From positions 1-57,014 of the forward strand of contig JAJCYI010000166.1 of NCBI GenBank assembly GCA_029263015.1: a DNA stretch of 57,014 nucleotides, written 5' to 3'. This document shows positions 1 through 57,014 of the stretch, piece by piece. Below the pieces are notes generated by a model. That model did not search any database. It saw only the letters and a list, made by a program, of their open reading frames with translations, and was not told where the DNA came from. The translations under genes were made by a program, and so were the position numbers. This DNA comes from Saprospiraceae bacterium (lineage in GTDB: Bacteria; Bacteroidota; Bacteroidia; Chitinophagales; Saprospiraceae). Positions within the stretch are counted from its first letter, which is position 1, and every line of letters starts with the position of its first letter.

Positions 1-83
1 TTCAATAATTCTGAAAAACTATTCTTGCTGTATCCAGTGGCATCTTTAAATTGGCGTTCGGAATTTATTTCTAAATAGTGCAT
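1..83 (-). CDS. N-terminal fragment of a probable IS transposase
   Basis: An ATG at 83-81 opens a leftward reading frame that runs off the window edge, giving 27 residues beginning MHYLEINSERQFKDATGYSK. The pattern of a conserved RQFKDATGYSKNSF stretch close to the start resembles the beginning of Bacteroidota transposases of the IS5/IS1182 type (short lead, then a K/RxFKxLTG motif). That resemblance is from memory and the fragment is very short. No terminal inverted repeat could be judged because the element would lie outside the window. Confidence 0.4.
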   Translation of the reverse strand, partial: MHYLEINSERQFKDATGYSKNSFSELL

Positions 84-281
84 TGTTTTTTTATGCAAAA
101 TTACATAAAATGCTGATTATCACGCAAGAACAAGTCTAATATACACCGAAACTTTGAAATACACCCCTTTGAGTCAATATCAATTAACCTATAATAATTG
201 TTATCTCGCCTTATAAAAACCAATTCTTTCCTTAAGGGTCGGGTATGCGTAAGGTTTCCTTTTAACTTAAAAAACCAAACC

Positions 282-482
282 ATGAAACCAAACAATTTCC
301 AACCTGTAAAGACCCGCAAACAAATTGCTGCTGAATATTCCATTAGTGAACGGACTTTTCGACGTTGGTTGATAAAGGCCGAAATTACACTTCCTAATCG
401 TATGCTGGCTCCAAACGAGCAACAGGTTATTTATGATAAATTTGGTTTGCCAGTCAGCAATAATCGCAATTTTTTCCGTTGA
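282..482 (+). CDS. small helix-turn-helix DNA-binding protein
   Basis: A 66-residue protein. I start it at ATG 282 rather than at 198, because the upstream extension does not look like coding and the TTAACTTAAAAAACCAAACC leader directly precedes 282. Residues about 10-35 (TRKQIAAEYSISERTFRRWL) form a classic helix-turn-helix with a QIAAEYxISxRTxRRWL recognition pattern, so the protein should bind DNA. It has no other domain. The 3' flank holds three TGTCC direct repeats spaced exactly 10 bp apart, which could be its own binding site; that link is inference. No recombinase or plasmid gene is adjacent, so its role is unknown. Confidence 0.7.
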   Translation: MKPNNFQPVKTRKQIAAEYSISERTFRRWLIKAEITLPNRMLAPNEQQVIYDKFGLPVSNNRNFFR

Positions 483-513
483 ATTTCATATTGATAGTTA
501 GGATGGCCGCCAT

Positions 514-538
514 TGTCCTTCTATGTCCGGTTTTGTCC
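514..538 (+). promoter_or_regulatory. three TGTCC direct repeats at 10-bp spacing
   Basis: TGTCC occurs at 514, 524 and 534, so the three copies lie on the same face of the helix. The array begins 31 bp after the stop of the small HTH gene and about 205 bp before the next gene. This looks like an operator or iteron array. The rest of 483-742 is AT-rich with no other structure I can support. Confidence 0.45.
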
Positions 539-742
539 TTTATCCTCGTGCTTGAATAGAAGTAGATTTGTATTCAACAATCGATATTGATCATGCATTA
601 AGGTGTATTGTTAATTATTGTTTCCAATTAATAACTTCTTGGCATTTCTTATGGTCAGTTGAAGTGGTTGTTTATTGGTGCAAAATATTAATTATACGTT
701 TTCTTACCTTTTATTTTTTTTCAATTTTAATCTCTCTCTATT

Positions 743-1987
743 ATGAATTACTTAAAACAATTTTCATTCAGTATTTTTGGGATTTTATTTTTTTGCATTA
801 TCGCTCTCCAGCTAAATAGCAAGACATTTTCGTCACGTATTTATTCAGACAACTATTCATCAATAAAAATAAAGGGACCTGGAATTGTGTCTTGCTATCC
901 TTCCATCGAAACTTATTCAATCAATATAGACAATCCTTTACACCAGTCTCATATATGGGAATGGAAAGTTTCAGGCGGAACTTTTGAAAACCATAAAACT
1001 GAATGGGTAACTGAAACTGCCATGCCCAGTGAAATAAAAATAAATTGGTCGAATTCTAATTTTGGATTTGGGCAGATTAGTTTAAGAATAAAAAAAAGAA
1101 CGGAAGACAGTGGAAACAAAGGTCAATTGACAGTTTTGGCCACTACCTCAAAAGTCATAAGGATTGGGCTTCCAAATAAAGTTAATATTAAGTTGGAAGA
1201 AAAAATAGTATTGTGCAGCGGCAATTGGTATTTGCTTGAATCTTCCACATTAAGTAAGAATGAAAAAGTAGAATGGTTTATTCAAAACGGAGTTGATATT
1301 GATGGGAATTCAATCACATATTATGAAGCTAATGGGGAGCAGGGGAAAAGACTGTTTTTAAAACCATTTAATACAGAAAAACCAGTCGTTATTGATATTG
1401 CTATAAACAATGATTGCCAAAATAATTCTGCGCCTTATCTAAAGGGAAGAAAAAAATTTCAATCTTTTTCGCCACTAATGGGCGGGCCCAAGTATGTGGG
1501 AAAAGGACAATCCAATGAATATGCAATATGTGGCATTCCTGGAGATAGGGAAGTCGATTGGAGTAGTTCCGGTACAATATATAAAAACAAAGATCATCGA
1601 GTCACCATTTTATTTCATAAAGCTGGGGAAGGGTTCATTAAATTCACCTATGACGACTGTGAAGGAAATGAAAAAAACATTGTTTTACAAGTAAAAGTAA
1701 TAGATGGCCCTGCCAATATTAACACTTTCGTTTCGGGTGACCCTGAAATCCTTTTCAACGTATTTCCAAATCCAGTTGAAAGGGAAAGTTTTAAAGTTGA
1801 ATTATACCAACCTTTTGAAGGTAAAGTTACTGTAGAATTAATGAGCCTTGATGGTAAAAGGATTATTTCTAAAAAATTTAAAAACAACTCCACTATAATA
1901 AAGACGGGAGACATTCCTGCCGGCCTCTACCTCCTCAAAGTAAATACAGGTTCAAAAGAATCTGTTTCCAAAATATTCATCAAGTGA
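743..1987 (+). CDS. secreted protein with T9SS C-terminal sorting domain
   Basis: A 414-residue protein. Residues 1-28 form a Sec signal peptide (a lysine, then a FGILFFCIIALQL core). The middle contains Ig/PKD-like beta modules (for example WEWKVSGGTFEN near residue 75, and two further modules with WF and WSSSG motifs). The last ~75 residues, starting near VFPNPVERESFKVE and ending in LYLLKVNTGSKESVSKIFIK, are a type A T9SS sorting domain: FPNP start, LxSLDGKRI strand and GLYxLKV. It should be exported through the Sec and T9SS machinery and anchored or released at the cell surface. There are no catalytic motifs. It lies just upstream of the giant RHS gene in the same direction, separated by 150 bp with a weak hairpin. 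Confidence 0.8.
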   Translation: MNYLKQFSFSIFGILFFCIIALQLNSKTFSSRIYSDNYSSIKIKGPGIVSCYPSIETYSINIDNPLHQSHIWEWKVSGGTFENHKTEWVTETAMPSEIKINWSNSNFGFGQISLRIKKRTEDSGNKGQLTVLATTSKVIRIGLPNKVNIKLEEKIVLCSGNWYLLESSTLSKNEKVEWFIQNGVDIDGNSITYYEANGEQGKRLFLKPFNTEKPVVIDIAINNDCQNNSAPYLKGRKKFQSFSPLMGGPKYVGKGQSNEYAICGIPGDREVDWSSSGTIYKNKDHRVTILFHKAGEGFIKFTYDDCEGNEKNIVLQVKVIDGPANINTFVSGDPEILFNVFPNPVERESFKVELYQPFEGKVTVELMSLDGKRIISKKFKNNSTIIKTGDIPAGLYLLKVNTGSKESVSKIFIK

Positions 1988-2053
1988 TCAAACACATAAA
2001 AGATAATATTTAACGCAGAAATAGTAGACCGGAACAATCCTTCTCTCTAATGT

Positions 2054-2078
2054 ATGAGACTTTGCATAAAAAGCTCAT
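2054..2078 (+). terminator. weak hairpin, possible terminator
   Basis: ATGAG and CTCAT arms with an extended CTTT/AAAAG pairing and a bulged A lie between the T9SS cargo gene and the RHS gene. There is no strong T run, so this is a low-confidence call. Confidence 0.25.
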
Positions 2079-2137
2079 GGTGTGGTATGTTCTATTAAAC
2101 TGAATTTCGTTTTGACCCTTTATAAAAATCAATAATC

Positions 2138-5100
2138 ATGAAGCAAACTATATTTTTTTTGACCATAACTCTATTGGTCTCTTTTGAATTAAAAGCACAA
2201 ATGGTAGGTGGAAGTGGCAACAGCGAATCTCCTACTAAAGATATAAAAGCTGCCAGTATTGACGAAGGTGGTTTTAGTGGTGATGTCAGTTTATTTACAG
2301 GAACATATAATTCATCTTATAATTTAGGGACGGTAAGTACACCAACTGGTTTAAGTTTTTCTACCACTCTTTCCTATAGTTCTACCTTTTCCGCAGGAGA
2401 CAACCTGCCACATTCTACTGGTATACCATACGGAGAAGGCTGGAACCTAGACCTGCCTACAATAAGTGTTAGTACCGAAGATTATAATAAATATTCATTG
2501 GTGGAAACGCAAGATATATTACAAGGAGCGGCAGGAGCTGACCCAACGTTGATCTTTTATGATTATCAAAATCAAAATTGTGATGATGCCCTTGAAGAAG
2601 GGAAACTCTATTATTATGCCCCTAAATTAAGCATCCCAGGTTATGCCAGCGGTCGCATGGTCTATAAAGAGAAAAAGGGGGACGATTTTGTTTTCGTGTT
2701 GCACCAATTTGAAAGGTATGTGGAGGCCCGACTACAGCCCAACGCAACATGGCTTGTTGTTTTGGAGGATGGCACCCAATACCACATGGATAAGAGAATG
2801 CTCGCACACCGGAACGCATCCAATCAGCGGGTTCAAGCACAAAGTGATTGTATTGACAATAAAGACATACTTGAAAACCTTCTCTTGCCAAAAACAGAGA
2901 TAGTGAGCTGGTATTGTAAAAAAATCACGCACCCCAATAAAAACGGAGAAATAGTCTTCAATTATGAAACCCATGGTTGTTTTGATTTTTTTTCTGCGGC
3001 GAATGAATACCAAAACCAAATCTCCAATTATTTTTTTGGAGGAAATAATAACAATGGAGGTGGATTAGATGAGACCTGTCGTGACATTTTGTTACAAAGT
3101 GTTGAGGCCAAGGCTAACCAAGGGGGCGGACTGAACATAATGAGTCGTTTAATCTTGGATTACGAAGCTGTTTATGATCAGATTGCCAGTGATGACCCAT
3201 ATAGGATTCCAGAAGAATCCGATCCAATATATGAACCAGCAGGAGGTGCTGATGAGATGTACGCTAAAATATCAGTTTATGCTCAATCTTCCTTCAATTG
3301 CGAATTTAATGACTGGCGGAGATACATTCACTGGAAATCTGAAGATATTGGGTTAGACTGTACAGAAACGCTGTTGCCTTCTAAGACAAACCCTTATAAA
3401 GGCAGTGCTCCACAGTATCTTGGACTGGATAACCAGTATTATTTATTCAACGAAGTTTCATGTGAATTTAACAAAGGTGCTTCCTTCAAACATGGCTACC
3501 TCGAATCTCCTGCTATTGGGCTTTCTCTACTTCCTCCTAGTGACATTTACCAAATAGAAACAAAAATATTGGATGATTCACGTGAATTCCTTTATGATGT
3601 AAATTTAGCCATAGGTGATGATAGATTCAATTTTGGATTAAATGGACTCACATTTTTCAATACAGAAGCAGTTGAGGCTAAATGTTACGAAAATCGAACT
3701 GGGCAATCACTTTTCTCTACATACAACTTAGGCTTAAAACCCTTCGCTTACGAATTTGGCTCAAATTTCACCAATTCCCTTTATTTTGTAATGCCTTCTA
3801 CTCCGCATAAAGATTTTTTCTTCCAAATTGGTCCTGCCAATTCAGATATTCTTACCGATTCCGATCCTTCGACTTTGCATTGTGATCAACTCTACCCAAA
3901 TTACCCCAATGATCCTAATAATGAAGACCCAGATTTAGATCCTATCACATCAGGAGCACCCATTCCAAACAACTTCAGCGTTGGGTATGCGTGGTCAATG
4001 TTGAAAAAATTCTATGAAGATTTTGTAGGATATGACCCATGTCAAAACCCAACTTGGTGGAATGGAATAGCAATTCCAGGAGACCCTTGCAATGTTTGTC
4101 AGCCAGGCCTATGGCAAAACGAACCAACACCAACAAGAATAGTATCAACTAATAATTGTGCCCCTTCTGACGCGTATCTTAAAAATGTCGAAATTTTTCG
4201 TTATGCAAAACGGCCATATATGCTCAAATCTGCCATTTTACAAATAAACAATGGCAGCGGCATATCCAATGTTAGCAATTATGCCTTCCGGTACGAAGTC
4301 AAAACGGTTGACCTTTATGGTAATATAGCGTACGACATTCCAAACAATGAGAACCCTGAAGATTTTAAAAAGTCTTTGCAGCTATCAGCATATAATGGTG
4401 CAAACACAGAACTAAGGAAACGGAATATCTTTCTATTAAAAGAAATCAGGCAATTGCCAGCAGATGGGGAAGCGCTTTCTTCACAGGATTTTGTCACTTT
4501 TTTCAAATACGAAGAAACAAACAACCCTGAACCTTTTTGTACTGAAGAATTTGTTCTTGGTGATTTTTATGTGATGACTGAAGTTCAAAATGCAATTGGT
4601 AAAAAAACAGTAATAAAATACTTCGAAATCGATCCTGAGCTAAAGCTACCTGGAAATTGGTTTATCAACAATGTCGAAAATTCCTTTGCTATTGAAAGCT
4701 TTGACTATCTGGCCAGACCTTTTTCAATTCTAAATCCCATTGCTTCGGCTCCATGCGCCAATTTTGATTTTTCATTATGCGATGGCACATCAATTCCGGG
4801 GACTACAGTCCGCAAAAAAGGAAGCCCGTATGCTTACCAAATTTACATGATCGTTGACCAGGTTACTGTAGATGAACGTAATAGCGCCACTAAATCATGG
4901 GATTATGATTATCAAAATGGCAGGATCACCAGTGAACAGACCCCTTTTAATGCCAATTTTCAATATGATAAGCAAACCAGCCCTAAGATAGGTTTTCAAT
5001 ATACCACAGTAACAGGCCCACATCAAGGGGGTAATGGCCCTTCAACGAAATACGAACACAGTATTTTAGACAAACTTACTTGGGGCAAATTGCTAAGTGC

Positions 5101-8100
5101 CGAGACGAGAGATATGGACGGTAAATTGATGAGTTCCTCTACCAATACCTATGAAGCTGTATTGGCTTTTGAAAGCCCTGTTTACAGGCTTAACAATGTT
5201 GGCCCAGGGTATTATTCTGAATACTACAATGCGAATGGAAGACCTGTCATTTCTGGGATTGAAGTATATCAAAGTTATATCACAGCCATAAAAAATTGGT
5301 TGTCTGGAGGCAATCAACTACTCGAGCATCCTGACCTTGACCCTGCAACTATGTTAGGCACCCAATATGACCTACCTAAGTTTTATGAAACCAGATATGA
5401 TGACTTAATATCCCAAGACGACCCAAGCAACAGCTATTACTATGGCCCCTATTACCTCCAAAGCTATTTCATCAAAAAAACCGCCGACACCCAGAAGGTA
5501 TATGACAAAGATGAAAACTTCATCGAAACCACCAGTGAATACCAATATTTTGACGCCAAATATAATGGCGACATAGAAGCAGGGCAAACAGGATATGCCG
5601 CACTCGGGGTTGACCCCAAACTCATCTATGAACCTTCTTTTCAGTTGTACCGTGTTCTTACCTATTCCCCTCACGTTGGCGGGGGAAAAGATGACGCCTA
5701 CACTACTCAGGAAACCTTCTATTGGTTCGACAGGAAAAACGAGGTAGATTGGGAAGACCACCCACATATAGACTTGGTAAGGGACAGGAATATGCGAACC
5801 TTGCCTTTTCAAGTAAGGACAACTACCAAAGCCCCTGGGGAAGCCCCGATACAGCGTTCCAGTTACATTCAGCACAGATCCGATTGGCCCAACGGAAGTT
5901 TATTGCCGTCTGAAACAAGGTTGCAGGTAGAAGATGGTGGCGTGAATTATTCTAATGACTTAGTAGAGAGGGACGCCAATAATAATTTTTTCGTGTATCC
6001 ATATCCTACCTTGAAAACAAATGAAATCCTTGCCCGAAATGAATTTGGGCAGGTAACCGAAGAAAGGGATGTTAAAAAGTTAAGAACTACATATAATTAC
6101 AATGATGTTGGCCTAGTTACCAATATAACTGTTGGTGCAAATTTAAATTTCCCTCTTCCCACTTCATATACCTATAATGACAAAAATCTGGTTGAAAGCA
6201 GCACTGAACCAAACAACCTTAAACACACTTATCAATATGATGACTTTTTACGCCTGAAAGAGACAAAACGGGATGTTTGGCCATTACAAAAAGTCAGTTA
6301 TTCAAAATGGGACAATAATACTTCCTCATCTTTTGATGAGAGAGCTCTTTTAAATAATGTAACCATCACCAATTACCTGAATAGCCAGCAAAGCCTGAGC
6401 GAAGTATCGTATGTAGATCCTTTGGGCAGGAATTTAGCAAATACAAAAGGGGGTATCACCTTTGATAACAATATTTTTGACATTTATGGCCGTCCTACCA
6501 TCAAAATGAAACCTGGCGGCGGCATTGTCATCAATGAGGGGTTTCCAAGCCCAGAAAATGCGGAGTTCAATTTCGAAACTGCACCCAGAAACAACGCCAC
6601 CAAGTCCTCCAAATTTGGACTTGAAATCATTGGCGACGAGATAATGGAATACAATAATTCCATTGTTGACAAAGTTGCATTGATCGGGGAAGTTAACAAC
6701 TCCCAAGCATCCTCTTATATATCCGAAGGAAAATACTGGAGACAAGAAACAAAAGATGAAGATGGAAAGATTGTCGTCGAATTCACCAATGCACTGGGAC
6801 AATTGGTAGCTACTACAAGTACAGATGATGGCTCCATGAGTGGGTATTATACCGTTGTAAAGCCGGGTACAGTTTTCAAATATGAAAGCCACGGCAATGT
6901 GTATCAAGTGTCAGACCCAAATGGCCTGCAAAATATTTATAGTTATAACTATCTCGGCAAGCTTTATAGTAAAACGACTCCCGATGAAGGCAATACCTTA
7001 TATGGCTATGACATGGCAGGAGGATTAATTGTCAGGAAAGATGGAGCAGGAGTTCATTATGGCATGTACTATGACAATTTTGGCAGGGTAAAGCTACAAG
7101 CAAGGATGGCAGACGGGCTTGCTCAATGGCTGGGCAACAATGGCGATGCATGGATAAACGTGGGAGGAATCACATATCCTTATATGCAGGCCATGGTGTC
7201 ACAGAGCCTAGATGGCAACTCCGTCAAAGAAAAAGAATGGTTTTACAACGAATATGATGCGTCTACTGAAAATCTTATGCTTGACAACTATTTGAATACC
7301 ATAGACAACTATGGTGACTATTTGGGAAGAGCAGCACAAATCAACAATTTCGATTTTACCGGTAAATTAGTAGAAATGCACTGTTTCTCTTACAACGCTG
7401 CTGGGCATATCATTGGGGAAGCTTCACAATTTTCACAGTACGTTATTACTACAGGCTACAAAGGTATATGCTACAGTCTTAGTAATGTCAAACCCAATTT
7501 TTTAGGCAGCCCTAGTCAGACAAGGGTCAACCTCAACTGCAACAACACGATAGATTTCACTTATAAATATAGATACGACAATTGGAACAATCCAACCAGT
7601 ACTACAATAATTTACAAAGGAACGGAGATTTACGACCTTGACCTTGCTTCTTATTCATATAACCACCTGACAGGTGGGTTGGCAGGAAAATCCTTCAAAG
7701 ATGTAGGTTGCGAAGAGTCGGTTTTTGGTATGAGCTACAGTTACGACGAACAGTTTCGCCTTTCAAAAATGTCAAGCAAAATCTTTGAAATGAATTTATT
7801 CTACGATGATTTTGCTACCAACGGGAACCCCAAAAACTATAACGGCAATATCAACGAAACAGTAGCGGAGTACAAATTGCACGACAACCTTGACCTGGAT
7901 ATAGTAAACCCGCCTCTAGGTGATTTCCAATATCCCACTTTCTATCGCTATACCTATGACAACCTGAACCGGTTGACCATAGCGGATTGTGAACTGATAT
8001 TGAACGATCTGCCAACTGGGGCTCTTAACCCTGCACAGTTCGGTGATGCACATTACATCTTTGACCTTGCAGGAAACATCCTCACAGAAGATCGGTGGTT

Positions 8101-10945
8101 TAATTACGATCAGCAAAGCCACTTGTTTGAGCAAGAAGCTTATTCTTTCCAATATGCCACTGGCACTAACAAATTAATCGGGTGGAGTTCGCAGAATACC
8201 GGCTCCGTATTTACTTATGATGGGAATGGCAGCATGGTCTCCCATACTGGGAACGGCATTTCAAATATCAAGTATGGCCGTGGTAGCTATCCCTTTATCT
8301 TAAATAATGTAGAAGATTACTTGTACAATGCCAGCGACGAACGTATATACAAAGGCTCGGAACCTGCCTTTTACATCCGGGCATCCGATGGGAGGGAACT
8401 TGGCATCTATAACTTAGTCACGGAACGCATGAGTTGGTTTGTCTATGGTGGCGATAGGGCTGCTAAAATTGAAGTTGATCTTTGTGACCCAGCAGAAAAC
8501 ACTGGATGTGAACCTCCTTCTCCAACCTGCGATGCCCAAACTACTCAGCAGCAGCAGACGGCCATGCAAAACCTCAACTACATAACCGACCCGGCCTTGC
8601 TGACTTTCCCGACTATTATGTTCCGGCTCAAAATGTGCTACGGCGATGATTTTTACATTTTACGGGAAGAACTGCCTTTCATCTATGGCAATGTAAATAT
8701 CCTGCAACAGATTTACATTACCGACCCTTCACAGACCTTCCAGATAACACAGGATACAACAACCCTCTTACTTGACCTGGCTGACATGTTGTTATACCGG
8801 GCACAAAACCAGGCCGACGGGTATGCCATCAATGACTACAATCCATGCGTTACCCTACATTGTACTTCGGAAGGGATCCCTTGCTCCGAAGAAGCTTCGG
8901 CAGCCCAGATGTCCTCGATCAATATCCCTCCAGTACTGACCACTCCGACTCGCATATTGCGTATCAGGTTGTGCAATATGAGAGAGATTTATATACCACT
9001 GGAATCATTGGCCTATCTGCAAGGTAGTTATGTTGTATTACAACAAATTGAGGTGGTTGACCAAAACGAAACCGTCAATGTCTCGGTCAATGGGATGCCA
9101 GCCATACCTGTGCCAGTAAGTCAGATAACTCAATACCTTGGGGATACTGGCCAAGACATTGGCATGGCAGGGTTCCAGACCTGTGTTGATCCCTGCGACG
9201 AAAGCCTGCCAGCATGTGCTCCCGGAGATTTCAGCAACCTGAATGCTTCCATCACTGCACTCGAAGCACAAATACAGTATTATCACGACAATCCCACCCT
9301 GCTCCCCCTTCCGAACAATTTAATTAAAATCCGCATGTGCAATGGCCGGGAATTCTATGTGTTTGAGCAGGAATTGGCAGTGGTCACTTCTAAAGTGAAA
9401 ATATTGGGATCTGTCCCGATCAATGGTTGGAACATTAACCTCAATGTTTACAATACCAACTCACAAACATGGATCACTGTTTTTACTGTCGAAGAACTGC
9501 TCACTCAAAGGGGACGTGGCTTTGAACTGGAAGGACTGTTCTGCGATGAAGACGGCAACCCGCTCTGCCTTGACGATGACATCAAAGACCAACAGGATGC
9601 CGCTGTCTTATTAAAGGCCGCTATGCAAGGAATGACAACAGAACAAGTACCTTTGCCCAACAAGCTTCGAAACGTCAAGCTTTGTGACGAAACACATATC
9701 TATGTGCTGGACGGTGAAACCGACGGTCTCCCTGGCGACTTTACCGTCGAATCATCTGTCAGGATCAACAGTACTGACCAATTGTTCCAGGTAAAAGTAA
9801 ATGGCGGGTTCTGGGAAACAGTGGACCTCAATGGCCTGCTAGGAGTAAGGGCTGAGGCCATCATTATGGAAGCTACTTCCGAATCACTGATGGACGGCCC
9901 CCAGATAGTAGAGTTTGGAGATGGGGACTACCCCTACAAGCCAGAGATTAGCTATTATGTGAGCGATTACCTGGGCAATACCCGTATTGTCTTCAACACC
10001 AGCGGCAAGTGCGGTGACCGCAAGTACGAGCTGGAACACGTGGTGGATTATTTCCCCTATGCCAAAATACTCCGGGAGTTTAAGTGCTCGGATGCCGAGC
10101 GCTTCTTGAGTACCCAACATGAACGGGACAAGAACACTGGGTTTGACTACAGAGGGGCGAGGTTTTATGATAGTGAGATAGGAAGGTTTTTGAGTGTGGA
10201 TCCGCTGGCAGCGGATTTTGCAGCGTGGAGTACGTACAATTATGTGCTTGGAAATCCGATTAGGTTCCTCGACCCAGACGGAAGGGCTCCCCAGCAAATG
10301 TGGCCTCCTCCAAAGTGGGCAATGGGTCTTACCCTATGGTTGGGCAATAAGGTTTCAAGAGCAAACCAAGGAGCATCACAAATGATGCGTGTTGCTAAAA
10401 GTCATACAAAAAGCGAGCTCAACGCTTCTTTTAAAGCTGGCATTTATATTGATCAATATCTGACTGAGTTTGGTAGTTTCACTCCTCAAAATGACATCAC
10501 GGTATTAGGATCAGGCTATAATTTAGATGGGACGAAAGCGAGTGGATTTGATAAGACATTGGCGGTAGCTTTTGTTGCACTACCAGTAAGTGGAGGTGCC
10601 GTTAAGAATCTTGCGGGAGAAGGAGTTGAATTACTTAGTAAGTACGTTAATAAGTTTTCTAATCAAGCTTCACATTTGGATGCTAAACATATTAATGCCG
10701 CGGTAGGGGACATACTTGGAAATCCCATTACCATAAATGGAAAAACATATGATCATTTAGATGAAGTAGAAACTGCTTTGGGAGGTTTAGGTAAGCAACT
10801 TGCCAATCTTAATAAATCAATAGATACAGGGTCGTTTAGCGGTGAGGCATTAGATGTAGCTCAAAATTTAAGAAGTAGGTTACAAAGGCAAAAAGATGAT
10901 ATCAGTGATGTTTTAAGAAGAGCTGAAATAAAAACTGGAAATTAA
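2138..10945 (+). CDS. giant RHS-repeat polymorphic toxin
   Basis: A 2935-residue protein. Residues 1-20 are a signal peptide (KQTIFFLTITLLVSFELKA). The N-terminal ~1000 residues carry the long beta-rich entry region typical of Bacteroidota RHS proteins. YD-type repeats such as YTYNDKNLV, YQYDDFLRL, YSYNYLGKL and YDNLNRLT fill about 1300-2100. An unusual four-copy insert follows at about 2115-2580. The RHS core lies at about 2610-2715 (YVSDYLGNTRIVF, then FDYRGARFYDSEIGRFLSVD, ending DPDGR). The last ~220 residues after DPDGR form a variable tip whose end (KTYDHLDEVETALGGLGKQL) resembles the domain I know as polymorphic toxin type 28. An immunity candidate starts 1 bp after the stop. RHS cocoons encase such toxins; the export route here is not evident, since no T9SS sorting domain is present. 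Confidence 0.9.
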   Translation: MKQTIFFLTITLLVSFELKAQMVGGSGNSESPTKDIKAASIDEGGFSGDVSLFTGTYNSSYNLGTVSTPTGLSFSTTLSYSSTFSAGDNLPHSTGIPYGEGWNLDLPTISVSTEDYNKYSLVETQDILQGAAGADPTLIFYDYQNQNCDDALEEGKLYYYAPKLSIPGYASGRMVYKEKKGDDFVFVLHQFERYVEARLQPNATWLVVLEDGTQYHMDKRMLAHRNASNQRVQAQSDCIDNKDILENLLLPKTEIVSWYCKKITHPNKNGEIVFNYETHGCFDFFSAANEYQNQISNYFFGGNNNNGGGLDETCRDILLQSVEAKANQGGGLNIMSRLILDYEAVYDQIASDDPYRIPEESDPIYEPAGGADEMYAKISVYAQSSFNCEFNDWRRYIHWKSEDIGLDCTETLLPSKTNPYKGSAPQYLGLDNQYYLFNEVSCEFNKGASFKHGYLESPAIGLSLLPPSDIYQIETKILDDSREFLYDVNLAIGDDRFNFGLNGLTFFNTEAVEAKCYENRTGQSLFSTYNLGLKPFAYEFGSNFTNSLYFVMPSTPHKDFFFQIGPANSDILTDSDPSTLHCDQLYPNYPNDPNNEDPDLDPITSGAPIPNNFSVGYAWSMLKKFYEDFVGYDPCQNPTWWNGIAIPGDPCNVCQPGLWQNEPTPTRIVSTNNCAPSDAYLKNVEIFRYAKRPYMLKSAILQINNGSGISNVSNYAFRYEVKTVDLYGNIAYDIPNNENPEDFKKSLQLSAYNGANTELRKRNIFLLKEIRQLPADGEALSSQDFVTFFKYEETNNPEPFCTEEFVLGDFYVMTEVQNAIGKKTVIKYFEIDPELKLPGNWFINNVENSFAIESFDYLARPFSILNPIASAPCANFDFSLCDGTSIPGTTVRKKGSPYAYQIYMIVDQVTVDERNSATKSWDYDYQNGRITSEQTPFNANFQYDKQTSPKIGFQYTTVTGPHQGGNGPSTKYEHSILDKLTWGKLLSAETRDMDGKLMSSSTNTYEAVLAFESPVYRLNNVGPGYYSEYYNANGRPVISGIEVYQSYITAIKNWLSGGNQLLEHPDLDPATMLGTQYDLPKFYETRYDDLISQDDPSNSYYYGPYYLQSYFIKKTADTQKVYDKDENFIETTSEYQYFDAKYNGDIEAGQTGYAALGVDPKLIYEPSFQLYRVLTYSPHVGGGKDDAYTTQETFYWFDRKNEVDWEDHPHIDLVRDRNMRTLPFQVRTTTKAPGEAPIQRSSYIQHRSDWPNGSLLPSETRLQVEDGGVNYSNDLVERDANNNFFVYPYPTLKTNEILARNEFGQVTEERDVKKLRTTYNYNDVGLVTNITVGANLNFPLPTSYTYNDKNLVESSTEPNNLKHTYQYDDFLRLKETKRDVWPLQKVSYSKWDNNTSSSFDERALLNNVTITNYLNSQQSLSEVSYVDPLGRNLANTKGGITFDNNIFDIYGRPTIKMKPGGGIVINEGFPSPENAEFNFETAPRNNATKSSKFGLEIIGDEIMEYNNSIVDKVALIGEVNNSQASSYISEGKYWRQETKDEDGKIVVEFTNALGQLVATTSTDDGSMSGYYTVVKPGTVFKYESHGNVYQVSDPNGLQNIYSYNYLGKLYSKTTPDEGNTLYGYDMAGGLIVRKDGAGVHYGMYYDNFGRVKLQARMADGLAQWLGNNGDAWINVGGITYPYMQAMVSQSLDGNSVKEKEWFYNEYDASTENLMLDNYLNTIDNYGDYLGRAAQINNFDFTGKLVEMHCFSYNAAGHIIGEASQFSQYVITTGYKGICYSLSNVKPNFLGSPSQTRVNLNCNNTIDFTYKYRYDNWNNPTSTTIIYKGTEIYDLDLASYSYNHLTGGLAGKSFKDVGCEESVFGMSYSYDEQFRLSKMSSKIFEMNLFYDDFATNGNPKNYNGNINETVAEYKLHDNLDLDIVNPPLGDFQYPTFYRYTYDNLNRLTIADCELILNDLPTGALNPAQFGDAHYIFDLAGNILTEDRWFNYDQQSHLFEQEAYSFQYATGTNKLIGWSSQNTGSVFTYDGNGSMVSHTGNGISNIKYGRGSYPFILNNVEDYLYNASDERIYKGSEPAFYIRASDGRELGIYNLVTERMSWFVYGGDRAAKIEVDLCDPAENTGCEPPSPTCDAQTTQQQQTAMQNLNYITDPALLTFPTIMFRLKMCYGDDFYILREELPFIYGNVNILQQIYITDPSQTFQITQDTTTLLLDLADMLLYRAQNQADGYAINDYNPCVTLHCTSEGIPCSEEASAAQMSSINIPPVLTTPTRILRIRLCNMREIYIPLESLAYLQGSYVVLQQIEVVDQNETVNVSVNGMPAIPVPVSQITQYLGDTGQDIGMAGFQTCVDPCDESLPACAPGDFSNLNASITALEAQIQYYHDNPTLLPLPNNLIKIRMCNGREFYVFEQELAVVTSKVKILGSVPINGWNINLNVYNTNSQTWITVFTVEELLTQRGRGFELEGLFCDEDGNPLCLDDDIKDQQDAAVLLKAAMQGMTTEQVPLPNKLRNVKLCDETHIYVLDGETDGLPGDFTVESSVRINSTDQLFQVKVNGGFWETVDLNGLLGVRAEAIIMEATSESLMDGPQIVEFGDGDYPYKPEISYYVSDYLGNTRIVFNTSGKCGDRKYELEHVVDYFPYAKILREFKCSDAERFLSTQHERDKNTGFDYRGARFYDSEIGRFLSVDPLAADFAAWSTYNYVLGNPIRFLDPDGRAPQQMWPPPKWAMGLTLWLGNKVSRANQGASQMMRVAKSHTKSELNASFKAGIYIDQYLTEFGSFTPQNDITVLGSGYNLDGTKASGFDKTLAVAFVALPVSGGAVKNLAGEGVELLSKYVNKFSNQASHLDAKHINAAVGDILGNPITINGKTYDHLDEVETALGGLGKQLANLNKSIDTGSFSGEALDVAQNLRSRLQRQKDDISDVLRRAEIKTGN
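8520..9880 (+). repeat. four degenerate ~115-residue repeats inside the RHS gene
   Basis: Between the YD-repeat shell and the RHS core the protein carries four related modules, starting near nucleotides 8520, 8871, 9206 and 9561. Each has an acidic Cys-rich entry (for example TCDAQTT, IPCSEEA, PACAPGD, PLCLDDD), a polar helix, then a P-x-x-I/L-x-x-R/K-L/M-C core followed by IY/FY and L/F (FRLKMCYGDDFYIL, LRIRLCNMREIYIP, IKIRMCNGREFYVF, RNVKLCDETHIYVL). The copies are diverged at DNA level, so the duplication is old. I do not recognise the module. Confidence 0.7.
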
Positions 10946-10946
10946 T

Positions 10947-11465
10947 ATGGAAAAAGAAATGGATATTAAATTTTTGGAAGAAGACGAAACTAAATTATAT
11001 TGTTATTTAGTCAACCTGGCAAAAAGTGAGCAAGGTCGATCGAATATTTCATTGTTTGAAAAATACCTGACTCATGAAACTGCAGACATAAGGGCAGCAG
11101 CTATTTTTTCATTACTTTTTGTAATGAAAATAGATAACCCTCGTTACAGACAGGAGGCAATTAAATATGTTATGGATAAATCAGAAGACTTTGATCTACG
11201 GCAGTGGTGTGTATCGGGATTGGCTCAGACATATTTTGGAAAAAATGATTTAGAATTATTGAGTCTTTTTTATGATTTGCTCAATGATAAAAACGAAGAT
11301 GAAGATATCAAACCGGTCATTCTGAGAGGAATATTGAAATTACACGGTTTAAGTACTCAAGATGTTTTTATAAGAATTGGCAGGGCCGATAAGATTGATG
11401 AAGAGATACTATCTAAGTTTTCGGTTGAGTTAGCTAAAATAAGGGAAATTATTTTTGATACATAG
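10947..11465 (+). CDS. HEAT-like protein, candidate immunity protein for the RHS toxin
   Basis: A 172-residue soluble protein with no signal peptide. Its ATG lies 1 bp after the RHS stop codon (TAA at 10943-10945, ATG at 10947), an arrangement that favours coupled translation. Residues about 35-135 form alpha-helical pairs resembling HEAT repeats (ADIRAAAIFSLLFV, DFDLRQWCVSGLAQTYF, EDIKPVILRGILKL). Known families: small alpha-helical proteins directly downstream of RHS or Cdi toxins usually neutralise the cognate toxin. Inference: this is the antitoxin protecting the producer and its kin. It is AT-rich like the 3' end of the RHS gene, which suggests that toxin tip and immunity gene moved together. 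An IS630 element begins 37 bp downstream. Confidence 0.65.
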   Translation: MEKEMDIKFLEEDETKLYCYLVNLAKSEQGRSNISLFEKYLTHETADIRAAAIFSLLFVMKIDNPRYRQEAIKYVMDKSEDFDLRQWCVSGLAQTYFGKNDLELLSLFYDLLNDKNEDEDIKPVILRGILKLHGLSTQDVFIRIGRADKIDEEILSKFSVELAKIREIIFDT

Positions 11466-11504
11466 GACAGGTGTTGTTGAATGAATATAAGTAGCTCATG
11501 CTAA

Positions 11505-12167
11505 TTAATTCGGTAAGAGTTGGTCTTTGAAATCGATGTGGTAATGATACCCAAAGTTGAGTAAAATAGCCTCGATCGAAGCAAAAAAATGGTCGGCCCC
11601 AAGAAACCGGTGCTGCTTCAGCCATTCGTATTTTACTTTTCTCCACAAGGTCTCGATCATGTTCAAATGGGGTGAATACCTGGGGAAATGGAAAATAAAC
11701 AGCCCCTCCTCTTCCCAACGTTCAACCTGTTCATTGAATTCGTCACTGTGGTGCATGGTGGCATTGTCCAGGGCAATGACCTTTAAGCCCGGCTCGGCAT
11801 GTTCAAGAAAGTCATCGATGAAGGCAATGGCCAGGGCAGAGTTCATGTTCTGTTTGGTTGTATATGGGTAAAAGACCATGTCCCTGTTCAAGAGCCCGAA
11901 CACGTTGATGCCCACGGACCTGTCCGGTACTATGCCAAGATGGGAGCCCTTTTCCTGCCAACAGGAGGGGAGGTAGGAGTTCATGCTGACCCTTGTTTCA
12001 TCGCCATAATACAATTGTATAAAGCCCTGTTTATCAAGCCATAGCAATCCACAAAGGTGGATTATTTTCATATTGTACTCTGCCCGGTCCTGCAAGGGCC
12101 TGAGCCATTTCCGGATCCTTCGCCAACTGTAGTTGAGTTTTTTTTTATGTACTGGATGAGTTTCCAT
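11505..12167 (-). CDS. IS630 transposase, DDE catalytic part (orfB)
   Basis: Carries the DDE triad in IS630 order: GDETR near residue 56, ALDNATMHHS near residue 133, and FPRYSPHLNMIETLWRKVKY near residue 165, where the last E is catalytic. The frame begins out of phase with orfA and overlaps it by 100 nt, and its own ATG at 12167 is probably not the main start. The functional protein is expected as an orfA-orfB fusion, about 345 residues, made by -1 frameshifting at the A9 tract. The stop codon lies inside the left terminal repeat. Confidence 0.82.
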   Translation of the reverse strand: METHPVHKKKLNYSWRRIRKWLRPLQDRAEYNMKIIHLCGLLWLDKQGFIQLYYGDETRVSMNSYLPSCWQEKGSHLGIVPDRSVGINVFGLLNRDMVFYPYTTKQNMNSALAIAFIDDFLEHAEPGLKVIALDNATMHHSDEFNEQVERWEEEGLFIFHFPRYSPHLNMIETLWRKVKYEWLKQHRFLGADHFFASIEAILLNFGYHYHIDFKDQLLPN

Positions 12168-12535
12168 TTGCTTATTTCCAGGCCAAGTTTCCGGCTCAGG
12201 AGATCACTTGTCATATTAAGGTTCTGCGGTTCGTTGTCAACGGCTTCCTTCAATACCCTCTCATCCTCTTTTGAAAGGTTGCCCAGTGTGGCCTTGACCC
12301 CTTGTCCGGATTTGTTGTGGAGGCTTTTGACCCCTCCGGCACAGTACCTCTTGAAAAGGCTGTAAATGGTGTCCTTGTCCTTTTTCAAACGGGATGCTAT
12401 TTCCGCTACCGGGATATTCTCATTGCTCAGTAGGATGGCTTGGCAACGGATACGGAAATGATGTTTTTCACCATTTTTGTACCCGTTCTCAAGTTCTTCA
12501 TATTCTTTTTTTGTCAATTTGTGTATTCGCCTCAT
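12068..12535 (-). CDS. IS630 transposase, N-terminal HTH part (orfA)
   Basis: Starts at ATG 12535 (MRRIHKLTKKEYEELENGYK); the GTG at 12568 lies outside the terminal repeat and is rejected. Residues about 10-120 contain two winged HTH segments (IPVAEIASRLKKDKDTIYSL, then the LGLEISKWKLIQYIKK helix) that bind the IS ends. The product reads into an A9 run (minus strand) at 12146-12138 where a -1 shift joins it to the DDE part; without the shift it ends after about 30 unrelated residues. Confidence 0.8.
   Translation of the reverse strand: MRRIHKLTKKEYEELENGYKNGEKHHFRIRCQAILLSNENIPVAEIASRLKKDKDTIYSLFKRYCAGGVKSLHNKSGQGVKATLGNLSKEDERVLKEAVDNEPQNLNMTSDLLSRKLGLEISKWKLIQYIKKNSTTVGEGSGNGSGPCRTGQSTI
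12138..12146 (-). promoter_or_regulatory. A9 slippery site for -1 frameshift in IS630 transposase
   Basis: Nine consecutive T on the + strand read as A9 in the transposase mRNA. orfA reads ATA AAA AAA AAC and orfB reads AAA AAA AAA CTC across it, so one base of back-slip converts YIKK into KLNYSWRRIRKWL, the expected continuation of an IS630 transposase. Confidence 0.7.
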
Positions 12536-12733
12536 TTGCAATGATACGTTTACCGAATTAATTACCACGCATTACTTATATTGTTTGGCTTTTCTAAAAG
12601 CCTCAAAATTTTCTTAAAAAAAGAGGTTTTGAAAAACCTTAAATCGTTTTTTAAAGGCATTCCCAAATAAAAAATGTTCTTGCAACAACGCCCATAGGAC
12701 ATTTCCGCCCAGTTGTGCCAAGTAATACCTCGT

Positions 12734-12768
12734 CCTTTCAAGTTTAGCGCCAGCACAACATGAAAGTG
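12734..12768 (+). repeat. REP palindrome upstream of the RAYT remnant
   Basis: CTTTCAAGTTTAGCGCCAGC is shared with the downstream pair at 13399-13495, though the right half here is diverged (ACAACATGAAAG). Fully conserved copies fold as an AAGTT/AACTT stem with a bulged TA, a GCG/CGC stem and a CCAG loop. Apart from this repeat I see nothing supportable in 12565-12869. Confidence 0.65.
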
Positions 12769-12869
12769 AAAAACCAGAAGTCTGTGACTGCAATGCTCGG
12801 TAAGGTTAATTTGTTTGACCATAAAAATAATTCCTTCAAGTTCATTACATTTGGCAAAACAAAACCCTG

Positions 12870-13340
12870 ATGAGCCGCCTCTTCGATTCACTGAAATTCT
12901 GTCATAAAAAGGACTTGCGAATCCATGCTTTCGTTATCATGTCCAATTATCTCCACCTTATTATATCAAGAAAAGAAGACGGCGAACCACTTTCAGGTAT
13001 TACCCGGGATTTCAAAAAGCATACTTCCAAAGAACTGGTCAAAACTATAAAATCTATCCCAGAAAGTTGGCGGGAATGGTTATTAAGGGCTTTTGCAAGG
13101 GCCGGTAAATACAATCCAAACAATAAAAATTTCCAAATTTGGCAGCAGGACAACCACCCTGTGGGACTGGTCACCATGAAATTCACCCGACAGAAATTGG
13201 ACTATGTTCACATGAATCCGGTACGAACCAAAATCGTATTTAACCCACTGGACTATGCGCATTCGAGTGCGACGGCTTATTTTGGCAAAGCGGTCATGTG
13301 TCCATTGGAGGTTGAAGTATTGGATTTGCCATTGATGTGA
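12870..13340 (+). pseudogene. decayed REP-associated tyrosine transposase (RAYT, Y1/HUH type)
   Basis: A 156-residue frame matches the C-terminal three quarters of RAYT proteins: SLKFCHKKDLRIHAFVIMSN, then FKKHTSKELVKTIK, then RAGKYNPNNKNFQIWQQDNH, and the conserved RQKLDYVHMNPVR followed by DYAHSSATAYFG. Two defects suggest it is inactive. The ~40-residue N-terminal strand region (usually a YFVTFTV-like motif) is missing, and the HUH metal motif reads Y-L-H instead of H-x-H, through a CAT to TAT change in MSNYLHLII. REP palindromes of the same family flank it on both sides, as expected of a REPtron. Active members nick and move REP sequences as single strands. Confidence 0.75.
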
Positions 13341-13398
13341 GAAAAGGGACTTATTGCCCTGCCTGGCTTACAGTCGCAGGCTGCTTGTTTGGTCGGTT

Positions 13399-13495
13399 AC
13401 AAGTTACGCTGGCGCTAAACTTGAAACAACAAGGTATCTGTTGGAGCAGGAGCACTTGTCCTTTCAAGTTTAGCGCCAGCGCAACTTGTAAGTGG
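13399..13495. repeat. inverted REP pair (BIME-like) downstream of the RAYT remnant
   Basis: Two REP units in opposite orientation lie at 13399-13426 and 13460-13495. Their 28-nt cores differ at one base (reverse complement of the first against the second). Each is an imperfect palindrome with a two-base TA bulge, the hallmark of REP sequences, and the pair resembles a bacterial interspersed mosaic element. Confidence 0.7.
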
Positions 13496-13502
13496 AATAC
13501 AA

Positions 13503-13534
13503 AACCCCGATCCTGATATCGCAGGATCGGGGTT
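13503..13534 (-). terminator. rho-independent terminator of the universal stress gene
   Basis: A perfect 13-bp GC-rich stem (AACCCCGATCCTG with its complement) around a 6-nt loop. On the minus strand it is followed by TTTT. It lies 33 bp after the stop of the leftward universal stress gene and also faces the RAYT remnant. Confidence 0.75.
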
Positions 13535-13566
13535 CAAACCATAAAAAATAATCACTACTAAAAACT

Positions 13567-14472
13567 TTATGAGGTAGTAAGACCGGCCAATCCAAACTGC
13601 TGGTCTTCTTTGTTAAGGTCAAGGGTTTTGATAGTATCTGCTGGGATTGCCAAAATTGGCGTGGCCAAATGATAGGCTAGGTTTTTGGTGAAACTGTAAT
13701 TGAACAGCTCTTTGAAAAAGTTGCGCTGGTGGATCACCATGGCCAGTAGTTCAATCTGCTTTTCATCCAAAAACTTTACAATGGCCGCTTCAAAAAAGGT
13801 GTGGTCGATCACCTCAAAATGGAGGTTGTTAGAGCCGGCGAAATTAGACTTGAAAGGATCCATCCGGTGCGTCAGGTCTTCCGTATGGCGCATGTCAACG
13901 TGGACGCAGTAAATGGATGCATCCATGGTGCCAGGCCACCTGTTCAACCAAGAGAGTGCTTTGGCTTCTTCGTCTTTGAATTCTGTGGTAAAAGCCACCC
14001 GATCCATTTTCCCGTCAAATTCTGCTTTTAATGGAACGGCCAAGACTGGGCAAGGTGCATTTTCCATCACTTCTGCCGCCACACTGCCCAGAAATATTTT
14101 TTTCAGACCGGAAGCACCTGTTGTGCCCATCACGATCATGTCTGGTTCTTCTTTTTTGGCAATCCTCAAAATATTGTAAATAGCCTCGCCTTCTTGCATA
14201 ACGTGGTTAATGCGTACATCCTGTAAACCAGCCCTTTTGGCTATTTCGCTCAGGTGGGGGACATTGTCTTTGTAATTTTCAAATTCTTCCAGGCTCATAC
14301 TTTCATAAAGTCCCCGTGAGGTATGTGGCAAATGGTTGCTCTTGATAGTAGGTAGTTCGTAACAATGAACGGTTGTAATACTGGCGCCAATTTTTTTTGC
14401 CAATTTCAGTGCATAGATAAAGGCATGGTCAGCTGCGGCGGAGAAGTCGGTGGGAAAGAGTATCTTTTTCAT
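13567..14472 (-). CDS. tandem-domain universal stress protein (UspA family)
   Basis: A 301-residue protein started at ATG 14472 (MKKILFPTDFS), the standard Usp opening; the ATG at 14493 adds only seven non-conserved residues. Domain 1 (residues 1-145) has the ATP-binding G-x-x-G pattern MGTTGASGLKKIFLGSVAAE near residues 118-137 and ends CPVLAVP. Domain 2 (about 155-290) is a second Usp fold without the glycine motif. Tandem Usp proteins with one nucleotide-binding half act in stress and energy limitation, probably binding ATP. It is the last gene of a leftward group of CBS and Usp genes and is followed by a strong terminator. Confidence 0.88.
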   Translation of the reverse strand: MKKILFPTDFSAAADHAFIYALKLAKKIGASITTVHCYELPTIKSNHLPHTSRGLYESMSLEEFENYKDNVPHLSEIAKRAGLQDVRINHVMQEGEAIYNILRIAKKEEPDMIVMGTTGASGLKKIFLGSVAAEVMENAPCPVLAVPLKAEFDGKMDRVAFTTEFKDEEAKALSWLNRWPGTMDASIYCVHVDMRHTEDLTHRMDPFKSNFAGSNNLHFEVIDHTFFEAAIVKFLDEKQIELLAMVIHQRNFFKELFNYSFTKNLAYHLATPILAIPADTIKTLDLNKEDQQFGLAGLTTS

Positions 14473-14566
14473 TTTAATATATTTTAGCGGCATGTTGTAC
14501 CTACATGCCTATCCTTGATATTGAACTTCATCGCAGCAATTCCCAAAAAAACACTCTGTTATTGTT

Positions 14567-15013
14567 TTATGCCAATGCTGCTGGCGGGTCTGCGTATGCA
14601 TAGTTCATCAGGTCGTACATAGTGATGATGCCTAGGAAGTTCTTTTTGTTGTCGGCGACTGGCAGTCCATGGAATAGGTTTTCACGAAAAATACCTGCTG
14701 CAAAGTCCAAGGTGTCATCGGGGCCAACAGTGACCAGCTGTTTTATCATCACATCTTTTACCAACAAAGACCGCATGATGGCTGCATTCATATCCTTTGC
14801 GTTTTTGTTATTGAAAAGTGTGAAATGGTTTTCCAACATGTGAAAATCAGTACTGCTGATGATGCCCACTACTTTCCCGAAATCCACAACAGGTAAATGG
14901 TGGAAGTGGTGGGAAGCGAAGAGGTCAGCAACCTTGTCCATGGTATCATGTGACTGGACTGTTGTCACATTTGTGGTCATGACCGTTTTTACTTTTTCAT
15001 ATTTATCGAACAT
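14567..15013 (-). CDS. CBS-domain pair protein
   Basis: A 148-residue protein started at ATG 15013 (MFDKYEKVKTVMTTNVTTVQ). It consists of two CBS motifs (about 10-65 and 82-140): VMTTNVTTV...HLPVVDFGKVVGIISSTD and VMIKQLVTV...HGLPVADNKKNFLGIITMYD. A Bateman module alone normally binds adenine nucleotides and senses energy charge; no effector domain is attached, so it may act on a partner protein. It lies between a second CBS protein (52 bp upstream) and a Usp gene (94 bp downstream), all leftward, probably one transcription unit. Confidence 0.85.
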   Translation of the reverse strand: MFDKYEKVKTVMTTNVTTVQSHDTMDKVADLFASHHFHHLPVVDFGKVVGIISSTDFHMLENHFTLFNNKNAKDMNAAIMRSLLVKDVMIKQLVTVGPDDTLDFAAGIFRENLFHGLPVADNKKNFLGIITMYDLMNYAYADPPAALA

Positions 15014-15065
15014 GGTGGTTGATTTATGATTTATGAACAATGATTATTTTTGACTTTACTACAAA

Positions 15066-15512
15066 TCAATTTGTACCCCGCTTTTCTTCCAGTACAGACT
15101 TAAAAGCATAAGCAATCAAATCATGGCTGGTCACCAAACCTACCAATTGCCCATCCTCGATTACTGGTAAAGAGTGGAAACGGTTGGCAAGGAAAATATC
15201 TGCAGCCAATCCGATTGAATCATCTGGATCGAGGCTGATCGGGCATCCAGTCATTATGTCAGTTGCCCTAAGTCCTTCAGTATTTATAGGGGATCCATTT
15301 TCCATCGCCTGTTTTTGGAAAAAAAACAAACTCATTTTTTGAAAATCCTCTTTGCTGATAATACCAACCAATTGGTTTCCTTCTTTGGTTACCGGGATGT
15401 GGTGGAAATTGTATTCATCAAAAATTTTGGTAACCTTCATTAGAAAATCATCAGGAGCAACCGTCACCAATTTGGTCGTCATTATATCTGATACTGAATT
15501 ATTTGGATTCAT
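15066..15512 (-). CDS. CBS-domain pair protein
   Basis: A 148-residue Bateman module started at ATG 15512 (MNPNNSVSDIMTTKLVTVAP); an upstream in-frame ATG at 15584 adds a non-conserved tail and was rejected. CBS 1 covers about 8-65 (IMTTKLVTV, HHIPVTKEGNQLVGIISKED) and CBS 2 about 88-142 (IMTGCPISLDPDDS, HSLPVIEDGQLVGLVTSHD). It is a paralogue of the next gene downstream and of the CBS gene at 16787-17245, which points to local duplication. The 172-bp gap upstream carries a 14-bp palindrome, ATCAATTAATTGAT. Confidence 0.85.
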   Translation of the reverse strand: MNPNNSVSDIMTTKLVTVAPDDFLMKVTKIFDEYNFHHIPVTKEGNQLVGIISKEDFQKMSLFFFQKQAMENGSPINTEGLRATDIMTGCPISLDPDDSIGLAADIFLANRFHSLPVIEDGQLVGLVTSHDLIAYAFKSVLEEKRGTN

Positions 15513-15584
15513 TGTTTTTGTATTAAGAGATGGACAAAAGAAAGCCACTTTAGGGGAAGCGGCTTCCTCCCAGCAATGCTCCAA

Positions 15585-15598
15585 ATCAATTAATTGAT
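15585..15598. promoter_or_regulatory. 14-bp palindrome, candidate operator
   Basis: ATCAATTAATTGAT is perfectly palindromic and lies 73 bp upstream of the CBS gene starting at 15512. Crp/Fnr-type dimers bind such dyads, and a Crp-like regulator is encoded at 19146-20189, but the half-site order is the reverse of the classical TTGAT-N4-ATCAA box. Low confidence. Confidence 0.3.
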
Positions 15599-15683
15599 CT
15601 GTTACTTGCTTTTTCTATTCCAAATTTAGGTATGTTGTGATTTTTTGAAGATGACCTATTGCACCCACCTTAACTGATTTTCG

Positions 15684-16781
15684 TCAATCATCATAGTGCA
15701 TGATGAGCAGAGGCATTTCAGCAGCCAGGGCCATCTGCTTGGTCATGCTCTTGTGGAACATTGCTTCAAAGAAAGGACGGTGTGCTGTTACCATGACCAT
15801 AGCATCCACATTTTGCTCAAGGGCGTACTTGTTCAACCCTTCAAATACGTTGGGGCTTTCTACTTCCACATAATGGAACTGTCCCAATAAATTGGGCTTG
15901 TAGAAACTGAGCCTGTCCATTTTGTAAACTTTACCTTCCTTCGCGTTCACATGTACGAAATGCACATTGGCCGATGGGCAAGCGAACATTTTAGGAACAG
16001 ATTGGATAAGTGCTTCGTCGGCAGGTTTCTGGTCGGTTGCAAACAATATATTGTTGCATTCCCTGAACTTTATGCCGCTGGGTATTAATAAAACCGGACA
16101 ATGTGCTTTTCTTGAAACATGTGAGGAAACACTGCCAAATACTTTTTCAAAAAAACCACTTTCGCCAGTAGTTCCCATTACAATGAGGTCAATATCAGGC
16201 TTTTGTGATTGCTCCACAATTGTGTCTCCCGGAAATCCGATGGTAACTTCCGTTTTCACTTTGGAGAGAACGGCCACATCGCTTTCAGGCATATTTGCTG
16301 GGTTTTGTTGAGCAAAATTCCGCAGGGTTTGTTCTTTCCACTTAAGGGTGTCGGCATAGATGTCCACAGCACCTGCCTCAATGGCTGTGGCATCGGGATA
16401 ATGCACATGCATTACTTTAATAGAAGCATTGCAGTGTGATGCCAATTGCTTGGCAAATTCAAACGCATTTTTAGCAGGTTCAGAAAAATCCGTGGGAACA
16501 AGAATATTTTTCATAGTAAACGGAGTTTTATCTGGTAAAAAAATGGTTTTAAAGAAAAACTGCAAAGCATTTGTATCCGGGATAAATTGTTGGGTCACTA
16601 CTTGTCCCCGCACGACCAGTGCAGGTATGCCACCAATCTGATAATTGATCAATTGATCTACATCATCAACCATCATTGGCTCAATGGACAAATTGAGACC
16701 CAGAAGTGCCTTTCGCACATTGGAATACAAGTTTTTTGTTCCAGCATGATCCTCGACACCGAGGATTTTAATGGTATGCAT
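15684..16781 (-). CDS. thioredoxin-fold / tandem universal stress fusion protein
   Basis: A 365-residue protein. Residues 1-85 resemble the small thioredoxin-like redox-disulfide family (IKILGVEDHAGTKNLYSNVR, GGIPALVVRGQVV, then a helix), but the place of the CxxC reads EDHAG, so no redox pair is present. Residues about 90-235 are a Usp domain starting MKNILVPTDFSEPAKN with the nucleotide motif MGTTGESGFFEKVFGSVSSH. Residues about 240-365 form a second, degenerate Usp domain. The frame is uninterrupted across the junction, so this is a true fusion. It starts 5 bp after the CBS gene upstream, so the two are co-transcribed. The thioredoxin fold may serve as a protein-contact module. Confidence 0.8.
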   Translation of the reverse strand: MHTIKILGVEDHAGTKNLYSNVRKALLGLNLSIEPMMVDDVDQLINYQIGGIPALVVRGQVVTQQFIPDTNALQFFFKTIFLPDKTPFTMKNILVPTDFSEPAKNAFEFAKQLASHCNASIKVMHVHYPDATAIEAGAVDIYADTLKWKEQTLRNFAQQNPANMPESDVAVLSKVKTEVTIGFPGDTIVEQSQKPDIDLIVMGTTGESGFFEKVFGSVSSHVSRKAHCPVLLIPSGIKFRECNNILFATDQKPADEALIQSVPKMFACPSANVHFVHVNAKEGKVYKMDRLSFYKPNLLGQFHYVEVESPNVFEGLNKYALEQNVDAMVMVTAHRPFFEAMFHKSMTKQMALAAEMPLLIMHYDD

Positions 16782-16786
16782 CTACT

Positions 16787-17245
16787 TTATGCTTTTGCGG
16801 TTTTATAATCCTCCAACATAATTGGTTCGCTGGCTATGGCATCAATGATATCAAAAGTAGTGACGATGCCCTTCAGCACATCTTTGTCAACTACAGGGAT
16901 TGCGTGAAAACGGTTCATCTTAAAAATCCCGAGTACGGTCCTGATCGGTTCATCGCTGTCAATTTTTGCCAAACCCTCGGTCATAATGTCCCGCACTTTC
17001 CAAGTTTCCAATCTTGTATTCTGGATAAGCTCATTTCCTTTCTCACCGCCTTGTGGCGTTCGTTGGAGGAACTGGTCAAAATCAGTCCTGCTTACCATCC
17101 CCACTATGTTTTTGTAACGCACGACAGGGAGGTGGTGGATGTTTTGTTTTTTAAATATTTCACTGACAACTTTAAGTTTATCAGAAGGATCAACAGTAAT
17201 CAGCTGCTTCGTCATGATCGTGGAGACGGGTTTCAAAACGTTCAT
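16787..17245 (-). CDS. CBS-domain pair protein
   Basis: A 152-residue Bateman module. CBS 1 covers about 8-65 (STIMTKQLITVDPSDKL, HHLPVVRYKNIVGMVSRTD) and CBS 2 about 85-142 (VRDIMTEGLAKIDSDEPIRT, HAIPVVDKDVLKGIVTTFD). It is first in a leftward pair with the thioredoxin-Usp fusion, 5 bp downstream. The 400-bp region between it and the divergent histidine kinase should hold promoters for both; it contains the inverted repeat listed separately and no further structure I can support. Confidence 0.85.
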   Translation of the reverse strand: MNVLKPVSTIMTKQLITVDPSDKLKVVSEIFKKQNIHHLPVVRYKNIVGMVSRTDFDQFLQRTPQGGEKGNELIQNTRLETWKVRDIMTEGLAKIDSDEPIRTVLGIFKMNRFHAIPVVDKDVLKGIVTTFDIIDAIASEPIMLEDYKTAKA

Positions 17246-17464
17246 ATCAATTGTTTTTTTGTGAAAGGTGAAAGGTGGGTAGGGTGTCGTGGATAACCTT
17301 AATTTACCCTCTTAATTTTACCCACCAATTAGATTTATGGGTGCAAGATGCGGAGATTCAAAAACCTAGCGGGTGACATCCATCATCGGTTCACGTGATC
17401 TTTGTCATTTGGAAATGGCTGATACGAATGGTTATTTTGCAGGAAAAGAAGTTGTCTAGTGTTT

Positions 17465-17648
17465 TTTCAAGTAAATTTAGGTTCTTTGACAATTTTTGCA
17501 GAAGAGAAGAAAATAGAATTGTGGGTAAGCTTTTGGCGCTCTTTAACTTGTTGGTTTTCAGTATATTGAAAACTCTTTAATGAGGCCTGAGCTTTTCTAT
17601 ACTTTGTAAAATGCAAAAATTGTCAAAGAACCTAAAATTTACTTGAAA
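17465..17648. repeat. 36-bp inverted repeat overlapping the kinase start codon
   Basis: The left arm, 17465-17500 (TTTCAAGTAAATTTAGGTTC... ending TTTTTGCA), pairs with the right arm, 17612-17648, over 36 bases with only one extra A in the right arm. The spacer is 111 bp. The right arm includes the TTG start of the histidine kinase. No target-site duplication flanks the arms. It could be an invertible segment, a miniature element, or an mRNA hairpin that hides the start codon. Confidence 0.8.
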
Positions 17649-18956
17649 CCAAATTCACCAATATTGAACCTTTCTTCCGATGCTGCACTGCGCCTGAAAG
17701 CAGTCATTGATACGGCAATTGACGGAATAATAACTATTGATGAAAGGGGGATAGTGGAATCTGTCAACCTTGCTGCTGCCAAACTATTTGGTTTTGAGGA
17801 GGAAGAAGTGGTCGGGAACAACATTTCCATGCTCATGCCTTCACCGTACAGGGAGGAACATGATGCGTACTTGCAACGCTACATGAAAACGAGCAAACCC
17901 CACATCATCGGTATCGGACGAGAGGTGGAAGGGAAGAAGAAAGATGGGACGGTGTTTCCTGTCCGGCTTGCTGTAAGCGAGGTTTTTTTAGGTGAAGGAA
18001 GGATTTTTACGGGAATCGTTCACGACCTTACAGATGTAAATAAAGCTGAAGAAAAGATACGGAAACTAAATACAGTACTCGAAATTCAAAACGAAGAGTT
18101 AGAAAGAAAAGTAGGTGAACGGACAGAAAAGCTGGCCTCTGTTGTCAATCAATTATTACAGACCAACAACCAATTGAAAAAAGAGGTCATCGAAAGAAAA
18201 GAAGTAGAAAAAGCTTTGCTCAAAAGCGAAGCTGAACTCAAAGAACTTTTGGAAAAGGAAAAAGAATTGAGCGAATTGAAAAGCCGGTTCGTAAGCATGG
18301 CCTCACATGAATTCCGAACGCCTCTCAGTACCATTCTTTCTTCTATTGAATTGGTGGAAGCGTACCAGAAAGTGGAACAACTACCTAAACGGAAAAAACA
18401 CATTGAGCGGATCAAAAACACAGTGAGCCACCTCGCCTCCATACTTGATGATTTTTTGTCGTTGAGTCGGTTGGAAGGAGAGCATATTCAACCCCAACCC
18501 GAGCGTTTTATGTTCAGACATTTCTGTGAAGACCTGGTAGATGAATTCAAGGAGCAGCTCAAACCTGGTCAGACCATTGAACACCTTGGTATCAATGATG
18601 AAAAAGACGTGTACTGCGACAAAAATTTTCTGCGCCACATCCTTCACAACCTATTGTCAAATGCTTCAAAATATTCAGCTAAAGAGAAGTGTATCCACTG
18701 CACGACCGAATTTGATAATGGGGCGTTGGGCATTACCATAAAAGATGAAGGGATCGGCATCCCAATTGAAGATCAAAAACACTTGTTCACCCGCTTTTTT
18801 AGGGCACATAATGTGGAAAATATAAAAGGGAGCGGGCTGGGGCTGCACATTGTCAGGAGGTATGTCGAATTGATGAACGGAGCTATTTCTTTCGAAAGCT
18901 ATGAAGGGGGTGGCACTACGTTTCATGTTAACATCCCTTTGGCTATGGCTAAATGA
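17643..18956 (+). CDS. PAS-domain sensor histidine kinase (FixL-like)
   Basis: A 437-residue soluble kinase with a PAS domain at about 15-130 (TAIDGIITIDERGIVESVNL, KLFGFEEEEVVGNNISMLMP, a FixL/oxygen-sensor style sequence), a coiled coil at about 135-215, HisKA with phospho-acceptor His222 in SHEFRTPLSTI, and a HATPase domain at about 310-435 (NLLSNASKYS, DEGIGIPIEDQ, GSGLGLHIV). It has no membrane segment. The only plausible start is TTG 17643: the frame upstream has a stop and no ATG, and the next Met is deep in the PAS fold. That start lies inside a long inverted repeat. The receiver-Crp regulator 189 bp downstream is the likely partner. The PAS domain may sense oxygen or redox state, which is inferred from similarity only. 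Confidence 0.88.
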   Translation: MKPNSPILNLSSDAALRLKAVIDTAIDGIITIDERGIVESVNLAAAKLFGFEEEEVVGNNISMLMPSPYREEHDAYLQRYMKTSKPHIIGIGREVEGKKKDGTVFPVRLAVSEVFLGEGRIFTGIVHDLTDVNKAEEKIRKLNTVLEIQNEELERKVGERTEKLASVVNQLLQTNNQLKKEVIERKEVEKALLKSEAELKELLEKEKELSELKSRFVSMASHEFRTPLSTILSSIELVEAYQKVEQLPKRKKHIERIKNTVSHLASILDDFLSLSRLEGEHIQPQPERFMFRHFCEDLVDEFKEQLKPGQTIEHLGINDEKDVYCDKNFLRHILHNLLSNASKYSAKEKCIHCTTEFDNGALGITIKDEGIGIPIEDQKHLFTRFFRAHNVENIKGSGLGLHIVRRYVELMNGAISFESYEGGGTTFHVNIPLAMAK

Positions 18957-18994
18957 TAAAAATGAAAGTGCTGACTACCAGTATTATAATTCTT

Positions 18995-19073
18995 ATTAAG
19001 GATCGATTAAAAAATAAGTTCGACAATTAGAACGAGTTAAAATGGCGAAGTTATTATTTAAACGATCCTTAAT
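18995..19073. repeat. imperfect 23-bp inverted repeat between kinase and regulator
   Basis: The arms ATTAAGGATCGATTAAAAAA... (18995-19017) and its partner 19051-19073 match at 21 of 23 positions around a 33-nt spacer. It lies between the kinase stop and the regulator start, too AT-rich for a typical terminator. It may be an operator, attenuator or miniature element. Confidence 0.55.
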
Positions 19074-19145
19074 TGCTCCAAACTTCCAGTTTATGATTGG
19101 TTTCCAAAATTTTACAATTACCTTTATTCACCTTATTCCATCCTT

Positions 19146-20189
19146 ATGAAAAAAATTCTGATCATCGAAGACAATGACGAGGTACGTGAAAACCTCGAAG
19201 AAATATTGGACCTGTACGGTTATGATACTGAGGTAGCTGAAAACGGCAAAGTTGGTGTGGAGAAAGCCTTGCGGAATCCGCCGGATCTCATCCTTTGTGA
19301 CATTATGATGCCTGAATTGGATGGTTTTGGTACACTCAACATATTGAGCAGGAAGCCTGCAACCGCTGATATCCCTTTTGTTTTTCTGACAGCCAAGTCA
19401 GAGAAGGAAGACTTCCGCAGGGGCATGAATCTCGGAGCTGATGATTATGTAACCAAACCGTTCTACAAGGATGAATTACTCCAAGTTTTGGAAACCCGCC
19501 TGCGAAAAAGCGAACGCCTTAAAAAGAGTTTTGACGGCACCGCCACCGGACTGACCTCTTTCATCAACGAGGCCCGTGGATATGAGGCATTGAAAAAACT
19601 GTCAAACGAGCAGACCACAAAAAACTACCATAAAAAGGAAGTCATATTCAACGAAGGTGACCTGCCTAGGTACCTCTACTTGGTCAATAAGGGCAAAGTG
19701 AAATTGTACAAAAGCAATGATTATGGCAAGGAATACATCATCCGGCTGGCGAAGGTCGGTGATTTTTTTGGTTATACATCCCTGATAAAAGAAACCCCGT
19801 ATGTAATTACTGCAGCTGTAATGGAAGATTCTGAAATTCAACTGGTGCCCAAAGCTGATTTCCTCCAATTGCTCAACGCCGACCGCAATGTATCTTCCCG
19901 TTTTGTGAAAATGCTTGCTGAGAACATTACTGAAAAAGAAGAACAATTACTGCAACTTGCCTACGACTCTATCCGCAAAAGGGTAGCGGAAGCCCTGCTG
20001 ACTTTGAGCAAAAAAGAAGGAAGTAATACTTTTGAAATTTTGCGGGAAGACCTCGCCCAAATTGTAGGAACCGCTAAGGAGAGTGTGATCCGGATGGTCT
20101 CCGAATTCAAAAATGATGGATACCTTGAGGTAAAGGGTGGCACGATCAAAATACTAGATGAGGAAAAACTGGCTAAAATGCCGGGATAG
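19146..20189 (+). CDS. receiver-Crp/Fnr fusion transcription regulator
   Basis: A 347-residue protein. The receiver domain at 1-120 has phosphorylation site Asp52 (LILCDIMMPELDG), Thr82 and Lys104 (YVTKPF). The cyclic-nucleotide-binding-like fold at about 150-265 contains GDLPRYLYLVNKGKVKLYKS. The Crp-type winged HTH at about 290-340 contains EDLAQIVGTAKESVIRMVSE. No N-terminal cysteine cluster of the Fnr type is present, so sensing comes through phosphorylation, most likely from the kinase upstream, rather than an iron-sulfur cluster. In family terms this resembles a FixL-FixJ-FixK chain collapsed into two proteins. It precedes a CcoI copper ATPase by 54 bp, which supports a role in low-oxygen gene control. 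Confidence 0.88.
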   Translation: MKKILIIEDNDEVRENLEEILDLYGYDTEVAENGKVGVEKALRNPPDLILCDIMMPELDGFGTLNILSRKPATADIPFVFLTAKSEKEDFRRGMNLGADDYVTKPFYKDELLQVLETRLRKSERLKKSFDGTATGLTSFINEARGYEALKKLSNEQTTKNYHKKEVIFNEGDLPRYLYLVNKGKVKLYKSNDYGKEYIIRLAKVGDFFGYTSLIKETPYVITAAVMEDSEIQLVPKADFLQLLNADRNVSSRFVKMLAENITEKEEQLLQLAYDSIRKRVAEALLTLSKKEGSNTFEILREDLAQIVGTAKESVIRMVSEFKNDGYLEVKGGTIKILDEEKLAKMPG

Positions 20190-20243
20190 GAGATGGTATA
20201 TCGGTAAACCTGTAAACCAATATACCGTTACACCATTCAAACC

Positions 20244-22622
20244 ATGCCATTCACCTTGACGGCCAACCAAACATTGAAGGATTTCGATCCTGCCACAGGG
20301 AACAACTGCACCCATTGTGGGGAAGATTGTGATAGCGAGCCTGTTTTATTGGCCGCAAAGCCGTTCTGCTGCGAGGGTTGTAAAATGGTTTATGAGATTT
20401 TGAATGCCAACGACCTCGGTGATTATTACCAAATAGAATCACGACCTGGCACCAGCCTTAAAGGGCAACAGAAAGAAAAGTATGCCTGGCTTGACGACCC
20501 TTCCATTATTGAAAAACTTATAAATTTCCAGGACGACAAAATAAGCAAAGCCACTTTCCAATTGCCTCAAATCCATTGTGCTTCTTGCATCTGGTTACTG
20601 GAAAATCTCTATAAACTGAATGACGGCATTGTGCATTCGAAAGTTGATTTCCTCAAAAGGGAGGCATACCTCACATTCGATAATAACCTGCTCAGCCTGA
20701 GAAAAGTGGTCGAACTATTGGCCGTCATCGGTTATGCTCCAGCCATTAATTATAGTGACCTCGAAGCCCCAGTCAAACCGGAGATTGATCGGACCTTTTT
20801 TTATCAAATAGGCGTTGCCGGATTTGCGTTTGGCAACATCATGCTACTCAGTTTTCCTGAATATCTCGGGCTTGAAGAAAGCCGCTTTCAAACATGGTTC
20901 GGATATTTGAATATTCTCCTTTCTATTCCTGTCGTATTTTTTAGTGGAAGGGATTATTTAAAATCGGCTTGGAACGGATTGAAGAGAAAAACATTAAATA
21001 TAGATGTTCCAATTTCGTTGGGTATTTTGACATTGTCTGGAAGGAGTTATTTTGAAATAATGACTCATGTCGGTTCAGGGTATCTTGACAGTTTGGCTGG
21101 TCTTGTTTTTTTTCTTCTCATCGGAAAATGGTTTCAACGAAAAACCTATCATCGGTTATCATTTGAAAGGGATTATAAGTCATATTTTCCAATTGCGGCA
21201 ACGACAATAAAAGAAGGTGAAGAAATAGCCGTTCCCCTCAATAAAATAAATACTGGGGATACTGTAATTATTCGTCACAAGGAACTTATACCTGCCGATG
21301 GAATTGTATTAAATGGTGATGCATTTATTGATTATAGTTTTGTGACCGGCGAATCAAATCCCGTTAAAAAAAGAGTTGGCGATAAAATATTTGCTGGTGG
21401 CCGCCAAATAGACAGCACAATTGAAGTCAGGCTTATCAAAAAAGTCTCTCAAAGCTATCTGACCCAGTTGTGGAACGAGGATGTTTTTCAGAAAAAAGAA
21501 AATACCAGTACCAGCCTTTTGTCTGACAAGATCGGAAAATATTTTACTTTTACAATCCTCGCCGTAGCCTTTGTTACCTTGTTTTATTGGCTTCCAAAGG
21601 ATATGCCATTGGCGGTTAACGCATTTACAGCAGTGTTGATTATAGCATGTCCCTGTGCCATAGCTTTAAGTATTCCATTCACCTTTGGCAACCTCATCCG
21701 CTTGTTTTCCAAAAATAATTTTTATTTAAAAAACACCCAAGTAATTGAAAATCTGTCAAATATTGATACTATCGTTTTTGACAAAACGGGTACCATTACT
21801 GATGCCTCCAAAAGCGGAATAAAATATAAAGGCAACTCCATTTCAGATAACGAAAAAATTGCAATTCGATCATTGGCACATCAATCAAGCCATCCTATTA
21901 GTAGATTAATTGATGTATTTTTTAAGGATAATAAATTAGTAGAAGTAAAAAATTTTACTGAAAAAACAGGATACGGAACCATAGGGCATTCCAACAGTTT
22001 TGAAGTTGAATTTAATAAAGAAAAAAATGGCACAGGTTTAAAAATAAATGGAGAAAAAAAAGGAATTTTTATTATTTCTAATTTTTATAGACAAGGGTTA
22101 AATGAATTATTGAATAATTGGAAAAATAAATACAAATGCCACTTGCTTTCGGGCGATAATGATGGGGAGAAAGATAATTTACAAAAAATATTTCTGCACG
22201 AAAATATTTATTTTGATCAAAGTCCAAAAGATAAATTACAGTTTATTAAGAATCTGCAAAAAGAAGGAAAAAAAGTATTGATGATTGGCGATGGACTGAA
22301 CGATGCTGGGGCATTGCAACAGAGCAATGTGGGCATTGTCGTCACAGAAAACATGAACAATTTCACCCCTGCTTGTGATGCTATTTTACAGGCCGATCAT
22401 TTTAGCCAATTGCGGGGTTTCCTAAACCTTTCAAAAGCAGGCGTAAAAATTGTTTTCGGAGCCTACTTATTGGCCGTTGTATATAATATAATAGGTTTGA
22501 GTTATGCTGTACAGGGATTGCTTTCTCCTGTGATCGCTGCTATATTGATGCCGCTAAGCTCGATCACCATTGTTGCTTTTGGAGTGGGCATGAGTAGTTT
22601 TATTTATTGGAGAATGAAGTGA
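20244..22622 (+). CDS. ccoI: copper-translocating P1B-type ATPase, CcoI/FixI type
   Basis: A 792-residue P-type ATPase. The N-terminal cysteine module CTHCGEDC plus CCEGC (Cys22, 25, 29, 42, 43, 46) is the CcoI/FixI signature. Then follow a heavy-metal domain with CASC (Cys112, Cys115), the actuator TGES near 370, the membrane copper site ACPCAIALS near 468, the phosphorylation motif DKTGTIT near 512, SSHP in the nucleotide domain, and the hinge GDGLND near 681, with eight expected membrane segments. It delivers copper to cytochrome cbb3 oxidase in the inner membrane. The usual ccoS and ccoNOP genes do not follow; the next gene is convergent after 10 bp. The 3' half is clearly more A-rich than the 5' part. 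Confidence 0.92.
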   Translation: MPFTLTANQTLKDFDPATGNNCTHCGEDCDSEPVLLAAKPFCCEGCKMVYEILNANDLGDYYQIESRPGTSLKGQQKEKYAWLDDPSIIEKLINFQDDKISKATFQLPQIHCASCIWLLENLYKLNDGIVHSKVDFLKREAYLTFDNNLLSLRKVVELLAVIGYAPAINYSDLEAPVKPEIDRTFFYQIGVAGFAFGNIMLLSFPEYLGLEESRFQTWFGYLNILLSIPVVFFSGRDYLKSAWNGLKRKTLNIDVPISLGILTLSGRSYFEIMTHVGSGYLDSLAGLVFFLLIGKWFQRKTYHRLSFERDYKSYFPIAATTIKEGEEIAVPLNKINTGDTVIIRHKELIPADGIVLNGDAFIDYSFVTGESNPVKKRVGDKIFAGGRQIDSTIEVRLIKKVSQSYLTQLWNEDVFQKKENTSTSLLSDKIGKYFTFTILAVAFVTLFYWLPKDMPLAVNAFTAVLIIACPCAIALSIPFTFGNLIRLFSKNNFYLKNTQVIENLSNIDTIVFDKTGTITDASKSGIKYKGNSISDNEKIAIRSLAHQSSHPISRLIDVFFKDNKLVEVKNFTEKTGYGTIGHSNSFEVEFNKEKNGTGLKINGEKKGIFIISNFYRQGLNELLNNWKNKYKCHLLSGDNDGEKDNLQKIFLHENIYFDQSPKDKLQFIKNLQKEGKKVLMIGDGLNDAGALQQSNVGIVVTENMNNFTPACDAILQADHFSQLRGFLNLSKAGVKIVFGAYLLAVVYNIIGLSYAVQGLLSPVIAAILMPLSSITIVAFGVGMSSFIYWRMK

Positions 22623-22632
22623 TTTCCAATTT

Positions 22633-24084
22633 CTAAAAATAACATTTCACATTCTTCTTGTTGCCAAATTTCTGATTCTTTCTTCCCATATTTGGGAACA
22701 GTTTAAATCCAAGGTCGAGGTAACTCATTTTGAGGGCAAAATAAATATCAGAACCTGTGTAATCGGATTTGCCTATTAAGCTCCCAATTTTATCAGACCC
22801 AATGGTGAGGAAGCCTATCCTCGCCGCAAAACCCATTCTCAACTCTTTCCAATTCAAAAGACTAATAGGTAAGGATGCCGAAAACCAGCGATGTTCAAAC
22901 CGTGGGACCGCAGCCAAAATACTTTCTCTCTTTGGACTCAGGGCTTTAGTCGGCAAACGATGAACGAGGATTCCATTCAAATAAATATGATCCGTAAAGC
23001 TGTAATCTGCCTGAAAAGAAATAGCCGCAGGCAAGGCTAATTGGAATTCGTCGTCAACCAATGTGGCCAACGAGTCACCTAGGGATTCCTGACTAAAAAA
23101 CCGGAGCATATTCTCCAATTGATCAATTCCTTCAAACTGTTCAAAATCTTGACTGACCAATTGGAAAGTACCGGGGTTTTCCACCACGTGTGCCCGAGCA
23201 TTTTTGGTGAAATTGACAAACCCGATATCAAGTAGGGCCGCGCTCAATCTAAAACGGTAGCTATTTTCATATTCCTGTATTACCTTCAAAAACCCAATAT
23301 CGAATCCAAATCCCCGCCCATTGCCAGTTGGAACAATATTTCCGCTTGATAAATTGGAATTGGTTAGGCCGAACCTGCCGAATCCATTGCTGATGGTAAT
23401 AATATCGTCCGGTAGTTTGGTATGCACCCACGGACGGAGGTTTTCGACATAGGCCGCTTCATATCCAATCAAGTGTTTTACATTGATGCCAAAACCGACA
23501 TAGCCGGCATAAGTGGGAATTTTAACAGCGTAGTTTATTCCGATTTCCGCCCAGCTCATAAATACCCCTTGGAAAGGCCCTACCGAGAAGGGCTCAAAGA
23601 GGGGCTGGGTGTCATATTTGTAAAAACTAAACTCATTGGGCACGTCAAGCGCACTCCCTACCGCCCTGAAATTGGTAAATATGCCAGCTGAATGGTTGTC
23701 CCCAATCTTCATCACAAAAGATGGCCCTGCACCAAATGAGTTTAAAGAATAAAAGCGATTGTTGCCGTCGTCAAAAAAATCAATGACATATATATCGGGT
23801 TTGATTGATTGATCTAGATCGGGAGCAAAAAAGAAACTGCTTCCAGAGCCATTTGTTATCAGGTCAAATGTGTTCGTCTCTTTTATGAAAAAATAATTGT
23901 TGCCAAAATATATCCCTGCACCTACCAAATTAAAATCCCAGGGCAATGGGTTGGACAAATTGCCGGCAGGGTTGATGGAAAGACTGCTCACGCCAGCGTA
24001 GTTTTCGAGCCGAAGGCCCAACTGCTCTTGTGAAACAATAATGTTCGCAAGGAAAAGAAGGCAAAATAAAAAGAAGAACCTCAT
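22633..24084 (-). CDS. DUF5723-family outer-membrane protein
   Basis: A 483-residue protein started at ATG 24084, which opens a signal peptide (MRFFFLFCLLFLANIIVSQ); the longer frame to 24252 lacks one. The mature start EQLGLRLENYAGVSSLSINP, followed by NPLPWDFNLVGAGIYFGNNY, matches DUF5723, a Bacteroidota family of predicted outer-membrane beta-barrels. Alternating hydrophobic strands continue to the end (YFALKMSYLDLGFKLFP). Its function is not known. It is convergent with ccoI, leaving only 10 bp between stops, so no separate terminator is visible there. A miniature palindromic element sits in its promoter region at 24238-24400. Confidence 0.82.
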   Translation of the reverse strand: MRFFFLFCLLFLANIIVSQEQLGLRLENYAGVSSLSINPAGNLSNPLPWDFNLVGAGIYFGNNYFFIKETNTFDLITNGSGSSFFFAPDLDQSIKPDIYVIDFFDDGNNRFYSLNSFGAGPSFVMKIGDNHSAGIFTNFRAVGSALDVPNEFSFYKYDTQPLFEPFSVGPFQGVFMSWAEIGINYAVKIPTYAGYVGFGINVKHLIGYEAAYVENLRPWVHTKLPDDIITISNGFGRFGLTNSNLSSGNIVPTGNGRGFGFDIGFLKVIQEYENSYRFRLSAALLDIGFVNFTKNARAHVVENPGTFQLVSQDFEQFEGIDQLENMLRFFSQESLGDSLATLVDDEFQLALPAAISFQADYSFTDHIYLNGILVHRLPTKALSPKRESILAAVPRFEHRWFSASLPISLLNWKELRMGFAARIGFLTIGSDKIGSLIGKSDYTGSDIYFALKMSYLDLGFKLFPNMGRKNQKFGNKKNVKCYF

Positions 24085-24237
24085 AGGATTATTCGATTGC
24101 GGTTTATCAGTTGCAAATGATTTGCCGAAAGTGGTCTTACCAAGGATGATCGGGGCCGTTTGTGTATGCATCAGTAGTCGGGCATAAAGATGCTCGACCC
24201 TAATTAGGTTATGTGCAATTATCAAAAAAGGTTGAGA

Positions 24238-24400
24238 TAAGTAGTCGGACACATTTATCTTAACATTTTTGGCGGCTTCTTTTCAGCGATGACTGTGTTA
24301 AAAAAAGGAACCATAGCTATGGCTATGCTTAATTTTTTTGTCTTGTCCTCACTAAAAATAAACTCACCAAAATATCAACATAAATATGTCGGATTACTTA
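24238..24400. mobile_element. miniature palindromic element (MITE-like), copy 1
   Basis: A 163-bp element whose ends are inverted: TAAGTAGTCGGACACATTTA on the left and, read from the other strand, TAAGTAATCCGACATATTTA on the right. The centre carries AAAAAAAGG, then CCATAGCTATGGCTATGCTT and an AATTTTTTTG run. A second copy with the same centre lies at 51486-51669. It has no coding capacity. Confidence 0.7.
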
Positions 24401-24404
24401 GTTG

Positions 24405-24646
24405 AACGTGAGTTCTGGATAATAATCCTTGACAATCAAGAGCTTAAGGCGGTTTCTGTCCTTTGATTGTCCCGCTAGGGACGGAACATGGGTAGCAATG
24501 CCAAACCAACAGTATTTTTCGTGCCGTAGGCACGTAACATTTTCCACGTTGCGTACCTACGGCACGACGGTATACCCCTGCAAATGCTTGGCTACCCATG
24601 TTCCGTCCCTAACGGGACAATAAGATTGCTATCCAGAACTCACGTT
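24405..24646. repeat. large nested palindromic repeat
   Basis: A 242-bp element made of three nested inverted pairs: AACGTGAGTTCTGGATA (24405) with its complement (24630-24646); GTCCCGCTAGGGACGGAACA near 24469 with its complement near 24600; and TCGTGCCGTAGGCACGTAAC (24519) with GTTGCGTACCTACGGCACGA (24548). Blocks of this GTCCC/GGGAC and GTGCCGTAGG kind recur in Bacteroidota genomes as far as I recall. It abuts the MITE-like element at 24238-24400 and has no coding potential. The remaining 24647-24769 shows nothing clear. Confidence 0.75.
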
Positions 24647-24769
24647 TGTTGAGAAGGTTTATCTCTACTCTTCGTCATCATCTACGCAAAATTGTAAATT
24701 GCCTTATGGTTTAGTATAATATTGAGGAGGGTAAAGGAAGTTGAAGCACTTGGAGTTTTGGGTAATAAA

Positions 24770-25132
24770 TCAGCGAAACAAGTTCAAAAATTTTGGCAAG
24801 AAAACCAAGATGCCAACAATGGCAGCCCCAATGGCAGTCAGGAGCACTGCTCCTGCGGCCAAATCTTTAGCATGTCCTGCCAAGGGATGCGGATTTGGCG
24901 ACACCAAATCTGTTAAATCTTCCAGCGAGGTGTTAAATGCTTCTGCAGCGAGTACTGTGCAAATGGCGATAATTATCAAACACCATTCTGTTGTGCTGAT
25001 CTGAAAATAAAGACCAGCGGCAAGAACACCCAGTGCGGCAGCCAAATGGATTTTGGCGTTGGCCTGAGTTTTTACCAACCTGCCAATACCTGCAAATGCG
25101 TACCGAAAGCTATTTAGGTGTTTTTTCAGCAT
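24770..25132 (-). CDS. dgkA: diacylglycerol kinase-like (undecaprenol kinase) protein
   Basis: A 120-residue integral membrane protein of the DgkA family, started at ATG 25132 (MLKKHLNSFRYAFAGIGRLV). It shows the family marks: an N-terminal amphipathic helix with SFRYAFAG, NAKIHLAAA, then AAEAFNTSLEDLTDL (the nucleotide-binding E-x-x-N-T-x-x-E motif) and HAKDLAAGAVLL. Gram-positive and Bacteroidota members phosphorylate undecaprenol or diacylglycerol for envelope lipid recycling. Its first 23 nt overlap the end of the upstream endonuclease-like gene, so translation is coupled; the unit is tadA, the endonuclease-like gene, dgkA. Confidence 0.88.
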   Translation of the reverse strand: MLKKHLNSFRYAFAGIGRLVKTQANAKIHLAAALGVLAAGLYFQISTTEWCLIIIAICTVLAAEAFNTSLEDLTDLVSPNPHPLAGHAKDLAAGAVLLTAIGAAIVGILVFLPKFLNLFR

Positions 25133-26126
25133 GGCGGGATCTTTCGGAATAATGGTACGAGCCAAGAATACCAAGGTGGTGGCCTTGGCTATCATTGATG
25201 TTTTGGAAATTGGTGCAGACAATATGGCCAGAATAGAAGACATGGTCAAGAGGCGTTTCCCAAAAGGGGGAATTACCTGAAAAATTGCTGGGCATAAAGC
25301 CCAAACGGCTCTCCATCAATCCTGTTTCATCCAAAAAATATTGAACCTGGCTAGACCATGAAACGGCATTAAAATCACCAAACACCAAAAAGGGGGCTGT
25401 TTTGGTGTTCACCTCTTTTTCCACCATATCCAAATGTTCTTGTAGTCGGCGTTTGGAAAACTCATCAAGCACTGGTAGTGTATGGATGCTAATAAAATTG
25501 AGATCTTTCCCGTCTATTTCTACCTTACCCCGTAGGTTGGGCGCGTCTTTATAATAAAAGGTATCAATATCCGTCATCTTATGCTTTGAATAAATGGCCA
25601 TGCCGTAAATACCAATATCAACAAGAGTGTGAGAGAAAGGATGGTCTTTGCCTAATGAGTCCTGAAGCCATTGGTTCCAAGCTGGCGTTACCTCATGGAT
25701 AGAGAGAATATCAGCTTTCGTGGAATTGAGCAGGGGAATGATTTCCGAGCGATCGCTAACATTGCTCAGGTTGATGTGTGCAATTTTAAAACGTAGGGGA
25801 GCCTGTTGAAGTCCTTTCGTGGGGGGCAAGCCACTAATTGTCATATTTTCCCTCCACCTTTCTAAGCCTATTCCTCTTACAGAAAATTTCATGAAAAAAC
25901 ATAGCATTACACAGCCACTGAAAAAGGCGAATGTCAAATTTGGCTGCCTCAAAAAAAGCATGACCATCCCCGTAAACAGGTAAAACAACATTAGTTGCAC
26001 CGCATAACTGGCCACCCAAGATAGCCCGGGGATTGCACCTGGAAAGACACATGCCAGCACGCCTATTAAGATCGCTCCGATAATGGCCGCATGAAAAATT
26101 TGATGTCCGAGGATTCTATGAAACAT
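25110..26126 (-). CDS. endonuclease/exonuclease/phosphatase-family membrane protein
   Basis: A 338-residue protein; I choose ATG 26126 (MFHRILGHQIF) over the TTG at 26159. Three hydrophobic segments cover about 10-90. A metal-dependent EEP domain covers about 105-330: IAHINLSN at its start, SIHEVTPAW with the catalytic Glu, ISIHTLP, VFGDFNAVSW and PLDHVFYS with the conserved N, D and H. This TM-plus-EEP layout is common in Bacteroidota proteins annotated as endonucleases; the real substrate may be a phospholipid or phosphoester. It sits between tadA (53 bp upstream) and dgkA (23-nt overlap). A lipid role fits the dgkA link but is inference. Confidence 0.82.
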   Translation of the reverse strand: MFHRILGHQIFHAAIIGAILIGVLACVFPGAIPGLSWVASYAVQLMLFYLFTGMVMLFLRQPNLTFAFFSGCVMLCFFMKFSVRGIGLERWRENMTISGLPPTKGLQQAPLRFKIAHINLSNVSDRSEIIPLLNSTKADILSIHEVTPAWNQWLQDSLGKDHPFSHTLVDIGIYGMAIYSKHKMTDIDTFYYKDAPNLRGKVEIDGKDLNFISIHTLPVLDEFSKRRLQEHLDMVEKEVNTKTAPFLVFGDFNAVSWSSQVQYFLDETGLMESRLGFMPSNFSGNSPFWETPLDHVFYSGHIVCTNFQNINDSQGHHLGILGSYHYSERSRHAEKTPK

Positions 26127-26178
26127 ACTTTTAAAATATAGGCTTCCGGTACGGATCAAACCAAAAACGAACCGCCAA

Positions 26179-26622
26179 TCACCTTTTGTCTTTAAAAAAC
26201 TGGGTCATCAACTTGCTGCATTCTTCCATCATGATGCCGAACTCTACATTGGTTTTAGGGTGTAAAATAGATTTGCCAAACCGCATAAACCCACGTTTGT
26301 CGTCACTCGCCCCGTACACCAGTCTGCCCAACTGTGCCCAGGCGAGGCCTCCAGCACACATTGTACAAGGCTCCAAAGTTACATAAAGGGTACATTCATC
26401 CAAGTATTTGCTGCCCAATGCATTGGCGGCGGCAGTCAGGGCAAGCATTTCAGCATGGGCAGTCACATCGTTCAATAATTCGGTCTGGTTGTGTGCCCTG
26501 GCAATGACCTTGTTCCGGCACACGACCACTGCCCCGACAGGAATTTCATCTGCTTCATAAGCCTTCTGTGCCTCCAGCAAGGCTTGTTTCATAAAGTGGT
26601 TATCGCTGAACACGGTAAGCAT
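26179..26622 (-). CDS. tadA: tRNA-adenosine (A34) deaminase-like protein
   Basis: A 147-residue cytidine-deaminase fold protein with zinc ligands His56-Ala-Glu58 (TAHAEMLAL; Glu58 is the proton shuttle) and Cys86/Cys89 (LEPCTMCAGG), plus IPVGAVVV, LYVTLEPC and GASDDKRGF. These match TadA, which converts A34 to inosine in tRNA-Arg; close relatives are guanine deaminases, but the length and IPVGAVVV opening favour TadA. First gene of the leftward unit with the EEP protein and dgkA, divergent from guaB with a perfect 15-bp hairpin in the shared spacer. Confidence 0.88.
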   Translation of the reverse strand: MLTVFSDNHFMKQALLEAQKAYEADEIPVGAVVVCRNKVIARAHNQTELLNDVTAHAEMLALTAAANALGSKYLDECTLYVTLEPCTMCAGGLAWAQLGRLVYGASDDKRGFMRFGKSILHPKTNVEFGIMMEECSKLMTQFFKDKR

Positions 26623-26689
26623 TGGTGCCTTTTTTTTGAACTGCCAAGATGGCTATTTTTTTTCATTTCTGTTACAGGATCAACAGCCC

Positions 26690-26722
26690 AGAAGTGACGC
26701 TTTTTGGAAAAGCGTCACTTCT
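26690..26722. promoter_or_regulatory. perfect 15-bp hairpin between divergent tadA and guaB
   Basis: AGAAGTGACGCTTTT and its exact complement flank a 3-nt loop. Because the flanking genes diverge, it is not in a usual terminator position and may be an operator or an early-mRNA structure. The 13-nt part AAAAGCGTCACTT recurs at 28351-28363, just after guaB. Confidence 0.55.
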
Positions 26723-26808
26723 AAATCAAGATTGTTTGCCATATTTCTGCAAAATCACATCCATTCCCCGCAGATTTTACTTCATAAAAACTAAAACCAG
26801 AAAACTAA

Positions 26809-28311
<1,503 letters not shown>

Positions 28312-28424
28312 TTTTATCGCTTCATTGTTTTCATGGCTTCCGGCAGTCACAAAAGCGTCACTTTTCGCCAGCAGGAACTTTTCTGACTGGCTTCCCAACC
28401 ATGAAACAGTAAAACCATGAAACC

Positions 28425-29033
28425 ATGAAAAAACTCCCCCCATCATTTTACACCCGCAGTGATGTCGTCCAGGTCAGCAAAGAGTTGTTGGGAAAATATT
28501 TGGTGACCAATATTGAAGGGCAGCTTACCTCAGGCAAAATAGTGGAGACCGAAGCCTACAGTGCCCCCGACGACAAAGCCTGTCATGCTTACAACAACCG
28601 CCGCACAAAACGTACTGAAATCATGTTTGCCGAAGGCGGCAAAGCTTATATTTATCTCTGCTATGGCATCCACCATTTGTTCAATGTCGTGACAGCAAAA
28701 AAGGACATGGCACATGCCGTGCTCATCCGTGCCGTTGAACCCGTTGATAATATTGGGGAGATGCTGCAACGCAGGAAAATGGACAAATTGCAGAGACGCC
28801 TGACCGCTGGCCCTGGCACCCTCAGCCAGGCACTTGGCATCACCACTCAATTGACAGGAATTGATATGACCGCCACTGATAGTCCTATCTGGATTGAAGA
28901 TCGAGGTAAACCTATTTCTCCTAAAAATATCATCGCTTCGCCGCGTGTAGGCATTGGGTTTGCCGAAGAATGTATTGATTGGCCGTGGCGGTTTCGGGTG
29001 AGGGGATCGGCGTGGACGAGTTTGGCGGGTTGA
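28425..29033 (+). CDS. DNA-3-methyladenine glycosylase (AAG/Mpg family)
   Basis: A 202-residue enzyme of the eukaryote-type AAG fold. Diagnostic motifs are LLGKYLVTNI, the catalytic stretch KIVETEAYSAPDDKACHAYN (Glu in ETEAY activates water), YIYLCYGIHHLFNVV (Tyr intercalates into the duplex), VLIRAVEPV and GPGTLSQALGI. It excises alkylated purines in base-excision repair. The start at 28425 keeps the conserved N-terminus (LPPSFYTRSDVVQVSKELLG). Upstream sequence has a repeated AAACCATG but no clear promoter; it may be read from guaB. A strong bidirectional terminator follows the stop by 7 bp. Confidence 0.93.
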   Translation: MKKLPPSFYTRSDVVQVSKELLGKYLVTNIEGQLTSGKIVETEAYSAPDDKACHAYNNRRTKRTEIMFAEGGKAYIYLCYGIHHLFNVVTAKKDMAHAVLIRAVEPVDNIGEMLQRRKMDKLQRRLTAGPGTLSQALGITTQLTGIDMTATDSPIWIEDRGKPISPKNIIASPRVGIGFAEECIDWPWRFRVRGSAWTSLAG

Positions 29034-29040
29034 TGGTTTA

Positions 29041-29081
29041 AATTGGGAGGCACCACGCCCACGGCGTGGTGCCTCCCAATT
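29041..29081. terminator. bidirectional terminator between convergent genes
   Basis: A perfect 19-bp stem (AATTGGGAGGCACCACGCC and its complement) with loop CAC lies between the stop of the glycosylase gene and the stop of the leftward T9SS cargo gene. AATT at both ends gives a short U run on either strand. Confidence 0.88.
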
Positions 29082-29084
29082 TGG

Positions 29085-29900
29085 CTATGGGTTTTGTACT
29101 ATTATTTTTCCACTGTTCATCCTTACGCCAGCGCTTTCAATTTCATAAAAATAAACCCCGTTGGCCAGCCCTTCCATTTGCACATAATTCCTTTTCTGGC
29201 CACTATCCAGTTCCAGTGACTGCACCAACTGACCGAGTTCGTTGTACAGGTTCCAGTCCATCTCGCCCCGGAAAGCCTGTTCCAGTTCAAGGGTCAGCTC
29301 ATGGCCGACGGGGTTGGGGAAGAGCGTTACCGTGATTTCATTGATAGGGATGGGTGAAGGGGAAAAGTACAGGTTGTCAACGATAAGTTCCGAATAGCCG
29401 ATGGTGCCAAAAAAGACAATGGTGACGTTGGCAACCAACTCTATCCCTATCGAATCCAGATTCGATTGGTTGATGGGGATTGAGATGTCAATCGCTCCAT
29501 TGGTGGTGGTGTCCATTTCCCATAACCCTATTAATTCGTAATTACCATCTGAATATTCTCTAACATAAATATTGACACGCGCTCTATCTATAGTGTCAAC
29601 TCGGACAGTGGCATGTAGATATTCGTAAGCATGGTCAGGAAGAAATGAGACCCAAGCTCCCCCCGCTCCCGGCCCTTCAAAATCCCAAGACGTACTGGAC
29701 AACTTTATGGCATACCCATCATCAATGGCATTGAATATTTTTTGGGACGAAAGGCAGCAGGGTTCATTGGTGGTTATCCAACCAACGGGTTCTTCTTTTC
29801 CGTTTACTACTTCCCATTCCTCAAAACTCCCATTGGGTACTTGTGCCAGGGCAATGGAAGAAACGGCCAATAGCGCTGAAATTGTCAACAAGTCTTTCAT
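29085..29900 (-). CDS. secreted protein with T9SS sorting domain, carbohydrate-binding-like module
   Basis: A 271-residue protein with a signal peptide at 1-19 (MKDLLTISALLAVSSIALA). Residues 20-185 start VPNGSFEEWE and form a jelly-roll like those of Bacteroidota carbohydrate-binding-like cargo (NGSFEEWE, VGWITTNEP, aromatic and acidic strands, ELIVDNLYFSP at the end). Residues about 195-271 are a T9SS type A domain (VTLFPNPVGHELTLEL, LYNELGQLVQSLEL, LANGVYFYEI, SGKIIVQ). It follows the gene starting at 31454 by 12 bp, so the two form a leftward pair of exported proteins. Ligand unknown. Confidence 0.8.
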   Translation of the reverse strand: MKDLLTISALLAVSSIALAQVPNGSFEEWEVVNGKEEPVGWITTNEPCCLSSQKIFNAIDDGYAIKLSSTSWDFEGPGAGGAWVSFLPDHAYEYLHATVRVDTIDRARVNIYVREYSDGNYELIGLWEMDTTTNGAIDISIPINQSNLDSIGIELVANVTIVFFGTIGYSELIVDNLYFSPSPIPINEITVTLFPNPVGHELTLELEQAFRGEMDWNLYNELGQLVQSLELDSGQKRNYVQMEGLANGVYFYEIESAGVRMNSGKIIVQNP

Positions 29901-29912
29901 AACGGTTGGGTT

Positions 29913-31454
29913 TTAATGCTGAACGATTATTTTTTTACTGGAAACAGGCATCCCGTCCTCCATCAGCGTGACGATGTAAACCCCGTTTTCCAGTCCCCTC
30001 AGGTTGACGGTGCTCTTCGGGGCGGTCAGGCCGAAGGCCGTTACCGGCCTGCCGTCCATGCCGGAAACCCGGACAGACCGCTTTTTGGTGGCCCCGACCT
30101 GCCCGGTTTCTATGGTCAGCAGGCCCATGGTGGGATTGGGGTATGCCTTCATGGACGGTGCGGCACTTGGCACTTCATGCGTTCCGGTTATCGAGGTGCT
30201 GTCACCTGTGATAACGATGACCTCCTCGCAGTTGCTGTTCCAGCAGCCGTTTTTGTCGAGGGTGAGGAACCATACCTCCGGGTCGTTGAGGAAGGGGACG
30301 CCCGTGGGGTTGTCCTTGTCTATAGCACCCGTCATCACAAACCCATCGTTGGTCTCCAGGCCGTGCCATAGCACACATCGCTTTGACTCCCGGATATCGG
30401 CGATGATCCTATCCCACAATAGGTCGCCTTCCGGGCCGAGGAGAAAGCACCAGCCTTCATTTACCCGTCCCGGATAAACATCAAGGATCGTTATATAATC
30501 TGAACTGCCAATGCCCAGTATGTTCCCATCTTCCGTCAGGACAGTGCTGATGTGCTGCTTTTCTGCCCGGTGTACAAAAACCTGTTCCCATTCTATGTTA
30601 AAAAGTGAATCGAGGCCGAACACGGCCGTCGGGAACCAAAATTCGAAAAGCAGGTCTGTACGGTCTATCAAGTAGCTCAATACGTACCCATTGTCCTCCG
30701 TTTCAAGGACTTCCACGGACTGCAAAAAATCACCCTGATCGGGCATCTTCGCCGAGAGCAGTACGTTATAGCCCTCATCCAACCTAGCAATGTTGATAGT
30801 GGCCCGGGAAGGAATATCTTGTTCCCCATAAGCCAGCACAAATCCCCCTCCTTTTCTTTTTTTGAGGTCTATGCCCCTTTTTTTATAGGGCGAAACACCC
30901 ACATGGTACTCCCCCAACAGGTTCAACTGGAAATCAAAATCCTGGATGAGCACCCGGTGCTGCCCGTCCTGTTTCACTTCCGAAAAGGCCACCAGCTTTT
31001 CCCCCGTGCCGATCATGCCCCGCAGGAAAAAGGTGTTTTCGTAAGGGATGAAAAAATCAACTTCTTTTAAAAGGTTGCCATCCATGTCGAAGGACATCAT
31101 GCGGATTTCATTGTGGTCTGTTTTCCAGATCATGTTGGCCACGTAGATGGTGTCGTTGTGGATGACCATTGTTCTTCCATTTGGTGCAAGGCTTCCATAA
31201 GGACTGCCATCAAACGTCCTGCTCCAAGTGGCATCCCCACTTTCATCCAGTCGTAACAAACCAAGGCATGTTATATATATATTGCTATCAATGCACCCAC
31301 TTTGCCCCATGACCAGATAACCGTCCTCTAATTGCTCAATTTGGAATCCACCATCAGAGAGTTGGCCAGGTGTGATGGGAATGGCAAGGGAAAGCTCCTG
31401 CCCAAAAAGAGAACAGGCAAAATAAATTAATGTATAGGTCAATGCAATTTTCAT
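29913..31454 (-). CDS. secreted beta-propeller-like protein with T9SS sorting domain
   Basis: A 513-residue protein started at ATG 31454 (MKIALTYTLIYFACSLFGQ signal peptide). Residues about 20-410 show repeated strand patterns such as LDESGDATWSRTFD, FDMDGNLLKEVDF, DGYLVMGQSG and TEDGNILGIGSSD, the style of T9SS delta-60 / kelch-like propellers. The C-terminal ~85 residues are a sorting domain (MKAYPNPTMGLLTIETGQVG, VSGMDGRPVTAFG, LENGVYIVTL, KKIIVQH). GC content is higher towards the 3' end than in neighbouring genes. It is upstream of and probably co-transcribed with the gene at 29085-29900. Confidence 0.78.
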   Translation of the reverse strand: MKIALTYTLIYFACSLFGQELSLAIPITPGQLSDGGFQIEQLEDGYLVMGQSGCIDSNIYITCLGLLRLDESGDATWSRTFDGSPYGSLAPNGRTMVIHNDTIYVANMIWKTDHNEIRMMSFDMDGNLLKEVDFFIPYENTFFLRGMIGTGEKLVAFSEVKQDGQHRVLIQDFDFQLNLLGEYHVGVSPYKKRGIDLKKRKGGGFVLAYGEQDIPSRATINIARLDEGYNVLLSAKMPDQGDFLQSVEVLETEDNGYVLSYLIDRTDLLFEFWFPTAVFGLDSLFNIEWEQVFVHRAEKQHISTVLTEDGNILGIGSSDYITILDVYPGRVNEGWCFLLGPEGDLLWDRIIADIRESKRCVLWHGLETNDGFVMTGAIDKDNPTGVPFLNDPEVWFLTLDKNGCWNSNCEEVIVITGDSTSITGTHEVPSAAPSMKAYPNPTMGLLTIETGQVGATKKRSVRVSGMDGRPVTAFGLTAPKSTVNLRGLENGVYIVTLMEDGMPVSSKKIIVQH

Positions 31455-31569
31455 CGAGAATAATTTAAGAACGATAAACAAGAGGCTCTAAGATGTAAAT
31501 TTAGGAACGATACAAAAAACAAACTGCTTTTCCGTTCTTTGCATCCTTTTTTACAATGGAAGTTAGCCT

Positions 31570-31797
31570 ATGGCAAATACAAACAACCCACAACCGCTTA
31601 CCCTCCTCGTCCTCGTCAACAGCCTGTACGAATGGTCGCAGAATTTCATCACCAGGGAACTGACGGAACCGCACGGGCAGGGCACGGACATGTACATCGG
31701 TATGAGGAAAGTGGTAAAAAGGGACGACCTCAGCGATAAAGAAAAGGCGCTTGAACCACAGGTTGTTTCGATGCCTGAAAACCCTTTTACTCCTTGA
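31570..31797 (+). CDS. possible small protein of unknown function
   Basis: A 75-residue frame (MANTNNPQPLTLLVLVNSLY to VVSMPENPFTP) with orderly codon use and G/C-rich third positions, unlike a random frame. It contains a W-SQNFITRELTEPHGQ stretch, no signal peptide and no membrane segment, and I do not recognise it. It ends exactly where homology of the antisense flippase remnant stops, so it may be the tail of whatever replaced the flippase 3' end. Confidence 0.4.
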   Translation: MANTNNPQPLTLLVLVNSLYEWSQNFITRELTEPHGQGTDMYIGMRKVVKRDDLSDKEKALEPQVVSMPENPFTP

Positions 31798-32310
31798 TGC
31801 TTAGTGAAAATAAGGACGTTGGGCAGAGGTATGGTCGGTAGCTCAAAAATGAGCAAAGCCATGACCAGCCAAATCAATGAACGGATGGATTCAAAACCTT
31901 CCTGCATAGCGGTGAACCAACCAATCCCGAACATGACCAATACCCCCACGAAACTCAATCGGGACAGGGTTTTGGCAATCAAACGGGCAAATCCTTTTCG
32001 GGTGTTGATGGGGAGTTTTTCAAAAAAATAAAAAATGCTGTCAGGCAATCCCAATTGCCCAAATGACCAAAAGAAAGGAAACCACTGCATAATCCTCTTT
32101 GGGGAGGCTGCGCGTCAATATTACAATAGCGAGCAATTGAGCCACAATGGTCACTGCCCGGCTGATGGTAAAGATGCCCGCCTTGCGCGCCAGGCTGAGG
32201 CCTTTTTTGCCACTGCTTTCAGAAGGTGATTCCTGGTTAGTATTTTTGTTGTCCAAATGAAGTGGTTTGAGTTTCAACCCTTTTTTAATCGGACGGCATG
32301 ACCAGCCCAT
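31798..32310 (-). pseudogene. truncated, frameshifted polysaccharide flippase (Wzx/MATE-type)
   Basis: Two leftward frames together match the N-terminal third of an O-antigen/teichoic-acid flippase. The first (from ATG 32310) reads SLARKAGIFTISRAVTIVAQ then LTRSLPKEDYAVVSFLLV and stops at 32041. The second continues QLGLPDSIFYFFEKLPINTR, then a membrane segment LSFVGVLVMFGIGWF, and LPNVLIFTKHQ. The shift lies at about 32045-32090. Homology ends near 31800 where a full protein would need about 280 more residues. It would have moved lipid-linked glycans across the inner membrane; no other glycan genes are nearby, so it is a relic. Confidence 0.75.
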
Positions 32311-32435
32311 TCGTACTTCTGTAAAATAGAGGCTGCAAAGGTTCGTTAATTAACGGTTATTCGTAGGCACTTCAGGCTACTTTTACCTCCTGAAAATGTC
32401 TATTGACAAAATTCTTTCTACCCCTTTTTTACTTT

Positions 32436-32464
32436 CCTGCCTGCCGGCAGGCAGGTTACTTTTG
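32436..32464 (+). promoter_or_regulatory. 20-bp palindrome and TAnnTTTG box upstream of the plug gene
   Basis: CCTGCCTGCCGGCAGGCAGG (32436-32455) is a perfect palindrome. One base later TACTTTTG (32457-32464) fits the Bacteroidota -7 box, 17 bp before ATG 32482. A one-mismatch copy of the palindrome lies inside the MITE-like element at 51608-51627, so it is probably a dispersed repeat that now overlaps a promoter. Confidence 0.55.
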
Positions 32465-32481
32465 CCCTTTTACTTATTTCA

Positions 32482-33954
32482 ATGAAAATATCATTCACAT
32501 TCCTTCTCTGTTTTTCTTGTTGGCTTTGCATTTCTCAAAATGATAATGTGGTAAACTACAACCACGTTTACGTGAACAACATCAAATCGGTAAAATTTTA
32601 CACAGGTGACGACCTCGTGAGCATGCCCATTTTGAGTGTTGGGCCATCCATTCCATTGGTGCTATCGTTTGATGATGTCAGTGGGGAAGATTACATCGAT
32701 TATGTGTACTCGGTGGCCCACTGCGATAAAGATTGGCAGCCATCAAGGCTTACTGAATTTGAATACATTGACGGGTTTACGGAAAATGACATTGAATATT
32801 ACGAATATTCCTATAAAGCAAAATCCATCTATACACATTATTCGTTCTCCATTCCAAACGATGATATTTCGTTTACAAAATCTGGCAATTTCTTATTGCA
32901 TGTTTACGAAGAAGAGGGCATGATTCCGATCCTTACCAGACGGTTCGTGGTGGTGGACATCAAAGTTGAAGTCGTGCCGAAAATGACCAGGCCAGCGATC
33001 GTCAGTAAAAACAACACACATCAAGAGCTAGACTTTACCGTCGTACACGAAGGCTTCGAAATCAAGAACCCCCAACAAGAACTCACTGCTGTCATTTTGC
33101 AAAACGGCAGGTGGGACAATGCCATCAGCGATGTCAAACCATTGTTCAGCCGTTTTGCAGAACAAAGATTTGATTACCAAAACAAGATTGTTTTCCCTGC
33201 TGGAAAAGAATTCCGTTATCTTGATTTGAGGGGAGTCGTTTACCCCTCGCCTGGCGTTTCTGTTACCGAAAAGGACAATGTATTTGAAGCCGTTGTTGAA
33301 AGGGATAAAAAAAGAGGCGGTATGGCCCATTTCGAGCGGTTCGACATAAACGGTAATTTCATCATAGAAAATAGGGATGAGAGGGGAAGGCTCTATATTG
33401 ACCGAACACTCAACTACAATGTAACGCTACCCGCTGAAGTTGAGCGGGACTTCAACCAGCGCCGTTCAGAGGCTTCGACTCAAACTGGGCGAGACCAAAT
33501 CGATCAAGAGCGTCAAACCTTGATTCAAAACCAACTAGTCGAAGAACAGGCCAGGCAACTTAGGATATTTGGTGCCGATAATGCCGTTGAAGAAGTCCAT
33601 AACTTGCAGAGCGAATACATCGATGTATTGTTTTCGTTATACAGCCCAGGAGAAATGTACGATGAGGAGATTTATATCTTTGGTGCATTGAGCGATTGGG
33701 AGTTCAAGCCTGAATTTAAAATGGTGTTCAACCCAATGATAAATGCGTATGTTGGCAAAGTGCAATTGAAACAAGGGTATTATGACTATATTTACGCAGC
33801 CCTGCCAAAAGGCAAATCGGAACCTGACTTTGAAGTGACGGAAGGGAACTGGCATGAGACGGAGAACAATTATACCATCCTGATCTACTACCGCCCATTC
33901 GGCAGCCGTTACGACCAACTGATTGGCTTTAGGTCTTTTAGTTCAAGGTATTAG
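32482..33954 (+). CDS. type IX secretion system plug protein (DUF5103)
   Basis: A 490-residue protein with a signal peptide at 1-19 (KISFTFLLCFSCWLCISQ). The first plug domain (about 22-150) has IKSVKFYTGDDLVSMPILSV, LVLSFDD, SVAHCDKDWQPSRLTEFEYI and SGNFLLHVYEEE. The second (about 155-300) has EIKNPQQELTAVILQNGRWD, FPAGKEFRYLDLRGV and FDINGNFIIENRD. The C-terminal CBM-like part (about 378-480) has IYIFGALSDWEF and LKQGYYDYIYA. In family terms this is the periplasmic plug that closes the SprA channel of the T9SS translocon. An insertion of about 70 residues (about 308-376), Gln/Arg/Glu-rich and coiled-coil-like, separates domains 2 and 3 and is not usual in the family as I recall it. Confidence 0.88.
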   Translation: MKISFTFLLCFSCWLCISQNDNVVNYNHVYVNNIKSVKFYTGDDLVSMPILSVGPSIPLVLSFDDVSGEDYIDYVYSVAHCDKDWQPSRLTEFEYIDGFTENDIEYYEYSYKAKSIYTHYSFSIPNDDISFTKSGNFLLHVYEEEGMIPILTRRFVVVDIKVEVVPKMTRPAIVSKNNTHQELDFTVVHEGFEIKNPQQELTAVILQNGRWDNAISDVKPLFSRFAEQRFDYQNKIVFPAGKEFRYLDLRGVVYPSPGVSVTEKDNVFEAVVERDKKRGGMAHFERFDINGNFIIENRDERGRLYIDRTLNYNVTLPAEVERDFNQRRSEASTQTGRDQIDQERQTLIQNQLVEEQARQLRIFGADNAVEEVHNLQSEYIDVLFSLYSPGEMYDEEIYIFGALSDWEFKPEFKMVFNPMINAYVGKVQLKQGYYDYIYAALPKGKSEPDFEVTEGNWHETENNYTILIYYRPFGSRYDQLIGFRSFSSRY

Positions 33955-34136
33955 GACCGAAGACTACAATGTGGACAACTCTAATTTCACACACCTCCTT
34001 CCCTATAAATAGCATCTCGCACACTTTTTGAACATCCAGTATTTATTGATTTGAGTAAAGGCTGTTTTAAAAACTTATTATTGGGTGAAAATCCTTGTCC
34101 TTGTGCCATGCCAATACTCCCAAGCGATTTGTTGCC

Positions 34137-36284
34137 ATGAAAAAAAATACCAAGCTAAACGTTCATGTGAAGGGTTTTGAATTATTGAGAATGATTGCCC
34201 GGAATACCATATTAGTTCTGCTCTTCCTTACCTTTTCCACTAATCTGTTTTCCCAGTCAAAAACAGTGGAAAAAGCCAACCTTGCATATCAGTACAAGCA
34301 ATATGCAAAAGCTGCAAGCCTTTACGAAACGGCCATTTCGGAAAAACGGAAAAAAGGGGCTGCATCCAAAAACACCCTCAACCTAAAAACGAAATTGGCT
34401 TTCTGCTATCGGATGAACAATAAACTGGATATTGCCGAAGCATTGTATGCCGAAATAGTACAGGACGAAAGGGCTAAATCAAAAACCTACCTTTTTTATG
34501 GTGAAACCCTAATGAGCAATGGTAAATACGAGGAGGCCAAACAATGGTTTTTGGATTACCAGATCCTTGAACCCGACGACAAGAGAGGGGCATTGATGGC
34601 AGCCAATTGTGACAAGGTCCAACTCATTGAACCTTATTTCCAATACATTGAAATAAAGGAATACCCATTCAATTCAGATGCTGATGACAATGCTCCGGTA
34701 GCTTGGCAAGATGGAATCGTATTTTCTTCAGACCGCAAACAGGGGGTCCGATTGATGAAAGAAAAGTCTGAGTGGACTGGGCGTGATTACCTCGACCTTT
34801 ACTTCTCATCTATGCAAGAAGACAGCACCTTTGGCGAACCTCGGAAATTTTCAGCGAAGTTGAGCGAAGTGAATAAAAACACAGGAAATGCCTCCTTTTC
34901 TTCTGATGGTTCTGAAGTGTATTTTACCCGAAATGACAATGTGCTCAATAAGCGAAAAACCTATAACCTACAATTGTTCCGCTCCATAGACAACGGAACT
35001 GGCCGGTGGAAAAAAGCAGAGAAACTCTCTTTTTGTTCACCGAATTACAACTACATGCACCCTGCCATTTCGCCCGATGGGCAGGTGTTGTTTTTTGCAA
35101 CCAACCTCAAAGGGGAAGGCGGCACAGATCTATGGGTAAGCAAACGAAAAGGTGATGATTGGGGCAAACCAGAAAACCTGGGCCTTCAAGTAAATACATC
35201 GGCCAATGAGGGTTTCCCATTCATGGATGAAAACGGAAAGTTGTATTTCTGTTCAAAAGGGCATCCTGGTTATGGTGGGTTTGATATATTTTTCACTGAA
35301 ATGGATGAAGGTGGCAATTGGGCCACACCACAGAACCTTGGCCGTCCTATCAACAGCCCGCTCGACGATATTTCCATTTTCATAAATAAGAATGAGGAAC
35401 ATGGCATGTTCACGTCTTCCCGAAATGGCGGTGACGATGATATTTACATTTTTGAAGTGCTCGGTGAAGCTCCCGCAAACAGACAATTTACTGGCCTCAT
35501 ACCTCGGTCGGATAATAATGCGGGGCCATTCATCAATGAAAAGCCAACTGCTGTTACAGAAGAAAAAAAGACAGAACAGCCTGAAATACTGGAAGTTGTA
35601 CTTATGAAACCTGCCGAAGAACATAGTACAGGCTCTTCAATTACTGGCGATCTTCAATCAGATCAACCAAACGTCAAACCTGTTGAGGAAGAAACGGTCG
35701 AGGTTGTTATTGATCCATTTTCAGCTGTACCGGTTGAACCGATAAAAGCAGAAACGAACTCAGAAGAACAGAAAAGTGCAGCTCCTTCGCCGTCCATATT
35801 TTTTGAAATACCCAGTGAGCAGACCCCTGCCATCATGGAACAACCAACGGTTGCCAATTACCTATTCTCCTTTCAGGATTTCATTGAAAGAGCGTACAGT
35901 AGCGATATTCAGACAGGCCAGGTTTATAGGATAGACGGAGCGACATTTGATGCGAACATTTGGCAGCTCACGCCCCGGATTTCAAAAAAACTGGATGAAT
36001 TAGTGGCGGTTATGCGCCGTTTCCCTGCTATTCAAGTTGAGCTGAGCTCGCACACCGAAACGCCTGGTCTTGAATCGCACAATCTTGAACTTTCAAAGAA
36101 CAGGATACACATGGCGGTTGAATATATGGTAAAAGAAGGTATTTCTGCCGAGCGAATGACTGGGATAGGATATGGCGAGACCATGCCCCTGAACCACTGT
36201 CTCGATGGCGTCAACTGTAGCCCAGAAGACCACCTTTACAATCAACGGTTTGAAGTGAGGGTGCTTACGGGAATTGAAAATTGA
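34137..36284 (+). CDS. OmpA-family protein with TPR and PD40 propeller repeats
   Basis: A 715-residue protein started at ATG 34137 (MKKNTKLNVHVKGFELLRMI), ahead of a hydrophobic export segment ending FSTNLFSQ; the TTG at 34095 was rejected. Residues about 45-145 are TPR-like (KANLAYQYKQYAKAASLYET). About 165-425 hold WD40/PD40 blades (SFSSDGSEVYFTRNDN, HPAISPDGQVLFFATNLKGE, GFPFMDENGKLYFCSKGHPG). An acidic, Pro-rich linker covers 430-580. The C-terminal OmpA domain contains ELSSHTETPGLESHNLELSK, NRIHMAVEY and GYGETMPL and should bind peptidoglycan. This architecture matches PorE-type proteins linking T9SS components to the cell wall, though similar proteins exist outside T9SS. Its position after the plug gene supports a T9SS link. 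Confidence 0.82.
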   Translation: MKKNTKLNVHVKGFELLRMIARNTILVLLFLTFSTNLFSQSKTVEKANLAYQYKQYAKAASLYETAISEKRKKGAASKNTLNLKTKLAFCYRMNNKLDIAEALYAEIVQDERAKSKTYLFYGETLMSNGKYEEAKQWFLDYQILEPDDKRGALMAANCDKVQLIEPYFQYIEIKEYPFNSDADDNAPVAWQDGIVFSSDRKQGVRLMKEKSEWTGRDYLDLYFSSMQEDSTFGEPRKFSAKLSEVNKNTGNASFSSDGSEVYFTRNDNVLNKRKTYNLQLFRSIDNGTGRWKKAEKLSFCSPNYNYMHPAISPDGQVLFFATNLKGEGGTDLWVSKRKGDDWGKPENLGLQVNTSANEGFPFMDENGKLYFCSKGHPGYGGFDIFFTEMDEGGNWATPQNLGRPINSPLDDISIFINKNEEHGMFTSSRNGGDDDIYIFEVLGEAPANRQFTGLIPRSDNNAGPFINEKPTAVTEEKKTEQPEILEVVLMKPAEEHSTGSSITGDLQSDQPNVKPVEEETVEVVIDPFSAVPVEPIKAETNSEEQKSAAPSPSIFFEIPSEQTPAIMEQPTVANYLFSFQDFIERAYSSDIQTGQVYRIDGATFDANIWQLTPRISKKLDELVAVMRRFPAIQVELSSHTETPGLESHNLELSKNRIHMAVEYMVKEGISAERMTGIGYGETMPLNHCLDGVNCSPEDHLYNQRFEVRVLTGIEN

Positions 36285-36464
36285 GAATTAACTAATTCCC
36301 TAACTACTATGGTTTTATTATCTTCGCCTTAACCTCTCCAGAATTTCAAGTATCTAAATTCTGCATTTTTCTAAACGATCCTACCTTCGCTGTCATTTTT
36401 GACCCTACACACATTATAGGCCTCGGCCCATTGAACGGTCTTAAAAATTCTATGAACATTCGCC

Positions 36465-36804
36465 ATGAGAGCATTCTACACTATTGCCGTAATAGTCTTT
36501 ATTTTTTCAGCCAGCCTGTCGGCTCAATCGTTTAGGAAATTTGATAATAAAAGGGTGCATTTCAAAATGTCGGTGGAGATGTAGTGCGGATTTCCCAATC
36601 CGCACCGCTATAGCCGGATTCGGAAATCCGGCCTACTTTCGAACCGACATTTTGAAATGCACCCTAATAAAACGGAATTACATTATTCCAAAAAAATCAA
36701 TTTACACACCTGAAAGCACTATGATGAAAAATGATTTATCTATTTTTGATCCTGCCGCTGCCAGGTTCCGAAAGATTGTGATTAAATCAATAGAAGTGGA
36801 ATAA
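36465..36804 (+). pseudogene. broken small secreted-protein gene interrupted by a miniature element
   Basis: ATG 36465 opens a good signal peptide (MRAFYTIAVIVFIFSASLSA, then QSFRKFDNK). A 112-bp palindromic element enters at 36553 and the frame stops at 36582-36584. Downstream, in another frame, the sequence YTPESTMMKNDLSIFDPAAA continuing to RKIVIKSIEVE and a stop at 36804 looks like the C-terminal part of the same or a related protein. Removing the element and one target copy (120 nt) does not restore a single frame, so at least one further indel exists. I do not recognise the family. Confidence 0.6.
36553..36664. mobile_element. 112-bp MITE with 23-bp inverted ends and 8-bp target duplication
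   Basis: The ends are inverted repeats, GGGTGCATTTCAAAATGTCG at 36553 and its complement ending at 36664. Two inner hairpins follow: GTGCGGATT/AATCCGCAC and CCGGATT/AATCCGG. TAATAAAA immediately precedes (36545-36552) and follows (36665-36672) the element, a perfect 8-bp target duplication. It has no coding capacity, so it needs a transposase in trans. It interrupts a secreted-protein gene. Confidence 0.88.
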
Positions 36805-36852
36805 TGGTTTTTTTCCCTGGCCTTTAATGGAATTTTGAAATTCGAAAATAAG

Positions 36853-37461
36853 ATGCACGAAGAAAATATTAAACATAAAATTTCCCAGTTCTGGGACTGG
36901 TTTTCATTTAATGAGGAAATGTTCAGGAATGTCACTGATGCGGAATCGGCAAAAGACGCGATGGACAACCAAATCCTCGAATTCGGTTTGTTTTCGTGGC
37001 AAATTAAAGAAGGCGATTCAAAACCTTATTCCTTAACCATTTCGCCAAATGGCGACAGAAAACGGCTCGCAATAAGCTGCCAAATAATAGAGGCTGCACC
37101 AACTAGTTATGATTGGGAATTCCATTATTGCAAGCCTCCGAAAAGCTGGGATTATATTTTTGAAATGTATGATCAATTCATGCTCAAACAGAAATATGAC
37201 ACCTCGAAGTGGGAATATGTTCTGTTTAACAATCCAGATAAAAATATTGAAGTAATTATATGTGCCAACAATCTCCACGGTATAGATTTGGACGACCGGC
37301 TGGATGCAGGAGAATTGGTGCTGACTAATATTCTGGGAGAAGAATTGGTCATTGACTATTTATGTGCCCTGGAAGTGGTTGATGAATTTATTCCAGAAAA
37401 CAAGCTCCTCAGTAAAAAAATACATCATTTAAAAAGCGACTTTGAAGCAGCCATAAAATAG
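36853..37461 (+). CDS. hypothetical cytosolic protein
   Basis: A 202-residue protein; ATG 36853 (MHEENIKHKISQFWDWFSFN) is preferred to the TTG at 36835. It has no signal peptide or membrane segment and is rich in Trp, Asp and Glu. Visible features are SQFWDWFSFNEEMFRNV near the start, SLTISPNGDRKRLAISCQII, a WEFHYCKPPKSWDYIFEMYD segment at about 93-112 and a C-terminal helix-rich half (LGEELVIDYLCALEVVDEFI). The pattern recalls small Bacteroidota DUF proteins found with immunity or SMI1-like genes, but I cannot assign a family. It is convergent with the DUF4837 gene, with 3 bp between stop codons. Confidence 0.7.
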   Translation: MHEENIKHKISQFWDWFSFNEEMFRNVTDAESAKDAMDNQILEFGLFSWQIKEGDSKPYSLTISPNGDRKRLAISCQIIEAAPTSYDWEFHYCKPPKSWDYIFEMYDQFMLKQKYDTSKWEYVLFNNPDKNIEVIICANNLHGIDLDDRLDAGELVLTNILGEELVIDYLCALEVVDEFIPENKLLSKKIHHLKSDFEAAIK

Positions 37462-37464
37462 CTC

Positions 37465-38568
37465 TTAATTTTCTCCTGAAACCGGCTCAGCAGAAGAAAG
37501 TATCAATTCCAATTCCTGCATATAATTCCGTTTTTTTTCAACGCCAGGAGCAAACAGAAATCCATCTACAAATACCAATTCGTTTTTATCTTGGTCGAGC
37601 ATTAGGTTGCTGAGGAAAGCCCCTCCTTTAAAATCGTTCACCATTTCCCAGATGCCTTTTGCCTGTATGGCATAAAAGTCATTGAGCGTTTTCTTTTCTA
37701 CAAAAAGAGGTAGGTCAATGTCGTTGATCTGCATATAGGTATCCGGCAATTGAGTGGTGATTATCTTGCCGACTTCATTCCTAATATTTTTGATCCCGTC
37801 ATAGGTCAGTTGATTTTCATCAATGTATTTACGCCTATGTATCAGAATGTTGGCAACGATATCCCGATCATCGCTTCGCAACCACACGGTGTTAGTTGTA
37901 CTATTATGTAAGATTTTTTTGAAGCTACCGGGTATTTTCATGCTTACCCCGAAAGAAGCTTCCATTTCCAACTGTAGATCTACGTTGTTGCCTGATTGAT
38001 AGGCGTTTGCCTCAATCTTTTTAATATCCCGGTCGCTGACCCTACGTGCAATTGGGGGAAAGTTTTTACCGATATTCTCGGCCAGTTTATCTTCTCCAAA
38101 ACCGATCACATAAAACAGTTGTTGACTCCGAGCCCATTTGTTTTGTCCAACAATGGTCGTATACCCTTTGTCTAATCTTGCTTCTTCTACTTTCACCGCC
38201 CCGACATCATGGCTGACCTGGGCAGTGGTGATGGAACTTTTATCTTTCATGTCTGCCAGAAATAAGATCGTCTTAAATTCTTTTTTCCCAGGCATTTTGG
38301 CAAGCTCTTCAGGAGTCATATGCTGGATGTCGAAAATCGGCTCTGGCTGTGGCAACAAGATATAAGGTGCAGCGAAGTAATAAATAAACGTATCGCCTAC
38401 TGCGCCCTGCCAAAGTGTGGAATCTGAAATTACCAGCAACTGGTTTGGGCGGCCAAACGAATTGGGCAATTGGGCTTGAATATGTGCAATCCCAGTTGTC
38501 TCAGGATTATCGGATGCACACCCGCACATAAAAACTGTGAGAAGGGCTATGATCGTGAAATGCTTCAT
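37465..38568 (-). CDS. DUF4837-family lipoprotein
   Basis: A 367-residue lipoprotein: signal MKHFTIIALLTVFMCGC with lipobox MCGC, so Cys17 would be lipidated. The mature protein begins in DUF4837 style (LPNSFGRPNQLLVISDSTLW, then a YILLPQPEPIFDI segment) and continues through MSKF-free alpha/beta sequence to the conserved GGAFLSNLMLDQDKNELVFV and FLFAPGVEKKRNYMQELELI end. The family is widespread and conserved in Bacteroidota, its function is unknown, and it is predicted to face the periplasm. It stands alone; a terminator of the upstream HD gene separates it. Confidence 0.82.
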   Translation of the reverse strand: MKHFTIIALLTVFMCGCASDNPETTGIAHIQAQLPNSFGRPNQLLVISDSTLWQGAVGDTFIYYFAAPYILLPQPEPIFDIQHMTPEELAKMPGKKEFKTILFLADMKDKSSITTAQVSHDVGAVKVEEARLDKGYTTIVGQNKWARSQQLFYVIGFGEDKLAENIGKNFPPIARRVSDRDIKKIEANAYQSGNNVDLQLEMEASFGVSMKIPGSFKKILHNSTTNTVWLRSDDRDIVANILIHRRKYIDENQLTYDGIKNIRNEVGKIITTQLPDTYMQINDIDLPLFVEKKTLNDFYAIQAKGIWEMVNDFKGGAFLSNLMLDQDKNELVFVDGFLFAPGVEKKRNYMQELELILSSAEPVSGEN

Positions 38569-38678
38569 TTATTATGTTTTGAGCAAAATTAGAATAAAAT
38601 AAAATGAATCGATAGGCAAAATCAGAGATGCAGGAATGTCGCCCTTTTGGTGGTAAAACGAAGTTGCTTCCAAAGAAA

Positions 38679-38710
38679 AAGATGCGACCATCTTTGGTTC
38701 GTCGCATCTT
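38679..38710 (-). terminator. terminator of the HD-domain gene
   Basis: A 10-bp stem AAGATGCGAC / GTCGCATCTT around a 12-nt loop, followed on the minus strand by TTTCTTT. It lies 52 bp after the stop of the leftward HD gene. Confidence 0.6.
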
Positions 38711-38761
38711 AATTTCAAGATCAAATGGTTGTATTGTCGATTGGCAGTATCAAATAGATGT

Positions 38762-39421
38762 TTAGTGGTTCAATTGGGCGGTTAAGTTCTCAAATTCTTT
38801 ACCTCCGATTTTCTTCACTTGTTGGTCGAACCAAAACCTTGGCGCTTGTATTTTGTCGCCGGTCATGGTATCGCACCGAAAAAAAAGATAATGCATTAGC
38901 AAGTGGTCGCCAATCCGCTTCAACAGGTTATCCAACCTTTCAGCAGCTTTGGCAGGTTTGTCCTGTAAAGCCTGATGACGCCATGCGTAGTAGATTTCGT
39001 CATGCAGTTCAATCAAATCAAGTGTGGATTTATCATCAATATGTTTTTCCATGTATTGTCGCCCCAACAATCCGTGATTGATACGGTGGCCACTGGAAAT
39101 GGTGGCGCTTTCTTGAAACTTAAAAGTATCATGTGCAATAGCAGTAATCCGAAGCCGTTGACGTGATTCGGTAGATAGGTCCAACTTTTCAATATTGCCG
39201 AGAACTTCGACCACATGATAACCGACCTTGCCTTCTGGGTGGCCAAAGCGGGGTACTCCCCAATTGAAGCCAACCTTAAATTCGGGCTGCTCCATCAATG
39301 TTGATTCAAGGGCAGATTCTGGCTGTATCAAATTTTTGAAATCAATTAATGGGGGAGGAGTCTTGATGTTTTGTGCCAATGGCAAAGGAGGGTGGGCTGT
39401 CTCTAGGGTAAATGCATTCAT
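38762..39421 (-). CDS. HD-domain protein (putative metal-dependent phosphohydrolase)
   Basis: A 219-residue protein. HD-superfamily ligands are visible in order: His69 (VGYHVVEVL), His97-Asp98 (ITAIAHDTFKF) and His116 (SGHRINHGLLGRQYM), in a helical body. The C-terminal ~70 residues contain LLMHYLFFRCDTMTGDKIQA, which may supply the last Asp. HD enzymes hydrolyse nucleotides or phosphomonoesters; the substrate here is unknown. It is monocistronic, leftward, with a terminator downstream and a 405-bp spacer to htrA upstream. Confidence 0.72.
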   Translation of the reverse strand: MNAFTLETAHPPLPLAQNIKTPPPLIDFKNLIQPESALESTLMEQPEFKVGFNWGVPRFGHPEGKVGYHVVEVLGNIEKLDLSTESRQRLRITAIAHDTFKFQESATISSGHRINHGLLGRQYMEKHIDDKSTLDLIELHDEIYYAWRHQALQDKPAKAAERLDNLLKRIGDHLLMHYLFFRCDTMTGDKIQAPRFWFDQQVKKIGGKEFENLTAQLNH

Positions 39422-39826
39422 TATTGTAAATTGGTTTTATTCAGCAAGGCAAAATGTTTCTGTAAATTTGGTAGAGCATTTATTTACACCTCATTTCTTA
39501 TATCTCAAGGGGTGAAAAGCTATTTTGTAAAAAACAAACTCAAATCCGTTCATAGTTAATTTGGCGTTAAACCAACTTTTCTAAATAACCAACGTGCATA
39601 GTCAGCGTTAATTTCACGTAATTTATAACATGTTTCGTGCTAAATCAAACAAGGAAGTGAAATTATTTATGTGCGTTAGATTGTATTTGTTGTTTATGAT
39701 TTTATAAAAAACTGAAAGCAAATTTATTATAAATTACATTTTTCGAAAAACAGTATATTAGTAATAGTGGAAATTTTTAAATCCCGATCTCCACTCACAA
39801 TGTACAAACCATAAAATTCAGAGTTT
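39422..39826. other. 405-bp intergenic region between divergent HD and HtrA genes
   Basis: AT-rich. TTAATTTCAC (about 39608) and GTGAAATTAT (about 39655) form a weak inverted pair. I see no TAnnTTTG box that I would trust, no RNA gene and no coding frame. Confidence 0.4.
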
Positions 39827-40981
39827 ATGAAACAAGTAATCGCTTTATTGACTGCAAGTATCCTCGGGGGACTTATCGCATTAGGTGGCTTTTTTTTGCT
39901 GTCAGATGCCCCTCAGCCTGAACTTTCTTTTCCTGATCACCACGCAAAAAAAGTGAACAATTTGAACACAAGTAGCGGCACGGGGTTCAACGTACCGTTC
40001 GATTTTTCAGAAGCAGCAGAAAAGGCTACGCCAGTGGTCGTCCATATTTCGGCAAAAGCAAATGGTAATAAAGCCAATATTCAGCAATCCGATAAAAGTA
40101 ACCCTTTCAGACAGTTTTTTGAGAACCCACTCTTTAATTATGACATGCCCCAACAAGGTACAGGTTCAGGTGTGATTTATTCACAGGATGGTTATATCAT
40201 TACCAACAACCACGTAGTTGAATTTGCCGACAAGATAGAGGTCACTACATTTGATAAAAAAACTTACAGCGCCCAAGTCGTAGGGACATATCCAGAAAGT
40301 GACCTTGCTGTTTTGAAAATAGATGCCCGTAACCTTCCCACATTAAGGATGGCCAATTCAGATGAAGCCAAAATCGGTGAATGGGTGTTGGCCGTTGGCA
40401 ATCCCCTCGAACTCGAATCGACCGTAACAGCAGGAATAATCAGTGCCAAAGGCAGGGACATTGACATTATCCAAAAAAATTCGGCCATCGAATCTTTCAT
40501 CCAAACCGATGCAGCGGTAAACCCCGGAAATAGTGGAGGCGCGCTGGTTGATGCATATGGCCGACTACTTGGCATTAACACCGCCATAGCTACCAGGACT
40601 GGTTATTTTCAGGGATATTCTTTTGCTATTCCGATTAATCTTGCCCTGAAAATTGTGGACGATATTATCGAAAACGGCTCATATGAAAGAGGCTTTCTCG
40701 GCATAAATATTGCAGATTTGGAGGAAGGAGATGTTGAGATTTTGGGGCTTGAAAACGCACAGGGAGTGCTGGTAGCTAATGTGGTCGATGGAGGTGCTGC
40801 GCAATATGCAGGTGTCATTCCAAATGACGTTATCATCGAAGTTGACAACAAAAAAGTCAAAGCATCACCTGAACTTTTGGAAGCAATTGGGGGTTTGAAG
40901 GCTGGGGATCAAGTTGTTTTAACTGTGAGAAGAAAGGCGAAAGTCATTACGATTCCTGTCAAACTGAAAGCGGCAAATTGA
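39827..40981 (+). CDS. HtrA/DegP-type periplasmic serine protease
   Basis: A 384-residue protease with an N-terminal membrane anchor or signal at about 3-26 (IALLTASILGGLIALGGFFL). The trypsin-like domain has the triad His129 (TNNHVVEF), Asp159 (ESDLAVLKI) and Ser236 (NPGNSGGALVD), with VGNPLELESTVTAGIISAKG before it. A single PDZ domain occupies about 290-384 (GFLGINIADLEEGD, GVLVANVVDGGAAQYAGVIP). It degrades or refolds misfolded envelope proteins. DegP has two PDZ domains; one PDZ makes it DegS-like in layout, but Bacteroidota single-PDZ HtrA proteins are common. A terminator lies at 41117-41149. Confidence 0.93.
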   Translation: MKQVIALLTASILGGLIALGGFFLLSDAPQPELSFPDHHAKKVNNLNTSSGTGFNVPFDFSEAAEKATPVVVHISAKANGNKANIQQSDKSNPFRQFFENPLFNYDMPQQGTGSGVIYSQDGYIITNNHVVEFADKIEVTTFDKKTYSAQVVGTYPESDLAVLKIDARNLPTLRMANSDEAKIGEWVLAVGNPLELESTVTAGIISAKGRDIDIIQKNSAIESFIQTDAAVNPGNSGGALVDAYGRLLGINTAIATRTGYFQGYSFAIPINLALKIVDDIIENGSYERGFLGINIADLEEGDVEILGLENAQGVLVANVVDGGAAQYAGVIPNDVIIEVDNKKVKASPELLEAIGGLKAGDQVVLTVRRKAKVITIPVKLKAAN

Positions 40982-41116
40982 TTACATGTAAAAACCGGAC
41001 AGTCTTGTTTATTTAAGAATTTATTAACAAAAACGCAGGCAACATTATAAGAAACTGAACGGTTTATAAAGCATAAAAAGACTTGTTTAAAGTTGGTTTT
41101 TCGTTTTGTTTTGATG

Positions 41117-41149
41117 CGTCTGTCTTGCTATTGCGAGGCAGACGTTTTT
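41117..41149 (+). terminator. rho-independent terminator of the HtrA gene
   Basis: CGTCTGTCTTGC / GCGAGGCAGACG stem (12 pairs, two G-T wobbles) with loop TATT, followed by TTTTT. It lies 136 bp after the protease stop. Confidence 0.75.
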
Positions 41150-41222
41150 GTTTTCATACTGTCCTGTAAATGCTTCTTTTTACCGGTCATTTTGCTAACT
41201 TTAAGGCAAAATTGAACCCCTT

Positions 41223-41924
41223 ATGAAAACCTTGCTCCAACCGATCAATGATCTTTTATATCTCCTTTATCCCCACCTTTGTTTAGCCTGCGGCAAAAAT
41301 GCCCCACCTCATAACAAGGACATCTGCACCGAATGTGAAGCAACGCTTCCCCTATCACATTTTCACAAAGAAAAAGAAAACCCGTTTACCGAAAAATTTT
41401 GGGGAAGAGTGGATTTGCAGACAGGCACCTCCATGTACCTGTTCACCAAACAAAGCAGGGTCGCACATCTTATCCACAATTTCAAATACAAAGGCAAAAA
41501 AGAAATTGGCATTTCCTTGGGCAGGCGATATGGCTATACCCTAAAAAGAGAATCACATTTTGAAGGAATTGACTGCATCGTGCCAGTACCGCTGCACTGG
41601 CGGAAACAACGCATGAGGGGCTTCAATCAAAGTGAAATGTTTGGCAATGGACTTTCAGAAAGCTTGGGCGTACCTTGTATCAAAAATGGGCTGGAACGGT
41701 TGAACTTTACTGATTCGCAAACCAAAAAGTCGAGGCTGGAGCGATTGAAAAATATAGATGGAGTCTTCTCCGTAAAAAAACCGAAACTGCTGGAAGGGAA
41801 GCATATCCTCCTCGTAGATGATGTGCTGACTACTGGCGCTACGCTTGAGGTTTGCGCGCTGGAACTGCTCAAAGTTAAAGGCACAAAAGTGAGTATGGCG
41901 ACTATCGCCACTGCTACCAATTAA
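41223..41924 (+). CDS. comF: ComF-family phosphoribosyltransferase-like protein
   Basis: A 233-residue protein. The N-terminal four-Cys zinc finger is Cys20, Cys23, Cys35 and Cys38 (LCLACG, ICTEC). The phosphoribosyltransferase fold has VAHLIHNFKYKGKKEIG, the IVPVPLHWRKQRMRGFNQSE segment and PRPP loop LLVDDVLTTGATLE near 200-213. Family members work in DNA uptake in naturally competent bacteria, and many Bacteroidota keep only this member. There are no neighbouring competence genes here. It is convergent with the giant metalloprotease gene across a shared hairpin. Confidence 0.9.
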   Translation: MKTLLQPINDLLYLLYPHLCLACGKNAPPHNKDICTECEATLPLSHFHKEKENPFTEKFWGRVDLQTGTSMYLFTKQSRVAHLIHNFKYKGKKEIGISLGRRYGYTLKRESHFEGIDCIVPVPLHWRKQRMRGFNQSEMFGNGLSESLGVPCIKNGLERLNFTDSQTKKSRLERLKNIDGVFSVKKPKLLEGKHILLVDDVLTTGATLEVCALELLKVKGTKVSMATIATATN

Positions 41925-41927
41925 CGT

Positions 41928-41980
41928 TGGAGCGGTATAGGCTCTTAAAGTTTAGGGGAGAAATAACCTATACAGCTCCA
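41928..41980. terminator. hairpin between convergent comF and metalloprotease genes
   Basis: TGGAGCGGTATAGG (41928-41941) pairs with CCTATACAGCTCCA (41967-41980) with one mismatch around a 25-nt loop. Its position between two convergent stops suggests a shared terminator. Confidence 0.55.
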
Positions 41981-41985
41981 CTTCT

Positions 41986-44900
41986 TTACCTCACAATTAC
42001 CAACCGTTTCACGCCCCACAACTCCCCGCTCGTTACGCGCAATTGGTAATGACCGTTGATAAGAAAACTTAAGTCCAACACTTCTTTTGCTGTGCCGTTT
42101 CCTGCCGCTTCTTTGTGGTAAACCAATTTACCTGCAAGATCATAAACGGTGAGCTGCAAATCATTTACCGCGGGTGTTTTGATGGTCAAATTAAATACGC
42201 CCGGTCCAGGGTTAGGTGAAACCTCGAACAACAGGCCTCCATCAACCTCGTTCACGCTGTTGAAATTCACCTCGATGGTCATCGTGACCGTACATCCGTT
42301 TTCGTCCATGACCACTATTTCATAAACACCGTTTGGCAAGTCGTTGAATACATTTCCAGATTGGAAGGTGACACCGTCATCAATGGAATATTGCAGGTCG
42401 CCAGTACCACCTCCGGCATTGATAGTCAGGTTGTTATCGACCAAATCGGCATCAACCACAATCGGAGGAGGAGCATCTATCAAGATTGGATGGGCATACC
42501 ATTCAAAACCTGTTGAATCAACCACGAGAAAAATATACTCACCAATGCCGAGACTGTCATAAAGCAAGTCGGAAGTGAGCGGTCCGTCGTTGAGTGAAAA
42601 CAGGAAGGGCGAATACCCACCTTCAACACCTTCAATATAAACTTGCCCATCCTCAGAGTCAGCACAAGAAGCTGGGGTGACTACAAAAAAGACAATTTCT
42701 GGTTTATTGACCACCACTTCAATTTCTTCAGAGCAGCCATTTTCATCCATTACGATTACGTTGTAAGTGCCATTCCAAACCACCTCGTATTCATTTTCAG
42801 ACTGAAAAGGTTCGCCGTCAAAACTATAAGTTAAAGTACCCGTGCCACCAGAGGCATCCACAGAAATGACTGGGCCAAACGCACTGCCATCAGCAAGGAT
42901 CGGCAATGGGTTAATAATCGTGATGACAGGCGCTATCACGATCTGTCCAACAGCATCTTTTAGGGTCGGCTGATAGTTGCCAGGAGCAAGATCCGTAAAA
43001 GTATTGCTGGCCTGAAAACTGAAACCATCAAGGCTGTATTCATAAGGCGGAATACCTCCCGATGCATTGATGACAACAATTCCATCGGCGCCGAAATAGC
43101 AGCTGACCTGTTGCTCAATAATTGCAATCACTTGCAACGGCAATACATTCACAGAAACAGTAGTCGATGTTTCACAACCATTGGCATCCTGCACTGTAAC
43201 GGTGTGGATGCCATTGGCTACATCGATAAAAATATTAGACGATTGGAAGCTGCCGTTGTCCAGTTGATAAAGATATGGAGAGGTGCCGCCGCCAGCATTC
43301 ACGGTAACTTCAGTATTATTGGAGGTAGCGGAAGCCATGATGGCTGACGGTGCAATAATGGTAAGTGGAGCAGAATTAATGGTGAAACCACCACTATCCA
43401 TGATCGTGACGGTGTAATTGCCAGCAACCAGGCCTGTGAAAATATTGCTGCTTTGGAAGGAACCACCATTGAGGTTGTATTCATAAGGTGGAACTCCGCC
43501 ACCAGCCACCACTGTAATCTGACCTTCATTGCCATCGTGGCAAAGAGGAACTTGGGAAACTTCTAAACCAACCGTCAAAACTGGCACATCCACCTCAGCA
43601 GAAAGGTCTGTTTTACAACCATTTTCATCCAAAACAGTAATTGTGTGAGTACCTGTGGCCACGGGGTAAAAAGTATTGTCACTTTGAAAGGAGCCGCCAT
43701 TGAGGCTGTACTGCAGCGTGCCCGTCCCACCATTTGCAGATACATTTATTTCATAACCATTTGCGGAAGCGCTACCTGTGATCTGTGAAGGCTGCGTCAG
43801 TATAATTGAGGTCGCCTGGGTAAATCCATCTGCATCTTTGACTGTTATAAAATAGGTACCAGCAGCCAAATTTTGGAACACATTGCTACTTTGGAAATTC
43901 ACTCCATCCAGGCTGTATTCAAATGGCATACTACCACCACTCACATTTGCAGTTATTTCGCCATCATTGCCGCCGAAACAATCAATATCCTGTGTTTGCG
44001 AAGCAGAAACAACTAAAGTATTGACCAAAACAGTAGCAGTAGTCGTTTCCATACATCCATTTTCATCCATCACGGTAATGGTGTAAGTACCGTTTGCAAG
44101 ATTTTCAAAAACATTGCTGGACTGGAAGTTTGTGCCGTCAATGCTGTACTGCAACGTTCCTGTGCCGCCATTTCCATTTGCTGAAATATCGTCATCATTG
44201 ACCGAAGCCGTCAAGGTCAGTACAGCTGGGTCATTCAAAGTTACATCGTTGGTGGTTTGTGTAAAACCATCGTCATCCAAGACGGTGATGGAATAGGTGG
44301 CAGCAGGGAGGTTGTCAAAGGTTGGATCATTTTGGGAAGGTCCGCCATTGAGGCTGTACGTATATGGCGGCGTACCGCCGCCCACATTTGCAGAGATGGT
44401 CCCATCGTCTTCGCCAGTACAAGAAACCTCCTCCACGACCACTGCATTAACAACCAAAGTGTTCACTGCGACAACCGCTGTGGTTGTTTCGGTACATCCA
44501 TTTTCATCCAAAACCGTGATTGTATAAACGCCATTGGCAAGATTTTCAAAAACATTGCTGCCTTGATAATTGGTGCCATCAATGCTGTATTGCAAAGTCC
44601 CTGTGCCACCATTGGCAGTCACGGTGATGTCATCGTCCACCACATCCGCTGCTGCGGTGATGGCAGGTGGGTTATTGATCGTAATAGCGTTGGTGGTCAC
44701 GGTCAGGCCATCTGAATCGGTCACGGTCACTTCGTAAACACCCTCGCCAAGGTTGTCGAATTCATTGGAACTTTGAGGATTTCCTCCGTTCAGGCTGTAT
44801 TCCAAAGGTGGCGTTCCGCCCACAGCTGTTATTGTGATAATGGCATTGTTGGCATCGTGGCAGTCGATGCTTTGGGTCAAAATTGCGGAAGCAGAAATAA

Positions 44901-47900
44901 CACTTTCAATAATTTCGATCTGGAACAACCGGTAGTGCAGCCAACGGTTTTCATCATCAGCTACATCAAATAGGAATTCGTCAGCCGTGGTCATACTGCC
45001 GTCGTGTTCGTAACTTACGTTTCCGCTATTAATGTCTTCTTGGGTAAATGAATCGCCCAATTCCAGTGTATCTCCCTGTAAATATAGAAGGCCATTTTCC
45101 GGAAGGGAAAGTAAAATAAACTGCGTCATTGAAGGCGTGCCCTCAGCTTCCAAGTAACTATCAGTAATCGCTTTTTCTTGGCCTTGTGTAACGGGCAGGA
45201 TGTTGTTATTGAGCAGTACTGCTTCAGGATATTCGATGGTGCCGCAGAGATCGATATACCAGTTGTTTATCGAACCCCCATCCTCAGTTGGAAACAAGTC
45301 TTCAATGGTCAAAGTCCAAGTGCCTTGGCTACTTTCTCCATTGAAAACGGAGAACGCAGTCAATGGCTGATAATCCCCTGAAATTGCTGGCGGGAAAGGG
45401 TTGCAAGCATCTTCAAAATCGGTTGCTGAATTGGGCGCATCATCAGAAAAACCGACTTCCAGATCGTCCGTATCACAACCAAAAGTGCTGGCAGGTTCCC
45501 CTGGACGATTGAACAATAAGGCATTGGTCGCAGAGGGCGACGACAATGTGGCAAGCAGGTCGCCGACCCAACTGTGGGCTATTTCCATATAGACATACAA
45601 AGTGGCAATAGGGTAATCATCGGGAATTTCGAGCGTGCTGGTCACTGTGCCATTTCCATTTACGGGGATGGTAATAGGCACGTCATCACTGATGTACTGC
45701 CCACATTCCAGCCCGCCTGTTTGAAAAGCAAAAAATGGAGAATGAGGGCCGTCGTTGCAAATATTGGATCCTTTCACCCGCCAGTAATACACTTGTCCTT
45801 CCAGCAAGGTGGGCAGGTTGTAGGCATTCGTGCCAACCGTTGCCATGTGCTCAATAGACTGAAACCCAGGATCGAATGCCAGCTCCACCAGATAGTTAGT
45901 CGCTGCCGCAATATTTTCCCAGGATAAACTTGCCCCGATGGATGCCACACCTGTTTCGCCATCGGCTGGGCTGGTCAGTACCACGGCATTGCTTACCGAA
46001 TCGAGTACGACCAAATCAACAAAAATATTATTGGTAATGGAGGGGGTCGTTGCCTCCACATTTATGGTATAGTTTCCGGGAGTCACATTTTCCAATTCCC
46101 CAATGGTCATGGTCACCGTACCGGGAGGGGTTAACGAATTGGGTTGAAATTCCAAAGTAGCACCTGGAGGTGTGCCAGTAGCAGAAAATTGGATTTCTTC
46201 ATTGAACCCTAAAAAGGATTGAAGATCAAATATATAGTCAACTTCCCCAGTCGGGCAGGCTGTCTGGATGGCGGGTTCGACAGCGATGGTGAACGTTGGC
46301 ACCGAAGGCATTTCGATGGTGAAATTTTCATCAGAGAGGTCGTAAAAAACATTGTTGCCACCTTTTACCATAATACGTGCTGTGGAGGTTTCCACATTGG
46401 GTACCTGCACGGATTGACTACCGTCGTTAGGAGTGCCAGCCAATAGGATATGGGGATAAGTCTGCCCACCATCGACCGACAGCAAAATATCAACGGTGCT
46501 GGCATTGACAGGCGATCCATCGGTATTCGCCACGTCCCAGGTTACCATTTCCATAAAATTAGAACTCCAGACCACTGCGCTTGTATTTGGTTCTGTCACT
46601 TCAAAAGGGCCAGCGCTTGCTGAAAAGCTTAAGATCACATCTGCTTCTGCAGTACATCCTCCCCCAGCGTTATTGTCCCTTACGGTGACTCGGAAATTCA
46701 TGTTCCGCCCCACAGACGGGAGCACTTCCCAGGTTTCTGTCGAATTGTTCAAAACAGTATTTAGGTTCGGGAAATACCGGCTCGGCGATATTTTGGGCGA
46801 TAATGTCCGGAATGCCGGCCCCCCTGTATTGGTCGACTGCGGTGGCATAGCGGCTACTTGGTTGTCCATTTGTTCCCAGCAATAAGAAAGGGCATTACCA
46901 TTTGGATCTGAGCCATCGGCGGTCAATACAAATGGAGTAGAAATGGGTACGTTATAAAACCCACCAGGCACGGTCACCGATGGAGCGTCGTTGCCATTGT
47001 TTGTTTCTGTGGCGCAGTTCGTACCGGAAATATGGCTGCCCATTTCATCCAGGCTGATTGCATGGAAATAATCGTCGCTATTGTTCTGCACATTGGGTGC
47101 GCAAATACCCGCATATCCCATAATGGTGCTGGCACTGCCAGGTTCCATAGCAGTTGGCCCATTGCGGTTACAGGAATTGTTTTGCGTGTGGTTGCCTCCG
47201 AACTGATGACCCATTTCATGCGCCACAAAATCCACGTAAAACTGATCGCCGACAGGGCTGCTCAGTCCCGTAACGCCTCTGGCTTTTGTGCTGTTGGTGC
47301 AAACAGAATTCAAAAAGGCCACTCCTCCTCCTCCAGTCGAAAACACATGGCCGATGTCGTAATTGGCATTGCCGATAATGTTGTCACATGTTGTTTGGTT
47401 CTGGCCAAGCATAGTGCCCCCACTATTATTCGTGTAAGGATCGGTGGCAGCATTTAAAAAAATCAAGTCGTCGTTGTTGGGCACCATGACCATCGTGACG
47501 TCCACCTCCCGTTCATAAATACCGTTCACCCGAGCCATGGCAACGTTGAATTCTGCTACTACATCAGGTACCGTCCCACCATGGAACTGGGCATATTCAC
47601 CAGTACAGGCAAGCGCCAATTCATAAGTCCGGAACTGGCAATCGCCCGCCATTTTTGACATCGCGGTTTTTTTAGCAGGTATATGCTTTTTGGTCTCTTT
47701 CATTTCATCTACCCAACAGGTAAACGGGTCTTCTTTCGAGTAGTCTTTTTTGAAATAACAAACATAATGCTCTATATCGCCAACTGCATAAACATCAATA
47801 TAGACAGTGCTGTACTGGGCCGATAGCACCATGGCGTGGAACCCTTTTGGTGAAATGCCGAAACGCAGATAAGCGGTCGGGTCTTCCTCACTCCAACCCG

Positions 47901-48243
47901 CATAGGTTTTTATTTCTGGGAATTTGGCGGCCAGGTCGGGGTGCATGACAGGGGCTTCCACAATCTGGAATTCCTGGAAAACACCATCTGGCATCGGTAT
48001 GACGAGGGTCGATATTTTAGATTTTGCCTCGTCGCTGAAACGCATGGGTGCATCTTTCAGGATATCATCCAAAATAGCGAGGTCAAGGGAAAAGGTTTGG
48101 TATTCATTGGGGACAATCCTCCTTTCTGCATTTTTTTTTGCGAAAGTAATTTCCGTGGTTTCTTGCCAAGGATTGTTTTTTGATTGTGAAAAAAGGGAAA
48201 AGGAGAGTAGTATTCCAAGGGTCGAGAAGTACAGTTTTTTCAT
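41986..48243 (-). CDS. giant secreted reprolysin-type metalloprotease with P domain, SprB repeats and T9SS signal
   Basis: 2085 residues from ATG 48243 (MKKLYFSTLGILLSFSLFSQ signal peptide); the longer frame to 48426 is rejected. A propeptide of about 200 residues precedes the metzincin domain with zinc motif HEMGHQFGGNH near residue 341 and Met-turn STIMGYAGIC. Ig/fibronectin-like modules cover about 460-840 and a proprotein-convertase P domain about 850-1005 (AHSWVGDLLATLSSPS). A cadherin/CSPG-like segment runs to about 1115. Twelve SprB-like units cover about 1115-1990. A T9SS type A domain ends the protein (VSPNPGPGVFNLTIKTP, YDLAGKLVYHKEA). It is probably a cell-surface or released protease, with the repeats as a stalk or adhesin. 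Confidence 0.9.
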   Translation of the reverse strand: MKKLYFSTLGILLSFSLFSQSKNNPWQETTEITFAKKNAERRIVPNEYQTFSLDLAILDDILKDAPMRFSDEAKSKISTLVIPMPDGVFQEFQIVEAPVMHPDLAAKFPEIKTYAGWSEEDPTAYLRFGISPKGFHAMVLSAQYSTVYIDVYAVGDIEHYVCYFKKDYSKEDPFTCWVDEMKETKKHIPAKKTAMSKMAGDCQFRTYELALACTGEYAQFHGGTVPDVVAEFNVAMARVNGIYEREVDVTMVMVPNNDDLIFLNAATDPYTNNSGGTMLGQNQTTCDNIIGNANYDIGHVFSTGGGGVAFLNSVCTNSTKARGVTGLSSPVGDQFYVDFVAHEMGHQFGGNHTQNNSCNRNGPTAMEPGSASTIMGYAGICAPNVQNNSDDYFHAISLDEMGSHISGTNCATETNNGNDAPSVTVPGGFYNVPISTPFVLTADGSDPNGNALSYCWEQMDNQVAAMPPQSTNTGGPAFRTLSPKISPSRYFPNLNTVLNNSTETWEVLPSVGRNMNFRVTVRDNNAGGGCTAEADVILSFSASAGPFEVTEPNTSAVVWSSNFMEMVTWDVANTDGSPVNASTVDILLSVDGGQTYPHILLAGTPNDGSQSVQVPNVETSTARIMVKGGNNVFYDLSDENFTIEMPSVPTFTIAVEPAIQTACPTGEVDYIFDLQSFLGFNEEIQFSATGTPPGATLEFQPNSLTPPGTVTMTIGELENVTPGNYTINVEATTPSITNNIFVDLVVLDSVSNAVVLTSPADGETGVASIGASLSWENIAAATNYLVELAFDPGFQSIEHMATVGTNAYNLPTLLEGQVYYWRVKGSNICNDGPHSPFFAFQTGGLECGQYISDDVPITIPVNGNGTVTSTLEIPDDYPIATLYVYMEIAHSWVGDLLATLSSPSATNALLFNRPGEPASTFGCDTDDLEVGFSDDAPNSATDFEDACNPFPPAISGDYQPLTAFSVFNGESSQGTWTLTIEDLFPTEDGGSINNWYIDLCGTIEYPEAVLLNNNILPVTQGQEKAITDSYLEAEGTPSMTQFILLSLPENGLLYLQGDTLELGDSFTQEDINSGNVSYEHDGSMTTADEFLFDVADDENRWLHYRLFQIEIIESVISASAILTQSIDCHDANNAIITITAVGGTPPLEYSLNGGNPQSSNEFDNLGEGVYEVTVTDSDGLTVTTNAITINNPPAITAAADVVDDDITVTANGGTGTLQYSIDGTNYQGSNVFENLANGVYTITVLDENGCTETTTAVVAVNTLVVNAVVVEEVSCTGEDDGTISANVGGGTPPYTYSLNGGPSQNDPTFDNLPAATYSITVLDDDGFTQTTNDVTLNDPAVLTLTASVNDDDISANGNGGTGTLQYSIDGTNFQSSNVFENLANGTYTITVMDENGCMETTTATVLVNTLVVSASQTQDIDCFGGNDGEITANVSGGSMPFEYSLDGVNFQSSNVFQNLAAGTYFITVKDADGFTQATSIILTQPSQITGSASANGYEINVSANGGTGTLQYSLNGGSFQSDNTFYPVATGTHTITVLDENGCKTDLSAEVDVPVLTVGLEVSQVPLCHDGNEGQITVVAGGGVPPYEYNLNGGSFQSSNIFTGLVAGNYTVTIMDSGGFTINSAPLTIIAPSAIMASATSNNTEVTVNAGGGTSPYLYQLDNGSFQSSNIFIDVANGIHTVTVQDANGCETSTTVSVNVLPLQVIAIIEQQVSCYFGADGIVVINASGGIPPYEYSLDGFSFQASNTFTDLAPGNYQPTLKDAVGQIVIAPVITIINPLPILADGSAFGPVISVDASGGTGTLTYSFDGEPFQSENEYEVVWNGTYNVIVMDENGCSEEIEVVVNKPEIVFFVVTPASCADSEDGQVYIEGVEGGYSPFLFSLNDGPLTSDLLYDSLGIGEYIFLVVDSTGFEWYAHPILIDAPPPIVVDADLVDNNLTINAGGGTGDLQYSIDDGVTFQSGNVFNDLPNGVYEIVVMDENGCTVTMTIEVNFNSVNEVDGGLLFEVSPNPGPGVFNLTIKTPAVNDLQLTVYDLAGKLVYHKEAAGNGTAKEVLDLSFLINGHYQLRVTSGELWGVKRLVIVR
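42270..44900 (-). repeat. six dimeric SprB-type superrepeats (twelve units) in the metalloprotease
   Basis: Units of about 72 residues alternate between two types. Type A has a Cys and an acidic turn, then GGTPPYEYSLNGGxFQSSNxF, aGxYxVTVxDxDGFT. Type B has GGTGTLQYSIDGTNFQSSNV, then ENLANGTYTITVMDENGC. Six A-B pairs of about 145 residues give a higher-order period of roughly 435 bp. DNA identity between some type B units is high, so they may recombine. Confidence 0.85.
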
Positions 48244-48673
48244 ACGAAGGTTAGTTGTGTGGTTTTTGATTCCAAATAAAGGGCGGTTCATTTTCTTAGT
48301 ACTGTAAATATATGCTGCGTAGTTGGATGTGTAAACAGGATAACAATAGTATGTAGGATAGGCTGCAATTTGAATGCCGATGTTAGAATGGAAAAACAGC
48401 ACGGGCAAATTCAATGATCCAAACAAGTAGGCAATAAATTTGGAAGCGGCATTTCAGGAGGTGGCCTATTTGTGATTTGTGATTTGTGGGAAGTAAAAAA
48501 AGCGGGGAGTTCGTCAATAACTAAAAAAGACAAGCTGGCAGTAAAAAATTGATGTAGTGGAGAAGGTTGGAGTTGTCAACTTTTTAAAAAGTTGACAACT
48601 CTATGCTCGCAACCTCCTGATAATCAGGGTGAAATTTCAAGCCTTGATTCACATTAGTACATTCAAATCAGGG
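48244..48673. other. 430-bp intergenic region upstream of the metalloprotease
   Basis: It holds the metalloprotease promoter region on its left side, where an ACGCAGC string occurs on the minus strand near 48320 but without the correctly spaced second half of the ECF motif, and a perfect hairpin at 48570-48601. No coding frame or RNA gene is supportable. Confidence 0.5.
48570..48601 (-). terminator. 32-nt perfect palindrome, terminator of the seven-repeat gene
   Basis: GAGTTGTCAACTTTTT and its exact complement meet without a separate loop, forming a 16-bp palindrome with A/T at the centre. It lies 73 bp after the stop of the leftward seven-repeat gene. The T tract is central rather than trailing, so a regulatory or repeat role is also possible. 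Confidence 0.5.
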
Positions 48674-51292
48674 TCACTTCCGCAGCAATAGCATCGAAGC
48701 GATCCCCCCTTCACTGCTTTGTATTTTCATAAAGTAAACACCTTTTTCCAAACCAATGAAGTCGTCAAAGGTTAAGGTATTTTCTCCAGCAGGAACAATT
48801 CCTTGCCACAAGGTGCCCACTTCCTGCCCAATGCTATTGAACAGGCTGATGGTCAGATTGGTGCTGGCGTCCATATGGAGGGAAAGGTTGACAGAATTTG
48901 AAAAAGGATTCGGGAATGCCCGCAATTCCTGGAGGCTGGTAATATTTTCTACTCCCGTGGTAAACATGATGTCTGTGAAGTCGGTATTGTGGCCGAACGG
49001 CACAATTTCATCTCCCTCGTCATCATCTAGGTTGGCCCGCCAAGCATGGTCAGCAGGTGGAGCGTCGTAAGTGCCGCTTCCGTTGAAATCGGCGTAAAAA
49101 TCAACGTTATAATTTTCGCCAACTTGCAAGCCAGGTACCCGCACAAAGAAAAATGTTACCATAATGGACGGCATGCTGAAACTGCCGACTTCTGCATTGG
49201 TGCCCGTATCTACTACTCGCAGCTCGAAAAGCTGTCCGAGATGGGGATTCATATCCGTTGCAGCCAAGGTCATCAGGTATTTCCAATCAATATCAACAAA
49301 GTTGGTATTGTGATTGAAACCAATGGTCTGGTTGCCACCTGCTGCGGTGAAAGTTTCGCGCCAAGCGTGATCCATTGGTGGCGCATCGTACAGGCCATTG
49401 CCATTGAAGTCGGCATAAAAATCTACATCGTATTCTTTGCCAGACTGGATGCCGGGGATGTCGATTTTGAAATCTGGCACCCCGATCATTCCTTTGAAAC
49501 GTTCCACTTCCTTGCCACTTGCAGTTTCGATGACCCGCAGTTCAAGCATTTGACCAACGTGTGGATTCATGCCTGTGAAATCAATAGTCAATGTGCTGGA
49601 TTCGCCAATGTCAGTAAAGTTGGTATTGTGGCTGAATGCCAGGCTTTCATCACCGGGTGCCTCAGCTACCATTTCCCGCCAAGCGTGATCCATTGGTGGC
49701 GCATCGTAAGTTCCGTTTCCGTTTAGGTCAGCGTAAAAATCAATAAAATAAGTACGCCCAAGGTCGAGGTAAGGCAAGCAGACTGTAAAGTCAGGCACCA
49801 AGATGGCGGGCATGGTAAAACGTCCGACTTCCCGTCCAGTTTGGTTGACATCCCGTACCCTGATTTCGAGCTGTTGCCCCAGATGTGGATTCATGTCTGT
49901 GAAATCCAATGTAAGCAAGTGCTTCCATTGAATGTCTGTAAAATTGGTGTTATGCGAAAACCCCAGGGTCTCATTACCTGCCACATCGTTTACCATTTCG
50001 CGCCAAGCATGATCGGTAGGTGGAGCGTCATAAACTCCATTCCCATTGAGGTCGGCATAAAAATCAACCATATAGCTTTTCCCGATTTCGAGAAATGGCA
50101 GTTCGACCGTAAAATCAGGTAGCATGATGGCTGGCATACTGAACCTGCCAATTTCTTTGGCCGCACGGTTTTTCTCTCGTACCCTGATTTCCAGTTTTTG
50201 GCCCAGATGGGGATTCATACCTGTGAAATCAAAAGTGAGTAGTTGTCTCCATTTTATATCTGTGAAATTGGTGTTATGAGAAAAAATCAAGGTTTCATCG
50301 CTGTCCACATCAGCCACCATTTCACGCCAGGCGTGATCCATTGGTGGGGCATCATAAATCCCATTCCCGCTGAGGTCGGCATAAAAGTCAACGACATAGC
50401 TGTGGCCTGTTTCGAGGAACGGCAAATCCAATGAAAAGTCAGCTACAATAATTTCATTAAGGCTCACCCTTCCGACTTCCTTCCCGGTGCGGTTCATGTC
50501 GCGCACCGCAACTTCGAGTTGTTGTCCGAGGTGTGGGTTCATTCCCGTGAAATCAAAAGTGAGGAGTTGTTTCCATTTTATATCTGTGAAATTGGTATTA
50601 TGAGAAAAAGTCAATGTTTCATCGCTGTCCACATCAGCCACCATTTCACGCCAGGCGTGATCCATAGGCGGTGCATCATAAATCCCGTTTCCGTTGAGGT
50701 CGGCATAAAAATCAACGACATAGCTGTGACCGATCTCAAGGAATGGCAAGTCGAGTGAAAAGTTTGCTGAGGCAATCGCATCAAGGCTCACCCTCCCGAC
50801 TTCTTTTCCGGTGCGGTTCATGTCACGCACGGCTACTTCAAGTTTCTGCCCGACATGCGGGGTCATCCCAGCGAAGTCAAAAGTCAGGTTCTGCTTCCAT
50901 TCAATATCAGTAAAATTGGTATTGTGGTTGAAATTGACCATGTTCATGCCCATTGTAAGATTGTCGGCATCCATCCTCCATGCGTGATCGGCAGGCGGGG
51001 CGTCATAGACTCCGTTTCCATTGAAGTCAGCATAAAAATCAATGTAGTAACTACCTCCCATTTCTCCAGTCAGGTTTACACTGAAATCAGCCATTGCTAT
51101 AGGATTCATGGCTGCCCGGGCCACCTCTTTCATGGTGCTTTTGTCAATGAGGCGCAGTTCGAGTTTCTGCCCGATATGCGGGTTCATGCCTGTAAAATTA
51201 AGGGCAACGGTCTGTGCTTGCCCCCATGTTGCTGCCATCAAAAAGGTCAGCATTGCAATCAAGGATTGTTTTGGTAAATGTGTTTTTTTCAT
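48674..51292 (-). CDS. seven-repeat secreted protein with calcium-loop-like motifs and T9SS signal
   Basis: An 872-residue protein. A signal peptide at 1-26 ends TWGQAQ. Seven repeats of about 107 residues follow (28-776), and the last ~90 residues are a T9SS type A domain (LRAFPNPFSNSVNLSLHMDA, LFNSIGQEVGTLW, LEKGVYFMKI, SMLLLRK). Each repeat has a FTGMNPHLGQxLExRVxD strand block and the nearly invariant DFYADLNGNGxYDAPPxDHA followed by WR, where D-x-N-G-N-G-x-Y-D resembles dockerin/EF-hand calcium loops. I do not recognise the repeat as a named domain. One copy of the ECF-type promoter lies 439 nt upstream, with a MITE-like element in between. Confidence 0.85.
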   Translation of the reverse strand: MKKTHLPKQSLIAMLTFLMAATWGQAQTVALNFTGMNPHIGQKLELRLIDKSTMKEVARAAMNPIAMADFSVNLTGEMGGSYYIDFYADFNGNGVYDAPPADHAWRMDADNLTMGMNMVNFNHNTNFTDIEWKQNLTFDFAGMTPHVGQKLEVAVRDMNRTGKEVGRVSLDAIASANFSLDLPFLEIGHSYVVDFYADLNGNGIYDAPPMDHAWREMVADVDSDETLTFSHNTNFTDIKWKQLLTFDFTGMNPHLGQQLEVAVRDMNRTGKEVGRVSLNEIIVADFSLDLPFLETGHSYVVDFYADLSGNGIYDAPPMDHAWREMVADVDSDETLIFSHNTNFTDIKWRQLLTFDFTGMNPHLGQKLEIRVREKNRAAKEIGRFSMPAIMLPDFTVELPFLEIGKSYMVDFYADLNGNGVYDAPPTDHAWREMVNDVAGNETLGFSHNTNFTDIQWKHLLTLDFTDMNPHLGQQLEIRVRDVNQTGREVGRFTMPAILVPDFTVCLPYLDLGRTYFIDFYADLNGNGTYDAPPMDHAWREMVAEAPGDESLAFSHNTNFTDIGESSTLTIDFTGMNPHVGQMLELRVIETASGKEVERFKGMIGVPDFKIDIPGIQSGKEYDVDFYADFNGNGLYDAPPMDHAWRETFTAAGGNQTIGFNHNTNFVDIDWKYLMTLAATDMNPHLGQLFELRVVDTGTNAEVGSFSMPSIMVTFFFVRVPGLQVGENYNVDFYADFNGSGTYDAPPADHAWRANLDDDEGDEIVPFGHNTDFTDIMFTTGVENITSLQELRAFPNPFSNSVNLSLHMDASTNLTISLFNSIGQEVGTLWQGIVPAGENTLTFDDFIGLEKGVYFMKIQSSEGGIASMLLLRK
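48960..51211 (-). repeat. seven tandem ~321-bp coding repeats
   Basis: The units tile the gene with a ~321-bp period. Units 2 and 3 are nearly identical in protein and very close in DNA, while units 1, 6 and 7 are more diverged, so the array grew from the inside. The best conserved core is the codons for YADxNGNGxYDAPPxDHAWR. Confidence 0.85.
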
Positions 51293-51485
51293 AAAAAAGG
51301 AAAATTTGATGTGATGGTGCTTTGATGAAAAGGTGAGGTCAACATTAGACCTTATTTGATAGGGCGGTCTTCACAAGATTGATAATAGCCTACCGAATAA
51401 CCATGTAAATCATTGAAAGTCATTGTGTTACAAATTGTAGTCGGATTAAGGACTTTTATCAACTTTTGGGACAGCCTCGAATACT

Positions 51486-51669
51486 TAAGTACCTAAATTC
51501 AAATAATCGACATTTTGGTGACGAACTCTTTTTCCGCCATACTTTGTTAAAAAAAATGACCGTAACTATGGCTATGCTAATTTTTTTTGTCTCGTCTGAC
51601 GAAAAAACCTGCCTGCCGGTAGGCAGGTAACCTCGTCAAAAGTGTCGATTATTTAAATTCAGGTACTTA
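51486..51669. mobile_element. miniature palindromic element (MITE-like), copy 2
   Basis: A 184-bp relative of the element at 24238-24400. Its inverted ends are TAAGTACCTAAATTCAAATA and, read on the other strand, TAAGTACCTGAATTTAAATA; the AATCGACA block follows in both. The centre, GTTAAAAAAAATGACC then ACTATGGCTATGCTAA and a T8 run, matches copy 1. A 20-bp CCTGCCTGCC-type palindrome is nested at 51608-51627. It lies in the long leader of the seven-repeat gene. Confidence 0.7.
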
Positions 51670-51731
51670 TCTTCATCCCACAGCTAACCAAAGAACCAAT
51701 TATTTAGATTAGGATAAAGACAGTTGTGTTA

Positions 51732-51764
51732 CCCTGTACCACATTGGAGTGGAAAAGGCTGCGT
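51732..51764 (-). promoter_or_regulatory. ECF-type bipartite promoter, copy 3
   Basis: On the minus strand ACGCAGCCTTTTCC is followed after 11 nt by GTACAGGG. Both halves and the spacing match the copies at 52227-52259 and 54308-54340. The next gene downstream is the seven-repeat T9SS protein, 439 nt away, across a MITE-like element. Confidence 0.65.
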
Positions 51765-51787
51765 AGTTATAGGATTAGCGGACACTG

Positions 51788-52183
51788 TCAGTTGTCCTGA
51801 GCACCTTCGTCGATCCAGGCTTTTATTTGAGAAATTTCGCAGTCGGGAATTGGGTCTTTGCCAAGTGGCATGGCCACAAAACCCATTAGTTGGGCCGCTG
51901 CTCCATATAAGCGACCTTCATCCACTTTCGCTTTCACCCCGTCGTAGCTGTCGAGCAAAAACCCGCTGGTGGGATTGCCGCCACTGTGGCAGCCGTTGTA
52001 GCAGTTCTGTTCGAGTATGGGAACAATGACATCGGCGAAACTAACATCAGTCGTGTCGCAGCCCATTGGATCGGGGTCTGGGTCGGGGATTTCCACAATG
52101 CTGTCGTTTTTGCAAGAAGAAACAATGAGCATAATAAGTAGCAAGAAAGCAGAAGTTGTTTTCAAGAAAAAAGGTAGTTTCAT
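51788..52183 (-). CDS. small c-type cytochrome-like lipoprotein
   Basis: A 131-residue lipoprotein: signal MKLPFFLKTTSAFLLLIMLI, with the lipobox SSC following (Cys24). An acidic Pro-Asp linker (IPDPDPDPMGCD) leads to a cytochrome-c-like domain with VSFADVIVPILEQNCYNGCH: the heme site is C-YNG-CH, i.e. CxxxCH rather than CxxCH. VAMPLGKDPIPDCEISQIKA supplies a probable distal Met. The family resembles the planctomycete-type cytochrome C domain common in Bacteroidota. It is preceded at 52227-52259 by the ECF-type promoter and is probably under the sigma factor encoded at 53729-54286. Confidence 0.78.
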   Translation of the reverse strand: MKLPFFLKTTSAFLLLIMLIVSSCKNDSIVEIPDPDPDPMGCDTTDVSFADVIVPILEQNCYNGCHSGGNPTSGFLLDSYDGVKAKVDEGRLYGAAAQLMGFVAMPLGKDPIPDCEISQIKAWIDEGAQDN

Positions 52184-52226
52184 TTCGGTAGGATGTTTTT
52201 GAAAAATGTGAAATCGTGTATGCTAC

Positions 52227-52259
52227 ACCCATACCAGAAGGAGATGGGAAAGGCTGCGT
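52227..52259 (-). promoter_or_regulatory. ECF-type bipartite promoter, copy 2
   Basis: On the minus strand ACGCAGCCTTTCCC and, at the same 25-nt offset as in the other copies, GTATGGGT. It ends 43 nt before the ATG of the cytochrome-like lipoprotein, a normal promoter distance. Confidence 0.75.
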
Positions 52260-52359
52260 AAAGTCAACTTTTTTTGTAAAACATTCCTCCCACCCTTTTA
52301 GAAGGAACGGATGGGCATTCGGGACGGCGCATTAAAATCGATTGCCTATCATGTAATTT

Positions 52360-53736
52360 TTACTTCACCCTCAAGTTGGCTTTCATACTGAATCCGAAAC
52401 TCCACAACTTGACATTCCCATGCCCTACACCAGTTAAAGGAATTTGTAAGTAAGGTTCAAATTGGAGCGAAATCCTGCGGTTCAATACTTTGTTGTACCC
52501 AACTGAAAACTGGCTGATTCCGAACCAATGGTTGCTGCCATTGCTTGTTTGCCACTCGCTGATCAACTCTGGGTCGGGTGGGTTGTAATAATAGCCATAC
52601 CATTCCCATAGCATGAAATATGACGTTAGGCCAGCACTCATATAAAACCCATCGCTGGAGTAGCCTTTGGGGAAATAGCCAACGGTGATTGGCACCTCCA
52701 GAATATTGCAAATGCCGGAACTGGATTTTGGAGCAATGCCATTGGTCCAGAATCCTATTGGAGGGATGTATTCGCCCGAACCGGCCATGTACCTTTTTCG
52801 GATAAAATTAGCACCGAGGGTGGTGCTGTATTTGGTACGGTAACGGTATTCGATTTGCCCGCCGATTTTCCAACTGGTTTTGGAAAAATCTCCCATGCCA
52901 ACCGAGGTTAGTTCGCCTGCAGCTACCAAGCCGATGAGTAAAGCGTTGTTGTTTTGAAAAAGCGTGTTTTCTTTTTTATGATCTACAGTTTCTTCTTCAA
53001 ATATATTTGTAGCAGCGAAATCGGATGCGGTAAGAATAGTAGAAGGGTGTTCCAACAGAGCCAACGGTAAAACTGGGAGTTTGGACAATCCTTGTTTGTC
53101 AACATTTATTTTTTTGTCGAAAGTTGCCAAGCTATCCAGCCCATCGTGGGTTTGTAAAATCAATTGATTGGCTCCCTCGTTGGTCAAACCATCTCCTTTT
53201 TCTGTTTTATTTTCAAGACCAGCATCAGCTATCGGTGGCGGTTTTATGATCTCTTTGGTGGGGGTGTTCCTTTTTTCTGTGGTTTTTGTTGAGCCTTTCG
53301 GAGCGTAGGAATCTAAAGTTTTTGTCTTGCTTGGTTGGGTGTTGTCGACTCCATTAATAGTATTTGGCAAGGTGTCTTCTTCATTTGGAGCGGGTTCGGA
53401 AACCGCCTGGCTTTTATTGTTGGGAAGGCTGGGGCTTTGTTGGTTTTCACGGTTAAGGTTCGTTTGATTGTTTTGAAGATTGCTTTGTTCGGTTTTTTGA
53501 CCTGCTGAATTTGATTTGGCAAGTTCAGTGGTTTCTTTCCCAAAAAACCAAATCGAACCCGCCAATAACAACACGCCCAGGCCACCCAACCACCACCAAA
53601 TGAAAAAGCGGCGGCGGTCGTCCTTGTCAAGCAAGGATTCCATCTGTTCCCATGCTTCAGCATTGTACCCGAAGTCATACTGCTCCGATCCCTTCCGGAA
53701 CAGTTTATCCAGTTTTTTTGGTGACTTATCAGACAT
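52360..53736 (-). CDS. membrane-anchored sigma-partner candidate with C-terminal beta-barrel
   Basis: A 458-residue protein. Residues 1-42 are cytosolic and helical (KKLDKLFRKGSEQYDFGYNA, then AWEQMESLLD), in the style of Bacteroidota proteins encoded next to ECF factors. One membrane segment covers about 44-65 (FIWWWLGGLGVLLLAGSIWF). A 150-residue Asn/Gln/Thr/Pro-rich linker follows. From about 250 to the end the pattern is an outer-membrane beta-barrel (IGGQIEYRYRTKYSTTLGAN, YFPKGYSSDGFYMSAGLTSY, ending FSMKANLRVK). Its ATG overlaps the sigma gene end by 8 nt. Inference: an anti-sigma or co-regulator that could span from inner to outer membrane. It carries no recognised zinc anti-sigma motif. 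Confidence 0.72.
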   Translation of the reverse strand: MSDKSPKKLDKLFRKGSEQYDFGYNAEAWEQMESLLDKDDRRRFFIWWWLGGLGVLLLAGSIWFFGKETTELAKSNSAGQKTEQSNLQNNQTNLNRENQQSPSLPNNKSQAVSEPAPNEEDTLPNTINGVDNTQPSKTKTLDSYAPKGSTKTTEKRNTPTKEIIKPPPIADAGLENKTEKGDGLTNEGANQLILQTHDGLDSLATFDKKINVDKQGLSKLPVLPLALLEHPSTILTASDFAATNIFEEETVDHKKENTLFQNNNALLIGLVAAGELTSVGMGDFSKTSWKIGGQIEYRYRTKYSTTLGANFIRKRYMAGSGEYIPPIGFWTNGIAPKSSSGICNILEVPITVGYFPKGYSSDGFYMSAGLTSYFMLWEWYGYYYNPPDPELISEWQTSNGSNHWFGISQFSVGYNKVLNRRISLQFEPYLQIPLTGVGHGNVKLWSFGFSMKANLRVK

Positions 53737-54286
53737 AAGGATTGTCCAGTTTTGCGGTGACCAATTCTTGCAATTTTGCCCTTGCCCTGGTCAAATTGGA
53801 TTTTGAAGTGCTGACGCTGATGCCCAGTTTCTCTGCAATTTCCAGGTGCTTGAACCCATCGATCACATACATATTGAAAACGGTGCGGTAAGCTGTTGAG
53901 AGCGATTGCACCATGGCCATGAGTTCTTTGTAACCCAAGTGACTCAGAATATCTTCCCCAGCTGGGATATTTTTTGCTTCATCCATGCTGATTTCCATTT
54001 TAAACTTTTTTTGTTTTTTGACATGATTGATAGCGGTATTGACCACTATTTTCCGAAACCAAGGTTTAAACGGCTGTGCCGTATTGTATTTTTTTATGTT
54101 TTGAAAAGTCTTTAAAAACCCATCGTTCACCACCGAAATAGCCTCTGCTTCACTAGCGACATACCGAATGCAAATGCTCATCCCGTATGGGTAGAACAGC
54201 CTGTATAGTTCATTTTGGCTGCTGCGGTTCCGTTTACAGCAACCTTGGATGATTTGACTGAATTCCGTTTTCGTGCTTCGGTGCAT
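53729..54286 (-). CDS. ECF-family RNA polymerase sigma factor
   Basis: A 185-residue sigma-70 factor lacking region 1. Region 2 spans about 15-85 (NELYRLFYPYGMSICIRYVA, EAEAISVVNDGFLKTFQNIK, FKPWFRKIVVNTAINHVKKQ). Region 4 spans about 120-175 (LSTAYRTVFNMYVIDGFKHL, EIAEKLGISVSTSKSNLTRA). The start at 54286 is 21 nt after the GTATAAGG half of a bipartite promoter shared with two other sites, so it is likely autoregulated. It overlaps the following partner gene by 8 nt. Related Bacteroidota ECF factors respond to envelope signals. Confidence 0.93.
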   Translation of the reverse strand: MHRSTKTEFSQIIQGCCKRNRSSQNELYRLFYPYGMSICIRYVASEAEAISVVNDGFLKTFQNIKKYNTAQPFKPWFRKIVVNTAINHVKKQKKFKMEISMDEAKNIPAGEDILSHLGYKELMAMVQSLSTAYRTVFNMYVIDGFKHLEIAEKLGISVSTSKSNLTRARAKLQELVTAKLDNPYV

Positions 54287-54307
54287 GAAGAGGTTTTGAT
54301 ATAAATA

Positions 54308-54340
54308 CCTTATACAAAGGTAGGTGGGAAAAGGCTGCGT
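54308..54340 (-). promoter_or_regulatory. ECF-type bipartite promoter, copy 1 (sigma gene)
   Basis: On the minus strand ACGCAGCCTTTTCC, 11 nt, then GTATAAGG, ending 21 nt before the sigma gene ATG. The offset between halves equals that in the two other copies. It is the expected layout for an autoregulated ECF promoter. Confidence 0.75.
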
Positions 54341-54401
54341 TGGGTTTTTATTTAGGGCTGTTGTTGCCTCATATCTTATTCAAGATGTCTAACCTAACCT
54401 C

Positions 54402-54449
54402 TATCAAACAATAAAGCCTCTGCATTCACAGAGGCTTTATTGTTTGATA
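54402..54449 (-). terminator. strong terminator between peroxidase pseudogene and sigma gene
   Basis: A perfect 21-bp stem, with core CAAACAATAAAGCCTCTG, around a 6-nt loop; the outer part is A/T-rich, giving a U run on either strand. It lies 41 bp after the stop of the broken peroxidase gene. Confidence 0.85.
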
Positions 54450-54490
54450 TTCGTAGTTGAAAGGACTAGTCTTTTATCCAGTTGCACCCA

Positions 54491-55866
54491 TTATTTTATC
54501 ACAATTTTATCAATCCTAAATCGATCACCTTTTTTTATTTCTAAAAAATAAACTCCAATAGGCAGTCCATTCCTCTCCAAAACAGCACCTGCTTCATTGG
54601 TCGAAAATGACAGAACTGTTTGCCCTTGGCTGTTCTTTAGGTGGAAAACATATCTTTCCTGATTCGGATTTTCAAACTGGATTGTTGTTTTGTCATTAAA
54701 TGGGTTTGGATAGATGACAAAGGTTTCTTCCAGTGATTGTGGTTTAACCGCGTTTGGGTTTTGGAAAGGGTCGGAGAATTTTTCGAGCGTGGTCAAACCA
54801 TTTGAAGTCAGCGTTTGTAGAAAGGCAGTTAAATTATTGATGTCTGTGTCATCAAAATCAATCTGTCCAATGTTAAAAGTCTGCCCAGTATTCGGATTAT
54901 AATAATAGCTGAAATTGGGAATGCTGTCGCTATAAAAAATGGCAACCTCTTCCAACGTCTGGAACCGGCCATCGTGCATATAGGGCGCAGTCAGTTCAAT
55001 GTTTCGTAGCGATGGGGTCTTGAATTTCCCTAAATCTAATTCATCTCCGGTGACTTCCGCCCATCCAGGATCGGTAGTTGTCAAAGTGTTGGAGAGGGGT
55101 TTCAAAATACTGAATTGATGCGAAGAATGGCAAGTCAGGCAATTTTCGTTGAACAGTTCTTCACCGATTAATTCAGCTTCCGTGAAAGAAGCTTGACCAT
55201 CCTTGACCTGGTCGTATTTAGAATCAAAAACATTGAGTGACTTGACAAATTGAGCCAATGCTTCAGCGATCCGATCAGAAGTAATCGCCTCATCGTCAAA
55301 TGCAGCTTCAAAAAGGCCAGGGTAAAACGCTGTATCTTCTAATTTGGAAATTAAGACTTCCAAGTCCTTCCCCATTTCCCCCTGATGAACGATTGGTTGC
55401 AAAACCATCTTCTCCAATTCGGTTTCCCGGGCATCCCAGAATAGGGGAATGGCAGATGGAATGTAAGTTGGTTTCCAGCAAGGTCGTTGATGTTGGGAAC
55501 ATTCCTAGTCGTTTTTATTCCATTTATCCCTGTACTGAATTGTTGGTTATCTGTGAAAGCAAATTCCTGTTTATGGCAGGAACCACAGGACACTTCATTG
55601 GTGACGGACAACCTCTTGTCGTAAAACAGCACCCTGCCAAGCGTAGCCTTTTCCCTTGTCATAGTTTGGTTTACGTACTAGGCATTTTGATTTACCCAAA
55701 GTACATTGGCCATAATAAAATCAGTGAAAGGTATGTCGTAATTGAAAGGTTCGGCAGGTAAATGGGGCGTTGTGGGATCATCTACTAATGTGGCTTTTTT
55801 TAAAACAGTTGCAGAACATAAACAAACGAGGAGGGTCAGGACAAAGATGGAGTTGATTTTTTGCAT
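54491..55866 (-). pseudogene. di-heme cytochrome-c peroxidase (MauG/CcpA-like) with T9SS domain, broken
   Basis: Three leftward frames make one peroxidase. ATG 55866 opens a signal peptide (KINSIFVLTLLVCLCSATVL). In the same frame an amber TAG at 55680-55678 follows NVLWVNQNA, after which YVNQTMTREKATLGRVLFYD continues. First heme site is CGSCHKQ. Near 55450-55456 one base is lost, so the frame moves before the expected IPLFWDARETELEKMVLQPI. The rest is intact to 54491, with second heme CLTCHSS, the FKTPSLRNIELTAPYMHDGR motif and a T9SS sorting domain (FVIYPNPFNDKTTIQFENPN). A nonsense change plus an indel make it a likely pseudogene. It would have reduced peroxide in the envelope. Confidence 0.82.
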
Positions 55867-56189
55867 GGTAAAATAGTTTTATAGATGGAGAAATTTCCAA
55901 AATGAAAAGCAATTGTCAATTTTAGTAGTTGGCAGCACATTTTGAAAAAAGAATCAACCTATAAATTCCGTGACTTTCCTGGGAAGAACAAAACGGATTT
56001 TGCTAAAAGTCAGGTTCTTGATATGAGCCTCTCACGTCTTATTCACCAACAAAGCTCTTATTAACTAGGTGTGCTAAAACAGTCATAGGGCTTGTGTGAT
56101 GTAGAAATTGATTATTGAAAATTTGCGCAGCGTTACGGGCACTGTATTTCGTTCTACTTTAACTGGTCTTTGTGCAAAAATCAATAGAA
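55867..56189. other. 323-bp divergent intergenic region
   Basis: It lies between the leftward peroxidase pseudogene and the rightward lipoprotein gene. I see no copy of the ECF-type motif, no convincing TAnnTTTG box, no hairpin longer than 8 bp and no coding frame. Confidence 0.4.
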
Positions 56190-56894
56190 ATGAAAATGTT
56201 AATTCTAATTAGTTTACTAGGTGTTTTTTTAAACTCTTGTACCAAAGATGAAATAACACCAAATAATGATGGTGGCATTCTTGAACATAAGATCGATGAC
56301 TCCGAGTCCATCTACTCCTCAACCAAGATTCCCAACCCAATAAGGATAGCATGGATTGACGCCACCATCCGAAACGGGTTTGGAGATCTTAATGAAGATT
56401 ATATTTCCGACTATATTTATGAAGATGACAAACTGGTAGAGATCACCAATTATAATAAATTCTTCAACGCGTGGTACACTTACGACGGAGATAAAGTGTC
56501 GAGCAGATTGAAAATTTATAGAGATCATTTAAATATACATGGGGAATATAGAGATTCTTTCTTGTATGCTCCAAATGGGTTATTGGATGAAAAGTGGAGT
56601 TATTCCTACTGGTATGGTACATGGTCTTTTAATCGCATAGAAAGATTTTATCATAATACCGATGGGAAAATTATTAAAATGGAAACCTATAACCCGGCTG
56701 GAGGGCCTGCATCTTACATTAAAGAATACGAATGGGAAAATGGCAATATAATAAAATACAAATGGTATAAACTTGGAGGAGGGTCACCAAACATTGAAGC
56801 ATTCTATGAATATGATCAATCAAATAATCATCTTCAATTAAATATAGTTGATGTTGACGAGCCAACCTCAAATAATAGACTTGTTCGGGCATGA
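56190..56894 (+). CDS. surface lipoprotein of unknown function with YD-like strands
   Basis: A 234-residue lipoprotein started at ATG 56190 (MKMLILISLLGVFLNSC); the GTG at 56172 was rejected. The lipobox is LNSC with Cys17. The next residues, TKDE, are basic-acidic and resemble a Bacteroidota lipoprotein export signal, so it may be exposed on the surface. The body is built from short repeated strands typical of YD/RHS-like or DUF4595-type sheets: DYIYEDDKLVEITNYNKFFN, AWYTYDGDKVSSRLKIY, RFYHNTDGKIIKMETYNPAG, YEWENGNIIKYKWYKLGGGS. No catalytic residues stand out. It is last in the window, with nothing supportable in 56895-57014. Confidence 0.72.
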   Translation: MKMLILISLLGVFLNSCTKDEITPNNDGGILEHKIDDSESIYSSTKIPNPIRIAWIDATIRNGFGDLNEDYISDYIYEDDKLVEITNYNKFFNAWYTYDGDKVSSRLKIYRDHLNIHGEYRDSFLYAPNGLLDEKWSYSYWYGTWSFNRIERFYHNTDGKIIKMETYNPAGGPASYIKEYEWENGNIIKYKWYKLGGGSPNIEAFYEYDQSNNHLQLNIVDVDEPTSNNRLVRA

Positions 56895-57014
56895 GAATCA
56901 ATTATTTAAATTTAATTCGTAATTCCAAAGCCCAGCGCATATTCCAATAATTTGGTTTTTAAAATTCTGACATTTTAACCTGCACCTGTTTTTTAGAATG
57001 CGAAATCTTTTTAA

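Follow-up and report, generated by a model that had tools for sequence, protein, structure and literature searches.

The Das/Dma pairs of Bacteroides thetaiotaomicron combine an ECF21 sigma factor with a dual membrane-spanning anti-sigma factor (as described in PMC13088901). A comparable arrangement is reported for EcfO/Reo of Bacteroides fragilis and Phocaeicola vulgatus, in which an ECF factor is paired with an anti-sigma factor that extends from the cytoplasm to the cell surface (PMC13114119, PMC7366714); a recognition motif for B. fragilis EcfO is in print, according to PMC7366714. Two further cases involve T9SS genes. The SM6 promoters of Flavobacterium psychrophilum are described as ECF-type, with a CGT box at -10 (PMC9723704), and SigP of Porphyromonas gingivalis is presented in PMC4800418 as an ECF factor tied to the T9SS that is under PorXY control and acts on T9SS machinery genes. 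Many Bacteroidota ECF sigma factors have unknown promoters. At the locus described here, a promoter appears to be readable from the sequence.

The DNA studied, referred to below as the window, is the whole stretch of 57,014 nt at positions 1-57,014 of contig JAJCYI010000166.1 of Saprospiraceae bacterium (GCA_029263015.1). An initial annotation had placed three copies of a two-block motif on one of its strands and interpreted them as the promoters of an autoregulated ECF factor. When the sequence was read again the coordinates were found to be exact, the copies lay on the minus strand, and in all three the second block (GTATAAGG, GTATGGGT and GTACAGGG) begins 25 nt after the first base of the first. 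All three copies are intergenic among the genes described at the locus (Table 1). They end 21 nt (copy 1, sigma gene), 43 nt (copy 2, lipoprotein gene) and 439 nt (copy 3, T9SS gene) before the respective ATG, and a search of the sites for known RNAs returned no Rfam match at the gathering score. The reading that we favor, with a probability of about 0.86, is that all three are promoters recognized by the ECF sigma factor whose gene is at 53729-54286.

Table 1. Features of the locus and their positions in the window.
Feature	Position	Strand	Remarks
Predicted promoter, copy 1	54308..54340	-	putative -35 ACGCAGCCTTTTCC, putative -10 GTATAAGG; 5' of sigma gene; position kept in 7/7 orthologues
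Predicted promoter, copy 2	52227..52259	-	putative -35 ACGCAGCCTTTCCC, putative -10 GTATGGGT; 5' of lipoprotein gene
Predicted promoter, copy 3	51732..51764	-	putative -35 ACGCAGCCTTTTCC, putative -10 GTACAGGG; target uncertain; next minus-strand gene 439 nt away
Perfect 21-nt inverted repeat, likely terminator	54402..54449		parts copy 1 from upstream gene
ECF sigma factor gene, 185 aa	53729..54286	-	Pfam Sigma70_r2 + r4_2; residues N87, S159, R167
Anti-sigma-like protein, 458 aa	52360..53736	-	8-nt overlap with sigma gene
Lipoprotein, 131 aa, one CX3CH motif	51788..52183	-	relatives with CXXCH, CX3CH or CX4CH
MITE-like repeat	51486..51669		31-nt inverted ends; between copy 3 and T9SS gene
Terminator-like hairpin in MITE-like repeat	51607..51628	-	same direction as transcription from copy 3; T residues follow
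T9SS cargo protein, 872 aa	48674..51292	-	seven DFYAD...DHAWR repeats + Por_Secre_tail

The protein products are in keeping with a sigma/anti-sigma operon. The sigma factor has the small size of the ECF class (group 4), both of its Pfam domains score above the cut-off, and regions 1 and 3 are absent among the Pfam matches listed. The overlapping gene encodes a protein without a Pfam match, whose computed layout consists of N-terminal helices, a membrane helix at about residues 44-62 (the most hydrophobic stretch), a disordered segment (69-260) and a well-modelled barrel (265-456). The best PDB matches of the barrel are OmpA-type barrels, the top one at E 3.4e-7. The anti-sigma factor is thus predicted to start in the cytoplasm and to end in an outer-membrane barrel. 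The lipoprotein likewise has no Pfam match, and its NCBIfam match (LIC11213 lipoprotein) falls far under the cut-off. Its resemblance to c-type cytochromes consists of its own single CX3CH and the CXXCH of relatives, with no match to a curated cytochrome family.

Whole-genome counts were made in the 6,950,393 bases of the window genome. ACGCAGCCTTT occurs three times, at exactly these three sites, and the reversed control pattern does not occur. Base composition predicts about 2.5 occurrences per genome, which makes the count by itself ordinary. What is far from random is that a single 2.6-kb stretch has all three, in one orientation and with the same offset to GTA. The combined pattern ACGCAGCCTTT-N11..17-GTA picks out the same three sites genome-wide (control, 0), against an expectation of about 0.3 for a whole genome and 0.0001 for the 2.6-kb stretch. 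Allowing as many as three mismatches in the full 33-nt pattern also returned these three only (control, 1). A chance origin of the three copies is ruled out by these counts. A looser pattern, GCARCCNNTTN13-16GTAYDGK, was found at 26 places in 7 genomes versus 5 for its control. Six of its matches are in the window genome (control, 0), among them copy 3 and a site 5' of a paralogous sigma gene (on contig C155).

Orthologous loci were compared in a survey of 60 related genomes, the window's included, 58 of which gave an ECF match at E <= 1e-20. Sigma factors with at least 55% identity to that of the window were taken as orthologues, and these were present in seven genomes, again with the window's included. 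GCARCCNTTT-N13/14-GTA lies 5' of the sigma gene in all seven; the distance between its GCA and the start codon is 52-55 nt in six of them and 89 nt in the other. The repeat protein with the T9SS signal was found in 5 of the 60 genomes, and all five are among the seven with a sigma orthologue (hypergeometric p 4e-6, uncorrected for kinship). The gene order is sigma, anti-sigma, T9SS repeat protein, lipoprotein in two of these genomes (G003 and G005) and sigma, anti-sigma, T9SS repeat protein in a third (G014). No motif copy was seen 5' of the T9SS gene in these three genomes, where the gene directly follows that for the anti-sigma factor; in G010 the gene is at a contig end. The window genome differs from G003, G005 and G014 in gene order and in having the promoter in triplicate.

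For a wider view of the family, the best 80 of at least 584 ECF loci in named genomes were collected. Three were left out, two because they had already been used (L101 and L112, identical to G010 and G022) and one because it had no upstream sequence (L143), which gave 47 usable loci with a homologous anti-sigma factor and 30 without. With no motif supplied, the commonest upstream hexamer in the former was GCAACC (35/47), and GTA stood at offset 23 after GCARCC or GCARCG at 26 of 42 sites, the same offset as in the window. The bipartite motif was present in 34/47 loci with the homologous anti-sigma factor versus 1/30 without, so that a conserved -35/-10 pair precedes the sigma factor's own gene, as expected of an autoregulated promoter, both in the 7/7 orthologues and in these 34 further loci. 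Dinucleotide shuffles for the 47 loci gave a mean of 0.3-0.4 and a maximum of 3 (300 rounds). The strict pattern was absent in 13/47 loci, and in 6/47 it occurred on the reverse strand as well, which is above the shuffle mean and unexplained. The 30 other loci contain 15 GCARCC sites; GTC was found at offset 22 in 5/15, and GTA was at none of the top entries listed. It therefore seems from these counts that the -35 core is shared by ECF factors of the phylum and that the -10 letters and the spacing are specific to the branch of the window sigma. In these terms ACGCAGCC, part of the motif as initially defined, is a local form of a wider motif, approximately A-N-GCAACC-N17-GTA.

If the sigma factor reads these letters, changes in the DNA should be matched by changes in the protein. 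Regions 4.2 and 2.4 of ECF factors read the -35 and -10 elements, and published work on ECF promoter specificity reportedly rewired it by covariation, with sigma residues and promoter letters changing together. A first table was made from 37 sigma/promoter pairs with an exact 17-nt gap, in which variable residues were compared with 14 promoter positions. The top partner of base -1 (before GCARCC) was residue 167 (z 14.5), that of base +3 was residue 159 (z 10.6, followed by 167, 157 and 166), and that of the base before GTA was residue 87 (z 19.4). Less selective promoter positions had maxima that were lower and scattered, such as z 6.0 for base 28 and residue 78 or z 5.8 for base 25 and residue 121. 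We take residues 157-167 of the window sigma to be in region 4.2 and residue 87 to be in region 2.4.

A later set was gathered through the anti-sigma factor and not through the sigma factor or the motif. Sixty of the matching regions were fetched, 59 of which had a sigma gene; L211, which duplicates L113, was excluded. The strict motif was present in 20/58, comprising 20/27 loci with stronger anti-sigma matches (L212-L239) and 0/31 with weaker ones (L240-L270). Only the 37-pair table was recorded before this set was fetched. In the 20 later pairs, base -1 was a purine with K167 in 19/19 and C with R167 in 1/1. The base before GTA was C with D87 in 10/10, T (8) or G (1) with N87, and A with T87 in one pair. 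The later pairs agreed with the first table for residue 167 and, apart from one unclassifiable row, for residue 87. Base +3 was A with G159 in all of them; since no row has S159, the switch at residue 159 rests on the earlier pairs. A 64-pair table admitted gaps of 16-18 nt, a range required by the pattern, and pairs without a strict site were unscored. In it C at -1 never occurs with K167. The code is broken by three pairs that combine A and R167, by A together with S159 (3) or N159 (1), and by eight pairs in which D87 is matched by some base that is not C. The G before GTA in copies 2 and 3 is a less usual partner of N87, found in 2/25 pairs. On a tree built without the scored columns, changes of base and residue numbered 5 and 5, 7 and 7, and 5 and 6. 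Independent pairs on well-supported branches changed in the same direction in 2.3/3, 3.5/5 and 1.8/3 cases on average and never in the opposite one, numbers too few for significance. Within the window genome, the C155 paralogue has K167, G159 and D87 together with promoter letters that match those residues. Taken together, the pairs support covariation between the promoter letters and the DNA-reading residues of the sigma factor, with kinship only partly controlled. The proposal of an autoregulated ECF promoter is supported by the motif 5' of the sigma gene in every orthologue, by the same spacing in separate loci and by this covariation.

Conservation alone cannot separate an operator from a promoter, and two blocks at a fixed spacing would also suit a dimeric regulator, so the motif could be the binding site of a separate regulator common to these genes and not a sigma promoter at all. 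We consider this quite unlikely given that each of the two blocks co-varies with a DNA-reading region of its own in the sigma factor, and that the GTA peak at offset 23, which was unforced, corresponds to promoter spacing (the 16-18 nt in 64/64 pairs was imposed by the pattern). No other shared regulator gene came to notice incidentally. It is likewise quite unlikely that the sites are real ECF promoters read by another, or by several, of the ECF factors of the genome. There are 15 matches to the window sigma in the genome at E <= 1e-6, and PMC9723704 brings up an overlap of ECF regulons in F. psychrophilum. However, the combination N87, S159 and R167 is found among the 15 only in the window sigma and in L053, a distant protein (22% identical) with an internal stop, and orthologues elsewhere have a fitting motif 5' of their own gene. 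The adjoining of copy 3 by a multicopy MITE-like repeat raises a further scenario, in which the three copies are functionless remnants of one duplicated or mobile sequence. This is very unlikely, as there is little likeness among the copies outside the two blocks, the motif is absent elsewhere in the genome, and it is conserved in place in other species.

Promoters read by the window sigma would work as follows. Region 4.2 (residues ~157-167) would read the first block as a -35 element, and region 2.4, through residue 87, would read GTA with its flanks as a -10 element; we infer start sites for transcription accordingly placed by the two elements. The anti-sigma factor would connect the cytoplasm, through the inner membrane, with its outer-membrane barrel, and the sigma factor would come free of it when something changes at the outer membrane; here we infer both the anti-sigma binding and the signal. 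Once released, the sigma factor would activate its own operon with the anti-sigma factor from copy 1, raise the cytochrome-like lipoprotein from copy 2 and raise whatever copy 3 transcribes. The sigma/anti-sigma operon and the lipoprotein are the likely targets, and copy 2 is well placed for the lipoprotein gene.

The target of copy 3 is less certain. The copy does lie upstream of the seven-repeat T9SS protein, as had been pointed out, but its service to that gene is doubtful because a MITE-like repeat, present in many copies and containing a terminator-like hairpin, intervenes. At least 40 long copies of this repeat occur in the genome (40 of 203 candidates were scored). No minus-strand ORF longer than 36 aa was found in 51300-51740 that could be a small gene between the two. 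We give about even odds that the T9SS repeat protein is driven by copy 3; a different promoter may now serve its gene. The assignment of the protein as T9SS cargo is based on a Por_Secre_tail match of 35.6 bits versus a cut-off of 27. A model of two of its repeats is all beta with a pLDDT of 57, and a PDB sequence search with the repeat gave one match, at E 0.32.

The genes downstream of the wider set of operons suggest what such systems control. At 30 of the 47 loci, 79 proteins encoded directly 3' of the anti-sigma gene were surveyed with Pfam. The families found were DUF5777 (13), YceI (12), Cytochrome_CBB3 (8), SprB repeats (5), CHRD (4) and, with 3 each, Lipoprotein_15, Rieske, PSCyt1 and Por_Secre_tail. 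A comparison group of 63 proteins, counted from the gene after sigma, came from 29 of the 30 loci without a homologous anti-sigma factor; DUF5777, YceI, cytochrome and Rieske families are all absent among the 25 of its 40 families that were listed. The commonest family listed there is OMP_b-brl_2 (12), so barrel anti-sigma factors probably occur in those loci also. Homologues of the window lipoprotein were found at 6/47 loci versus 0/30. Rhodohalobacter sulfatireducens, a cultured carrier, has two motif copies within 12.5 kb, one 5' of a lipoprotein gene and one 5' of the sigma gene, and its sigma operon is followed by genes that, read by eye, are cupredoxin-like, cytochrome-like, YceI-like and DUF5777-like. 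From these downstream families and the R. sulfatireducens genes, the output is likely to be a redox module of the envelope.

Combining these parts gives a broader proposal, which we hold to be slightly better than an even bet. A branch of Bacteroidota ECF factors paired with trans-envelope barrel anti-sigma factors would read its promoter by a code, in which K or R at residue 167 corresponds to a purine or C before GCARCC, G or S at 159 to CAACC or CAGCC, and D or N at 87 to C or T before the -10 GTA. The output would be a cell-surface electron-transfer module (DUF5777 barrels, YceI, c-type cytochromes and Rieske proteins directly downstream in many loci), which a secreted T9SS repeat protein would have joined in the lineage of the window. 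One switch protein probably turns on the marked genes, its own included, and in related bacteria the sigma factor and the signal that marks its genes probably change together. Three sigma residues thus appear to predict three promoter letters; regulon prediction in uncultured members and sigma/promoter swaps for testing would then be possible. The tie between redox genes and a signalling protein that extends to the outer membrane is a lead on the purpose of such systems.

Among the described systems, SigP differs from the window sigma in its proposed motif, which is unlike the window sites when the motif given in PMC4800418 is compared by eye. A GCAACC in a P. gingivalis ECF paper was considered as a possible instance of the same motif and proved, in the text concerned, to be merely part of a qPCR probe (PMC5607195). 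The SM6 promoters resemble the arrangement in the window in that one is 5' of an ECF sigma/anti-sigma pair and others are 5' of T9SS genes (as reported in PMC9723704), but the SM6 targets named there are core T9SS components, whereas the window would contribute a T9SS cargo protein at most. Reo, whose layout is described in words in PMC13114119, is like the window anti-sigma factor in spanning cytoplasm to cell surface, and the EcfO regulon members named in that literature are NigD proteins, unlike the window genes. The layout is also like that of Das/Dma, where, as in the window, the sigma gene adjoins that of an anti-sigma factor with an N-terminal domain, a membrane helix, a disordered tether and a C-terminal barrel. 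The passages of PMC13088901 on these pairs give no promoter motif. The outputs described for Das/Dma are vesicles and glycan loci (PMC13088901), whereas those of the window would be cytochrome-like and T9SS proteins.

Two copies of the bipartite motif were identified at the ECF locus of Rhodohalobacter sulfatireducens, one located upstream of a lipoprotein gene and the other upstream of the sigma gene, with redox-type genes coming next after these motif-bearing genes. In the close relative G010, two tandem ECF-type sites are distant from the sigma gene, and the gene following them encodes a 237-aa membrane protein. Matches to the motif on the reverse strand were also detected in 6 of the 47 loci with a match to the window anti-sigma (upstream regions of L102-L172), a frequency exceeding that in shuffles.

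Features in the window and in other genomes
Feature	Location	Details
Two motif copies, Rhodohalobacter sulfatireducens	L113:4894-10335	
Tandem ECF-type sites, G010	L097:623-852	start ACGCAGCC... and AGGCAACC...
Sigma orthologue, related genome G005	L042:6113-6668	spread over two reading frames
Di-heme enzyme-like gene	54491-55662	same strand as sigma, upstream of it
Large repeat protein	41986-48426	2146 aa; features read by eye
MITE-like repeat	51486-51669	~184 nt; inverted ends of 31 nt each

The MITE-like repeat is present genome-wide in at least 40 long copies. Many of its copies lie at contig ends of its own genome, and the repeat therefore probably breaks the assembly. The large repeat protein contains a metalloprotease-type motif (HEMGHQFGGNH) and numerous repeats that resemble one another, and its C-terminal end is T9SS-like.

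The product of the di-heme enzyme-like gene resembles MbnH/MauG di-heme enzymes and carries a T9SS tail. Its gene is split over two overlapping frames (54491-55417 and 55351-55662); either the frame is broken or the sequence contains an error. Bacteroidota ECF loci lacking a match to the window anti-sigma (L135-L180) share GCAACC, but at several of them the -10 element is GTC and the spacing is shorter. Of the 63 proteins encoded downstream at these loci, 12 match OMP_b-brl_2.
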